Assembly (NCBI GenBank): GCA_963920765.1
Contig: OY987250.1
Span: 5,022,001-5,086,000 of the forward strand
Length of the DNA: 64,000 bases
Origin: Ulota crispa
Lineage: Eukaryota; Streptophyta; Bryopsida; Orthotrichales; Orthotrichaceae
Reading direction: 5' to 3'
Shown: one piece after another, positions 1 to 64,000 of the stretch
How positions within the stretch are numbered: the first letter of the stretch is position 1
Layout of the letters: each line of letters starts with the position of its first letter
Program-made: the position numbers and the translations under genes
Notes under the pieces: generated by a model
Seen by the model: only the letters and a program-made list of their open reading frames with translations
Databases searched by the model: none
Told to the model about the DNA's origin: nothing

Positions 1-630
1 TAAATCAATAGAAATTTTGGAATCTTTTGAAGATCTTTTGGGAATTTTTAGTGAATCTTTAAGAATCTTCAAGAATCTTTTGGGAATCATTGAGAATCTT
101 TTCAAGATTTTTAAGAATATTTAAGAATCTTTTTGAGATTTTAGAATCTTTGAGAATCTTTTAGGAATCTCCATGAATCTTTGGAAATCTTTTGGAATCT
201 TTTCAAGTTTTTTTGGAATCTTTGAGAATGTTTGAGAATAATTGAGAATGTTTGAGAATCTTTGAAAATCTTTGAAAATCTTTTAGGAATCTTCAAGAAG
301 CTTTGGAAATCTTTGAGAATCTTTGAGAATCTTTTAGGAATCTTTGAGAATCATTTGGAATCTTTGGGAATCTTTTCAAATATTTTGGAATCTTTGAAAA
401 TGTTTGAGAACAATTGAGAATCTTTGAGAATCTTTGGGAATCTTTTGAGAATCCTTTTTGAAATTCAAAAAATCTTTGAAAATCTCTAAAAATTTCCAAG
501 AACCTTTTTGGAATCTTTGAGAATCTTTTTAAAATCTTTATGAAATTTGTTAAAGTACTTCAAAATACTTATAGAAATAGAATCTCTTAGACTGAATTAG
601 AGTCCTTTAGGAATCTTTTTGTAAATCATC
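1..630. repeat. Degenerate tandem array of a GAATCTTT-type motif
   Basis: The stretch is built from endlessly varied copies of a roughly 10-13 base unit close to GAATCTTTGA, reading AAAGATTC on the other strand. It begins before the window edge and fades out after about 600. The low-complexity minus-strand reading frame at 499-293 (rich in Phe, Ser, Lys) is a by-product of the repeat. Confidence 0.75.
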
Positions 631-1390
631 AAAATACTTACAAAAAACTATCACAATAGTTTAGGTTTGTTTTTGAAATCTTTCTAAAATCTTTTTGGAC
701 CTCATTAAATTTTTTTGAAGTTTTAAAAATAAAGGAAGTTTTCAAAAAAAAAGAATCTTTTAGAAGTTTGAGTGTACATTGATTGGTTTTATTTTCTTTA
801 CTTTTCACAATTTGGTAAGATTTAAACTTAGCAGCTTTTAAAGTCAAGTAAAAACATGACCATAATAACAAAAAACTCAACAATTTTTTGTTAATCTAGA
901 TACTTTTGGACACAACTTCACTAATTCAACAAAATTTCATATAAAACGTACAACATTTTGTTGTTTTAAATACCAAAATTTCTTTACAAACAAATATAAA
1001 AGATGCTCCCCAATTCTTTGAAGAAATCATATATGTCCCTTAAGGATTAAAAGTACCAAAAATATCTTTGTGTTACATGATAACCAAGTGTATAGTTTAA
1101 TGCAAATTCTTACAAGAAACCAAAGGTGATTTCAACATTTCAAATAACACAAGGATATATTTAACATTTCAAAATAGAAGAGCTATTTTATTAATTTTCC
1201 AAAATAATAGGAGTATAATTGATATTCCTACAAAAAATAAGGACTATTTTTTATGTTTCACATATTTTCGGCGTAAACTTGATATTTTGAAAGACTTAAA
1301 GGGTATTTTTAGTATTTTTCCTTCTATTACTAACCAAACAAATTTAAAAAAAAAAAATCTTATAAAATATTTTTATAAGCTTTAAAAAAT
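631..1390. other. AT-rich spacer, nothing recognised
   Basis: No codon structure, splice pattern, RNA gene or clear repeat ends could be seen. The sequence is simple AT-rich DNA with short poly-A runs. Confidence 0.5.
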
Positions 1391-1803
1391 GGGAATTGAT
1401 ATGTGTACCACACCTTTCCAATTACTATACCACACCACGGGGTAAATTTTAGATTTCTACCATCAAAAAGTTAAATTTGAAAATTTTGAATTCAGATTTG
1501 GGCTTAGAGACCATGGTATTGTCTAGGACCATAAAAAAAGTTGCAATTCAACAACATCCAATGAAAAAGTTTAGTTAGGGAGAAAATTGTTAATTTTACT
1601 TTCGTTTGTAAAAAAAAATAAGCTTTTTCATTGAATGTTGTTGAATTGCAACCTTTTTTATGGTCCTAGATAATATCATGGTTTCTAAGTCCAAATTTGA
1701 ATTTAAAATTCTCAAACTCAAATTTTTGATGGTAAAAATCTAAAATCTACCCCGGGGGTGTGGTACAGTAGTTCAAAGGGTGTCGTTCACATATTAATGC
1801 CCT
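1391..1803. mobile_element. Foldback MITE, GGGAATTGATATG family
   Basis: The two halves are inverted copies of each other: GGGAATTGATATGTG at the left mirrors CACATATTAATGCCC at the right, and the arms continue inward (TTTAGATTTCTACCATCAAA versus its complement) to a centre near 1600. The same family occurs at 4956-5359 and, more decayed, at 55355-55767. No protein is encoded. Confidence 0.75.
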
Positions 1804-1809
1804 TAAAAA

Positions 1810-2760
1810 ATATTCAAAACTATTCAAAAGTCAATAGAATTTTGATTTTATAATTGCAAGGTTTTAATTCCGTAACTTTTTACGACTTCATGTTATTTGA
1901 AGCTATCAAACTATGGAGGCTATTTTAACAAAATAAGGTTCTTTTTACAAAAAAACTAGCACTAAATAATAATTATTAATGAATCCAACCTTTGCCTGCA
2001 ACAATCCTTATGAGATTTGTGAATTCTAAAAAAAATTTATAAACAAAATCAAAAGGATAGAAATAAACAATTTATTTAAAATTTCTAAACACCTTTTCTG
2101 ATTTTAGCTCATAACTTTTGATAAAAAGATTGAAATCCAAAAAAAAACTTTGGAGGTGAAAGAAAAATACATTTACCAACTATTCTTAATTCTAAGTTTT
2201 TGAAAAAAAATCCTTTAATGGGCGGAAATAGCTTCCAAAGTCTACTGGATTACTAAAAACATGAACATTTAATGTACAAATAGAATCAAGATACCCATGT
2301 GTGCATGTGCATTTGCACATTCTCTAGTGGTTTTGAGAATGTGCTAAGGTTGTGGAGTGTGAGAGGAGAGGTGGAGGGTTCAAACCCCGCTGCCAGCACT
2401 TGCTTGGGGGCTCGGGCAGCTGCCCGGCGGCTTGGGCAACTGCCCGTTCCCTAAAAATTTCACATTTTCGTAAAATAAAAACAAATTCTATGAAAATAAT
2501 AATTTAAAAATGAAAAGAAATAGAATTGAACAACATAAAATACATAATAGAAATCAACAACAAATTAACAGAAAACTATAAATAATCAACAAAAAATCAA
2601 CAGAAAAGTACCCAAATCAACTTGACCAAATTCACAAAAAAAATCAACAGTTTTTGGTTGAAATTCTGTTGATTTTGTGCTGAATTTTCTATTAATGTTA
2701 TTAATTTATTATTTTGTTTTGTTGCTTTTGTTTTATTTTTAATTTATATCTTCTTCCAAT
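1810..2760 (+). mobile_element. Dispersed repeat with a tRNA-like (SINE-like) core
   Basis: The unit matches 20850-21745 in the same orientation over most of its length. In the middle, at about 2310-2400, is a tRNA-like stretch with a pol III B-box-like GGTTCAAACCC (2387-2397) and a possible A box near 2324. It is followed by an AT-rich tail with many AATCAACA-type repeats. The tRNA-like head suggests a SINE. The homologous flanks on both sides suggest a larger composite repeat or a segmental copy. Confidence 0.5.
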
Positions 2761-2881
2761 ATTATTCTTCTAGGATTGATGGAAATGCTCCATTTGGTAA
2801 TTGTTATATATTTATTTTGATTTTTTGAATGTATGTTTTGAGCTTTTACTAAATTTTACATCTTATTTGTGTTATGTTTAA

Positions 2882-3118
2882 TCCTTAAATGACCAATTAA
2901 CTGCCGTAAGCAATATAATACAATTTATTTATTTTTTTGTACTTGGAATGTATCCACACTTTTCACTACATTTAAGATCAACAAAGAAGTTGGAACATAG
3001 ATCAATGCAGCTCTAGTGAGCTAATCAAGATCCCAAATTAAAAAAATCGTTAGTAGCAAAAGCCAATTATACAACTGCGTACATACTATGTCCTATGGTC
3101 GGTTGGTCAATTAAGAGT
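2882..3118. mobile_element. MITE of the ACCAATA/GATCAACA family
   Basis: This matches copies at about 6158-6381, 23030-23503 (interrupted) and 56868-57101. Shared landmarks are a CTTGTATTTGGA-like block, CATCCACACC, and GAGATCAACAAAGAAGTTG, ending in a CCCTATGG block. Better copies have ends near TAACCCCTAAAGGAC. This one is decayed and its ends are approximate. Confidence 0.6.
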
Positions 3119-3119
3119 T

Positions 3120-4169
3120 AATCATTATAGACATGACCAAAAGATAATAGAAACTGATAAGGGAACAGTTCAAGTCTACATCGATTGAAAAAAAATTCCA
3201 CAACAATAAAGGATCGAAATCTTCAAGCACAAAGTGCAATTGATCTAAAATCTCCAAGGATGACAATTCCATAGAAATAGCAATGCAAGCATGCATGATA
3301 TATAGTTCTTGATTGGATTCACTCTGATGATGCTATTGGTACAGTCCTTTGCAAAACGTGTCAAATTAAAGGAGGGCAGCCAAATTTATCAAATGCAAGC
3401 TTTTGAATACCAAAGTGTTTGCTTCTTAAGACTATGAGCAAAATCATGAGCATAAAATTTGTTTTAGACATTACTTCAAAGTTCACATTATATTGCAAAG
3501 GTAATTAAAGATTTAAAGCTAACTTATGATAAAGCCTTACAATCTTTGTTTTGTGTTGCTTATTACGTCAACATGTCCTTGATTCTATTTTGCTGAATTC
3601 TTAAGCTCTGTATTAGAGCTAACATAATAACTTATTGTACCATGATGGAAAATCTTGCTTTGATATGATTCTTTGCATATCCTCTGTAATTCAAAGTCAA
3701 CCATACATAGAGATTGAGAAGCAAACTTTTATAGTATTAAACTTATGATTGATGAAAGTGCACCCACATCGTTAGGTCCAAGACATGTAATACTTGGATG
3801 ATAAGTGCTCACGGTTTGTCAAAATGTTCTTTTGACACTCAAGTTCAACATGTCAAGTAATGAATCTTGAAATCATTATTCATCCTATGTTTAGTGAGCT
3901 ATATCCTATGTTCCACTTAGTGACTACTCAATTGACTATTTGTGGAGCATGCTTGAAAAGCGAGGGTGGGAGACAAGAATTTTGAGGGCTCTTCAAAAGT
4001 AAATGCAAGTACTTGGCACATTAGTGATTGCATGTAAGGGTGCGGATGCTCTAAACCACCTCAAATTTCTACATTCAAGCTTTAGCCTAGTGACAATACC
4101 TCATCTAGCTTCTGCAAAATAAGAGGATAATTATATCTTGAAATCTTCAAAAGATCTACCATATACTAT
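3120..4169. other. Intergenic sequence, no gene seen
   Basis: No supported coding exon, RNA gene or repeat boundary was found. The short open frames here have no coding character. Confidence 0.4.
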
Positions 4170-4178
4170 TTGAATCTA

Positions 4179-4890
4179 GGAAAAATTTCATGGATACCTT
4201 TGAAGTTTGCAAAATTTATATAGATACCCTTGCTTTTTCAAAATTTACACAAATATCCTTGGACCAAATTTTACAAACGTTGGTTTTGTTGTGCATGCCA
4301 CTTCCCTTCTTCCTTTGTAGGCACATTGCAATTTTCTTGTTTCATTACGTTCCCTTCTTCAACATTGGTCATGAAGGAAGGACGAACACAACAAATAAAA
4401 GCCTAAAAATCATGGTCCAAGGGAATTTGTGTAATTTTTGAAAAAGCAAGAATATCTATATAAATAGGGAATTACTACCGCAACACCCTAAATTGCTAAC
4501 AGGACACCCCCTGTGAGGATAAAATTTGATCATTTAATGCTAATTTTTAAATTTGGATCAAAAGATTTGCTTCACCTTTATCATTCTAAGGCTATACTAA
4601 AAAAAATAGGTGTGCTTAAATTTGAAACTTAGTTACTTAAAGCAAAAATACATGAAAAAATAGTATTGGTGCAATAACATCTCAACAAGAATTTGTATTT
4701 GTCATGTTTTCTTTCAAGGAGGTGGTAATGCCGGGATTGAATAAATGATGGGCCACTTGAGTAAATCAAAAATATCACTAAATGATCATTTCATGCTCAC
4801 AGAAGGTGTCTCTTGTTAGCAATTTAGAATGTCACTGTAGTAATTCCCTATAAATATTGCAAATTTCAAAGGTACCCATGAAATTTTCCC
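4179..4890. mobile_element. Mutator-like MITE interrupted by a TA-flanked MITE
   Basis: The ends are GGAAAAATTTCATGGATACC at the left and its mirror ending CATGAAATTTTCCC at the right. The element is bordered by 9-bp direct repeats with one mismatch: TTGAATCTA at 4170-4178 and TTGAACCTA at 4891-4899. A 9-bp duplication is the hallmark of Mutator-type transposition. Other copies lie at 11640, 26811, 30173, 41221, 51373 and 55034. The right arm is split by a later insertion at 4467-4848. Confidence 0.8.
4467..4848. mobile_element. TA-flanked MITE nested in a Mutator-like MITE
   Basis: The inverted ends GGGAATTACTACCGCAACAC and its mirror (…GTAGTAATTCCC) are bordered by TA on each side. Removing it with one TA restores the host element's sequence TATAAATATTGCAAA. 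A relative with the same kind of ends is at 16720-17123. This insertion is therefore younger than its host. Confidence 0.85.
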
Positions 4891-4955
4891 TTGAACCTAT
4901 GATTTCCCTTGGTCACTATAAAAAGACAAACTTGCATGTAACTATGATATGGATA

Positions 4956-5359
4956 GGGGATTGATATGTCTACCACACCCTTTTAGCTATTCTACCAGCC
5001 CCCCCTCGGATAACTTTTAGATTTCTACCATCAGAAAGCTGAATTTGAGAATTTGGAATTTAGGTTTAGCCTTAGAGACCATGGTTTAGTTTAGAATCAT
5101 AAAAAGGTTCTAATTGAACAACACCAATGAAAAAGCTTATTTTTTTTATAAACAAAAGTAAAAGTAATACTTTTCCCCTGAGTTAAGCTTTTTCATTGAG
5201 TGTTGTTCAATTACAACTTTTTTTTATGGTTCTAGACAAAATCAAGATCTCTAAGTCCAAATTTGAATTCCAAAATCTCAAATGTGATGATAGAAATCTA
5301 AAATTTACCCTGAGGTGTGATAGAGTAGCTGAAAGGGTGTGATAGACATATCAATCCCC
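4956..5359. mobile_element. TA-flanked foldback MITE, GGGGATTGATATG family
   Basis: The left end GGGGATTGATATGTCTACCA mirrors the right end, which closes with GACATATCAATCCCC. TA flanks both sides. The arms extend inward for about 190 bp each. It is the best preserved of three family members (1391, 4956, 55355) and lies just upstream of the candidate promoter at 5380-5520. Confidence 0.85.
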
Positions 5360-5379
5360 TATGAACGTCGACACTCTTT

Positions 5380-5710
5380 TCTAATTTCCTCCTGTGACCT
5401 GCCACGTGTACCATCCAGCCCAAAGTTCTCCACAAAGTTCCAGACATGACGCCCGCTATTGTTTGCTGAAGCGTCGGCGAGTTACTGAGCACAGGAGCTC
5501 TGTTTTGCACTGCACTCCGTGAGTGTTGCCAAAGAATCCTTCAACACCACAAATCCGCACCACCACGGCGAACCAGAAATCTCTCTTCACGCTCTTGTTC
5601 TCACATCTCGACGCTACGAACAAATTCTCGAAGCTCCTTCCACCTTCTCTTCTCTTTTCTTTTCTTTGCTTTTTTCAGATCTCACCGACCAAGTATCCCA
5701 TCTTTCAAAG
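5380..5710 (+). promoter_or_regulatory. Candidate promoter and 5' UTR exon
   Basis: GC content rises abruptly here after the MITE at 5359, and the sequence becomes CT-rich and CA-rich as plant 5' UTRs often are. It ends at a strong 5' splice site, CAAAG|GTAAGTC (exon end 5710). A matching 3' splice site (TCCACAG, 6711-6717) stands 8 bases before the ATG of the reading frame at 6726. The two could form one transcript with an intron in the leader. This is inference from sequence alone. Confidence 0.35.
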
Positions 5711-6157
5711 GTAAGTCTTCTGTCTCCTCTCTTCCTTGCGGATGAATCTAAATCCCGAAGCTCTGTGCGTTTTCATTAGGAGCTTCAAACATAAAATCTG
5801 GTCTATGTGTTTCTCACCTCACAGGTCCCAGCTCATTAGTAAATTATTTTCGTTCACTTGTATGCTCAAAGTCTGCTCAAAGTCTGTCCAAGTTTGACAC
5901 ACCAGTGAGTTTGGGATTAGGGTTTTGTGCACAAGTAGGGGTCATAGCGTTTGAGATACTCATGAGGATGAGCCTCACAAAAGTGAGTTTCTGAAATTCA
6001 ATCCTAACGTGCACCAAGTTAGGAGTGGATTGTTCACTAGTGAGTGATCACCTGAAAAAGCTGATGTTTGAAACCCCCTAATTGCGAGGTTCTAGAGTCA
6101 ATGAGAGTTTCCTAGAAGTGTAGCAAATTGAGGGGAGTAGTAACTAGAAATTAACCC

Positions 6158-6381
6158 CTAAATATCTTAGCGTGCGCTCCGACCAATACAATGCAAGGTA
6201 TTTTTCTTGTATTTGGAATGGATCCACACCTCTACTACATTTAAGACCAACAAAAAAAGTTGTAGAATAGATCAATGTGGTTCTAGTGAGCTACTTGAGA
6301 TCTCAAATTAAATTTTTTTATTGGTAGCAAATGATGATTATACATTAGGGTATATAGTATGCCCTATGGACGTTTAAGGGC
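6158..6381. mobile_element. MITE of the ACCAATA/GATCAACA family
   Basis: This copy resembles the members at 2882, 23030 and 56868. It is recognised by the CCGACCAATACAATGCAAGG start block, the ATCCACACC and GATCAATGTGG blocks, and an ending GCCCTATGGACGTTTAAGGG. The next element begins immediately to its right. Confidence 0.65.
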
Positions 6382-6383
6382 TA

Positions 6384-6684
6384 AGGTAGGAGGCTCATAA
6401 ATGGAGCATCTAAGGGCTGAAAACTGAATTTTGGGTAGGTGGAACTCCTTGAAATGATTTTCAATAAACTTTCCTTGAAAAGCAAGAAGAATCCGCATTT
6501 AACCCAAGTTATTTCATATTTTTTGAAACTTTGTGGAATTAGTTATGAATATTTGAAGTGGAAAGGCCATAGGGCTCTAAAATGGAACACCTCCTTAAAT
6601 GTACATGAATTATACATTATTGAAGGGTTATGAAAATTTGAGAAAGTGCTCCGAATTTGAGCCTGCTCCGAATTTGAGCTTCCT
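6384..6684. mobile_element. AGGTAGGAGGCTC-end MITE
   Basis: The left end AGGTAGGAGGCTCATAAATG is preceded by TA. The body closely matches 34378-34704, including the AATGGAGCATCTAAGGGCTG and CTCCGAATTTGAGC blocks. The right end is decayed. It lies in the putative leader intron 5711-6717. Confidence 0.75.
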
Positions 6685-6725
6685 ATTGTGATAAAGATGG
6701 ACGTGTCTGGTCCACAGCAGCAGCC

Positions 6726-6980
6726 ATGGAAGGAGGAGGAGCGCTCCGTTACGATCGCATCAACAGAGCCACGGAGGCGCAACGAGGGAGCTGGATGCCG
6801 CCGCGGCGACGAGACCGGATCAAGAAGAAGCTGGTGGCGGGGTGTTTAGAGGCGGTTGCGGCCTTCTGCTGCTGCTGCTGCGGCAGGTCCCGTGCTGGCA
6901 GCGACGACGCCGGAGGAGGACCTGAGGTGGAGGACGAGAAGGCCATGGCCAAGGAGAGCTTTGCCACTGAGGGTTTGTAA
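6726..6980 (+). CDS. Candidate small protein, 84 aa, function unknown
   Basis: The frame opens with CAGCCATGG, a good plant start context, and is far GC-richer than everything around it, which argues for real coding sequence. The product starts MEGGGALRYDRINR, has a basic middle (PPRRRDRIKKK), then a short hydrophobic stretch leading into five consecutive cysteines (CCCCCGRSR), and an acidic tail. The Cys run after a hydrophobic patch recalls small tail-anchored Cys-rich plant proteins, but I do not recognise a family. A 3' splice site (TCCACAG) lies 8 bases upstream, so a 5' UTR exon near 5380-5710 could belong to it. The frame ends in TAA, and a further downstream exon using the GGGTTTGTAA region as donor cannot be excluded. 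No membrane or signal segment is convincing. Confidence 0.4.
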   Translation: MEGGGALRYDRINRATEAQRGSWMPPRRRDRIKKKLVAGCLEAVAAFCCCCCGRSRAGSDDAGGGPEVEDEKAMAKESFATEGL

Positions 6981-7109
6981 TTCTGAAATTAAGTTACTGG
7001 CTGTGATTTAGTTACTTTAGTTAAATTTAATTAAATTTAGTTAGATTTAGTTGGCGCTTGTGATCGTTGCCGTGCTATGACTACTATCCTTGACGATCGG
7101 TGCGAATTA

Positions 7110-7420
7110 AGGCAGGAGCACCCATAAACGTCAAACTAAGGGCTTTGAACATGATTATTAATAAACAACTACTAAATTATAGGATCCTATCAGGAACAGG
7201 AAAAAAATGAGTTTGCACTTTTAAATGTATTATTTGGATACTGTGAGAATAAGTTGTGAATTTTTAAAAAGTAAACTGCCATTGCATCCATAACCATTTT
7301 TAAGATTCCATGTTCACATGTTGTACATCCTTGTAATTACATCTATTCATTTCCACAGATTTTCCAAGATTTCAAAAGTGACGGTTATGGGGACACTGAC
7401 GCTTATGGGTGCTCTTACCT
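7110..7420 (+). mobile_element. TA-flanked MITE, sister of the element inside the 59118-60049 gene
   Basis: The inverted ends are AGGCAGGAGCACCCATAA at the left and, on the other strand from the right, AGGTAAGAGCACCCATAA, bordered by TA at 7108-7109 and 7421-7422. The whole 311 bp aligns with 59413-59715 on the opposite strand, including a TTCCACAG splice-acceptor-like site (7351-7358) and a following open stretch that reads IFQDFKSDGYGD and on to the right end. No gene flanks this copy. Confidence 0.85.
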
Positions 7421-7559
7421 TAGGTTAAGTTAATGTCAAGTTTCTTGTCCGTATTGAATTGCTCTTGCTTCTAGCAGGTCATTCGTCTTGCCTTGCTAGA
7501 TTTTTTCCTTCTTTCCTCTCAGATTTTGAGTTGTTGTCTAAAAGTCCATGTAAATATGA

Positions 7560-7700
7560 CTTGCTAGAACTTCACTAAGGCAGGAGAAGGTAGAAGGTCC
7601 ATAAACCTAGCATCTAAGCCTACCTAATTCATCAATGACAGTGATAGATACTTGAAGGAAGATATCACTTGTTCCTAGACTGCAAATGCAATCAAAACCT
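7560..7700. repeat. Decayed fragment related to the foldback at 23222-23445
   Basis: The blocks CTAAGCCTACCTAATTCATCAATGA and GTGATAGATACTTGAAGG resemble the right arm of the AGGTAAGAGG foldback at 23222-23445. Ends cannot be placed. Confidence 0.4.
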
Positions 7701-7723
7701 CAAAGGTTTCTGAATCTCCTACC

Positions 7724-8066
7724 TCAGATAGTGCATTAAGGTGCCTTAACAATTAGGTTGCCTTACCTTAGAGAGCTACCTCATGACTCATTGCTTAGCC
7801 ACTTGGAGGCGCAAGCGGCTCTTTAGATGCTAGGGTTTCACGTGGTTTACAACTTGGATGTTGTTAGTTTGTTTTTTTTGAGCATCTTTGATGTTGCCAA
7901 GTCTTTATTGTTGTTAGAATTTGCTTATTGCTTTGATTATTGATGAAAATCCTTGTAGTATTAATAAGCATATATATATGTATATATATAGTGTGTGTAA
8001 TGTCAAAAAATTAGTATGGAGAAACTTAAATGTACTAATTAGTGTAGCTCAAATGCTAGCTTTAAA
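7724..8066. mobile_element. MITE with AGTGCATTTAGGTTGCC-type ends
   Basis: The left end (TAGTGCATTAAGGTGCC) and right end (AACTTAAATGTACTAATTAG) are decayed inverted copies. The interior shares GAGAGCTACCTCATGACTCA, the TTTCACGTGGTTTACAACTTGG block and the GTTGTTAGTTTG block with copies at 9104, 31019, 38651 and 60850-61490. Confidence 0.6.
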
Positions 8067-8099
8067 GACCACACACATTTTCTGAAAACTTACTAGAAT

Positions 8100-9100
8100 C
8101 AAGGGTGGTGAACTAGATGTGCAATTCAATCAAATTTGGGCCTAATTTGAATAATCCAACCATACAAATGGAAAGAACACCTTACTTATTGTAAAGTAGG
8201 AAGATTTCAACTAGGTCTACCGTTGGAGAAGAAACATTATAATGATTTAGTCATAAGTGAAAAACCTGTAGTTTTCATGCTTGTGTGGTTTTGGATGTTA
8301 CCGCCTCATGTGAGCTTTGCTTGAGAAGAGCCTTATATTTCTAGAAAGCAGGCTTCTACACCTTTTCAATGAGACTAGTTTCACTCAAAATGGATAAACA
8401 TAACAATCACAAGGTGTAGCTAATTGGACAAAAATGGGCAAATACCTGACTTTATTTGCCATCCAAAAATGGTTGTACATAAAATTTGATAAATGTCATG
8501 GAGAATCTAATTGGTGAAAACAATGAAGAATTGGCCTTACATGTAGGGTGACAAATTTTAGAGATGAAATGACGGCACCATTTCAACAGGACTCTTCAAA
8601 TACTACAGTTATACTAGTATCATTGAGAGAAACTATACTAGTGTATTTTTTGCGGAATTTGTACTTTTTTATGATTTTGCAATTGAGATATGAAACCCTT
8701 TTTGGATATTTGAGGTATTATATTGTTACTTTGGTTCATTTTTTACCAAAAATGGATACGTATTTTGAGGCCGTGCTGTGTAAACATCATTATTTGTCAT
8801 ATCACATACCCAATTCCATTGTTATTTTTTTGGTTGGATGCAAGATTCTTGTGCTCACATGTGTTCTTCAATACCAATTTCCAAATTGTTGAGCAATTTT
8901 ACTGTATAGGCCGGAAACCACTCTCCTCAACCAAAATATGGTTCTGTGGTTTCTAAAGGTTTGAGATATCTGCACGTTTGGCTCATGTAGTTTGGCTCTT
9001 TTACTTTCACTTGCTCAAATTTTTTACATGTATATTTTTGAAAAGTTCTCAAAATTCTTGTCTCCTAATCTAATTTACCAAATGTGTTCTATATATACAT
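8100..9100. other. Intergenic, no gene supported
   Basis: Two overlapping short plus-strand frames (8548-8892 and 8723-8956) are open, but they are AT-rich, rich in Phe/Tyr/Leu as random AT-rich DNA is, and have no start context or homology that I recognise. Confidence 0.4.
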
Positions 9101-9103
9101 ATA

Positions 9104-9412
9104 CACCGAATCTTGTGTTTAGGTTGCCCCAGACTAATTACTTGACATTCTTCACTATTTAAATATTTACTATTGTTGTAATAATCTTCAACAGTAATTA
9201 TTGCAATACACAAATTTTAAAAAGCCTAGCAACAATAACAAAGTTTTGGAATGGAAAAATAGCAGCTTCCAAGTTGTAAACCATATAAAATCCAAGTTTT
9301 TAGAGAGTTACATGCACCTAGAAGTGTCCAAGTGATGAGTCATGAGATAATTTCCAAGGTAGGGCAACCTAATTGTCAAGGCATCTTAAATACAATATGT
9401 AGTGTAGCTGAA
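9104..9412. mobile_element. MITE with AGTGCATTTAGGTTGCC-type ends, inverted copy
   Basis: The interior reads as the complement of 7724-8066 (AAGTGATGAGTCATGAGATAA; AAATCCAAGTTTTTAGAGAG). The ends are decayed: GTGTTTAGGTTGCCCC at the left and GCATCTTAAATACAATATG at the right. Confidence 0.6.
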
Positions 9413-9458
9413 GTTATTTCCCTATCATTTCATTGGTTTGTTTTTGCAAGGGCTTTTG

Positions 9459-9466
9459 TATAAATA
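9459..9466 (+). promoter_or_regulatory. Candidate TATA box
   Basis: TATAAATA is followed about 30 bases later by a CT-rich leader-like sequence (CTCTCTTGTTCATTTGCTCTCC), the usual geometry of a plant pol II core promoter. No protein-coding exon follows that I can support, so a non-coding transcript or a relic promoter are both possible. Confidence 0.3.
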
Positions 9467-9805
9467 GCGGCCTAGACAGGCTCTCTTGTTCATTTGCTCT
9501 CCTTCGACTCTTTGTGGTAAATATCTCTGCTTCTCTCTTTTCTTGTTCTTCCGTGTATGGTTGCGCTGCTTTTCTTCTCTAAAGTAGGAGGAGAGCAATT
9601 TGATAAGAGTGGACAGAGCGCGCCAGCTGGAGTCCAAATTTCTAACCCGTGTGTGATGCAGGTGGCCATCGTTTCATCTCTACGGCTTGAAAATAATTGC
9701 CACACTAGCTTCTAAACTGTGGGATGTGAGAACTCCACTGCATCTACTAACAATTAAGGTAACCTTCCCCATACCTGAGCGGTTCCCAAATCCGACCCCT
9801 ACTTT

Positions 9806-10150
9806 TTGAGGTGCTCACCACTCATCATGGACGTAAAGTGTAGCAATGAATGCCACTTGCACAAGGAAATCTTGCCACATGTTAACTTAGGAGCTAGTTT
9901 GGAAGGATTGGAATTGGGACAATCAAGTACATATATAGGAACATATCTAAGCAATTTCAAGGATAGTTTAGAGTTGCTTTTAGGAACCATATGAGTTGTA
10001 ACTTTGCACTTTAATATGAAGTATCCTACATTCCTTTTTTCCACAAAAATTAAGTTCCATGATAGCTTGTTGAAAGGCTAACCCTACGGATTTTTTTCTT
10101 GATTTTTTGGACAAGACCTTGAAGTACCCTAAACCCTTAAACGCTTGGGT
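9806..10150. repeat. Dispersed repeat, inverted copy at 61865-62200
   Basis: Landmarks are TTGCACAAGGAAATC, GGAACCATATGAGTTG, and AGCTTGTTGAAAGGCTAACC, which reappear in inverse order and orientation at 61865-62200. The segment with TGTTGAAAGGTTAACC alone also occurs at about 22925-23040. No coding capacity was found. Confidence 0.55.
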
Positions 10151-10331
10151 ATGGAGAAGGTTAACTTAGCAAGACTAGACTTTTGTCCAAACTTTGTTGT
10201 TGGTTATTCCGCTGAAGTTGTTAGTAAATGTAGTTATTATGAAGTTTTATGTAACTGCTATAAAAAAAATAAATAAACAAGAACAATGAAAATATGCATA
10301 TGTGTTTGAAAGATGAAAGCTGAAAGAAATA

Positions 10332-10914
10332 CTCCCTCTATCCCAATATAAAGCTCCAAATTAGGCATAGTTCTTGTCCCACTAAAAAAGTTTCCTTTTG
10401 CTAATTTCAATTATTGAGAAAGCGTTTGTCATGTCCAATGATTTCATGGGGGCAAGTTAAGCAATTAAACAGCATTCATCTCCTAACAAGCTTGGCCTTG
10501 CCCATATGAGGTACCATTGTTACCACTAATCATTAAATCATCAATAATGAGGAGCTAGCAACATGTACAAATATGGTACTTTTTTCATGGAATTTGGGTG
10601 CCCAAATGGCGACATCAAAACTAGAGATTTTGGATACATTTGGTAAACGGTATATTGATTCTAAAATACATGTGTCATTAGTACAAAGACTAAAATAATG
10701 AGGAGCCGGCAGCCTTCACAAATTATGTACAAATATGATACTATTTGCATGGAATTTGGATGTCTAAACGGCAACATGAAAATCTGAGATTTTACAAATA
10801 TTTGATAGGAGGTATATTGATTCTAGGATACATTTTTCACTAGCATAATGACTAAATATACAGCTAATCCCTCATGGAGAAATTTTTTGGAGCTTTATAA
10901 TGGGACAGAGAGAG
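10332..10914. mobile_element. Stowaway-type MITE (583 bp)
   Basis: The left end CTCCCTCTATCCCAATATAA and the right end (…AATGGGACAGAGAGAG) are inverted copies bordered by TA. CTCCCTC-type ends and TA duplication are diagnostic of Stowaway, a non-autonomous Tc1/mariner group. The interior (TCATGGGGGCAAGTTAAGCA, GAGGTACCATTGTTACC) is shared with 47128-47557 and 56103-56746. Confidence 0.9.
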
Positions 10915-11639
10915 TATGAAACACTTGTTGTTTTTTGGGAATATGCTCAAAATCAATTCAAATTAGATTTTCAAATGGACTTCTGTTCCATAAAAGAGAA
11001 CTTTAGTGAACAATTTTGACTTTCAATTTTACAGTTAATCAATTTGACATGACTTAAAAAGTTCAAAAACCAGAAAGATTTCAAGATTGAGTTCTATTTT
11101 ACTTTGTACATTGTGTTTTGTTTTAGTAATTAATGTCGTTCAAATAGTAAAGCGAGCATTGAAAAAGAAATTTATATTTTACTGAAAATAGTTTGTAGAC
11201 GCACAAATCATTTAAGGCTACTGAAATTTTATGGAAGGAAATCTTCAATATTAAAAACATTAAAAATTTACTCATCAACCTATATTTTATGGTTTAGATT
11301 TTAAAAGAACAGAAGAAACTTGATGCTTAGAAGAAGTTTGAAAAAGTACTCCACATTGTATATACTGTACATACAGTAGAATTCCTCTAAACTGATATGG
11401 TTGGGATTCCAAGAACTAAATTAGTTTAAATAAGTTATTAGCTAATTTTGTGGAAGTGTAAATGAAGTGATCTTGAGATTAGTGCCGGGATAGCACCAAG
11501 GAGCATTACTATTATTGGATTAACTTCTTTGGTTTATGACTGACGCATGGTCGGACATTGAGATTTGTGTCATATATTAGATTATAGAAGATATTGATTT
11601 AGAGAATATCGGTTTAGAGGAGTTCTATTGTATAATAAA

Positions 11640-11952
11640 GGGAAAATTTCATGGATACCCCTTAAGTTTGCCATAATTTCATAAATACCCTTGTTTTTTC
11701 AGAAATATGATAAATACCCTTGGATCAAAAAAATTAAGTGTTTGCTTTGTTGTACACATCACTTTCCTTCTTTCTTTGTGCACACATTACTTCTTTCTTA
11801 CTATGCATGCAGACAAAGGAAGAAGGAAAGTGACATGCACAACAAAGCCAATGCCTAATTTTTTTGATCCAAGGATATTTGTCATGTTTCTGAAAAACCA
11901 AGGGTATCTATGAAATTATGGCAAACTTCAGGGGTATCCATGAATTTTTCCC
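11640..11952. mobile_element. Mutator-like MITE
   Basis: The ends GGGAAAATTTCATGGATACC and its mirror are flanked by TATAATAAA (11631-11639) and TATACTAAA (11953-11961), a 9-bp duplication with one mismatch. The interior contains a second inverted pair around a GTGCATGTCACTTCC-type core. Confidence 0.85.
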
Positions 11953-11968
11953 TATACTAAATGATTAG

Positions 11969-12917
11969 ATAACCCCTAAAGGCCCAAGCCCTTCTTTTAG
12001 TGAAAGTCATTGAAAATTGCCACTTTTGAGGGAATGATTAGAAAGGTAGGAAATACAGTATTTTTCAGAAATTAAACTGTAAGATCTTGCCCTAGACTAT
12101 GGGAGGTACTCATGGGAAAAAACCATCTCATTTTAGATTTAGAAGAGTGATATATTGACATCTGAAGTGAAAAAAAAAGTTTTGTTCCGTGGTGCTGCCC
12201 AATAATTCAGAAGCCTTTGACTGCCCCTATATCAAAAAACAACTCTATGCAAAGTTGAAGTTTATTTTCCATGTAGAATACCAAGTTCAATACATGTGGG
12301 AGAATTTTCAAATGAATTGGAGGTGTGAATCATATGTTGTAAAATCTTGCAACGCTGTAAGGTCATGAAATTGGCATACTCATGCAAAATTGGAGGATTA
12401 ATGTAAAAATTAGAAATTTGAGTTAATTTGATTCAAATGGTGAAACCAAGGAATTATAGTTTAATAAAATTTGGAAAAAAATAAAGACAAAAAAACAAAC
12501 TTAGAAACTGCTTGAAAAACTAAAGCACCAAATTCTACAAGGGGCAAAAGGAATGGAGGTTTGCAAGTCCCATACCTATTCGCAAACTAAAACTTCTCAC
12601 TCATCAAATCAAATGATTCAAAGGTTCCCACATACATACAAATCTAAAGAACCAATTTCAGATTTTTCTTTTGAAAAAATGCAATTTTTAAAAAAGTTTT
12701 TTGGGCTGCCCAAATTGCCCGCCCTCCCTTGTTTTTCAAAAATTCATGCATAACTTCTTCAACAAATTTGAGAATGAAGAAAAAATTAGATGCCCGCATA
12801 GGTCTTGGTATTCCCCACCTTCAATAAAAATTTCAAAAAATCACAAAAACTAATTTAGCTATAGGTACATGCCCAAAATCCATTTGTCCCCCAAGGGGAC
12901 ATTTGGCCTTTAGGGGT
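11969..12917. mobile_element. Larger non-autonomous element with AACCCCTAAAGGCCC ends
   Basis: AACCCCTAAAGGCCC at the left mirrors GGCCTTTAGGGGTT at the right, about 950 bp apart. Related, more decayed sequences lie at 17858-18810 and inverted at 19310-19980, sharing GATCTTGCCCTAGACTATG, TGGGAGAATTTTCAAATGAA and CATGCATAACTTCTTC. The short open frame 12553-12753 is not conserved in the other copies. Confidence 0.6.
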
Positions 12918-13189
12918 TGAAAATTGAAGATTGTGAAAACTGTGGATTGTAAAGGAAATTTATATAGGAAGAAAATGTCTTCAAACTCTCTAAATGAAAC
13001 GGATAATTTAGGACTAAATAATGTACAAATGAAAAACATCAGTATAAGTTTTATAAAAGTAACATTCCTTGTAAAAATTATAGGGAAGAGAAACTTGATT
13101 GTGTGGTTTTTGGAAAATTCAAAACAATATATAAAAGTAAGATCAAATGAATACAAAACTACAATATTGAAACGAACATAAGTGTTTCA

Positions 13190-15812
13190 AACATTTTGCG
13201 GTTTTCAAATAGATTTTTATAGGATAATCCAATTGGAAAATGATTTGGCGGATTTATTTTCTTCTTAATGTCATAAAATTAGAACAAAAAAAAGTCGTGA
13301 AACCGATTTTCTTGAACAAAATTGATTCCAAATACTACAATTTAGAATGAAATGGACTCAATTATGGCAGAATCTCACATCCCATTACATTACAGAAAAT
13401 TCGGAGTATCTTGATAAGTATGCTGAATTATTTATATTTTGATTACATACGATGGTTTATATAACATAAAAAGAAATTCAACAAAACTTCTGTTAGCAAA
13501 AACAAAGTAAGTACAGAGTTACTTAATTCCTAAACGACCCTTGGGTTTTGGAGCTAAGGTATCAAATACGGTTACAACCAATATTCAAAAGTTTGAATTG
13601 TTTAAAAATTAAGTGTTACAACCATACATATTGAAAAATTATATGATGGTGGGTGCATAAAAAATTGGAAAGTCCTTAGAGCAGCTCAATTGTACATACA
13701 GCCATACATACTACCGCAAAAGCCTTTCAGGATGTTCAACCGTTAAACAAAAATATGATAGCAAAAAAAAGGATTGAGAGCGGATAACAATATATCAAAA
13801 ACTTAGTCAAAACGTGTTTTGTACAAACTAAGAAATTGGGATTAATATATACGTAATTATTCATTTATTGACTATATAAATCAATTTTTTTCCCCAAAGT
13901 TGTTCTTAGGTGAATGTCTTTTGGACGGTAAAACATAAAAATAATATATCTCTCAGCTTGTTGAATTATCTACTGAGTATATTTTAGTCGTGACTTTAGT
14001 TAAAATATGGAAAGCATAAAAATAACCCAATTTATTTTTTGGTCCTTTTATCATATGTGACTTAATATAATGAGTAATTGTTAAAACTATAGAAAACAAA
14101 CATACATACATCCCAACAACCGTTCTGTTAAACACCAGACAAACTGTAAATTCTAATTTAAACTTCTTTTGAATACTTTTTCTACAGATCAACGAAGTAT
14201 TAAATTTCTAGTGATAGCAAGTAAATATAAAAAAACCAAAAAAAACTAAAAACCCCAATTTTAAAGGAAACTACAAGGTCAAGTCATCTACATATGTTTT
14301 TTAATTTAAGAAACATAAAGCCTTACGACATTCAACTTTTTTTGCTAATTTGAATTTTGCTTAGTATTTTCTTACTAAAATAAGTGTATATTTAAATAAT
14401 TAAATTTTTTTGAGTTTTTTAATATCATCTAGAGTTTTCATATTTTCATTGTGGATTATTATTCCAAATTTTGTTCAAAATAAAAAATAACAGTCTTCTA
14501 AGCAAACATTATTTAAGACTACCATTTCAATTTAGTTGTTCATCATTTTTGTTTATAATAAAATAAAGCTGATTTTACAATCAAACTACTTATCATTATT
14601 CGAGATATCAAAAGTTTAAAAAAAAACTCTATCCAGAGAAAATTTGTAATTTTCAAACTAGGTTCTGTAAAAGAAAAAGAAAAACATTTAGTTTTGATAG
14701 AGTAGATGACAAATGATTTTTAAAACTTGAACTTATTTTTCAAAATTATACTATTGTATTATTCTTCTCCAAATAATGATCAATAAAATTGTGAAATTAT
14801 ATTTACAGACATAATTTTAGGTGTTGTCACGTTTTATTATTTAAATACGTACAAATGTTAGTAAACATTGAATCTAACCGTAACAGTCAAAAATAATAAT
14901 AATGGAGTAAAAAAGATATCCGGAACCAAATAGAAGTAAAATCAAACTACGTATATTTCTAATGGATATAACACCTTACATTATTGAGATAAACAAACTC
15001 AAAAAGTTATCAGATGTTTTTTACTTGTATACAAAAAATATACAAATTTTCAATTGATGAATAGATTCTCTAAAGAATATAACCTTAGCGAACTTTTTAA
15101 TGTTTAGTTGAACAATACAAATTCCTTTTTCTCTTTTCATTCATTCATGTATCTCCAATATAAACATACATTTTCAGGACTTTTTTATAATCTTCTAAAA
15201 TAGATTGAAAATTTTCACAAAACCAGTTTATAGGAGATTGTTTTATTGAAAACATTCAAATTGGTACATAGATGTTAGATTGATATATTTTTGTTATTTT
15301 GATATAGTATCCGTGACCAACTATTTTATCAATCAATTTTATGATATTCATCCTCGTAAAATTTGGACTGTCATTTACAACAATTTTTCTCATCTATGTG
15401 GCAGGATGAAAATAGTTTTTTTTGTCCAATAAAATTTGCTCAAAACTCATAAACTCTCGTTTTTTAAAATTGTATATATTAGTGACATTAAACTATGTAT
15501 ATCATTTTGGTTTAAGAAATGAAAATAGTCGATTTTTAAAATTAGAAATAATGAAAAGAATCAACACAAATAAAAAATCAACAAAAATTATGATTCCTGA
15601 AGATAAAAAAACCCAAGAATCAATTAAATAATATATGGGAAGTAAAGGGGTATACACATAGATGTAGGAATTCAAATGTAACAACTTTTTAACGATCAAA
15701 ACCTTCAAAAACTTTATCCATAAGAAATTAATCTTGTTGTAGCACTTTGACTTGACTAATCTATTCAATCCATTAATTGAGTTAAATTCAAATTTTTATA
15801 ATTATTCTGGAT
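13190..15812. other. Long AT-rich stretch without genes
   Basis: This 2.6-kb block is the most AT-rich of the window, with many TATA/ATAA runs and no GC rise, splice pattern, tRNA or clear inverted ends. The overlapping opposite-strand frames near 12833-13181 and 15422-15768 have random-like composition. Confidence 0.5.
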
Positions 15813-16012
15813 NNNNNNNNNNNNNNNNNNNNNNNNNNNNNNNNNNNNNNNNNNNNNNNNNNNNNNNNNNNNNNNNNNNNNNNNNNNNNNNNNNNNNNNN
15901 NNNNNNNNNNNNNNNNNNNNNNNNNNNNNNNNNNNNNNNNNNNNNNNNNNNNNNNNNNNNNNNNNNNNNNNNNNNNNNNNNNNNNNNNNNNNNNNNNNNN
16001 NNNNNNNNNNNN
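15813..16012. other. Assembly gap (200 N)
   Basis: A run of exactly 200 N is probably a placeholder of arbitrary length. It abuts a large palindrome at 16013-16450, which may explain the failed assembly. Confidence 0.98.
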
Positions 16013-16450
16013 AACGTTGATAAAAAAAACACAAGTGATGGATTTTTGAGATTTGATTGCACGGGCATGTTGGAGACATCCATACGCACATCTTTGCTTC
16101 AAACAACTATTCCCAAAAAAAATCTAAAAAAATTCCAAAAAAAATTTAAATTTTGGCCAAATTTAGTAAACTTGATCATTCTTCATGGAGTCTATTTTTT
16201 GGCAAAATAACTCATATGTTGTGATTGAGTTTGTACCTTTAATCATGATGGTATTTTTATTTTGCCAAAAAATAAATTCCATGAAGAATGATCAAGTTTA
16301 CTAAATTTGACCAAAATTTAAATTTTTTAGAATTTGTTTAGATTTTTTTTGGAAATAGTTGTTTGAAGCAAAGATGTGCGTATGGATGTCTCCAACATAC
16401 CCGTGCAATCAAATCTCAAAAATTCATCACTAGTGTTTTTTAATCAACTT
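16013..16450. mobile_element. Large foldback element, left end lost in the gap
   Basis: Two arms of roughly 200 bp are inverted copies: TGCACGGGCATGTTGGAGAC at 16060 pairs with GTCTCCAACATACCCGTGCA at 16388, and GATCATTCTTCATGGA pairs with TCCATGAAGAATGATC, centred near 16225. No protein is encoded. Confidence 0.8.
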
Positions 16451-16636
16451 TCTTGATTTTGACACAAAACAATTTACCAAAAATAGAATTTTGGTTTTTA
16501 GTATCTAAAATTTGGCATGCTTGATCATGATTGCACAAGGATCACACACAAAAAGTCTGAGGATAAAATGCCACTTATATATAGTGGAGATATTGAAAAA
16601 ACTTGACGTCTAAGCAAACATTGAGACATTTTGGTA

Positions 16637-16719
16637 GTCATTGTATGTATATAGATATAGATATATATATATATAGATATAGATACAAATATAGATATAG
16701 ATGTATATATATATATATA
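16637..16719. repeat. AGATATA/TATA microsatellite
   Basis: Imperfect ATAGATATAGATA units run into (TA)n. A TA-targeting MITE begins right at its end. Confidence 0.85.
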
Positions 16720-17123
16720 GGGAATTGTTATAACCACACCCAAAGTTGCTAATGCTACACCCCTATAAGCATGCAATCTTAGAATTTCATGTTTTAAAAA
16801 AAAAAATTCAAGTGGTTCATCATTCATTCAATAACGGCAATACCACCTCATTGAAAGAAAGATGACTAGGTATAAATGTTTGTTGGACTTCTACTGCGCC
16901 ATTGTTATTTTTTTGGTGCATTTTGCTTGAAGGATTTCAAAAGTCCTGTTCAACTTAATTTCAAATGCAACTAATTTTCTTGAATATAGCTTAAGATTGA
17001 TATAGCTAAAATATTTTTTGATCCAAATTAAAAACATTAACAAATAATTCTCACATTTCATACTCAAGTACACCTTGGGGTGTGGCATAATTTACAGTTT
17101 TGGGTGTAATTTTTGCAATTCCC
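16720..17123. mobile_element. TA-flanked MITE, GGGAATTGTTATAACC ends
   Basis: GGGAATTGTTATAACCACAC at the left mirrors the right end (…ATTTTTGCAATTCCC), with TA on each side. The ends resemble those of 4467-4848. It sits inside a (TA)n-rich zone, as expected for a TA-targeting element. Confidence 0.8.
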
Positions 17124-17342
17124 TATATATATTTATGTATATCTTATTTCTATAATAGTCTTGATTCTATTAGGTGGGTAGTTGGGTGTATGTGCTCCCA
17201 AAAGATTAAATGGTTATTATGGTTGACCTCGATGATGGAGTATACATGGGGATAGGGGGTGGCCGCGGGAGAAGGAGACAAACTGCTTAAACTTTCTTGC
17301 ACAATAGCCTTCCGTCGGAACGACAAGTGCATGAGTTCACTA

Positions 17343-17343
<1 letters not shown>

Positions 17344-17404
<61 letters not shown>
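17344..17404. repeat. (TA)n microsatellite, about 30 units
   Basis: Nearly perfect alternating TA for 60 bases. It produces poly-Tyr-Ile frames on both strands that are not genes. Confidence 0.95.
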
Positions 17405-17409
<5 letters not shown>

Positions 17410-17857
17410 TAAAAATAAAAGGGCGCACAGAAACTTTGTTACAAAATTAACTATAAAGCAATTATAGTTGGCATTGTTTATATAAACTAAAGTAAAGTAC
17501 TAAAAATTCAAAATAATGTGAAGATTACACAAATAATTCATCATGTTTTCCAAAACAATCTAGTAATTTTTTTTCATAAAATATCATAATTATAATTATA
17601 AGTAACTTGTAAATCAGTTACTACGTGAATGATACATATAACTGTATTTGTGTACCGGAATTTCCTAAAGTTGTAGATTTAGAATATTTCATACAAATGC
17701 CAATAAAGGTTGGTGATCAATGCAATTATTTATAATATTAGCTTTACAAAGTAATGGAGAAATACTATTATTTATATTAAGCATTTTGTTGACTAATTTT
17801 TTTTAAAAAGGAATATTTGGTAGTCCATTTGAAATTTGGAATTTACATTTTTAAATC

Positions 17858-18810
17858 CCTAAACGAGCTTGTAAAGGCCCAAGCCCTTTTTTTCTGTGAA
17901 AGACACCAAAAATTGACACTTTTGAGGAAATGAGTCAAAAAGTAGGAATTTGTTTTTGGAAACCCAACCATAGGATCTTGCCTTGGACTATGCGTATCAG
18001 TTGTGGGAAAAAAAATTGCTCATTCTAGATGGAGAGGAGTGAGATATTTACATCTAAAGTGAAAAAAAAAGTTTTTTTTCATGCTGCCCAAAATTTTTAG
18101 AAGCCTTTAACAGCTCCTATATCAAAAAAATGCTTTACCCATATTACAAGTTTGTTTTCCCATGTAAAAAACCAAGTTCGATATGTGTGGGAGAATTTTC
18201 AAATTGATTGGAGTTATACAACACATGGGAAAGATTAGTAAGTAAAAAGAAGTAGAGAATGAGTCAAAACACTAAATTGTTAAGAATTTAGTTATTGAAA
18301 TGAAAAATGGAAATCCCAACAGTTATAATGTTGTCATAATCAATCTACTTCCATTTGTTTATTTTTTTTCCAAAATATTGAAAATTGAGTAAAATAAAGG
18401 ACTTCAAAGTTTATTTTAGAGTAGAGAATCCATAGCTGCCCGCAAACAAAAACTCCTCATAACTTTCATCTCATTGATTGAAATTGAATGATTCAAAGCT
18501 TCTCACATATTAAAAAAATCCAAAGAACCAATTTCAAGTTTTAATTTTTTTTTAAATGTACCTATTAAAGAAGTTTTTGGGCTGCTTGGATGGGCAGTCC
18601 TCCCCAAATTTTCATAAACTCATGCATAACTTCTTCATCAAATGGCGGAATGAAGAAAAAATTAGACGCCCACATAGATCTTTGAATTTCCCACCTTCAA
18701 TAAAATTTTCAGAAAATCACAAAAAGTAGGTTAGCCATAGGTACATGCCCAAAGTCCAAATTGTCTCCCAAAGGGACAATGATCCTCTCTTAACCCCTAA
18801 ATGCCCAAGG
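17858..18810. mobile_element. Decayed copy of the AACCCCTAAAGGCCC-end element
   Basis: It parallels 11969-12917: GGCCCAAGCCC start, AATTGACACTTTTGAGG, GATCTTGCCTTGGACTATG, AAATTTTTAGAAGCC, ATAACTTCTTCATCAAA and a final AACCCCTAAATGCCC block. Confidence 0.55.
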
Positions 18811-19309
18811 GGGTAAGGGCAAAACATAAATGCATTTTAAAAAAATACTCTTGTAACTTCAATGAAGTTTGTTTCAAAAGAGAAAATAAGAATCATGATG
18901 TTTAGCAATTATCCGTATGGTCCAATATTCAAAAAAAGTTTTGTGTTCTTATTTAATGAATTTAGAAGCATTTACCATTTAATATTCACCAAAATTACAA
19001 ATTTTACTCATAGATTTCAAATTTTGGTATAATTGGTTAAAAATAGACATTCTATCCTAAACTTCAAAAATGCTATCTTTTGAAAGGAGGGAACATCATT
19101 AGTTTTCCAAAATAGTAAATTCTACAACACTAGCAAATATTGAAGTGTTTTGTCTTTGAAAAATTCTCCTTGGAGGAGTTTAACTTGGATTGACATGATC
19201 CAAGTTAAGTTGGAAAGTAGACTTGATTTTCTATTATAGAAAAAAAAATTGAAAAAGTTTTTTTTTGTCTCAAACAGTCCAAAAAAAACGGGCAGCGACC
19301 AGGAAAATG

Positions 19310-19980
19310 GCCAATTGGGCGCTTAGGGGTTAATTGCTGGGCTGGTCACCAGTTCTCTCTATAGTAGCAGCAAGTGCCCACCCTATCGGATTGTTTCCAG
19401 AAGTTGCAAAAGTCAACAGTGCATGGTGCTCTCATGAAAATTGCAAGAAGGGCAACTTGGAACCTAACATTGTGTTTTTGAATCTGGTTTTCACCATTTG
19501 GACCAAAGTAATTCAAATTTCTGAATTTTTCATAAATCCTCCAATTTTGCCTAGTGTATATTCAAATTTCATGCCCTTACAGCATTGCAAGATTTTACAA
19601 AGTATGATTCACACCTCCAATTCATTTGAAAATTCTCCCACACATACCTAACTTGGTCTTTTAGATGGGAAAAAAAAACCTTAATTTTGCATAGAGCAAT
19701 TTTTTTGACGTAGGAGTAGTTAAAGGCTTCTAAAATTTTTGGGCAGTAGGGAAAATAACTTTATTTTTTTCACTTCAAATGTCAATATCTCACTCGTCTA
19801 CATTTAGAATGAGCTGATTATTTTCCCAAGTACCTCCCATAATCTAGGGCAAGATCTTATGGTTGGATTTCCAAAAAAAAAAAATCCTACCATTCTACTT
19901 ATTCCCCCAAAAGTGGCAATTTTCAGTGACTTTCATAGAAAAAAGGACTTGGACATTTAGTGGTGAAGGGTTAAAGAAAT
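19310..19980. mobile_element. Inverted, partial copy of the AACCCCTAAAGGCCC-end element
   Basis: It reads as the complement of 11969-12500 and 17858-18300 (ATAATCTAGGGCAAGATCTT; AAGTGGCAATTTTCAGTGAC). It starts with GCGCTTAGGGGTTAATT. The plus-strand open frame 19334-19651 lies inside and is not supported as a gene. Confidence 0.5.
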
Positions 19981-20561
19981 GGATTAATTTTATATCTATT
20001 GAATGACTATTTAATGATACTAGTAAAGGTATTCCACAATTTATTTTCTTTTATGTTTTCCTTATCTATTGTTCTTGTTCATTTTCCTTTTCTTTGTTCA
20101 CTCTTCCCTTTCTTCTTTCTTTTACTTAGTTTAACTTCCATAATTTAAAATATACATAATCCTAAAATAAGCATGTTTGCCATCATCATTAAATGAACAT
20201 CCAATAAATATGAAATTTGCACTTCTTGTCTTTTTGGAACTCCTAAACATGGTGCAACACTCCAATATGGTGGATATGGTGGATTTAGTAAAAAAAAGTG
20301 GTGGATTTAGCAATTCCCATAAAGTATTTGCTTTGCATGATTTCGTAATCTTTTGAGTTTTCACAATTCTACCTAGATTTCTAAAATCATATCAAAACTG
20401 ACCGGGATCTACCACGTCGTTGAATCCCAAAGCCTCTGTTGCCGTAGATTGCAAAGTGTGCAATAAAGCTTACGAATTCTGCCTAAAGCGACTGTGACAA
20501 TGATTGCAGGCACCCGCAATAATGTCTTGCCTCATGATCTCGCATGTAAACTAGCCAAATT

Positions 20562-20840
20562 TTGTTGTTGTTGAGTTTAGCACGCTACTCCTGCATCACA
20601 ACGTTCACGAGGCTAATAATTAAGCCGCCTTCTAGTAGTCAAACTCCAGCTTCTTGGAGGCTTGATAGAGCTTGCCATTGTGCATTGCCATGCAAAAAAT
20701 TGTGGGGAAAGGTGAATGGGAGGGTGAAGAGGGAGGGTTTAGGGTCCATGTTGCCAAGCTCCTCCCATTGTGACAAGTTATCCCTGGAGCTACTTGGGAG
20801 CGTCAAAGATTGCAGCATTGATCCTGCCATTGTATTCTAA
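20562..20840. pseudogene. Possible gene fragment, unrecognised
   Basis: GC content and codon-like texture rise in this short block, and both strands stay open (plus 20562-20840; minus 20830-20639, starting MAGSMLQSLTLPSSS). No family is recognised and no flanking exons can be chained to it. It may be a relic exon. Confidence 0.2.
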
Positions 20841-20849
20841 GATCTATTT

Positions 20850-21745
20850 TAAACTTTTAGATCTTTTGGAATTTTGATTGTATGATTGCAAGGTTTTATT
20901 TCCATAACTTTTCACAATTTGATGTTTTTCAAAGCTAGCAACATATGGAGGTTATTGTAACGTAATAAGGAGTTTAAAAAAGAAAAAGTTAAAACTAAAA
21001 AAAATAGTAATGAAGCCAATTTTCATTAGCAACAATCATTTTAAGATTTATGTATTCCAATAAAAATTTATAAAAAAATCAAAAAGGTGGAAATAAGTTT
21101 AAAAAATTAAATTTTTGAACACCCTCTCTGATTTTTGCTCATAACTAGTGATAAAAGAATTGGAACTTGAAACAATTTATTGGAGATAAATGGCTATATT
21201 AGCAAACTTTTTGTAGTTTTGAGTTTTTTACAAAGAAATTGTTTAATATGCCAAAATAGCGTTTAAAGTCTATAGTACCTTTGAGATGTAATGTAGAAAT
21301 ATAATTTTTATTCATCTACACAATATACATACTTGCTTGGGAATGGTGTAGTGGCAAAGATAAGAAATTCCAACCAAGTGGTTGAGAGTTTGAACCCCCA
21401 CCACAGCAGACTGCTATAGCTGTCTTGGCCTATGGTAGGCCACTATTGCCTTGCTTGGATTGGCTTGTTAGAACTGGTTGGTGCATGCCCAACCATTTTT
21501 TTTTCTATGTTTCTCTTATTATTTCATTTTCTTCTATGAAAACTAAATTACTCTTGAAGAAAAAATAATAGAAAAGCAATAAAAATTTAGCAAAATATTA
21601 ACAAAAAATCAACAAAAATCAACAAAATAAACCAACCTTTGTTGAAAAGTATACAAACTAACACGTTCAAATTAACAAAAAAAAACAAAAATTTGTGGTT
21701 GATTTTCTATTGATTTTGTGCTAAATTTTCTATTAATAGATTAGA
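20850..21745 (+). mobile_element. Dispersed repeat with a tRNA-like (SINE-like) core
   Basis: This matches 1810-2760. The core has GGTGTAGTGGCAAAGA (21345-21360, A-box-like) and GAGTTTGAACCCCC (21386-21399, B-box-like), 40 bases apart as in tRNA-derived SINEs, followed by an AT-rich tail with AATCAACAAAA repeats. Confidence 0.55.
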
Positions 21746-21759
21746 AAAAATTCATTTAC

Positions 21760-22470
21760 AAAACTTTGATATTTATTTTACTCCCCAATTTTTTTGTTAG
21801 ACATTTCTTTTTTATTTAAATTTAAATTTAATTTGGACACATTTTTTTGCTATGATATAGGTTGTAAGCCAATGACACTTTGATTGATTTTAAATTTTGA
21901 GTTTTTTTCATTTTTTATTGTTTTTGTTAATTCACATTTGCTTTGACTTTTTATTGAATACAACATGGCCCTTTGAATACCTAGCCGCATGTATAGATCC
22001 ATACTAGATACAGTCTTGTGCATAGGATAACACCAAACCTTGTGCCTCTATATAGTTGTAAAAAAATTAATGTCTTAGATTTGTAGTATACCTATATTAT
22101 TTATATTGGATTTAGTACTTTGAATGATCTCCTTTTTATTTGAAAGTTTATTATAACTTTTATCTCAAATGAATAAAGTTTGCAAATGTTATGTCGCATG
22201 TCAATTCTAAAATGCATTAAGTGATTCATTCAGAGTTTTGCCTCTCAACTTAAGATTTTTGCACCACAGAGTTTTGAGATTTTTTTATTGTGGAAAATTG
22301 AGTTGAGAATCTTTAGAAAAATATCAAAACAAAAAATACTTAATTTTCATTCTTAAAAAAAACATTAGGTAGAAGGTATGAGATTGAACAAAAACTTAAA
22401 TGGTTAATAACCCTACAATGGAATTGAATCGCAATAATCCTAATAGTGAGATTGTTTTAGAAAGCAAACT
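21760..22470. other. AT-rich spacer, nothing recognised
   Basis: No coding exon, inverted ends or RNA gene seen. Confidence 0.4.
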
Positions 22471-22479
22471 TCACCCTTC

Positions 22480-22915
22480 TCAACAATTTTTTTTGAAAAA
22501 ATGTTAATTTGCATTCAAAAATGAACTTTTGTAAGTTATGTTTTCAAGAAGATGCTTGAATTGCCCAAAAAACAAGATTGTCCATAGGTTTCTCCTAACT
22601 AGTCCAAATGGAATGAATCAAAGCTTCAAATGTAGGCAAAACTTTAACTTATGAGAGAAAAAAATCAAAAAAGAAAACCAAGTTTCTGTAAAATTTTGTT
22701 TGTTGCCTGATCTCCATAATTTTTTTGCTTATATGGGCATAACTTTTGCTCCCAGGAATAGATTAGAACAAAAGTTATATCCCCCAAAAGCTAACGTGTT
22801 TTCCTATCTTCAAAAAAAGTTTCAAAAAATTAGGACAAAAATTGAGGCCGTAAGTACTTGCCCAAAATCTCATTTGTCCCTTAAAGGGACACTTAGGAAT
22901 TTAGGGGTTAATATA
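22480..22915. mobile_element. Partial element with a TTTAGGGGTTAAT end
   Basis: The right end (TTGTCCCTTAAAGGGACAC … TTAGGGGTTAAT) and the TAAGTACTTGCCCAAAAT block resemble the right ends of 11969-12917 and 17858-18810. The left end was not found. Confidence 0.4.
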
Positions 22916-23026
22916 AAATAATCTACAATACTCATTTCTACAAAAATTATGTTCCACAACAACTTGTTGAAAGGTTAACCTTGTTGATTTTTTTCTTGAA
23001 TTTTCCGAGAGCTTGGGGTACCCCAA

Positions 23027-23503
23027 ACCCTTTAACCCTTGAACAACCAAGCAACCCTTTGCGACCAATACAATAAGGAGTATTTTTCTTGTATTTGGAG
23101 TGCATCCACACCTTTGTTACAATTGAGATCAACAAAGAAGTTAGAATATAGTTCAATGCTATTCTAGTGAGGTAGTCAAGATCCCAAATTAAAACTCTTT
23201 ATTGGTAACAAACGCTAGTTAAGGTAAGAGGTTCTAATTTCAATTAGGCTATAATTGCGATCAACTTTAGGAACATCTGACATTTTACAAGAATTATCTT
23301 TGACTGTCATTGATGAGTTAGGTAGGCTGAGTTAGGTAAGCTTAGCAATATGCTAAGCCTACTTAACTCATTAATGACAATAATAGATATTTCTTGTAAA
23401 ATGTCAGATGTTCTTAGAGCTAATCGCAATTAGAACCTCTTACCTTATACATCAACATACATACTGTAGTATGTATTATAGTAGTTCAGTCCTTTAAGGG
23501 TTA
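23027..23503. mobile_element. ACCAATA/GATCAACA MITE split by a younger foldback
   Basis: The left part (CGACCAATACAATAAGGAG … ATTGGTAACAAACGCTAG) and right part (…AGTCCTTTAAGGGTTAA) together match 56868-57101. They are separated by the complete TA-flanked foldback at 23222-23445. Confidence 0.7.
23222..23445. mobile_element. Compact TA-flanked foldback MITE, AGGTAAGAGG ends
   Basis: This is an almost perfect 224-bp palindrome: AGGTAAGAGGTTCTAATT at the left pairs with its complement at the right, and TA borders both ends. Near-identical arms suggest a young insertion. The terminal AG|GTAAGAG is a near-consensus plant 5' splice site. Confidence 0.9.
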
Positions 23504-23687
23504 ACCCTTGAGCGCCTCAGGACTTCAAAATGGGGTGCTCAGTTTTGAAAAATGTCCATGTTTGACTCTTAACCTCTTCTTAATGGTAAAGTCAAAGGAC
23601 TTGTACTTTTTCATGTACCTTTAGGCATGTATCTACTACCACTCAAAAAAATTCAATCTATTTGACTCTACTTAGGTAATACTTTTA

Positions 23688-24092
23688 GGGACCGACTAGG
23701 TGGACACCCCCCAATTGCTACGCGGACACCCCCCATAGCCAAATTTATTAAATTTGAGATTACTATTATGCTTAAATTTGAAATAAAATCAAAGCAATAG
23801 TTTAGCATACATTTGAGTTTACAAGCATTGCAAACATACAACAAATCCGCCTCATTTGTGACATGGTCAAGAGTCAAACCAATAAATGAAGGGAGCAATT
23901 GGTTTAACTCCTAACCATGTCACAAATGAGGCAAATTTGTTGTGTGTTTGCAATGCTTGTAGAAGCAAATGTGCGCTAAAGTATTGCTTTGGTTGATTTC
24001 ATATTTTAGAGTAATAATAATCTCAAATTTAATAGATTTGACTATGGGGGGTGTCCGTGTAGCAATTGGGAAGTGTCCACCTAGTTGGTCCC
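23688..24092. mobile_element. TA-flanked foldback MITE, GGGACC ends
   Basis: Left GGGACCGACTAGGTGGACAC and right (…GTGTCCACCTAGTTGGTCCC) are inverted, with TA at each side. Arms of about 190 bp include the paired ACACCCCCCATAG and CTATGGGGGGTGT blocks. It is well preserved. Confidence 0.85.
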
Positions 24093-24109
24093 TACTTTTA
24101 TTGGACTAA

Positions 24110-24457
24110 GGGGCATTTCAGACTACGTCCCACATCCCATCTGATGAAGTCCCACGAGAGTGCAAAATCCCATCTTTTTGGGCTAGAGAAGATGGGGAAA
24201 GATGGGACTTGGGTTAAAAGATGGGTTTTCCAAAATGCTAAACTCCTTGGAGTGAAGTCCCACTTTTTTTGGCGCCAAAACTTGGAAAAGTGCTGCCATG
24301 TAGGCTTCAAGTAAGCAAGTGGGATGTGGGACTTGGGATATAGTTTGAAACGCAAAATCCCATCTTTTACCTTTTTGCCAATCAGATTCCCAGATTTCAT
24401 CAAATTTCATCAAATTTCAGTGGGACTTGACATGTGGGACGTAGTGTGAACTGCCCC
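24110..24457. mobile_element. PIF/Harbinger-like (Tourist-type) MITE
   Basis: The ends GGGGCATTTCAGACTACG and (…CGTAGTGTGAACTGCCCC) are inverted and bordered by TAA at 24107-24109 and 24458-24460, the 3-bp duplication typical of PIF/Harbinger. The interior repeats CAAAATCCCATCTTTT in both orientations. It ends about 80 bp before the COX11 telo-box. Confidence 0.85.
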
Positions 24458-24537
24458 TAAGTACACAAGGGTATGGATTTGAGTGAATATGGCCTGGGTG
24501 CTCAGGGGTTAAGGGTCGGGTATGGGTCGTCTACCTT

Positions 24538-24546
24538 AAACCCTAA
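24538..24546 (+). promoter_or_regulatory. Telo-box upstream of COX11
   Basis: AAACCCTAA, a motif common in promoters of plant housekeeping and translation-related genes, lies 124 bases before the chosen ATG. The transcript start itself cannot be placed. Confidence 0.45.
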
Positions 24547-24669
24547 AAGCTCTGTTCGTGCAGACGCACGACTCCGTCATATCTGTAGCAGAATCCCGTG
24601 CGAGAGAGTAGTGCTCGAAGCTTTTCTCCAAAAAAACATCAGCTATCTTCTCACGACTTGCGTCGAGGA

Positions 24670-27600
24670 ATGGTCAGGGCACAATTGTGGATGCTGCCTC
24701 GGTGGCGCTGCGCTCAGCAATTACAGGAAGCATGGCATCGTTCGGGCTTGTCTACGGGGACGAGCACTTTATCGACGGACCTCAGTTTCACAATTTTTTC
24801 GTATGTTCTCTTCTTTCTCCCGTTCATATTCCACTACAACAGCAGCTAAACTTACTTCTGTGAGAAATCTGCGCTTTTCGACACCTCCAATCTTCAGAAC
24901 TTTTTAGAAAATTAGGGTTTGTCTTGTGTGCAATTGAATTGGTTGCGTGGTGTTAAAGAAGGCTTTCAAAAAACCGTTGTGTGTTTCTTCCTCACTCCTC
25001 CCCTCTTTTATTTTACTGTAACCGTATGAAATGCTGTTTTATCTATTCTTTCAACGTTTCGAATTGTGGAAATTAGGGCTTCTCCAGTGTACAATTGAAA
25101 TTGTTACCTGGTTTCTTTCACAAAGTCATTGTATGTTCTCTCTTCTTCCTCCCGTACATATTTCACTACAACAGCAGCTACTTCTGTGAGAATCTGCGCT
25201 TTTCGACACCCCTCCAATCTTCAGAATTTTAGAAGATTAGGGTTTTTCCAGTGTGCAATTGAATTGGATGCGTGGTGTTAAAGAAGGCTTTCAAAAAAAC
25301 CGTTGTGTATTTCTTCCTCACTCCTCCCCTCTTTCGTTTTACTGTAACCGCATGAAATGCTGTTTTATCTACTCTTTCAATGTTTCGAATTGTGGAAATT
25401 AGGGTTTCTCTAATGTGCAATTGAATTTGTTACTTGGTTTCTTTCACAACGTCATTGCATGTTTTCTCTTCAACTTTCGTTGCAAGGTAACTGCAGTAGC
25501 TAGTTCTGTGCAAATCCTCTGTCTGAAGCGCTTTTTCTACTCTTGAAGTGTTTAGAATTATGAGAACTAGGGTTTTGAATGTGCAATTGAAACGTGTACC
25601 TTGATATCGTTTAGAACCACATAAGAAGACATAATTGACCAACTCCAACATAAGGAACAAGTTGTTATTTTTATCCTTGTTTGTAAACATGAAAAACATC
25701 ATGCCTTCTAAATTGAAACCACTTGGTTGTAGTGCTTCATGTTGGGGTTCTTCAAATCTATTCAAGATGGGTCATCCATAGTGCTTATTTGCAACATCAA
25801 ATTGTTTCATGTTTGCTTGCATTGTGCACACTACATGGTGATAAGGATGGCTTTTGTTCTTTCGATCTACGTTGGAAAGCCTTGGTATTGAAGGTTTTGT
25901 TTCTGTTTTCCAGGTCAAAATTGTACGCCCGTGAAGTTATAACTACTCATTTGGAAACCTTACCCTCCTCTCCTTCAATAGCAAATAGAATTGACTCAAG
26001 GCGCTGTATATGGAATTCACTAAACAAGCCCAGGTTGAACAGAACTTCTCTGCAAAGGTTAGAATTTCAGTCAAAGCCTGGCTGGAGTGTTTTAGACAGT
26101 AATACACGTGAGTTTAGCAGCCAAGCTGAAGTTGCAGCCAAGGAAAGCTTCCGCAGAGCCAAGCTGACATGGGAGAGTCAAAATGCTGGGAAGAAGAAGT
26201 CAGAAGCAATGCTAATGTATCTGGTGGCGATGGTGACAGCCATGGTGGGTGCCACCTACGCTGCCGTTCCTCTTTATCGCAAATTCTGTCAAGCTACAGG
26301 CTATGGCGGCACTGTGCAAAGAAGGGAGGTGAGTGATACTGCAGTTATCTCATTACTCCTTCCTCGAAACTTTTTAAAACGTAAATATGAGGGGGAAATT
26401 ACAAATAAGGGCATGAAACGTAAAATATTACAAATAGGGGCGTAGTTTCCAAATAATTACAAATAGGGGCACAATTTCAAAAAAGGTTGTAAATTTTTGT
26501 GATTTTTTTTGGTTTGGACATTGGTTGATTTAAGTACATCACGTTAAATGTTAGCTAACTGCCAAAAATATAAATGTCTTCAAAATTTGCCATCCCTTTT
26601 ACTAAAACTTCTTTATTTAGACTTGATTTGGAGAGACTTTTAAGCTTTTTGAAAATTAGCTAACATTTAATGTGATGTGTCTAAATCAAATAATTTCCAA
26701 TCCAAAAAAATTTACAAAAATTTACAATTTTTTTTGAAATCGTTCTCCTATTTGTAATTATTTTGAAATTACGCCCCTATTTGTAATATTTTACGTTTTC
26801 ATGGCCCTAATAAAATTTCATGGATACCCCTAAAGTTTGCAATATTTTCATAGATACCCCTGCTTTTTCAGAAATATCATAAATACTTTTGGACCAAACA
26901 ATTTTAGGCGTTTGTTTTGTTATGCATGCCACTTCTCTAGCAAGTGACATGCACAACAAAACAAACCCCTAAATTTTTTGGTCCAAGGGTATTTGTGATA
27001 TTTCTGAAAAAAAGCAGGGGTATCTATGAAAATATTGCAAACTTCAGGGGTATCCATGAATTTTTTTCATAAATATAAACACCAATTGCCTTTGTATCAT
27101 AAACATCAACAAAGCTACTATCTTCTTAATAGGCGTGCTGCGTTGCAATACGAGGATGTACCAGATGAAGTGACTAGATGTCTCTCGTGCAGACTGTAGA
27201 AGAGAAAATCGCCCGCCACCAGACTGAAGAGTCTGCTGCAGAAAGTAGGTGAGGTTATTCTGCTCTTTGGAATATCAGGAGAGTTTGGACAGAACCTATA
27301 TGAAGAAGTTAATGTAACTCTTGTAACAAGAGTAGAGGTGTTATTTTCCTTGGTTGTACAGTACATGTTGTGAATGGATTCTGTTTGTGCATGGATGTAC
27401 TTTTTGATTTCTTCGAATTTTAATCTGAAATTAATAGCAGTATTAAGAAATGACTATTATCTGATGAGGGAAGACTGTTGAATCCCTACATGCTAACCTT
27501 GCCTGTTTGTGATGTGTGGAAGGGAGTTGGTGGTACAGTTCAATGCAGATGTTGCAGATGGTATGCCTTGGAAGTTCACTCCTTGCCAACGTGAGGTATG

Positions 27601-28898
27601 TTGACGCTCTTACTCCTTGGTGTTCATTTGCAATTTGCCGTGATGTTAAATTTGTTTTGGAAGTTTTTTGACTGATTGAATGAAAAGAGCTGCTGGGCCG
27701 AGAAAATTGGTTTGCGGAGTTATGTAGATTGTAGGAGGCACATTAAATATTATGATTTATCTTAGGATGAGTTTGCTTGAAGTTTAGTCATTCTCAAGAA
27801 ACAAACATGATTAGCTCAAAGGCTTATCCTTCCATTATAATCCACCATTCTAAGTTCGTTAATAGTCTAAAATTATGATCAGTGCATAATGCGGGTTTTA
27901 TCAGGTTTATGGTCAAGAAGCTACTAATCACTTACTGTGATGTACATTTCAGATTCGGTTGAGACCAGGACAGAGCACCCTTGCATTCTATACTGCTGAG
28001 AATACAAGCTCAACTCCCATCACTGGTGTCTCTACTTACAATGTGACTCCCATGAAGGTCAGAGACCTGATTTGGTTTGGAATTCCTCTTGTACTGATGT
28101 TGCTTCTCAAATCTTATCTCTCCTTTTGTGTCTGCACGGAGCAAGATTTTGTCTGCATTGATCGGAGGTGAAGAGTACATTATTACTTGCTTTACGTGCG
28201 TGCCCATTTGGTATAGTTAATTTCAACATTGATATAAATCTGTTGGCCTACTTGATCATTGCTCCTCTTAAATTACATTCACATTCTGTTAATAAGCCGG
28301 CTTTGCATGAGTCTGTTAATATTTTTTTCAGTAATGAGCTAGTTGATACGCAATCGAACCAAAGATTTTGGCTGAAACTTGTCATGGATCCAGGCGGGAC
28401 TCTACTTCAACAAAATCCAGTGCTTTTGTTTTGAAGAGCAGCGACTTCTTCCTGGTGAAAAAATTGACATGCCAGTAAGTCATGGTTGATGAGCTTTGTG
28501 ACTACGAGTGAACAAAATAGGGTTTTGGTAAATTATACTTATTCAAATTACATCACAAAAAGAATTGTTTTTACGGTTCATGGGGTCATCTTCTGGTTAC
28601 AACGATCATATGGAGACCTACTTACAGAAAAATCGTTGTGTGGTCACTGGGAAAATTTCTTGTTTTGATGTCTAAATGTTCTCGAAACAATCTAATTTTG
28701 CAAAAAACCTTGTGACAGCAAAAGTGTTTTAATCAATCCACGTTGCATGTTCGGTTTTTGAATAGTCCCTGTGGCATGGTGCAGGTGTTTTTCTTCATCG
28801 ATCCGGAGTTCGCAACCGACCCCAAAATGGACGGTATCAATTCGATAATCTTGTCCTATACCTTCTTCAAAGTTGAAGAGGCGTCTCAGCCAGGTTAA
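24670..28898 (+). CDS. COX11: Cytochrome c oxidase assembly protein COX11
   Basis: COX11 is an inner mitochondrial membrane copper chaperone that delivers Cu(I) to the CuB site of cytochrome c oxidase subunit 1. Six exons join with consistent phases: 24670-24800, 25914-26328, 27527-27595, 27953-28057, 28394-28474 and 28785-28898, giving 304 aa. The N-terminus is rich in Arg, Ser and Leu with few acids, as in mitochondrial presequences. One membrane segment follows ([20 protein letters not shown]) and then [15 protein letters not shown]. The soluble domain has [35 protein letters not shown], the copper-binding CFCFEEQ motif, and [17 protein letters not shown], all hallmarks of the family. The ATG at 24670 is the first in frame with the presequence exon. 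Intron 1 contains a tandem triplication and intron 2 carries two MITEs. The 3' splice site before exon 3 (GGGAG) has a weak pyrimidine tract. Confidence 0.93.
24795..25620 (+). repeat. Tandem triplication (about 330 bp unit) in COX11 intron 1
   Basis: The block beginning at the exon 1 donor (TCGTATGTTCTC) with AACAGCAGCTA, TGCGCTTTTCGACACC, CCAATCTTCAGAA, TTAGGGTTT and TGTTAAAGAAGGCTTTC recurs at 25128-25453, and its first part again from about 25454. Each repeat brings along a copy of the donor-like GTATGTTCTC or a variant (GCATGTTTTC in the third). Confidence 0.8.
26409..26807. mobile_element. PIF/Harbinger-like foldback MITE in COX11 intron 2
   Basis: The ends GGGCATGAAACGTAAAATAT and (…ATTTTACGTTTTCATGGCCC) are bordered by TAA at 26406-26408 and 26808-26810. 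The subterminal ATTACAAATAGGGGCG is also inverted near the other end. Confidence 0.8.
26811..27070. mobile_element. Mutator-like MITE in COX11 intron 2
   Basis: AAATTTCATGGATACCCC and its mirror delimit a copy of the 4179/11640/51373 family. It lies directly next to the preceding MITE, and its terminal Gs and 9-bp duplication are not recognisable, so it is older or was truncated at the junction. Confidence 0.7.
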
Positions 28899-29565
28899 CG
28901 TTTCCTTGTCATTGAGAAGAAGTTCAAGCATTCTATCAAGGTGGTGCAGTAGAGCTCCATGGCTTTAGATTTTAGATTTTAGAAGCGAGATCAGAGACTG
29001 CGTGGCATTCACATTATCATCATCGTTATATTCTTTCTACTCAAAATAAGGATTGTAGCAGTAATCTGCAGGTGCAGCTGAGAATAATATAGCAAATAAG
29101 CTTATTCTTCCTCCACGCAACATAATTTAAATCTCGAATTCGTTTTTCCTGTTGGCACATGTCATCCGATTATAAGTTCCTAGCCTTGAGATGCAAGTAC
29201 TAATACTTTCTGCTAATAAAATTGGCCCACTGTCAACTGCCCTTTTGAGCCTTATGAAATGATTTGTGCATCTTTTCTTATTCCTCCTTATTGGCTACAC
29301 ATTGAAATGAGTACTGAGTGACATTTGAACCTGGTGAGTTTTTTCCCTCGGGGTTGAGTAACAAAACAAAGGATATGGCTACCAGAGAAGGTGATATTAC
29401 AGAGGTATGGGCTGTACAAGGCCAGTAAGCGTAGAGGTTGGTCCCGAACTACGTTTTAAAACTCTACTCCAGAGAAAACTGCATCAGGAGGCTGAGTCAT
29501 GAGCATCAACAAAGTTTTCGGAATTTAACAAGGGACTATTGACAATTTGGGAATCTACATATTTC

Positions 29566-32500
29566 CTACAGCTTTGACTTAGGGTTTTCTGAACTGGACC
29601 CAGGCAGAATCATCACTTTCCCCTTCACTTCACGTTGCCTCAACACTGCAAAAGCTTTATTCGCCTGCACAGAAAGGTAACATAATCAATGTTAATTGAG
29701 CTCGAGGAATAATGGGATTTTCATGTAAAACAGTTAGAACCACAACACATGAACCAGTTTTCTAGACCAAAAATAGCAATAAGTTTGCAGAGTACAATAG
29801 CAGCAACACATGTTTAACAATGTGCACTTTAAGAAAAGGGATAAAAACACCAGAAATAAATCTAAAACTTACCGAAAGAAACTATTATTTTAAGTCACAG
29901 GAAAAAACCCAACAGAAGTACACGTTGTAGATAAAGTTATACCTCAGAAAGCGGGAATTTGTGAGAAATATGAACGTGCAAACTGCCATTTGTCAACATC
30001 TCAAGCAATGTTTGCATAGAGTCTTGTATTACTTGAGGCTGGAATTTACTGTAACTTCCCCAATACAAGCCATGAACCGTCAAATTCTGCAAAGATAACG
30101 ACAAACTTTGACTCTTAGTAAAAATATAAGACTCTCACTTTAGTTGCAAGCACAATAAAATCGGAAAATTTCATGGATACCCCTGAAGTTTGCAATATTT
30201 ACACAGATACCCCTGCTTTTTCAGAAATTGCACAAATACCCTTGGACCATAATTGTTAGGCATTTAATTGTTGTGCTTGTACTTTTTTCATGACCAATGC
30301 GGTGATCCCAAATATAATTTTCACTTGTAGCACAAGTAGCTAAAAACACTGCTAAACAGCTAAATTTTTCAAATTTAACACTGGGAAGTTCACATTTTTT
30401 TTAGCTGCATGAGAATTTTGTTAGCAATCCTGCAAAAGTTAGCCAGTTTAAGGAACACTGTCCAATGTTGAAGAAGGGAATGTAATGAAACAAAAAAGAA
30501 GCAACTTGCACACAAAGGAAGAAGAGAGGTGGCATGCACAACAAAACAAACGCCTGAAAATTTTGGTCCAAGGGTAGCAGGGGTATCTATGTAAATATTG
30601 CAAACTTCAGGGGCATCCATGAAATTTCCCTAATAAACACATGCAGCAAAGGCTCTTTACATTAGCTTAGTACATACCTTGACGAGTAAAATGTTAGCAG
30701 GGATGCTGGGAATTTCTCCACTTGTAAATCCTATGATCAGGATTTGGGCACCCCAGCTCAAGAGCTTCATGCTGTCTTTGAAAAGCTTGCCACCAACTGG
30801 ATCATACAGAACATCGACGCCTCTGAGCTTCCGGGAGGTCAAGAATGCTTTCACGGTTTTGATCAGCCCACCATCACTGGGATCCACAACAAGATCAGCT
30901 CCGAGTGTTTTCAGCAACTCCGCCTTCTCCTGGCCCCTGTTCCGTTGTCCATGGGTTAGTCAAACCTTAAACCCTAAGCTCCCACGTCCAGAAAAAGAAG
31001 TCTACTTCGGAAATTGTACACCAATAGTGCATTTAGGTTGACTTATCAATTAGGTTGCCTTATCATGGAAAGTTACCTCATGACTCATGCTTTGACCACC
31101 AAGAGGCATATGTAACTATTTAAATATTAGGATTTCACATGGTTTATGACATGGACATCGCTAATTTGTCTACCGCAACTATTTGTTGTTGTCAAGGCAT
31201 TTAAAAGTTGCTTATTGCAACAATTATTGCTGAAAATTACTGTAACAGCAGTAGGTATTTACATAGTGTGAAATGTCGATAAATTAGTGAAGGGCAACCT
31301 AAATGCACTATTTGGTATAGTGACTTTTCAAACATCGTCCAAAAACGTACAATTACAATTTCTTCATTCTATTTGTATGTTTGTTACCTTCCTTAAACCT
31401 TTCTAAATGCTGTAATTCAATGGGCATCTTGCGAATTAGGAGTTAAGTTTACAATAAGAATACTAACCAGTGCTCAATGAAAATCTATGCAAATATTTGA
31501 TGCTCGTAAAAACAAGAGATTCCAAAGAGTGATGAACCACACTGTTTATGGGAGAATAAAGTAGAGATGAAAGCCTATATTAACCTGGCCACACCAATGA
31601 CAACTGCACCCAAGAGCTTGCCAATCTGCACAGCAGACGAACCCACTCCCCCAGCAGCACCCAGCACGAGAAGTACCTGCTCAATACATGTGCATTTTAT
31701 CAAAAAAAGGGTATGCTAAGGACTTTAAAAGGAGTCCCAAGTATTTTGCTAGGTCGGGTCTCATGTCGTACAAGCAAGTCCCACTGACTCCTGTAGCCCC
31801 TACTTTCAGAAACTAAATACAATTCTAGCTAAGGGCATCTGCACCCTTACGCACTAAGGGTTTGACACGTGCCTGGATGATAAGTGCTCCAAGCCCCACA
31901 ATATATGCTCATGTCACTCAACTCTAGTGTGAGAACCAATGGCCCTTAAATTTACTATTCATTCCAAGTTTAGTGAGGTTTATCCTAGATTCCACTTGGT
32001 AATTATGAATTGACTATTTATGAGGCATATTTGGTGAGCAAGGGTGGGGACAAAAAAATTATGACTTTTCAAAAATAGGTGTAAACTTTTGGCCAGTCAA
32101 ACTTGAAGAGCCAAGGGTGCAGATGCCCTAACTGCAATACGATTAACAAAGGCATGCACTGCTCACGATGTCTGGTGTAGCAAATTGGTGCCAACTCTAA
32201 CTAACCTGCAATGATTCACATTCCTTTCCGGTAAGCTAACTCCTCAATTAACTAATAGTGCTTATACCAATGGTTTGAATTGCTCAATCCACTGCTACTT
32301 GTCAAGTAGCACAAAGTTAGCAAACTTCAAAACCCAACTCCTTGTTAGTTATCGCATAATGTAGTTAGTGAACTTCCAATGCACCTTCGAACCCCGGTTT
32401 TAGGGTTTAGGGTTTAGCGCTACGTGGTTGGTAGCACTATTAAACATAATGTATAGTATGGAAAACAATACCTGGCCTGCTTTCAGATTGGCACGATGGA

Positions 32501-35129
32501 CCAGTCCTACATGAGATGTACCAAATGCTATTGGGAGACCTCCAGCTTGCAATAGATCGCATCCGTTTGGCACCTTGTACCTACACATTACATGTATTGG
32601 CGAGAAAAATAAATAATACTGGGAAAAGGTCCTACGCAAAACTGCTAATAAATATGAAAACCCGAAGAGTTGAAGGACCAAGGATCCATGATTTTTACAT
32701 GACCAATTCGACTGATCTTACTTTGGAAAATGTGTTTCAACAAGACCGAATTCTTTACACCATTAGAATCAGTGAAGAGCATTGGTGGAGAAATCAAACA
32801 AAAAAGTCAGATAAAAAGCAAGTCTCCATATAACCTGTTAAAAGAATATTAAGCTCAATTTAAACTAAGTGGTAATTCAAGGGCCAAAGGGACTAGACAA
32901 AGCTACGAGACCAAGTACAAATGCAAAGGCACTCAAATTTTGTAACAGCCAACAGCACAAGTTTCAAAAACGGCGCTTGTTTGGATTGGCTTCAATCAAC
33001 CACATTATCAACCATAAGTGATATTCTTTGTGAGGTACATCATCATGATGGGGTTGTTAATGAAAAACCACATGGTAACTAGAAACTAATATTCATAATC
33101 TTTGTGCTCATGGCATAATTAATTTTATTTGGAAAAAGGGCATTGCAAAAGCGCCAATCTCCATGACAAGAGTTTGTGAAAACAAACCTGAAATAAAAAC
33201 AAAGGTGCAAGAAAAAATCTCCACCCTCAATTAGCAACAATAATCTACTATAAAAACGTGCGTCCAAAATCTTATCTCGCCACATATCTTCCCTCAATTG
33301 ACAGCTTGCTCAATCTCCACCATCCATTCAAAAATGGCACGTGAGGGAGACAAATGAAATTCAACAAACTCAACAAATTCAATAATTGTTAAGCATGATT
33401 GTGCTCACATATAGTCATTTCTTTGTCTAAATTGGCATGATAGGTTGCCCTATGTCTCAATTCTTGTTGTTAGCCAATTGCAAACAATAAGTAATGACCA
33501 TGCTTTTGACCAATTTAGGGAATGCTATACCCTGAGCGGGAATCCGTGAACAATGAACTTGTCAGAATACCAAGTTTCACCTATAATCGTGTACATAGGG
33601 CCCTACCCTATAATTGTGCATTTTAAACTTTCATATCTTGAAAAGCTTGCCATTTTATAAGCTTTTCCACTGATTTTGAGCTCAAAATTGATTCCCGCTC
33701 ACAGAAATCTTGGCTCACCTCTCTCATGGTTCACCATTTTACGCTCACAATAGGGTTGTCCAAACCATATTGGTCTATAATTCTGCTGCTACACCTCTCA
33801 TTGCTGTGCAACTCAAGAGTTGGTCAATTACAAACCATATTGGCTTGTAATTATGCGGCTACCTCTCATTGATGTGCAACTCAAGAGTACAAACCATACT
33901 AGGGGAACCATACTAGAGGTTGGCGCTTGCTATGCTACACATTCACAATTAGAATTTTATTAAGATTTTCATATGTTAGATAGAATGCAAAGTAAAAATT
34001 TCAGTCTTCAAATTACATCTACAGACTAGAGATGTGATATTACAAAAAGTCAAATTACATCTACAGACTAGAGATGTGATATTACAAAAAGTCGCTGTGA
34101 TTTTAGTGGTAGTGGTATGATTGGCTCACATGGTGACCATTACCTAAGGTAGGATGCTCAAATTCTGCTCAAGCTCTAAAACCGTCCACCTTCCCAAATG
34201 TACTAGTTGGTACATGTTTTTCATAGACTTCAGCAGTGTACAAGCAGAGTACATTTGAGGACGTGGACAGTTTTAGAGCCCTATGCCACTTCAACTTCAA
34301 AAATTCATAACTAGTTCCACAAAACTCCAAAAAATATGAAACAGCTTGGGTTAGATGCCAATTCCTTCCTCTTGTCAAGGTAGGAGGCTCATAAATGGAG
34401 CATCTAAGGGCTGAAATTGAATTTTGGGGAGGTGAAACTTCTTGAAATGATTTTCACTAAATTTTCCTTCAAAGATAAGAGGAATTGACATCTAACCCAA
34501 GTTGTTTCATATTTTTTGGAACTTCATGGAATTAATTATGAAATTTTGAAGTGTAAAGGGCATAAGACTCTAAAAGGGAGCACCTCCTCCAATGCACATC
34601 TCATGTATATTGTTGAAGGGCTATGAAAAACAACATGTACAAACAGAGTACATTTGAGATGGTGCTCCATTTTAGAGCCTGCTCCGAATTAGACCCTCCT
34701 ACCTTAGTCCATAATGTTTCATCATTATCGTTTGGCTGTGGAGCAGATTAGGGTTTAGAACACTTACACACTGGACGCATCAACGAGAAGCTCCTCGGCG
34801 TAAGCACCGCCCCCCGCCACCCCGCACACGGCATCCCCTGCTTTCACCTTCGTCACGCCATCGCCAACGGCCAGCACGGTGCCGGAGAAATCCTCCCCCG
34901 GGACGTACGGCAACACAGGCTTCTCCTGGTACTTGCCCTCGATCTGCAAGCCCGTTGCGAAGTTCACACTCGACGCTACGATCTTCACCAACACCGAATT
35001 AGACGACGACGACAGCTTCGGCTTGGGACGCTGCTCGTCGACGTAGATCGGCGAGGCGGAGTCCGACAGGGGCAGCGTCGGATCGCCGAGTTTGCGGCAC
35101 ACTAACGCCCTCATGGTGCTCGCCGCCAT
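29566..35129 (-). CDS. Quinone oxidoreductase-like protein (MDR superfamily)
   Basis: This is an NAD(P)H-dependent medium-chain dehydrogenase/reductase of the zinc-free quinone-oxidoreductase type; the family reduces quinones or reactive enones. Six minus-strand exons join in phase: 35129-34768, 32580-32472, 31676-31585, 30936-30678, 30086-29943 and 29664-29566, encoding 354 aa. Residues 1-150 form the GroES-like domain (VLVKIVASSVNFATGLQIEG, PYVPGEDFSGTVLAVGDGV, GDAVCGV). The Rossmann fold follows with VLLVLGAAGGVGSSAVQIGK (dinucleotide-binding AAGGVG), then LGADLVVD and GVDVLYDPVGG. The C-terminus has the family's VKGKVMILPG ending. The ATG at 35129 gives MAASTMRALVC; a second in-frame ATG at 35114 is possible. 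I see no structural-zinc Cys cluster. The natural substrate and compartment are not evident. Introns hold several MITEs. Confidence 0.93.
30173..30630. mobile_element. Mutator-like MITE in an intron of the quinone oxidoreductase gene
   Basis: GGAAAATTTCATGGATACCC and its mirror (…ATCCATGAAATTTCC) bound 458 bp. This copy has extra internal sequence around 30300-30500 compared with its relatives. The flanking AATAAAAT and TAATAAAC may be a worn 9-bp duplication. Confidence 0.8.
31019..31322. mobile_element. AGTGCATTTAGG-end MITE in an intron of the quinone oxidoreductase gene
   Basis: CACCAATAGTGCATTTAGGT at the left mirrors ACCTAAATGCACTATTTGGT at the right. The interior GGAAAGTTACCTCATGACTC matches other members of the family. 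Confidence 0.8.
32398..32416 (+). repeat. Short interstitial telomere-like repeat
   Basis: About two and a half units of TTTAGGG lie in the first intron of the quinone oxidoreductase gene. It is too short to imply a past telomere and is probably chance or a repair scar. Confidence 0.6.
34009..34092 (+). repeat. Exact 42-bp tandem duplication
   Basis: Two adjacent identical copies of a 42-base unit starting CAAATTACATCTACAGACTA lie in intron 1 of the quinone oxidoreductase gene. Complete identity indicates a recent event or a collapsed/expanded assembly. Confidence 0.95.
34147..34704. mobile_element. Head-to-head pair of AGGTAGGA-end MITEs
   Basis: AGGTAGGATGCTC after TA at 34145-34146 opens an inverted, decayed copy up to about 34376. 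A second copy starts at 34378 (AGGTAGGAGGCTCATAAATG) and ends at 34704 with CCTCCTACCT followed by TA. The second matches 6384-6684 closely. The pair lies in intron 1 of the quinone oxidoreductase gene, close to its donor. Confidence 0.8.
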
Positions 35130-35155
35130 CACCACTTCTGCACATCCAATCGGTT

Positions 35156-36455
35156 CCTCACAAAATGCAGGACAATCCAAAAGTCACAAACCCTAACTCT
35201 CACCTTCCAAACCCTAACCACACTCTTCCACACCAGCTTCTGTTGCTCAATTCTCACTAAACAAATTATTAGCTTAATAACACAATAGCAAACTACAATT
35301 CAACTGGTAGTAGTAGTAGTAAGTTATACCGGATTTGTCAAAGCAAATTGCACCAGGATGGACAATTTTAGGTCAAATTTTGTTGATTCCGACTCGCGGG
35401 GAGTAAGCAAATCCGTCTCTACTACAACGTCACCGATTTTAAATCCATTCCTCATAAAATGCAGGACAATCCAAAAGTCACAAACCCTAAGGTGGAAGCA
35501 CCCATATGCGATAACTTAAGCGATTCTGCAGAAAACTACAAAGAGTATGAGGCAAAAAATTATTTCCCCGCGTAGGAAGATAAGAAATATTGGGATTGCA
35601 AATTTTTCATAATTTTATTTGCAAAACTGAAATTACTGTGAATTTTGGGAGTCAAAAAGTGTTCCACACACATTGCCAATGTCTAGATGTATGCAATTCC
35701 GATACTAGCCAAACTATTTTCAGCTCATTACTTCCTACCTCACTTTAGAACATGTAGCATGACTTAAGTAGTCCCAATATTGAAAAAGACAAAACAACGC
35801 ATTCTTAAGCACCTATCCTTGCTCATGGTGGAATTAGCACACCCTAGTAGTTGGAAATGGGGGCGGTGGTGGCAATGGGTGCTTCCACCTTACCACACCT
35901 TCCAAACCCTAACCACACCCTAACCACACCCTTCCACACCAGCTTCCCTTGCTCAATTCTTACTAAAAATTTAGCTTAATAACACTATAGCAAACTACAA
36001 TTCAACTGGTAGTAGTAGTAAGTTATACCGGATTTGTCAAAGCGAATTGCACCAGGATGGACAATTTTAGGTCAAATTTTGTTGATTCCGACTCACGTGG
36101 AGTAGGCAAATCCGTCTCTACTACAACATCACCAATTTCTAATCAATTCCTCATAAAATGCAGCACAAAATGCAGGTCAATCCAAAAGCTACAAACCCTA
36201 ACCACACCTTCTAAGCCCTTCCAAACCCTAACCACACCCTTCCACACCAGCTTCCCTTGCTCAATTCTCACTAAGAAATAAGCCTAAAGCACAATATAGC
36301 AAACTACAATTCAATTGGTAGTAGTAGTATACCGGATTTGTCAAAGCGAATTGCACCAGGACAGGATGGACAATGTTAGGTCAAATTTTGTTGATTCCGG
36401 CTCGCGGGGAGTAAGTAAGTAAGTCCGTCTCTACTACAACGTCACCGATTTCGGA
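35156..36455 (-). repeat. Tandem triplication of the quinone oxidoreductase gene's 5' flank
   Basis: A unit of about 290-300 bp begins at the gene's 5' end (CTCACAAAATGCAGGACAAT, CAAACCCTAA, TTCCACACCAGCTTC, GTAGTAGTAGTA, TATACCGGATTTGTC, GGATGGACAATTTTAGGTCA, CCGTCTCTACTACAAC). It recurs from 35446 and from 36149. The second copy is split by the MITE at 35490-35890. The promoter and leader are thus present three times in tandem, each with telo-box-like AAACCCTAA. Confidence 0.85.
35490..35890. mobile_element. TA-flanked MITE, AGGTGGAAGCACCCAT ends
   Basis: AGGTGGAAGCACCCATATGC at the left mirrors (…ATGGGTGCTTCCACCT) at the right, with TA at 35488-35489 and 35891-35892. The ends resemble those of 7110-7420 and 59413-59715, but the interior is different. 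It interrupts the second copy of the triplicated promoter unit. Confidence 0.85.
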
Positions 36456-36755
36456 AGCACAATTAAAGAATCTGGAGTGGATGAGGAGGATCACCGCAAC
36501 CTCACTGGAGAAGAGAACTCGAATCAATCAAAGATGGATAATGGTGAGAAAGCGGTGATCCGCAAAAGTTTCACCATTGATTTTCCCAAAACTGTTGTGA
36601 GGAATGATGTCAGAATGTCAGATTGATAACAATAACAAATAAGTTAATAAAATGCTAAATTGTAGAGTTGAAAACGTGAATCGGACACGAACGATGGTCA
36701 ATGGCTGTCTGTCAACGTGTCTGGTTTTGAAATCGTTCTGGCAAGCATCACGAAC

Positions 36756-37658
36756 CAGTGTTTTTTTTTTGGGCAATTTTAAGGCCCAATTGCCTCAAAA
36801 AAATAAAAGGTGAGCTTCAAGCCTACAGAAAAAAAAAGGGAAAAAACTCAAAAAATGCCAGATTGCATTAATGAAAATTGCATTGCAGCCAAGGTTTTCA
36901 TAAAATTATCATCAAATTGAAAATTGATGCCACCATTTTAAACTTGTTTGAGGTGTTGCCTAATCCAATTTCATGAAATAATCAAGTAATGCCAATGATT
37001 ATTTGGATACTTTCAAAAAAATCTAATCAATACTTTTAGCTTACAAAAAAATCCCATGATGCTACAAAAATCCATACATAGGGGCCACCTTCAACTCCAA
37101 CCAAAATAGCGATGGAGCTCGCAAGTTACAAATCATTTTCAAAAAATGCCACACAAGCATTGGTGAGAAAACAAAAAAAAAACCTTGTCACAAACGGCAT
37201 AGTGACATCATGCATCGAACTCTCTTGCCTCCCCTTGAATCACGGTTTTTTTGGTTTTCTGACCAATGCTTGTGTGGCATTCATTGAAAATGGTTTGTAA
37301 CTTGCAGGCTCCATCCTATTTTTGGTTGGAGTTGAAGGTGGCCCCTATGCATGAATTTTTGCAAGATCATGGGGTTAATTTTGTAAGCAAAAATTATTCA
37401 TTGACATTTTAAGAAAACATCCAAATAACCATTGGCATTACTTAATTATTACATGGAATTGGATTAGACAATACCTCAAATAATTTTAAAGTGATGACAT
37501 CAATTTTCAATTTGACAAGAATTTTATGAAAGCCTAGATTGCTATGTAATTTTCATTATTGCAATATGGCATTTTTTGAAAAAAAATCCCTCTTTTTTTT
37601 CTATATGCTTGAAGCTTTGAGGCAATTGGACCTTAAATTGCCCAAAAGAAAAACACTG
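36756..37658. mobile_element. hAT-like large foldback element
   Basis: CAGTGTTTTTTTTTTGGGCA at the left mirrors (…TGCCCAAAAGAAAAACACTG) at the right. The arms of about 440 bp continue to the centre near 37210, including AAGGCCCAATTGCCTC and its complement and the paired GCCACACAAGCATTGG block. CAGTG-type ends suit hAT elements. No matching 8-bp duplication is visible for this copy, but the related copy at 53904 has one. Confidence 0.75.
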
Positions 37659-37669
37659 CCCTGAGTTAT

Positions 37670-38640
37670 GGCCTGCCTCCATCTTTCCCTAAATCCCCTC
37701 TTTCCCTTTACGTGGATCTAAGGAGGAAAAGCTCTATTTTTTTTCTTACTTAACAAGAACAAGTCTAAGAAGTTAATCCTTATTTTGGTGTTGTTCAATT
37801 TCACCCAATTTGATGAACCACTTGAAGGTCCTTGAATCCAAATTTGAATTCAAAATTTCCAAATTTGGCCTATTGTGACGTACATCTAAACTCCAATATT
37901 TTCCTCTAAGTGAAATTTTGAGAATTTTCACCCCTATTACCCATTTGAAGGAAAAGAAGTGATCTGAGAAAGATGAAGGCAAGCCTTTTGCTTGCCAAAA
38001 AATCCCACTAAAAATTACCGCTAGATTGTTTGAAGTACACAACTAACTTAGTCTTATTTATTTAGTTCTATGCAAGTGCCAGAATTATGATTTGTGTCAC
38101 TTGCCAAACACCCATTGCCACCAGATTGAACCCTTGAAAAGGCCTTCTCTATTGCAACCGTGCTGGCCTTTGAGCAGCTGTGCGAATTCTCCTAAATGCC
38201 CAAGGGTGTTTTTCTCGTTTTGGAAGGCAGTTTTGAAGTTTTTGAATTGTCCTTGTAAGACCATTATCAAACATCAAAACAAAATTGTAACCGTAAAATC
38301 TTGAATTTCCTTGTTTCTAGGTGGCACTACCCAAAAATATCCAAAATGGTCATGCGGATTTTAAGATATCTGTGATTGAATGAGGATGAGTATGGAATTT
38401 TTTGCTTTTTTTGGAGTTGCCCAAAATTTTTAATGCAAATTGGCAACTTTTGGATACAAAATCAGGAAGGAGCCATTTAGAATGCTTTAGTGTTTATTGT
38501 TGTTACTTGAGAACTAATGTCCTTGCTTTCAAATCCATGACCACAATTTCACAAATGAGCTTGCAATGCAAGTGTCAAAGTGCAAACACCTAATACCAAA
38601 AAAAAAGCTTCAATTATTGACCTAAAATCAATTTGAATGA
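37670..38640. other. Intergenic, no gene supported
   Basis: Only short random-like open frames are present (for example plus 38092-38304 and 38402-38593). No inverted ends or RNA genes were recognised. Confidence 0.4.
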
Positions 38641-38650
38641 AAGAAAATTC

Positions 38651-38887
38651 ACTACACCAAATAGTGCATTTAGGTTGCCCCATACTATATGTTGACCATG
38701 CTTGGATTTCACATGGTTTTCAACTTAAACGTTGTTAATTTATTTTTTGGCAGCTTTGTAGTGGTTGCAAGGCCCTTTAAAATTAAAAAATTACAGTAAT
38801 TAGTGATGGAAATCATTTTCATAGTAGTAGAAGAGTAAGATATGAGAATTAGTGTGGGGCAGCCTAAATGCACTATTTGGTGTTGTG
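38651..38887. mobile_element. Short MITE with CACTACACCAAATAGTGC ends
   Basis: CACTACACCAAATAGTGCAT at the left and (…ATGCACTATTTGGTGTTGTG) at the right are inverted with one or two changes. The CACTA-like terminus hints at the CACTA/EnSpm superfamily, but no clean 3-bp duplication is visible. Confidence 0.8.
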
Positions 38888-39059
38888 AATGAATCCCAAT
38901 CTCTATAACAAAGATCGTCCAATTGAAATTAGTCCAAAAGCACTTTTAGATTTTGTTAAATGTCACAATTTTAGTAAAAAAATCCTTATTACCTAAGGGA
39001 GTGCCCAAAGGAAATCTTCACCTTTTTCTCAACTTGATGCATGTCTTTTCAATGTAGCA

Positions 39060-39150
39060 AGTGCTCATAGGCTTTTGTGACACTATTCACTACACTATTA
39101 ACTACATTATTCATAACACTTTTCATGACACTATTCATGACACAAAATGT
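39060..39150. repeat. Degenerate CACTATTCA tandem repeat
   Basis: About six imperfect copies of a 13-15 base unit resembling ACACTATTCATGAC. Confidence 0.6.
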
Positions 39151-39159
39151 ATGCTTGCA

Positions 39160-41210
39160 GTTAAGCCTCCACCAAAAACAATTGAAAAAAGATATAGAGG
39201 AAATTGATTTTGAACAATAAAACTAACTTCATCATGCAACTTTTCCAAGAAAAAACCTAAAAAAAATTAAAATATTTGCCTTCAACAAGGTTTCCAAGTT
39301 TCTTGAAATTTTTCGGAAACCAGAATCTGGGCATTTAGGGTTTAAGCTCGCAGAGACAGCGGACATCGACACACTGCCAAGGCGGAAGCTGTAGAATAGA
39401 GTTTTGTGGATAGATTGATATGGCACGTGTTCCCATTCTGTCCTCAACATTGCTTACATGCCATACTTAACTGATTGTGGGCTTGTGACGACAAATCTGG
39501 ACCGTGCAGAGGCACGTTGATTGGGGAGTTATTCCAATTCTAGTAGTATAGGGCACATTCTTAGAACCAAATATTCCAAGCAGGAATTGGCTTCCTACTG
39601 AACGATCTCCTTATGCGATTTTCATGGATCACACGTGAACAAAACTTATGATTTTTCTTTGCTTTCTAGCTTGGCTTTTTATTTTGATTTTTGATTTTTT
39701 TTAGAATGATTGGAATAAGATATTTATTAATGTTTTTTTTAGAAATGCATTCTATCAATATAACTTAATTGAAAAAAGACGATCAATTAGACTTATGGTG
39801 GAGTGCATAACATCACTCAACAAGGCTCAAAGTTCCTCTTAGGAAAATCCAAAATATAGAATATTTTGACAATGTCCAAACAAAGTTGAGAATTTAACCG
39901 AAGGGTTTAAAGGAAAAACAAAATCGGTTAACATAAAGTAATTGAAACTGTAAAAATTAAAAAAAAACCAATGATTGATTAAAGATATAACTTCAATTAT
40001 GGCAATCACACGGATCAAGTGTATGTGATGCTTCGAACTATCCTCGTTGCATGTGCTTAGATGGCGCATTTGCTCTACCATTAAATAGCCTTATGTGTCT
40101 TAGAGTTAATTCAACGCATTCATGTATATTTTTTTCTCCTTTTCAAGAATTTATAACCAACCACAAGTCAACAAGGCCTCTTTTCAGCAAAAAAATAGTT
40201 TAGTTGTTTACAAGCCTAATTGAAGCTTAGGCATTTTTATTACTTGGGTTAGATTAATTGTGTTTGACTTCTTATAATCCAGTCATACATCAATTGTTAA
40301 TTGTGTAAAATATTGGAATTCAATTCCCAAGAGTTATGAGTTATGGTTACTCAAATTTTGCTGTCAAATATTGTAAAACTAACACAAAATCAATGCAAGA
40401 TCAGTAGTTTAACTGGTTTACATTTTAATAATCAATATACAGTATACCAATATTACTTCCTTCAAAAACACCATTCGTCAACCAAAGCTCATCTGCATCT
40501 TTCTTACACAGAAGTGTCAACTTTGTCTCACACTGCCAATCTACAAGCAGCTCCATCCTACCTTTTATTATTAATCCTGTAGTAATCCTTATAATCCTAC
40601 AATAATCCCTATATCCTACAATAATCTTATACTAATCCCAGCAATGCTTTATTTACTTTTGGAACAGTAACCCTTATGTTGTCTACATTTCACTGGGCAA
40701 TATTTGAATAATTTGCCTCCATTCGTCCAAATCGAAAAAAATGCCCAAAAAAAAGCTCTAAATTATACCCCACCCTTAGCTATTGGTGGAATGCCATTAG
40801 TAGCAAATTGCACGATTATGATGACGCCCTTGTCACTTCACCTTTCTAGCTCATGCAAGTTTCTCCCTTACCATATTCACATACAGACTTCTTTGTTACA
40901 GGTTGATTGTTTTTCCAACATCAATTTTTTTGCATACCAAAACTAGATCACTACTGAAATCAGTTCCTCCCATAAGTAGTTCAAAAGGGCCATAAATATC
41001 CTTCCAACTTCTCGAAACAAAAAGGTACAGACTTTGTCACAGAAATAACATCCCCACCACTCCGAAGACTCAACAAAGGCTCTACGAATACGTTACCGAG
41101 CCAAACCACAAGTTTTAAAGCATATTGGCGGTAGACGTCAATTGTGAAAGAAGGGGCACGATCATGTCACAAACCCGAGAACAACTCAAAAGACTTTCTG
41201 AAGCTTTCCA
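39160..41210. other. Intergenic, no gene supported
   Basis: Apart from a short TAATCCTA-rich stretch near 40575-40640, nothing recognisable was found. Open frames at 39232-39450, 40343-40582 and 40704-40946 lack coding character. Confidence 0.4.
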
Positions 41211-41220
41211 GTAGATTCTA

Positions 41221-41544
41221 GGAAAAATTTCATGGATACCCTTGAAGTTTGCAATATTTACATAGATACCCCTGCTTTTTCCAGAAATTACACAAATACC
41301 TTGGACCATAATTTTTAGGCATTTGTTTTTGTTGTGCATGCCACTTCCTGTTCTTCCTTCGTGCGCACAATGCTTCATTTTTGTTTCATTACATTCCCTT
41401 CTTCAACATTGGTCATAAAGGAAGTACGAGCACAACAAATAAAAGCCTAAGAATTATGGTCCAAGGGTATTTGTGTAATTTCTGAAAAAGCAGGGGTATC
41501 TATGTAAATATTGCAAACTTCAGGGGTATCCATGAAATTTGCCC
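41221..41544. mobile_element. Mutator-like MITE with perfect 9-bp duplication
   Basis: GGAAAAATTTCATGGATACC and its mirror (…CATGAAATTTGCCC) are flanked by TAGATTCTA at 41212-41220 and at 41545-41553. Confidence 0.92.
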
Positions 41545-41559
41545 TAGATTCTACATCTG

Positions 41560-41800
41560 AGATGTCGGTATCCATCACAAAAAACAACACGAGGCATGTG
41601 GAGGCGGAAGCCATAGTGGAAAAGAGGAGATGAAAAATCCAGTTGAAGGAATATAGAAGTTTTGCATTTCAAACTAGGGGAATGGCCAGAAAACAACACG
41701 AGGCATGTGGAGGTGGAAGCCATAGTGGAAAAGAGGAGATGAAAAATCCAGTTGAAGAATATAGAAATTTTGCATTTCAAACGGGGGGAATGGTGAGTGT
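41560..41800 (+). repeat. Imperfect tandem duplication (about 115 bp)
   Basis: AACAACACGAGGCATGTGGAGG, GGAAGCCATAGTGGAAAAGA and AAATCCAGTTGAAG occur twice, from about 41582 and again from about 41695. The repeat lies just downstream of the stop codon at 41906 of the minus-strand gene, so it may be in its 3' UTR. Confidence 0.8.
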
Positions 41801-41905
41801 TTTGCACGCCTATCACAACCATGAATTCCTCTGGCACTCTCTACAGCTATACATTTTATACAGTCAGACATGGGGGAGCAAAAAGAAAAGCAAACCAAAA
41901 AAAAC

Positions 41906-43088
41906 TCAGCTGCTTTTCTGCTGCGTCTCGTCCATGCGCTTGGTGATGAGGGCGATGGCGGCGTTGGCGGAACTGAAGGCTCCATGGAAGCTTTCTTTGA
42001 AGGAGAACGTCTCCAAGTCACGCACCATTTGCATCAAGATGTCGCCGACGTCCACTTGCTGCTCCATCAAGCAGTAGTAGTACACTTTGGAGCACCGCTG
42101 GCTGATCTCCACGTTTGCTGGCTCCGGGCAGTACTCGTCGTCCAGCCACTGATGCAGCGCTCCTCGCAGCCACTCTGCTTCCTGCAACAGCAACAACACA
42201 CAACCGTAACATTCTTGAGTGAAAAAACACTCAAATTCAAAGAGATTACTACTCGCTCTGTCCCAAAATGATCTTGTTGAAGGAGGAAGGAAGCTTGCAT
42301 CACGTGCACATAGTCCAAAAGCATGGACATGCTAACCAATCCCATGTCATCCATAAAGTGAGTGGCCACCGGTGCTCTTCTTCAAAAGTGCCTCAAAATT
42401 TCAATTTTCAAGCACTTTGAAACCACACTTTGAAAACTAATTTGAAACTCAAAATTTCAGAACAATAGGAGGACATCAAACTCTATTCATAGATCATTTT
42501 TTTGAAAAATGGTTCTTTTAAGATTAATCTATAACGTTTTGTGTAACAAGAAGATCATTTTGGGACGGAGGGAGTAAAAAATAACGGAAGAACTCGTTCC
42601 CGTTGGGAAACCCTAATTGCTCCTTGGATCATTATTGAACCAAGGTGTTTGAAAATCCCAAGGTAGAGAGAGCTCCAATTCCAGCAAAGATTGTATGCTA
42701 AGTTGTCGTGTTTGCAAAACCCTAACTAACTAAAGAGATCACAAACGCAACCGCATATGCAAAAACATTCCGTACCGAGTTTTGGCAAAAGAAATGTCCC
42801 AAAGCTCACTAAATTGTTGTGAGAATCACAGACCTGAGCTGCAACAGAGGGCCGAGCCCACGCCTCGGGAACTCGCAAGTCCTTCAAGTAGGGTTGGTCC
42901 GATTCTGGTAACGTAGCACAGCATCGCGGTGTCACGGCCTTCCTATGCAGAGTCGTCGTCAGCCTCGATCTCCAAACCCTAGATGCCACTGGCAGAATGT
43001 GGCCAGTTCGAGAGCTTCCGCAGTTGTACAGTGCGTGCGTAACTGTACCGGCTGCTGGCACAGAGGCAGATACCACAAAACTGGCCAT
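41906..43088 (-). CDS. Small plant protein, probably plastid-targeted, function unknown
   Basis: Two minus-strand exons, 43088-42834 and 42181-41906, join in phase 0 and give 176 aa. The first roughly 60 residues (MASFVVSASVPAAGTV…) are rich in Ser, Ala, Thr and Arg with almost no acids, as in chloroplast transit peptides. The mature part is acidic and helical-looking: AEWLRGALHQWLDDEYCPE, then ISQRCSKVYYYCLMEQQVDVGDILMQM, then FSFKESFHGAFSSANAAIAL. I have the impression of a family conserved in plants with the WLDDEYCPE-like motif, but I cannot name it. The start is the first in-frame ATG after an upstream non-ATG extension. The single intron holds a Stowaway MITE. The gene is head to head with the TMEM209-like gene. 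Confidence 0.8.
42252..42574. mobile_element. Stowaway-type MITE in the intron of the small plastid-type gene
   Basis: CTCGCTCTGTCCCAAAATGA at the left mirrors (…TCATTTTGGGACGGAGGGAG) at the right, with TA on both sides. Confidence 0.9.
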
Positions 43089-43714
43089 CGTTGCGTACAA
43101 GACGTAACAAAAACGAAAAGAAGAAGAAGAAGACGAAGAAGAAGACGAAGAAGAAGACGAAGAAGAAGACGAAGAGGAAGAGGAAGAAGACGAAGAAGAA
43201 GAAGAGGAAGACGAAGTTTTACTCTACAATATTCACAAACACGATGATCCTCGGCGCAACTCGAGCGTAGAATCCGCGAGACGATGAGCAGGATCTCACT
43301 CCACCAAATCTCTGCAAAAACTACAACAGATTTGGAAATGAAGGTAAAGACGAGCAGGTGATGAAATTGCTATGTATACTATCTCTGACAGTCCGCAATA
43401 GAAATTAGGGCAACGTTTAGTAAGTTGAGAGACGGTAGCAAGACGCAGAGGTAGTGCCAGTGTGAAGGGGATCATTGACGAAGCAGCAAATGGACAACGA
43501 GGATAAGGAATCTGCAGATGCTTTCCAGGTGGATCAAAACCTAATTGAGACGGGGGACCGGTCGAGATTCTTTTGATCGAAGCGAGGCTTGTGCTTGTGT
43601 TCGAGTTCGGGAGATGCTGCACTTTATGAAAAGATCGTTCCTCTCAGTGAGACGAGTGCGTGTTTCCATGACCGTGATGGAGGTTTGATCACGTCGAGGG
43701 TTCCGCTTGCAAGC
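43089..43714. promoter_or_regulatory. Shared bidirectional promoter region
   Basis: Only 626 bp separate the ATGs of two divergent genes. The segment contains the GAAGAC-type microsatellite at 43113-43215. GA/CT-rich tracts are known binding targets of plant BPC/GAGA-binding proteins; a role here is inference. The two 5' UTRs must share this space. Confidence 0.6.
43113..43215. repeat. GAAGAAGAC purine-rich microsatellite
   Basis: About 100 bases of purine-only triplets with interspersed GAC, on the promoter side of the minus-strand gene. It generates a spurious poly-Arg frame on the plus strand. Confidence 0.95.
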
Positions 43715-46700
43715 ATGGTTGGATTGATACCAATCTCGTTGTCTCGTCACGCTCGTCACTTCGACGTGTACGAGAGCGCATGCTTTGCGGCGACGTTCTC
43801 TGCGCTCGCCATGAGACCCTCGAAAAAAGAACTGACCGCCATTGCTGTGATCTGTTTCCTGTCGTCGTGCGTCTGTGGCTTGACGTTTCGGTAACCCTCG
43901 TTCTCTTCGTAAATCTTCAAACCCTAACTCTGTTTCGCTGCCCGTTGAAACCCTAATCCTCCAAAGTACTCACGTTTGTAGGATGAAATGGTCGGTTCCT
44001 GCACTTGTCGTCGTCGGCATTCCTCCGGCCATAGCTGGTAAGATAAGATAGCTACGCTCTCAGAATCTTCTTCAATTCATCATACATTTGCAATTTACCA
44101 TGTTGATTTCTCAAGTTTCCATGTGCCTGCGGATTGTTTCAGTTGTGATGGTTCGAGCAGCACAGTGGATGGCGACGATTCTTGTTGTGCACTGCACAAC
44201 CGCACTCTGGAAAGCCTTCACGTTCCGAAACTTGGCTCACGTACTCACATCCAGAAACGACGCAACTCAAAAGCTTCTCATGAAAAGCTCATCAAAGCGA
44301 GTATGTGCAAATGCCGTTGCGTCTTCTTCCTCTTGCACCTTTCACCAGCGAGTGCTTCTGGGACTGTCATCACGCAAGCGGAAACGCTGTGATTCTGAAC
44401 TCCGGAGCACTCCAGAGCTGATACACTCATGCCTCCACCACGCCTCAGCAGCTGGTGCTTCTGCTGTCTCGTTTTGGGCGCCGGTACATCCTGGAGTACC
44501 GAATGAGGGATGCAACAATGGAGCTCGCACATGGAGTCACAGCAGAAGTGCAGGTCAGTAAACCCTAATTCCTCTTTCTTTCAGTGAGCGATAATAACTA
44601 CCACTTGAACTCAGTAAATATTGAGAGCCATTCACTGGTCCCTGTCTAGGTACTGGGCCATCTCTTTGTCCTCCAACCGTAGCAGGCATTTCTCCGAGAG
44701 GCCCGTTTAGTGTGCAGGTAATGGACAAAACGTCAATGGAAGAAGAAGACACATCGTCAAACATCACATTGTCATTCAATATTCATCAATGCTCCAACAT
44801 TCTAGTTTTGAAAGTAAAGAACTGGGGGGAGATGTAGGATTCATACAACATCTGAGCCGGTGCTGATTCAGTATTTTTCCATGATGATGTCAGGTATCGT
44901 CTTATCCCATGACACCGCATGTTGCTCTGTCTTCGGGGGTTTCAGCCTCACCTTGGTCGAGAGTGAGAGCACATGGAAGAAGAGAAGTGATCAAAAACGA
45001 AGAGAGCCTTGCAAAGTTCCTGGCTGATGTGGACAAGCATATTTTAGCATCTCTAGCACGAACTGCAACAGCATTTCTGCCTCCGACCGAGGGAGGGATG
45101 AGCGGGCTTTCAGCTAACTCTACCCTGAATTCCACTCTGATGTCGCACTCAGGCAGTGGCATCCCGCCCACTCGAATGTTTCCAGTTATTCCGAAAGGAG
45201 TATCTCCGCCGAAATTTGGAGAAGGTGAACTGCCGAGTCCCATGTCACTTGAACAGTTTCACCATGGATTAAGGTTGTTGGGCCTTCGGGAGAATATCGA
45301 ACACGGACGAGACTCCTTGCGACAATGGTTCTCTTCCGTTCTGCTCAAACCACTTGTTCTCAAGCTTGACACCAGCCACTGGCAGGTGACTGCTCTTGAA
45401 CTCCGTACGAGTCATAGATTTCAGGGATTTCCGTCTTGCTCCTGTATTCCAACCCAATGCAGTTACTCTAATTACCCTTAACCTTTATAAATTTGCAATT
45501 AGCATTCAATAGTGTTCCATGTTGCAAAACAAAGCAGTCTATTGTGGGTAGTCTATTGTCATGGGCCTTAATGATCTTTCTGTAGATAAATGGACTGATT
45601 AACGAATCATTTGGACCCCATGACACTCCTCTTCTACTCTTGGTGTTTTGCCACCCAATTATCTCTAAAATAGAAGTCCTAGTACAACTTTAATCTCATT
45701 GCCCTTCTGTGTCTTTATCATGGAGTTGTTTAACAAAGTCATCTTTTTGCTTGCACACTGACTATTTTCAAATATATTATATTTTAATGAGCATTGATTC
45801 TTCAATCAATCAATTCATCTATAGAAGTATCAGTAGGACTCAAACACATGTATTCTTGAGAAGGTAATTCACCCCTGAGGTGTCAAAAGTGGCCACTTCG
45901 GTATCTTTAAGAGTTGAAGTAAACCATCTACTAAGCTACAAGGAAGTTAACAAATTATATCAATGAAAAGACATACGTTTTACATATTTGAATTGTGGAA
46001 ATATGCTTGAAAGTTACTACAAGCAAGTATCTGCTATTTTAATAAGCTTGTGCACTTACAAATTAGTTGGCTTTTGGTGCAGGTAATGGCGGGAGCAGCA
46101 AGGCTAGGCATTGCAATCAACGTGGGCCACATAGGGAGCCCTCACGAGTACAACACAGAACGGAGTGCGCCTCCTTCAACAGAAGGCATGGTTGCAGACG
46201 AGTGGCTTAGTTCCCTTGCTCTTGACGAAGACGCATTGATGCACCAGCTCAAGGCTGCCCTCTTGCAAGCCCGCGACATGCGTCCCAGTAAGTCAATCAC
46301 AAATACAAATATAAAAATAATGACTCCCTCAATCCCAATATAAGTGGCTCATTAGAAACTTTGTATCTTTCTCAGTAGTTTTGAGTACGGTAGATTATGT
46401 AGAGGCCTATTAGGCCCAATTTTTTAAGTTGATTGCAATGAACACATACAATGTTCATCATCATTTGCGGTGGTATAAACTTTGGATCCTTATGAATAAC
46501 GTATCTTACAATATGATCAGTGCGATTGGAACAAAAAAACATGAGTTTCCAATGGACCACTTATTTTGAGACAGAGGGAGTATTAAAAAATATATATATC
46601 ATGATGCTGTGTGATAGGGGTCTCACTCATGTTTCTTGTAGCGTAAACCAATCTCGTTGAGCTGAGACCTATCTGTTGGTTGTTTCCGCCCTTGCAGCTC

Positions 46701-49109
46701 CTCAAGCATCCCTCTTCGGTCTCCAGTGCATGACTCAAGAGAAGGCGGAGAACCCGGTCATTCAGGAGTGCTTGAACGCCGTCACAGAACACCAGAAACT
46801 GAGGGCCCTCATGAAAGGCGACTGGGGAAAGGGCCTTCTTCCTCTCAGCAGTATGCGTACTGACTACTCGGTGCACCGAGTTCGAGGTCAGTTTGCTTAA
46901 TCCCAGCATGTCTTCAATCGCATGAATAGTTGGTCTGTTGTTCAAGCAATACACAGAAATAACTGATCATGCATTATTCAAAGCTGTTATGGATTAGGAG
47001 GGTACGAAATGCAATCATGCTCCTGAACTTGTGAAGGCATGGGTTAAATGTATGAATAGTAAACAGAAACCACGTCCTACGTCTTTGCATCTAGAAATAA
47101 GTATAGGAAGTTTATTCTAATCAACTACTCCCTCTGTCTCTCTAAAACCTCCAAAAAGTTTCCCTATGAGGGATTAACTGTACTTTTAGTCTTTGTGCTA
47201 ATGACACATGCATTCACAAATCAAGAATTCATTTACCAAGTGTACGCAAAATCTCCAGCTTTGGCGCCGCCGTTTGGGCACCCAAATTCCATGCAAAAAG
47301 TACCATATTTGTGCAGAGTTTGTGAATGCTGCTGGCTCCTCACTATTGATGATTTAAAGATTAGTAAAAACCATGGTACCTCATATGGGCAAGGGCAAGC
47401 TTGCTAGGAGAGGAATGCTCCCTGATTGCTTAACTTGCCCCCACAAGATCATTGAACATGGCAAACGCTTCCTCAGCGTTTGAAATTAGCACAATGGAGC
47501 TTTTTAGCGGTACAGGAATTGTGCCCGATTTAGAGCTTTTTAGAGGGACAGAAGGGGTATTAGCTTGTTTAGTTTGGGTGCTATGGGATAATAGAAGAAG
47601 AGGTTTCACTCTGTGATTGTCTGTTGGCAGAGTTAGCAGACGGGACGTGTGCAAAACAGTTCGATTGGTCAGGACTTGGAACGGAGGTGTGGAGCAGGAA
47701 ATTGTGGAATAGCTCTGAGATGATGCCCTCTGACCCTCACCTAATGCTGTACCTGTTCTGTGCGTTGCTGGAGCATCCACAATGGATGCTTCACATGAAC
47801 TCCAGCTCGGAGCACCCCAGCTCTCAGTGGGACGTGAATCCGTTCTACATCGCTGCTACACCGCCCAAGGAGAGGTACCTACAAGAGAACGCTGTCAATT
47901 TGGTCATTTTCTGTAGATTCAGACGTGTCAATTCAGACGTTTTTTTGTCAATTCGGACGTGTCAATTTGGACACTGTTTTCTTGTAGGTTACCGGAGAAG
48001 TACGTTGCTGTGTTGCCTCATGCTCCCGGGTACCTTCATCCTGGAGCCTGCGTCTTGTGTGTTGGCAAACAGCGGCCTCCTGTGTTTGCGCTTTATTGGG
48101 ACAGAAAGCTGCAGTTCTCGTTTCAGGTATTTGTCGCCTCCTTTCTGTAGAAATAGCACTACAAGGGAACACTGTCAATTCGGTCATTTTTTGTCAATTA
48201 GGACGTGTCAATCTGGATACTTTCTGTCAATTAGAACAACTTTGTGTCAATTTGGACACATTTAGTCAACTAGGACAACTAGGACAAATTTAGTCAATTA
48301 GGACATGTCAATTCAGACATTGTTTCCTTTATATAGAACATTAGGGGTAGCAGATTGCGTTATCAGTGGGAAACGTGAATTTCGATCAAATCAAAGTATT
48401 CTAAACCTGTTGCACGGACCCAATGGGATCGCCAAACAGCTTCAAACGGAGCACAAACTGAACCCTAAACCGCAATATATCCTTGTTGGATTTTGTCAAG
48501 GACCACGAAAATTCTGCATTGCCAAACAATACCAATCAACACTTTAGTTTTACTGAAATATCTATGATTTGACTGAAATTCACGTTGGGAGATTGCAGTT
48601 GTTGGTTTCTAATTCCTTGATTTTATCCAACTTGTTGGTCTCAAATTTGTGTAAACCATAAGGGGTTTCATTTATGTCAACCTCCTGAAGGGTCCACTTA
48701 AGTATGGAGATTACTAGTGTCTTGCCTTGAAAGTATTTGTGGGCCTTCAAATTTTACACCACTGAGAATCGGCCACAAATGTTGGCCTAAAAATTAGGAA
48801 CGTTTGGGGAAATCGCCCCGTAACTGAATCTGATTTTATATAATTTTTGATGGTTTAGGAGGAGTCCCTTTTGGCTTAACTTAGTTCCTTATTGTGATTA
48901 AGAGTATGGGCTTGAAATGTACGCATGAAATGATGGGGATGGGTTGGCTTAACTGGCAGGGACGATCAGCACTTTGGGACGCAATATTATTGCTTTGTCA
49001 TCGCATTAATGTCGCACATGGGGGTGTTGTCCGTGGGATTCGCCTGGATTCACCAGCTCTCTTCCTAAATTCTGTCACGAACGTCCTGTGCCAAACATTA
49101 TGCTCATGA
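43715..49109 (+). CDS. TMEM209 / cytochrome b561-related membrane protein
   Basis: Eleven exons join with consistent phases: 43715-43890, 43982-44037, 44143-44300, 44449-44553, 44628-44717, 44894-45385, 46083-46287, 46698-46886, 47631-47874, 47988-48126 and 48960-49109, giving 667 aa. The N-terminus (FDVYESACFAATFSALAMRPSK) and hydrophobic stretches in exons 1-3 match the two-helix membrane region of the family; RQLVLLLSRF across exons 3-4 corresponds to its RQL.LLG motif. The C-terminal domain shows ELADGTCAKQFDW, DPHLMLYLFCALLEHP and LWDAILLLCHRIN, as in animal TMEM209. Animal TMEM209 is a nuclear-envelope protein that associates with NUP205; the plant role is unclear. The name cytochrome b561-related comes from domain databases and does not imply haem binding. 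Starts upstream of 43715 would need a non-ATG codon. Exons 1-4 are the least certain. Confidence 0.87.
46324..46580. mobile_element. Stowaway-type MITE in an intron of the TMEM209-like gene
   Basis: CTCCCTCAATCCCAATATAA at the left mirrors (…TTATTTTGAGACAGAGGGAG) at the right. The right flank is TA, and the left flank has mutated to GA. Confidence 0.85.
47128..47557. mobile_element. Stowaway-type MITE in an intron of the TMEM209-like gene
   Basis: CTCCCTCTGTCTCTCTAAAA at the left mirrors (…TTTTTAGAGGGACAGAAGGGG) at the right, with TA at both borders. The interior is an inverted, shortened version of 10332-10914 and 56103-56746. It ends about 70 bp before the next exon. Confidence 0.85.
47880..48320 (+). 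repeat. GTCAATTYGGAC repeats in two adjacent introns
   Basis: Copies of GTCAATTTGGACAC and close variants fill the 113-bp intron 47875-47987 and the first 200 bp of the next intron (from 48127), on both sides of the 139-bp exon at 47988-48126. Both clusters open with a CTACAAGRGAACRCTGTCAA block, so one is a duplicate of the other. Confidence 0.8.
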
Positions 49110-49119
49110 CACAAGCGTT

Positions 49120-49950
49120 TTCAGCAACGGTTGCCTACTCAAGGTTTCGACTGGATTCAAAAAAATGGCATTGCAAGTGCTGACAATTGAATGGGAAGAT
49201 GCATGAACAGAAAAAACACGGCAGAGGAGATAACGAATACCGGAGCGGCCGCAAAAGCTCCCGAATAATCAATGAGAAGGGAAGGAGGAACATGATCTAG
49301 ACCATAATAAGGAACAAACCAATGAGACCGGCATGCAGGACAGCTATGAAATTAAACAATTATCTCACCCGAAAATGCCAAATCACGATATCGTTTTGCC
49401 AGGAAACTGAGAAACAAGACTTTCCCCCTCATCCTCGAGAATTTAATTTGCCAGAGAAGATGGATGGCGATCGCCCACCATAATTTCAAAAGAGCTAACT
49501 ACATCACAGTTTGCCCAGAAGCATGGCCTGGAGCTTCATCACACCTACCAAGAGCGTGCATGGTACGACACGTTATCATATGCCAAATTAGGGTGTGTGA
49601 CTGCTCAATGATCTCCATGCAGATTTCTTTTAAAACAGTATGGATCATATGAACCAAAATTTCATATTAAATGTCTAAATATACTGTAGACTGATATATT
49701 TCGACTTTTTACCAAGAAGCTTGGTAGATGTAAAAAATCCAGAAACATAAGAGGACATCTAAGTAATCACTAGTCTACAAGTTCTTCTACAGCGCACGCA
49801 CGGACCCTAGGGACATCATACCCCAGGTAATGCGTCTCCAAGATCTGTGACGTGGAGCCGTTTGGAAATTTTTTGTCTTCACTATCCTTTGGATTGAAAG
49901 TTGGCGTTCAAAAGCTAGAAAAATTGCACACTGATGTATTTGAAGATTTA
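49120..49950. other. Intergenic space between convergent genes
   Basis: This 0.84-kb gap must hold the 3' UTRs of the TMEM209-like gene (plus strand) and the strictosidine-synthase-like gene (minus strand). No other gene is visible. Confidence 0.5.
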
Positions 49951-49953
49951 AAC

Positions 49954-52088
49954 TCACGACGGCAGGGTGTAGACAGCTAGTTGGGGATATAAAACGGTAC
50001 CTATGTACAGCTTTCCGTCATGTTCTTCTACCTCGCTTGCTACCTTGACCACTTTTCCTGGCTGATCTTCAAGGACTTCAAGCAACTGACCTTCAGAGCT
50101 ATAACGAATAATCAGAGCGTGGGGTTTAGGTGCAAACATTGCATACACTTGTCCTGACGGAATAGGCAGTTTGGCAACGAAGTGACGGAGCCATGGAACC
50201 GCTCCAGTGTACATCTCAATCAATGTACGTTTGCCATGGAACGCCACCCAGAAATCCCCATTCTCATTCCGCCGTACGTTGTCAGGAACTCCAGGAAGAT
50301 TCAACCATACTTCCCATGTATTAGCTTTGGTTCCTTGAAGCCAATACCTCAATAACCTGCCAATCAGGCAATGGCAATCCGTGGGTCGTAAAACTACAAA
50401 ATCAATCAACCTTTGATACAGCACAACAATATCTGATGACATAATTTTTTGTCCAAAATGTACAACTTCAGAGGATATGAATGTCATAAGACTGTAATCA
50501 AAGCCATATAAGAAGTCTAACCTTGCCATGTTGGATTCCGCAATTACCACAAAGGTGCCATCCTTGCTCACTGCCACACCGTTGGGAAATCGTAATCCCT
50601 GTATCAAGACCGTCGTCTCCTTGCTGATTGGATTGTATCTCAAAAATCTGCCCGTATTCTCAAGTTCAAGTCTCGACAGAAAGAACTGCCTGCACTGACA
50701 ACATTGGTGAATATTAAACAAGGGTAAATGGTTCGGGTGGATAGCAGCAACTCTACAGGCTTAGAAAATGGTAACCCAAAGCAAACTAGGAAGATCTTAC
50801 CTGCGTTGGTATTTGGTGCTACTAACTGTGAAGTAAAGATTTCCATCTTCATCGAAATCAAGATCGTTACAAAACTTAAACGGGTCTCCGTGAAGCCCTG
50901 TCACCACAGGCTCAGCCAACCCCCCTTCTGGACCAACTTTTAAGATTCCAAAGTAAGGATCAGCAATGTACAGCTCTCCCGTCCTCTTCTCAAACCGCAG
51001 TCCCAATGGGCGACCACAAATATGCTCGAGATCCAGTCGTGGTTCCGGTGTGTGATTGTATTTACATATGGCTGACCTGAATGCACATAATCATGTCAAA
51101 TGAAGCATGTTTGCGGAATAATACCAAAGTCACAATTATGAAGGACGAACTAGTTAACATCGAATTGTACAACGGCGACAATACGACAAAGTTGAAGACA
51201 GTCAGAATCGTTTTAACTTTTTCCATTCTCCCTTTTCATATTTACATGATTCGATACTTTCGAGGACCCTCCAAAAATAAATATCTCGGCATCTTTACGC
51301 ATATACGTTTTTCGACATCCAAAAGAGCAGGATACGTACATCACTCTTCAATCTGACATCCCAACGCAATAAGGGAAAATTTCATGGATATCCCTGAAAT
51401 TTGCAATATTTTCGTAGATACACCTGTTGTTTTTTTAGAAATATCACAAATACCCTTGGACCAAAAAATTTAGGCGTTTGTTTTGTTATATGCATGTCAC
51501 TTCCTTCTCCCTTTGTGTGCGCACACTACTTCTTTCTTGTTATGCGTGCGAAGTGGCATGCACAACAAAAAAAAAACGCTTGAAACTTTTGGTCCAAGGG
51601 TATTTGTGAAATTTCTGAAAAAGCAGGGGTATCTATGAAAATATTGCAAACTTCAGGGGTATCCATGAAATTTTCCCACGCAATAACGGATTGTTGAAGA
51701 ATTCAGATCTCGAATCTTAAAGACCTCAGACTAGAAAGTTTACTTACCGTTTCGTGCTGGTAGTAGCGAAAGTAGTCCAACCTAGCTCTGGTCCGTCATA
51801 GCGCACTATCCGCCCATCGCTGAGTCCTGTGTACGGGCCCTTGCCATGAACATCAAACGCAATGCTTTCAGGTCCAAAGATTTCCCCCGTCCCGATGATT
51901 TCTGATGCCTGCAATTTGCTCTCTGCGTCACGAGTGATGTTAGCAAGCACGTTGAACGGTGGTGGTGCCACATATTGAGCATGAAAGTCCTCAATGCCGG
52001 ATAAAGAAGACAGTTCCAGGGGATCCGATGCAAAGAACCATGCCAGCACTGCCGCAATCAGAACGCCTTTTGCAAGAGACGAAATCAT
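49954..52088 (-). CDS. Strictosidine synthase-like (SSL/APMAP-type) propeller protein
   Basis: Four minus-strand exons, 52088-51748, 51076-50801, 50689-50522 and 50356-49954, give 395 aa. Residues 1-25 (MISSLAKGVLIAAVLAWFFA) form a signal anchor for the ER. The rest is a six-bladed beta-propeller of the SSL family: GPESIAFDVHGKGPYTGLSDGRI, HICGRPLGLRFEK, LYIADPYFGILKVGPEGG, FCNDLDFDEDGNLYFTVSST, FPNGVAVSKDGTFVVIAES, LPGVPDNVRRNENGDFWVA and KLYIGTVLYPQLAVYTLPS. True strictosidine synthases condense tryptamine with secologanin; most SSL proteins lack that activity and are thought to be hydrolase-like, so the name should not be read as alkaloid synthesis. The last intron (50521-50357) is 165 bp, a multiple of three and free of stops, so a retained-intron isoform would still be translatable. 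Intron 1 holds a Mutator-like MITE. Confidence 0.93.
51373..51677. mobile_element. Mutator-like MITE in intron 1 of the SSL gene
   Basis: GGGAAAATTTCATGGATATC and its mirror (…TCCATGAAATTTTCCC) are flanked by a perfect 9-bp repeat ACGCAATAA at 51364-51372 and 51678-51686. It is the clearest example of the family's target duplication. Confidence 0.95.
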
Positions 52089-52514
52089 CTTGAACTTATA
52101 TCCTTCCAACCACTCAGTCCCCTGCTACCGGCCTTCTATTCAAAATTCCTACTCTACCTTGCTACAATCACTTCCTTAATCTAGTCTCTTCCATTCGCGT
52201 CCTTGCTTTACGCTATGCCCTCGGCACTTGCATTCCTGCATTAACAAATCCAAATCAAAACTATATATTCTCGGAAAGCACGAAAATCCAATCCTGCATT
52301 GCTATCCCTTTTAGTCCACAAACGTTAAATCCTCTCACAGACTGCTTCCTGCCCCGGATGTTCTGTTCCAAGCGAAGTTCGATCCCGGAACATGAAACCT
52401 CTCACTTCGAATAAACAAACTAAAGACCAAAGCCACACATTACTAACTTAATTCACAAATTAACTAAAAAACCTGAAGACTAGACACCATCTCGCAGCAC
52501 CAGAATGCACCAAT

Positions 52515-52980
52515 ATATTTTCTCCCCGCCACGACCTATCGCAAGAAAATACAATCAAGAATATAGAAATTGTGTGAATCCTTTTGAAAATAGCAGCAAT
52601 GACGACAAGTTAGGCACAGAAATTACGTACACCCTTGCCAAGCGCGCACACATGAAGATTTTTATGTCGAAGTAAATGCTCTTCCTGAAGAGACTGCCAA
52701 GTGCGTCTCGACCTAGCTAACAATAGGACGGTAGAATATAAATCTGTATCGCTAGCATATTCTCCCTGCCACAACCTATCGCAAGCAAAATGTAGTCAAG
52801 AAAAAAGAAATTGTGTGAATCCTTTTTTAAATAGCAGCAATCAGCGACCATCGACTTTCAATATTGACGAAAAATTAGGCACAGAATTACGTACCCTTGC
52901 CTCTTCCTGAAGAGACTGCCAATTGCGTCCCGGCCTAAGAATTGGACGGTAGAATAGAGCTGTAACACTTATTGCTAGCA
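52515..52980 (-). repeat. Imperfect tandem duplication upstream of the SSL gene
   Basis: Two copies of about 230-240 bp (from about 52515 and from about 52757) share CCTATCGCAAG, AAATTGTGTGAATCCTTTT, ATAGCAGCAAT, TCTTCCTGAAGAGACTGCCA and GGACGGTAGAATA. They differ by several indels, so the event is not recent. Confidence 0.8.
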
Positions 52981-53017
52981 GTGACAATAGCGTGCTTGGT
53001 TGTGGAGCGAGGAGACC

Positions 53018-53323
53018 TCATGTCCTTGGTAAGTTAGCATGCGGTAACGGCGTTGATACATGCGTGCGCAACGGCTCACCTACCAAATAGCTAGGTTGGC
53101 ATGGCAGAGGTTGAATTTTGTTGATGACAAAGCATCCATCCACGGAGCAGAAGAACGTCACCTCCGTCCTCGACTGAGTGGCAGCTCCAAGGGGAATCAT
53201 TGCGACAATAGACAATGCGATGGCAGGCACGCATTGTAAGGTAAGCTTAGTGCCGTGGTCGTCCTCGCGGTCTGCAAAAGCTTGCCAGAGGAGCTGCAGC
53301 TCGCCTTTGTCACGGGACGTCAC
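53018..53323 (-). other. Open minus-strand stretch, possible relic or exon
   Basis: The frame stays open for 101 codons with a hydrophobic segment (CVPAIALSIVAMIPLGA) followed by a Cys-containing stretch (VTFFCSVDGCFVINKIQPLPC), resembling a signal peptide plus small secreted domain. There is no ATG at its head, and it runs into the minisatellite. I do not recognise it. Confidence 0.2.
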
Positions 53324-53356
53324 GGGACCATCTCTCGCTCCGAGCGTTTGAGAGTG

Positions 53357-53860
53357 GTGGTCACGGTCACAGGGGTACGTGCGGTGGTCACGGTCACAGG
53401 GGTACGTGCGGTGGTCACGGTCACAGGGGTACGTGCGGTGGTCACGGTCACAGGGGTACGTGCGGTGGTCACGGTCACAGGGGTACGTGCGGTGGTCACG
53501 GTCACAGGGGTACGTGCGGTGGTCACGGTCACAGGGGTACGTGCGGTGGTCACGGTCACAGGGGTACGTGCGGTGGTCACGGTCACAGGGGTACGTGCGG
53601 TGGTCACGGTCACAGGGGTACGTGCGGTGGTCACGGTCACAGGGGTACGTGCGGTGGTCACGGTCACAGGGGTACGTGCGGTGGTCACGGTCACAGGGGT
53701 ACGTGCGGTGGTCACGGCCACAGGGGTACGTGCGGTGGTCACGGTCACAGGGGTACGTGCGGTGGTCACGGTCACAGGGGTACGTGTGGTGGTCACGGTC
53801 ACAGGGGTACGTGTGGTGGTCACGGTCACAGGGGTACGTGTGGTGGTCATGGTCACAGGA
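53357..53860. repeat. 27-bp minisatellite, about 18.7 units
   Basis: The unit GTGGTCACGGTCACAGGGGTACGTGCG repeats with exact 27-base spacing from 53357 to 53842, with a partial unit after. Most units are identical; the last few share a C-to-T change (CGTGTGG) and one has GGCCAC. Because 27 is a multiple of three, frames stay open on both strands (a VTVTGVRAV repeat in plus), which is an artefact. A matching fragment recurs at 54312-54350. Confidence 0.95.
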
Positions 53861-53903
53861 GACGTCACGGGCATGGGACCATCTTGCTCCGTGCGTTTGA
53901 GAG

Positions 53904-54311
53904 CAGGGTTTTTTTTTGGTTTTCCGACAAATGCTTGTGTGGCATTTTTTGAAAATGGTTTGCTAATTTTTATTGGAGTTGAAGGTGGCCCGATGCATGA
54001 ATTTTTGCAGCATCATGGGATTTTTTTTATAGGCAAAAAATATTTATTGACATTTTTTTGAAAATACCCAAATAATTATTGGCATTACTTAAATTATTGT
54101 ATGAAATTGGATTAGGCAACACCTCAAATAATTTTTAAACGATGGCATCAATTTTCAATTTGCATGAATTTTATGGAAGCCTATACTGCAAATACAATTT
54201 TCATTATTGCAATCTAGCAATTTTTGAAAAAAATCCCCCTTTTTTATAGGTTTGAAGCTCACTTTTTTTCTTTGAGGCAATTGGGCCTTAAATTGCCCAA
54301 AAAAAAACACT
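53904..54311. mobile_element. hAT-like element, half of the 36756-37658 foldback, with 8-bp duplication
   Basis: The element begins CAGGGTTTTTTTTTGG and ends AAAAAAACACTA, and is flanked by TTTGAGAG at 53896-53903 and 54312-54319. An 8-bp duplication is typical of hAT transposition. Its body matches the right half of 36756-37658 (ACAAATGCTTGTGTGGCATT; GTTGAAGGTGGCCC). It landed in the end of the minisatellite's repeated flank. Confidence 0.85.
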
Positions 54312-54482
54312 ATTTGAGAGTGGTGGTCATGGTCACAAGGGTATGTGACTACTACTTGTATCATGTCACAAGATATGTGCGCACTTGGTGTTAGGAGGAG
54401 TATTAGCAATATAAATGCAGTCTAAAGGTGTGTCTTATTGCACTTAATTTTCCTTTGCTACTATCACTCTTAACATGCACTA

Positions 54483-54938
54483 AAGGCCCTGTTCAGACCA
54501 AGATGTCCACAGCTACTGGACAAAGCTGTAAGCAATCTCATTGGTCAATCCCAGGGTTTTGTCTAGTATGGCATTCACACCAGAGGGACGTCCACTAGAA
54601 GATGAGTCCATGTCGGCATCACCTTTTCCCTCCAAAATTGGAGAGGAGCTCACTTGTGGTGGACAAGATTTACGGTCACCTTGGGAGGTGACCTCAAATC
54701 TTGTCATTTGTACAAAACACTTCTCACTTCATGTGAGGTAAAGACAAAATCAAGTCAACTAAAAATAGAAGGAATGAAAGTGCTACTCCACCAAACGTCC
54801 AGTGCCTCATGTGAAAGCAATCACTAGATGGACAAATCCACAATGACATGGCAATTTCCCCCCCAAACTCCACCAGATCAAACACTAGAGAAGGGCTTTG
54901 GTTTTGTGGCTCAAGACGTCCTAGTCTGAATTGGGCCT
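54483..54938. mobile_element. Foldback MITE with AGGCCCTGTTCAGACC ends
   Basis: AGGCCCTGTTCAGACCAAGA at the left mirrors (…TAGTCTGAATTGGGCCT) at the right, both next to TA. GGAGAGGAGCTCACTTG and the CTTGGGAGGTGACC block lie inside. The short open frames 54513-54741 belong to the element. Confidence 0.7.
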
Positions 54939-55033
54939 TAGAGTAAACATATCCTAAGCTCTCAATTGTATCTTGTTGTTCAAAGACTGAACAATATTCA
55001 CTTATATAATTTTTCAACTTTTCTAAAAAATTG

Positions 55034-55345
55034 AGAAAATTTGAGGGATATCCTTGAAGTTTGTGATATTTGTATAGATGCTCTTGGTTTCCCAAGAATT
55101 GCACAAGCACCCTTAGATCATAATTTTCAAGTGTTTGTTTTGTTGCAGACCCCAATTCCTTCTCCCTTTACATAGATGTTGTTTCTTTCCTATACTAATG
55201 TGCACACAAAGGGGAAAGGAAGTGGGATGCACAACAAAACAGACACCTAAAACTTATGGTCCAAGGGTGTTTGTGCAATGTCTAGACAACTAGGAGCATC
55301 TATACAAATATCACAAACTTCATGTGTATTCACCAAATTTTCCCA
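55034..55345. mobile_element. Old Mutator-like MITE
   Basis: GAGAAAATTTGAGGGATATCC and (…TATTCACCAAATTTTCCC) with GAAGTTTGTGATATTTGTAT mark a diverged member of the 51373 family. The target duplication is unclear. Confidence 0.65.
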
Positions 55346-55354
55346 ATTTTTTTT

Positions 55355-55767
55355 GGTGAATTGATATATATGCACCTAGGGTTTGTTATATGCACACTCA
55401 AGGGGGTAAGTTTTAGGCATTTATCATCAACAAGTTGAATTTGAAAAATTTGAATTCACGTTTTGTTTTAGAGACCTTGATTTAGTTTAGAACTACACAT
55501 GAGAATATGATTGAACAATGCCCATTGAAAGAGCTTAGCTAAGGTGCAAATCTTTTACTTTTATCTTAATTTGTAAAAAATACTAAACTTTTCCATTAGA
55601 TGTTGTTCAATCATATCCTCCTTTGTGGTTCTAGACTAAATCAAAATCTTCAAATCCAAATGTGAATTCAAATTTTTCAAATTCAACTTGTTCATGGTAA
55701 CTATCTAAAATTTACCCCCAATGTACAGTACATCTAACAAACCCCGGGTGTGCATGTATCAATTCCG
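55355..55767. mobile_element. Decayed foldback MITE of the GAATTGATATG family
   Basis: GGTGAATTGATATATATGCA at the left and (…TGTGCATGTATCAATTCCG) at the right are inverted. TTTAGGCATTTATCATCAAC and its counterpart sit further in. It is related to 1391-1803 and 4956-5359. Confidence 0.7.
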
Positions 55768-56102
55768 TAAGAAACCTGGAACATATTCCAAACATATTAC
55801 AGTAATGGCGCTCAATATTGCCTATTTCGGAATGTGAAATTATCCTCCTCATTCAGTTTGGCGTCGAGCTGCTATACTTGATGAAAGAATGTTGACGTTC
55901 TTTGGGGTTAGATGCAGGAATCTTCTCTAAGGTTTTATCATGTTTTCTTTGCAGCAATTCATACGGTCATTTGCGAAGTTTTTCAAAGCCTATTTGACCT
56001 ATTATTTTGCTGTTTTCCATTCAACTTTGTTTGTAGTAGTTTTTCAGAATTCAGGGCCTGGATACATGAAAGATTTGACAGGATCTATAGACTTAATTGT
56101 TA

Positions 56103-56746
56103 CTCCCTTAGTCCCTCTAAAACCGTCCAAATTAGGCACATTTTTTGAACCACTAACAAGCTCCCTTTTGTTGATTTCAAACATTGAGAAAGCATTTGTC
56201 ATGTTCAATGATCTCATGGGATCTCATGGGTGTAAGTTAAGCAATTAGGGAGCATTCCTCTTCTAGTAAGTTAGGTCTTGCCCATATGAGGTACCATTGT
56301 TGCTACTAATTTTTAAATCATTAATAATGTACTAATCTTTAAGTCATCAATAATGTACTAATCTTTAAGTCATCAATAATGAGGAGTTGACAACTTACAC
56401 AAACATGGTTCTTTTTGCATGGAATTTGGTTGCCCAAATGACGACATCAAAGTTGGAGATTTTGCATACATTTGGTAGATGGTATATTGATTCTAGAATG
56501 CATGTGTCACAAGCACAAAAACTAAGATAACGAGGAGCTGGTAGCATTCACAAACTATGCATAAATATGATACTTTTTGCATGGAATTTGCGTGCCTAGA
56601 TAGTGACATCAATATTGGAGATTTTGCATGCATTTGGTAGATGGTATATGGATTCTAGAATGCATGTGTCACAAGCACAAAGACTAAAAACATTGTTAAT
56701 CTTTTGCAAGGAAGGTTTTTGGATGTCTTTAGAGGGACAGAGGGAG
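56103..56746. mobile_element. Stowaway-type MITE (644 bp) with internal small duplications
   Basis: CTCCCTTAGTCCCTCTAAAA at the left mirrors (…CTTTAGAGGGACAGAGGGAG) at the right, with TA at both ends. Inside are direct repeats GATCTCATGG (twice) and a 26-27 base TAATGTACTAATCTTTAAG-type unit (twice), which explain its extra length relative to 10332-10914. Confidence 0.9.
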
Positions 56747-56867
56747 TATATGCTAGGATCAGTTACTTGCGAATACTTGCAACCTCACTTGATTTTTTTT
56801 TAATGTACATTCTAGAAATAGTGACACCCATCCCTTGCAATGTGGTGAACAATCTCAAGGGAGGATA

Positions 56868-57101
56868 CTAACCCCTAAAGGACACAGCGTGCTACTGCGA
56901 CCAATAGAATACAAGGCGTTTTTCTTGTACTTGGACTAGATTCATACTTTTACTACATTTGAGATCAACAGAGAAGTTGGAGAATAGATCAAAGCCGTTC
57001 TAGTGAGCTACTTGAAATCCCAAATTAAAACTTCTTTTTTGTAACAAATGCCAATTATATGGCAATGTATATACTATGCCCTATGGTCCTTTAAGGGTTA
57101 A
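56868..57101. mobile_element. MITE of the ACCAATA/GATCAACA family, intact ends
   Basis: TAACCCCTAAAGGACACAGC at the left mirrors (…TGGTCCTTTAAGGGTTAA) at the right. It is the most complete copy of this family here and gives the end sequence used to recognise the others. Confidence 0.75.
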
Positions 57102-57109
57102 GTAAGAAC

Positions 57110-58680
57110 CTTCTGGATTCCAAATCTTTCGTTGCCATTTTGGTTGAGGCTGAGTGAGTTCTGATTTCAAGATGGAATTGATTTAGCACTGTGATGTTTG
57201 TCTTCAGAAATCGCAGCTTCATGATGTTTTTCCTAGATGTTCTGTAGGTATTCAAACAAACAACTGGCAAACTTAAAATTTTAAGCTCATTTTGCGAAGT
57301 GATTGGGACTTTTGTCACAGAAAGTTCACCTTCGCCTGGAGATCTCATTTTCTACAGACAGCTTTGAGACCATACTCTCAATCTGTAACTCGGTCCTGCA
57401 AACCTTCACGAGAGGTACACAGTCAACAAGAATTTAGAGACTAAGTCTAAAATTTATAAAATGAAATCATACAGGTGATACATGCAAAATGTGAAATAGT
57501 CTAAAGATATATTACTCTTTCCATCTTTTAAATGCAAACGAACGTTGGAAAATAACCCAATCCACTTAGCATAAGACTCACGTAAGGCAAGAACAAGAAG
57601 AAAGTGGTGATACTACCAAGTTAAATTTTGCAGCCACTTCAGGAAAATATGCATGGGATCCCACAGCATAATCTCAAATCCAATAGGCAAAATTTGGAAA
57701 TACGGATACAAGCAAGGTTTTGTACAGATTTTAATCCATAGTCACATAATGATTGGCAACATTCACTCGAGTTTTTTTCACTAGTTTTGACATGTGACTG
57801 CCAGTCACAATAAACAAACATCTACACGAGGAATCAGTTGGAGACTGGGGCATTTGATGCTATGCTAATGATGTATAAATTTTCGGTCGGTCTTCTAACT
57901 ACCAAAGTCCCATGGTGTTCCTACTTCCAGCTGCCTCAATATTCCGGTAATCAGACTTAACAATATTCTTATAAGAGACCCGAAACCACAAAACTTGCAG
58001 AATACTAAAGGTTTCTTGGTGTAATTCTTTGCGGTTTTCAAGATTTCACTCAAAAACCTGAACACTCAAAAGATGGTGTACATCACTCGACAGAGCGAGA
58101 CGCACAGGCAACTCGGAATCTAAAATCTTATAAAAAAACACTTTTATATCTTTTCCTGGCGAAGTGCAGAAGAGAATCGCATTGAAAATACTCTCAACGA
58201 GAATCAAGAGTACAAAGAACTCTCTAAAGCAACCTGATCAGATCCGATGCAAAACTAGAAAAAAAAAGAAAAAAGAAAAGAGACTGAAGATGAGAACATG
58301 AAAATAACGAAAAAGAGTGAAATTCAAGTTTCATTGACATTTGCGCTGACTCAACTGAGAAAACAGGTTTAATGCAATGCCCCCCCTTTCGGCAATGCCG
58401 ACTGAAAGCTCACGATTTTTTCTACACAAAGTAGCTGTTTCTAGACAAAAGCCAAGAGCAGATCCACAAATATTGAAGCCAAACACAAGAACATTGAAAC
58501 CTCTGCACTCTTAAATTTTTGATAGTACAGAGGTTATTGAGTGTGATAATAAAGAGAGTTTTGGTTATAAGACTCGAATTTATTTTGTTATGGATCGCGT
58601 TGGCAATGAAAACATACCAAGCACACACACAAACAAACTCTGTAAACACATGTACAACTTTTGTTCTAAGAGAACCACCC
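57110..58680. other. Intergenic, no gene supported
   Basis: No exon chain, RNA gene or clear transposon ends could be found. Short open frames at 57091-57348 and 57639-57821 (minus) are not supported. Confidence 0.4.
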
Positions 58681-58734
58681 AAACTCAGGCTTCCACGCAC
58701 AACAAGCCCTTCGCAGGCCAAATGTGTCCAAGGG

Positions 58735-58950
58735 ATACAAGTCATAACTAGTTTACATTTATACAAATGCAAATTACAAGACACAACACCTTGGTGCTGG
58801 TCCATTCACAAATGCTTCCAATCGACTTGCAACGTGTCCATGGGACACAAGTCGTAACTAGTTTACATTTATACAAATGCAAATTACAAGACACAACACC
58901 TTGGTGCTGGTCCATTCACAAATGCTTCCAATCGATTTGCACAAATATAT
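58735..58950 (-). repeat. 110-bp tandem duplication downstream of the 59118-60049 gene
   Basis: ACAAGTCATAACTAGTTTAC through TTCCAATCGACTTGCAA recurs with a 110-base offset and only a few substitutions. It lies 170 to 380 bases past the stop codon and may be within the 3' UTR. Confidence 0.92.
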
Positions 58951-59117
58951 ACAGCACCTCCATAGACAGCCTGCGACCATAAACATTGTACCAAATTGCA
59001 AGTATAGCGAAAAACAGGTGTAGATGAAGCATGCGACCTGTGGGCAGATTGACGAGAAGAGCTTCCACGTTGGATGGAAGGGCAGATCGTCTCCAGAACG
59101 CTACCACGTAGAGTAAT

Positions 59118-60049
59118 TCAAACGACAACTTCATCCCCTACCAGGGACCAATCATCCTCCCAATTGTCGAGATCACTCTCATCCGCGTCAGAGAGCTCGA
59201 TGCCGAACCAACTGTCTGCACTCTTGGCCACTCTTGCAAGCGAACCTCTGGCTTCAATTTCACACTTAAAAACCTCAAACTCGTTCTTCAACATATCGAA
59301 GTCCAGCATGTCCACATCGGTAGTGTTGTTGTCATCGACATCCTCAAGACCTTGCTGGCTAGCATCAGCTTCTTCAGCCTTTTGACATACAGCGTCCATG
59401 GACTCTTGGATAAGGTATGTACACCCATAAGCACCACTGTCCCCATAACCGTCACCTCCGAAATCTTGAAGAATCTGTGGAAGTGAATAGATGTAATGAC
59501 AAGGATGTACAACATGTGAACATGAAATCTTAAAAGTGGTTATGGGTGCAATGGCAGTTTGCTCTTTAAAAATTCACAACGTATCCAAATAATACATTCG
59601 AAAGTGCAAACTCATTATTTTTCTGTTCCTAATAGGATCCTATAATTTGCTAGCTGTTTATTGATACTCATCATGTTCAAAACCCTTAGTTTGACGCTTT
59701 TGGGTGTACATACCTTATGCTGCAAGGCCGTATCAAGCAACAAAGAGATTGAAAGCGCCCATCCCTCAGGCTCATAACCATCGTTAGGTTCGACTTCCTC
59801 CTCATCGTCTGTGTCAAGATCCCATTTTTGCGCCATTTTGAGAGACGGTGGCTTGCTAACCCGCCAATCTGATATGAGGTGAGTGCTTGGAATGTCAGAC
59901 ACAAGCCTCTTGACCCTCCCCTTACCCTTGCCTCGTGATTTATTCAAAGGCCACGATTCGTGACATTGCTCGCAACCCACAGCTCTGCATTTCCCCGTCT
60001 TCTTGCTATGATTGCTCGGCTTGCCACCCAATTGACCTTCCCTCCTCAT
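59118..60049 (-). CDS. Acidic protein of unknown function with a MITE-derived intron and insert
   Basis: Two minus-strand exons, 60049-59714 and 59474-59118, join in phase 0 to give 230 aa. Residues 1-45 are basic with a small Cys cluster (KTGKCRAVGCEQCHESW), then SRGKGKGRVKRL, SDWRVSKPPSLKMAQKWDL, and an acidic run (TDDEEEVEPNDGYEPEGWAL). The C-terminal half is also acidic (DVDDNNTTDVDMLDFDML; IELSDADESDLDNWEDDWSL). Similar basic Cys-cluster plus acidic proteins are, I believe, found in other plants as uncharacterised proteins; I cannot name the family. The intron 59713-59475 and codons 112-133 correspond exactly to a TA-flanked MITE (59413-59715). Without it the reading would run ALQH to IQESMD uninterrupted. 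The start is the first ATG in frame. Confidence 0.8.
59413..59715 (-). mobile_element. MITE that supplies intron and coding sequence
   Basis: Read on the minus strand, the left end AGGTATGTACACCC and, from the other side, the right end AGGTATGTACACCC are inverted copies. TA borders both (59716-59717 and 59411-59412). The element aligns over its full length with 7110-7420. AG|GTATGT of the left end is the gene's 5' splice site; TTCCACAG (59482-59475) inside the element is the 3' splice site; 62 further element bases are translated. Confidence 0.88.
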
Positions 60050-60750
60050 CCTCCCTCCTCCTCAAAATTCTTCAATATACAATCCGGAGCAAGGCTGGAG
60101 ACACAATCACCACAAAATGCCTTTGGACAATAAGTAAACTAACGCAGCAACTGCTCTAAAAAAAATTCAAAGCACCAAAGAGAGCAAACAAGCCCCAAGC
60201 CCCACGTCGAAAACAGCAAAAAAAAAAAAAAAAAAACAATCACCAAAATTCTTCAATATAAAATCAAGAGCAAGGTCAGAGACACAACCCACAACCAGGA
60301 AGAGCAACAACTACACCAAAATAACCAAACGTCTCCTCGAACACCAAATTCACAACAACAAAAAACAATACACAACAAACCAAGCACCGAGAAAGAAAGA
60401 AACAGAAACAGAGCGGTGTCAATTGAGCAAAATTCGAAACACGATCAAAGTAAATCGAAGCCTGCTTGTCTTTCACAGCACGTCAGATCACAGGGGCGAG
60501 GTCCTAGACTAAGTGAACTTCACAGCAAGCACAAACGAGCACACATACGTACACGCAATACCTGAAGAGAGATGCAATCCGAAAACCGTGAGACCTCGAG
60601 AAGGACGACACAGCAAGCGCTGTTACCAGTGCCCTGTAGTCCGCCACAACAACAGAAAACTTCCAATCGACTTCTGTTTTTTGCGTGGAATATAAGAAAT
60701 CCGAAGCACCTTGTCGTGTCGCGCACTCTACACTACACTACAGTAAGCTT
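60050..60750 (-). promoter_or_regulatory. 5' flank and leader of the acidic-protein gene
   Basis: CA- and GA-rich sequence with a poly-A run near 60220, typical of a 5' UTR/promoter. CTTCAATATACAATCCGGAGCAAGG (about 60070) and CTTCAATATAAAATCAAGAGCAAGG (about 60249) form a tandem pair with a 178-180 base offset. No TATA box could be assigned. Confidence 0.4.
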
Positions 60751-60849
60751 AAGTTTTTATGTACAGAGCGGGAGTGCGAGCGCCATCGGCTTCGGCACGG
60801 TGAGAGTCAACCCGGCGTCCCCTCGCTTTTGGCCTTAGTGTCCAAGCCC

Positions 60850-61490
60850 TACACTGAATAATGCGTTTAGGTTGCCCCACACTATTTTCTCGACATCTAT
60901 ACTATATAAATATTTACAGCGCTGCTACAGTAAAATCAATGATTATTGCAACAAACAATTTTAAAAAGGTTTAGCAACAATAACAAAGTTCCAGAGTAAT
61001 AAACTAGTGACTTCCAAGTCATAAATCATGTGAAATCCAAGTTTTTAGAGAGTTGCATGCACCTCCAAGTGACCAAGTGATGAGTCATGAGGTAATTTTC
61101 AAGGTAAGGCAACCTAATTGTCAAGACAACCTACATTACCAAATAGTGCATTTAGGTTGCCTCAACAATTAAGTTGCCTTACCTTGGAAAGTTACCTCGT
61201 GACCCACCACTTGCGCACTTGAAAGTGCATGTAACTCTTCATATATTAAAATTTCACTTGGGCTACAACTTGGATGTTGTTAGTTTGTATTTCTATAACT
61301 TTGTGATAGTTATCAAATCTTTTGAATTTATTTATCACAACAATTATGGATAAAAACTACTTATCACAATAATTATGGATAAAAACTACGATAAGTATTT
61401 GAATAGTGTGAAATGTCAAGAAATTAGTATGGGGCAACCTAAATGCACTATTTGGTGTAAATGCAGTATTCAGTGTAGGTGACCGCGTCT
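60850..61490. mobile_element. Composite of two AGTGCATTTAGG-end MITEs
   Basis: The outer ends CCTACACTGAATAATGCG (60850) and (…GCAGTATTCAGTGTAGG, 61490) are inverted. A second set of ends, TACCAAATAGTGCATTTAGG (61139) and CCTAAATGCACTATTTGGTG (about 61450), lies inside. The first part reads as the reverse complement of the second (AAGTGATGAGTCATGAGG versus its counterpart). It includes an imperfect 28-base repeat of TTATCACAAYAATTATGGAT. Confidence 0.7.
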
Positions 61491-61864
61491 GCGCCATTGC
61501 TTACGGAGCAAGTCTATTTGAAGAACTGGACTAACTAGGATGAATTGTAATGTATGTTCGCCATCACCGGATGTTCACGTCAAGAAAACAGCGCGATTGC
61601 AACATTTCGGTGAGCTGATGGCCAGGTAGGCATGGTGGATTGGCAGGTGTTAAAAACTCGCGGGCGTGGGAGGTTCGGCAAGACGAAAGGGTAGTCGTGG
61701 AAGGGACGACTACAAGTGAAGAGGCTCCTGTGGAAATAATGGTACCGAAACGTCGGCTCAATTGGTGGAACCTGTGTGGTCCACTCAAATTGATGCCATT
61801 CTGCTCACCAAATAAGGTAGGAACCACAGTCCGGGAAGTTTTTTGAGCTTACTAATAAGGTAGG

Positions 61865-62200
61865 CACACCCATACCCGACCACTTAAGGTTTTGGGGCAC
61901 CTCAAGGTCTTGGAAAATTCCGGAAAAAATTTTGTAGGGTTAGCCTTTCAACAAGCTATCAAGGAACGTAATTTTTGTGGAAAAAAGCATTGTAGAATGT
62001 TTTATATAAAATGGCAAAGTTGCAACTCAAAGAATCCTATAGGTAACTCTAAACTACCCTTGGAAGTGCATGAGTGTGTTCCTATAAATGCACAAGATGG
62101 TCCCAATCCCAACCGTTTCAAAGCAACTTAGCAATTGACATGTGACAGGATTTGCTTGTGCAAGTGGCATTTAGTGCTCCACTTTAGATTCAACAATGGA
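61865..62200. repeat. Dispersed repeat, inverted copy of 9806-10150
   Basis: TAGGGTTAGCCTTTCAACAAGC, GTAATTTTTGTGGAAAAAAG and GTGCAAGTGGCATT mirror blocks at 10080-9835. It opens with AAGGTAGGCACACCCAT next to TA, which resembles the ends of the AGGTA MITE group. Confidence 0.55.
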
Positions 62201-62539
62201 TGGAGAACAGTCAAAAATTAGAGTGCAGTATTGGGAGGTGGTCGCTGATGGATGTGCTTATTTTATCTGACATTCTCTTGGGCCAACCGGTTGTTTAGAG
62301 TATACTTCTGGCTATAAAAAATAAAGAATATTTTCTTTTTTTTCATTTAAATGGTCAGTATTTTTGCTAAACTTTTGAATTCAATTCGACAATTCTCAAT
62401 ATCAACCAACTAGCTTGTAACTAAATGCCAGTGTCCTAATGGAGATCCCTCCATCATGTAGATATTCATTATTTATTTATGTTTGTGTTCATTTCAACAA
62501 ATCAACAATCAAGGCAAAAGGGGTGATTGTAATGAGAAT

Positions 62540-62775
62540 CACGATTTAGTGACAACGCAGCGGCCATAGATTCTAATGCGCTGCGCTATCTTGTCACTTG
62601 CACAATTCAAAGGAATAGGTAGCGGGTTAGCTAGGCCAATTTCCTACCTCGCTAACTGTCAAGCCGTGGACCGCCATCATCATTCGACGAGTCCAATGGG
62701 GTTCAAACCCGGATCGGCAAGCAGCCAAAGACAATTACTTCCCCAGCTAAGCAAGTCTACAATTTGCAACTAAAG
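62540..62775 (+). other. tRNA-derived or SINE-like sequence, uncertain
   Basis: GGTTCAAACCCGG (62701-62713) looks like a pol III B box, and CTAATGCGCTGCGCTATCTTG upstream is reminiscent of a tRNA D/anticodon arm read from the other strand. I could not fold a full cloverleaf in either orientation, so this is not called as a tRNA gene. Confidence 0.3.
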
Positions 62776-62779
62776 ATAA

Positions 62780-64000
62780 GCGTTTAACGCTATTATATAT
62801 TTGCAATGGCACGTAGCCACTTTACGGTGGTGTTTATTTTGTAATTTAATCCATTTTATATGTTTATTTAGATGTTTTGGAAGGCTCATATATTTTGTCT
62901 TTGTTTGAATAAAAATACTAAAGATTTAAAAGTAAATAGAAAAAGTTGAAAGAAGAAGCGGTTTGACATCTATAGTGGGATTATGATGGAGAGGAGCATG
63001 GATTAATGTGCCCCACCTTCCTACCTAGATAGGGTCAAAATTAAAGAGGAGAGATTCCTTAATTTGTTGGAAATTAGTATATGAATGTTGGTTGGAATAG
63101 AGAAGAAATTACAAAACACTGAGGTGTGAGAACTTTCTGTGTATACATGATTTTTAAATTGAAATTTGAAAAAATTGTTTCCTATGTAATTACTTTTCCA
63201 AAATAGGTTTGTAAGTTTGATTTAAAATTGTAATGCAAAAGTTATGAGTGTTTGAATTCTAGAGTTAAAAAGTCAAACTATGAAAAAAAACTGAGACTTT
63301 AACAAACCATAGCTTATGATTTGTATATCAATTTGCAAAAAAATTTGAAGGGAGTATCTATCTTAATCTTAGCTTTTTAAAAAGTCCTTAAACCCATGAT
63401 TTAGAGTTTGGAAGAAAAAATTATGGAGATGTGAAGGATTAGAGGTGGCTGTCTTTTTGTTGCGAGAGAACTGAAACTTTGAGGAGCTACAACTTTTGGA
63501 TAGTATAAAAAAAAATTTAAAATTTTAGAAGTAATAGTTTGTTATCATAGCTTTTCAAATTGTCTTTAATAATTCTATTTGGAATTTTTTTGAAAAAGTT
63601 ATAGTGTGTAAAATTTGGGGGTTTGGATGCTCTCTAAATAAATAAGATTCACACTTTAATTGACTAGAATTTTCAAATAGGGTTTTATTTTAAAAGAAAT
63701 TTTTTATAAATTGTAGCCAATGGTATCATCTTTTCAAATTGATATTACGTTTTTACGTTTAATGTGTAGAATAAAAATTATAGAAGTTTATAGAGGCAGT
63801 GTTTAGTTTGCAAGGAGGAAGAAAAGTCTCTATTTTGAACCCGCATAACTTTTAGACAGTAGCTTAGATTGAGTTGAAATTTGAAAGGATGTTAGAAGAT
63901 TAAAAGAGTTTTCCAAATTGCTATTATATTTTACATTTGGATTTTTGAGCCATCTGTGGCACTAGATAGAAAGTCGCAACCTTTCTAGAACTTGTTATTT
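62780..64000. other. AT-rich tail of the window, no gene seen
   Basis: No exons or element ends were identified. The texture (AACTTTTGGATAGTA; AAATTTGGGGGTTTGG) resembles the non-coding interior of the dispersed repeat near 1810-2290, but no clear alignment was established. Confidence 0.4.

Follow-up and report, generated by a model that had tools for sequence, protein, structure and literature searches.

A TA-target MITE inserted in a conserved gene of Ulota crispa, with a predicted intron and 22 predicted new codons

In a 64,000-nucleotide stretch of the Ulota crispa genome (the window, meaning the whole stretch that was analysed), a conserved bryophyte gene carries a MITE within its coding region, an insertion that is established as far as sequence allows. 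The most likely reading, and one that we consider probable, is that this young insertion is spliced into a 239-nt intron and contributes 22 in-frame codons. A MITE with a TA target would have jumped recently into a conserved and otherwise uninterrupted coding sequence, and the spliceosome would use a donor in the terminal repeat, AG/GTATGT (here and below a slash marks the splice junction), together with an internal acceptor, TTCCACAG. Splicing of this kind would remove 239 nt and leave 66 nt, equal to 22 new codons in frame. Donor, acceptor and open tail would all have been held by the family consensus before the element landed, which would make it readable with the TA at codon positions 2-3 or 3-1. 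Support for the insertion half of this explanation comes from the element's family, its ends, the empty site with a single TA and the relatives of the host protein that are free of the insert.

The element and its empty site in the host gene

The gene, the element and the predicted exons are laid out as follows, in window positions.

59118..60049, minus strand: host gene, from the ATG at 60049 to the TGA at 59118, 932 nt; a conserved bryophyte gene
59714..60049, minus strand: host exon 1, from the ATG to the predicted donor, 336 nt (translation and alignment with 19 relatives)
59411..59717, minus strand: MITE with both flanking TA dinucleotides (ends, arms and family copies elsewhere in the genome)
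59696..59717, minus strand: 5' terminal inverted repeat with TA, holding the predicted donor TAAG/GTATGT
59475..59713, minus strand: predicted intron, GT...AG, 239 nt, 66% A+T (splice-site scores)
59474-59118, minus strand: predicted second exon, 357 nt with the stop (translation)
59411..59474, minus strand: predicted exonised tail of the element (translation)
59411..59432, minus strand: 3' terminal inverted repeat with TA, predicted to be retained as coding sequence (...GCTTATGGGTGTACATACCTTA)
59118..59410, minus strand: remaining host coding sequence to the stop TGA (translation and the relatives' alignment)

The MITE proper, AGG...CCT, spans 59413-59715 on the minus strand and is flanked by TA dinucleotides at 59716-59717 and 59411-59412. 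Its inverted arms, 59410-59432 and 59696-59718, measure 23 nt with the flanking bases included and are 96% complementary, giving the element the form of a MITE, short (303 bp) and bounded by terminal inverted repeats. The last three nucleotides of exon 1, AAG, consist of the A of the TA and the element's first AG. An earlier note on this DNA had placed the element, its inverted ends, the TA, the splice sites and the frame, and a script recovered every one of these to the base. Its claim that the gene reads without interruption once the element and one TA are taken out was borne out as well: the resulting host frame has 208 residues and no inner stop. Because the relatives' reading frame can be restored only with a single TA at the empty site, the second TA represents a target-site duplication.

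The relatives, 19 in number, came from a protein search (one cluster is named from Physcomitrium patens, and one weak match is from Iris pallida). The earlier note had proposed intron-less orthologs without the 22 residues as a check on the insertion, and 18 of the 19 fit: the 22 inserted columns are empty in their alignment with the host protein, and in them ...TALEH is followed immediately by IQ or a slight variation of it. The nineteenth, a weak match from Iris pallida, does not align meaningfully at the insert site. Two of the 18 have entries backed by contigs of up to 66 kb (P0007, a cluster of five sequences) and 502 kb (P0008); no transcript would be that long, and in these two the genomic DNA therefore probably holds the gene as a single open frame. 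No Pfam family was found for the two host exon pieces (one match below threshold, E 0.24), and searches of Pfam with four translated pieces, of Rfam and for tRNAs returned nothing useful.

Two other repeats lie in the window. A 110-bp tandem duplication (58724-58941, 96% matches) lies immediately past the stop of the host gene, where it may belong to the 3' untranslated region, and a 27-bp minisatellite at 53356-53859 (18.7 copies, 99% matches) has open frames on both strands.

The element family in the genome

The host genome (G000, 275 Mb) was searched for family copies. Both exact 16-bp ends were present at the expected distance in 135 copies, with 0 in the reversed control; a pattern that combined ends of 13 and 11 bp with an internal TTTTGAA identified 164 sense copies (78 + 86), and the 16-bp end alone occurred at 830 places, again with 0 in each control. 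Besides the window copy, at least 39 copies were found at 90-94% identity and two more at 84% and 80%, and the element is thus present in many copies, as befits a MITE. MITEs of the Stowaway or Tc1-mariner type, which also have a TA target, resemble it in length (about 300 bp), inverted ends and copy number; its ends, AGGTATGTACACCC, are not known from Stowaway elements. None of the plasmid records searched contained a copy.

At two places, C3:32697287-32697948 and C2:954159-954868, two copies adjoin, the second being 84% and 80% identical to the window copy, respectively. Inverted pairs of the 16-bp end also occur about 410-420 bp apart (C1:7023575-7023983, C1:7029478-7029888 and C1:19058376-19058794), suggesting that a longer sister family with common ends may exist.

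Flanks were collected for 83 copies, and the 81 with recognisable ends were kept (2 were dropped). Their majority sequence is 318 nt long including both TA. Relative to this consensus, the window copy has 7 substitutions, one of them unique among the 81 copies and two common to one other copy, and one 11-nt deletion that falls inside the predicted intron. A copy so near the consensus, with few private changes, looks like a young insertion, and given its youth selection cannot vouch for function. Beyond the TA, direct repeats at the 81 copies were near the level of shuffled pairs (1 nt, 23 versus 19.1; 2 nt, 7 versus 5.9; 3 nt, 2 versus 1.5; 4 nt, 1 versus 0.5; 5-9 nt, 0).

That the intron and its 22 residues are ancestral, and were lost in the relatives, is a reading to which we attach hardly any probability. 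We found no point in its favor; the residues are missing from the 18 relatives described above, and the sequence in question is a mobile element present many times in the genome, its window copy standing near the family consensus.

The sequences on which the predicted splicing would depend are widespread in the family. AGGTATGT is kept in 79 of the 81 copies, the acceptor AG is kept in 56 and absent from 25, and the tail has an in-frame length in 46 and an out-of-frame length in 35; donor, acceptor and in-frame tail coincide in 34/81. Sorted by the codon position of the TA, readable copies number 0/81 (positions 1-2), 31/81 (2-3) and 33/81 (3-1). The 66 in-frame bases therefore belong to the family consensus, and the fit to the frame is untuned to the window gene. 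Likewise, since acceptor and tail are common yet inconstant in the family, the splice arrangement is no sign of function. The earlier note had the insert leaving exactly 22 codons; the count is right, and these family counts make it less remarkable.

Predicted splicing of the window copy

The predicted intron starts with GTATGTAC and finishes with the acceptor named above, its donor lying within the terminal repeat and its acceptor interior to the element. Scored with general plant site frequencies, not trained on this genome, the donor AAG/GTATGT reaches 6.2 and the acceptor TTCACTTCCACAG/A reaches 2.2, each the top site of its kind in the 932-nt gene. The predicted spliced product has 230 residues and no inner stop (by script). 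The arithmetic given in the earlier note is right: of the 305 added bases, 239 fall in the predicted intron and 66 would be kept, namely the tail at 59411-59474 and the AG at 59715-59714. These 66 nt make 22 codons, K plus 21 residues (K + ILQDFGGDGYGDSGAYGCTYL), and the predicted new residues sit between ...DTALQH and IQES..., with peptides that include ...TALQHK and ILQDFGGDGYGD....

Searched against a collection of 5.8 billion proteins, the exonised peptides gave seven candidates, none with E <= 10. The closest relative of the host protein in that collection is 67% identical, so Ulota crispa is probably unrepresented there. On this prediction from DNA, the locus has the make-up of a single-event transposon-made intron, with the element at the predicted intron, an empty site in relatives and the frame kept after predicted splicing. 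Of the earlier note's interpretation, the insertion half is well supported, given the family and the 18 insert-free relatives; its splicing half is plausible, the sites being the best by the general plant weights.

When the host frame is read unspliced, it meets a stop at codon 145 (by script). This would suit a recent loss-of-function allele in which the element mostly stays unspliced and the protein is truncated at that codon; a copy this young could still persist in a harmful allele, and the exonised peptides had no match at E <= 10 in the protein search above. We nevertheless judge such an allele unlikely. By the general plant weights, no donor or acceptor in the gene scores higher than this pair, and the remainder of the gene is undamaged, with an alignment to the relatives that covers its full length. 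Moreover, the genome search revealed no second intact copy of the host gene, its only results besides the two exons being a relative at 33% identity and a fragment interrupted by two stops. We continue to favor a spliced insertion that adds 22 codons.

Coding insertions elsewhere and related systems

Coding insertions of the family look rare. Three of the 81 flanked copies adjoin coding frames, most fetched copies lie outside recognisable coding sequence, and only for the window copy did homologs back the sequence to either side of the empty site; the test on the flanks was limited to open frames, base composition, translations judged by eye and eight flank frames in Pfam. Those eight frames produced one weak match below the cut-off (L071, DUF7496, 18.2 bits versus 27). 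Among the best 150 of 5,679 candidates, the longest open frame in the frame of the window copy was that of the window copy itself (151 aa), followed by a stop-free frame of 122 aa.

Several candidates were rejected. Long open frames beside other copies, at C1:4525538 (122 aa), C1:16600720 (119 aa) and C10:4966305 (141 aa, the longest among the matches listed with it), read as non-coding by eye. Three more copies border on coding frames at their joined flanks yet fall outside conserved coding sequence. At L055 the joined frame enters a NUDIX domain, but the copy is upstream of the likely start; at the middle copy of L029 the frame continues from a PPR exon, yet lies past the point where orthologs stay alike. 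In L003 an antisense copy (element 1501-1818) lies near the likely acceptor of an adjoining exon, which we take, from a motif in it, to be acid phosphatase-like.

A PPR gene is interrupted, in the same orientation, by an older copy at C10:4404477-4404793 (L029:75-391, also L088) that has 40 differences from the consensus over 317 aligned positions. In a frame-matched peptide search this copy ranked first of 150 scored (263 aa; next stop-free frame, 135). The six PPR orthologs recovered continue through this position uninterrupted, and an intact paralog on C7 (L093, L094) spans it with a single 501-aa frame, its DNA having one TA where the C10 gene holds the element. This insertion and its exact empty site on C7 present the same family interrupting coding sequence, and so support our explanation of the window gene.

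The two genes differ in their candidate acceptors. In the C10 gene the internal acceptor scores 4.0 but would break the present frame; this gene also lacks one base shortly past the insert. Two acceptors were tried, and the one at the element end alone gives an open frame: the donor AAG/GTAGGAG of the 5' repeat joined at CCTACCTTAG/ would keep the frame open through the conserved downstream part. This acceptor AG arises where the final TA of the element meets the host G that follows it, and it is outside the top eight acceptors of the stretch scanned. The predicted end-to-end splice adds one base, which the missing downstream base offsets, leaving the frame open. Further element copies lie downstream in L029, past the ortholog-like stretch, with a repeated host stretch between copies.

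Across 186 codons, the C7 and C10 genes differ at 14 synonymous and 12 amino-acid-changing codons, the latter fewer than neutral decay would lead us to expect, which suggests constraint. Of 13 listed amino-acid differences, 7 fall on C10 (one beside the frame break) and 4 on C7, with 2 unplaced. Private changes occupy 15 of 181 conserved sites in C10, including one beside the frame break that is perhaps artefactual, versus 3-11 of 170-178 in the six orthologs; the C10 copy, which exceeds the other six in private changes, may also be decaying. We set it aside as proof of a working intron, the gene being a duplicate with an intact C7 paralog and a weak in-frame acceptor. As a second coding insertion, it hints at end-to-end splicing of the element of the kind predicted.

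The C10 gene bears on the window gene in another way. That the element-end acceptor alone, of the two tried, keeps the C10 frame open lends some weight to splicing of the window copy at other sites as well, for example from the terminal-repeat donor to a host AG past the element, which would be a smaller in-frame change; by inspection, a join to ...CCAAGAG/TCC in the window gene would also hold the frame. We regard this as quite improbable. A T follows the window element, which precludes a TTAG acceptor at its end, and the host AG is outside the top eight acceptors of the gene, where TTCCACAG ranks first. The internal acceptor, with its 22 codons retained, is still the one that we prefer.

In maize Ds and in rice catalase, an intron was reportedly made by a single transposon insertion. 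The window gene is like these in that the insertion of a transposon into a gene is the source of a new intron; it differs in that the element is a bryophyte MITE, with a terminal-repeat donor, an internal acceptor and 22 codons kept, all as predicted. A 2012 review names the insertion of transposons among the origins of introns for Oryza, Zea, Drosophila and Oikopleura, with reference to maize Ds (Giroux 1994) and rice catalase (Iwamoto 1998) (PMC3443670). With its splicing as predicted, the window case would be a transposon-made intron, a kind already known. MITEs in plant exons and among splice variants, as reported for mulberry (PMC6593561), are similar in that a MITE affects the splicing of a gene.

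Introners offer a further comparison. A 2022 survey of 3,325 genomes counts 27,563 introns derived from introners, spread over 175 of them, and, among animals and land plants, places introners in two groups only, both animals (Gozashti et al. 2022; PMC9860276). According to the same survey, many introners are inverted-repeat DNA elements that are non-autonomous and bring splice sites with them, giving rise to introns, and neighbouring codons are inserted or deleted in some cases (PMC9860276). Our element shares with those described there the inverted repeats and the carriage of splice sites, here with predicted splicing (PMC9860276); unlike them, it was found in two coding insertions only, with different predicted acceptors, and its fetched copies are mostly outside recognisable coding sequence. 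Among the papers listed from the moss, bryophyte and plant literature, PMC10487979 included, no report of a land-plant introner family was found, which is no proof of absence.

We find it conceivable, if doubtful, that this bryophyte MITE family is a portable intron. It would then have given rise to introns in two genes or more, and no introner-like family would have been known from land plants before it. Its donor would be built into both terminal repeats, and its acceptor would be either the internal one, leaving 22 codons, or the element end where the target reads TAG, adding one base. Fresh intron gains in which the causal element is still recognisable are seldom caught. The locus is a young bryophyte candidate resolved to the single base; the genome holds well over 100 sister copies of the element, along with an empty site and two coding sites that are occupied. 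It offers a way to test how a DNA transposon whose ends resemble splice sites turns into an intron, and under which conditions such an element adds coding sequence as opposed to being cleanly removed. If RNA showed a working land-plant introner family, the case would exceed a single transposon-made intron.
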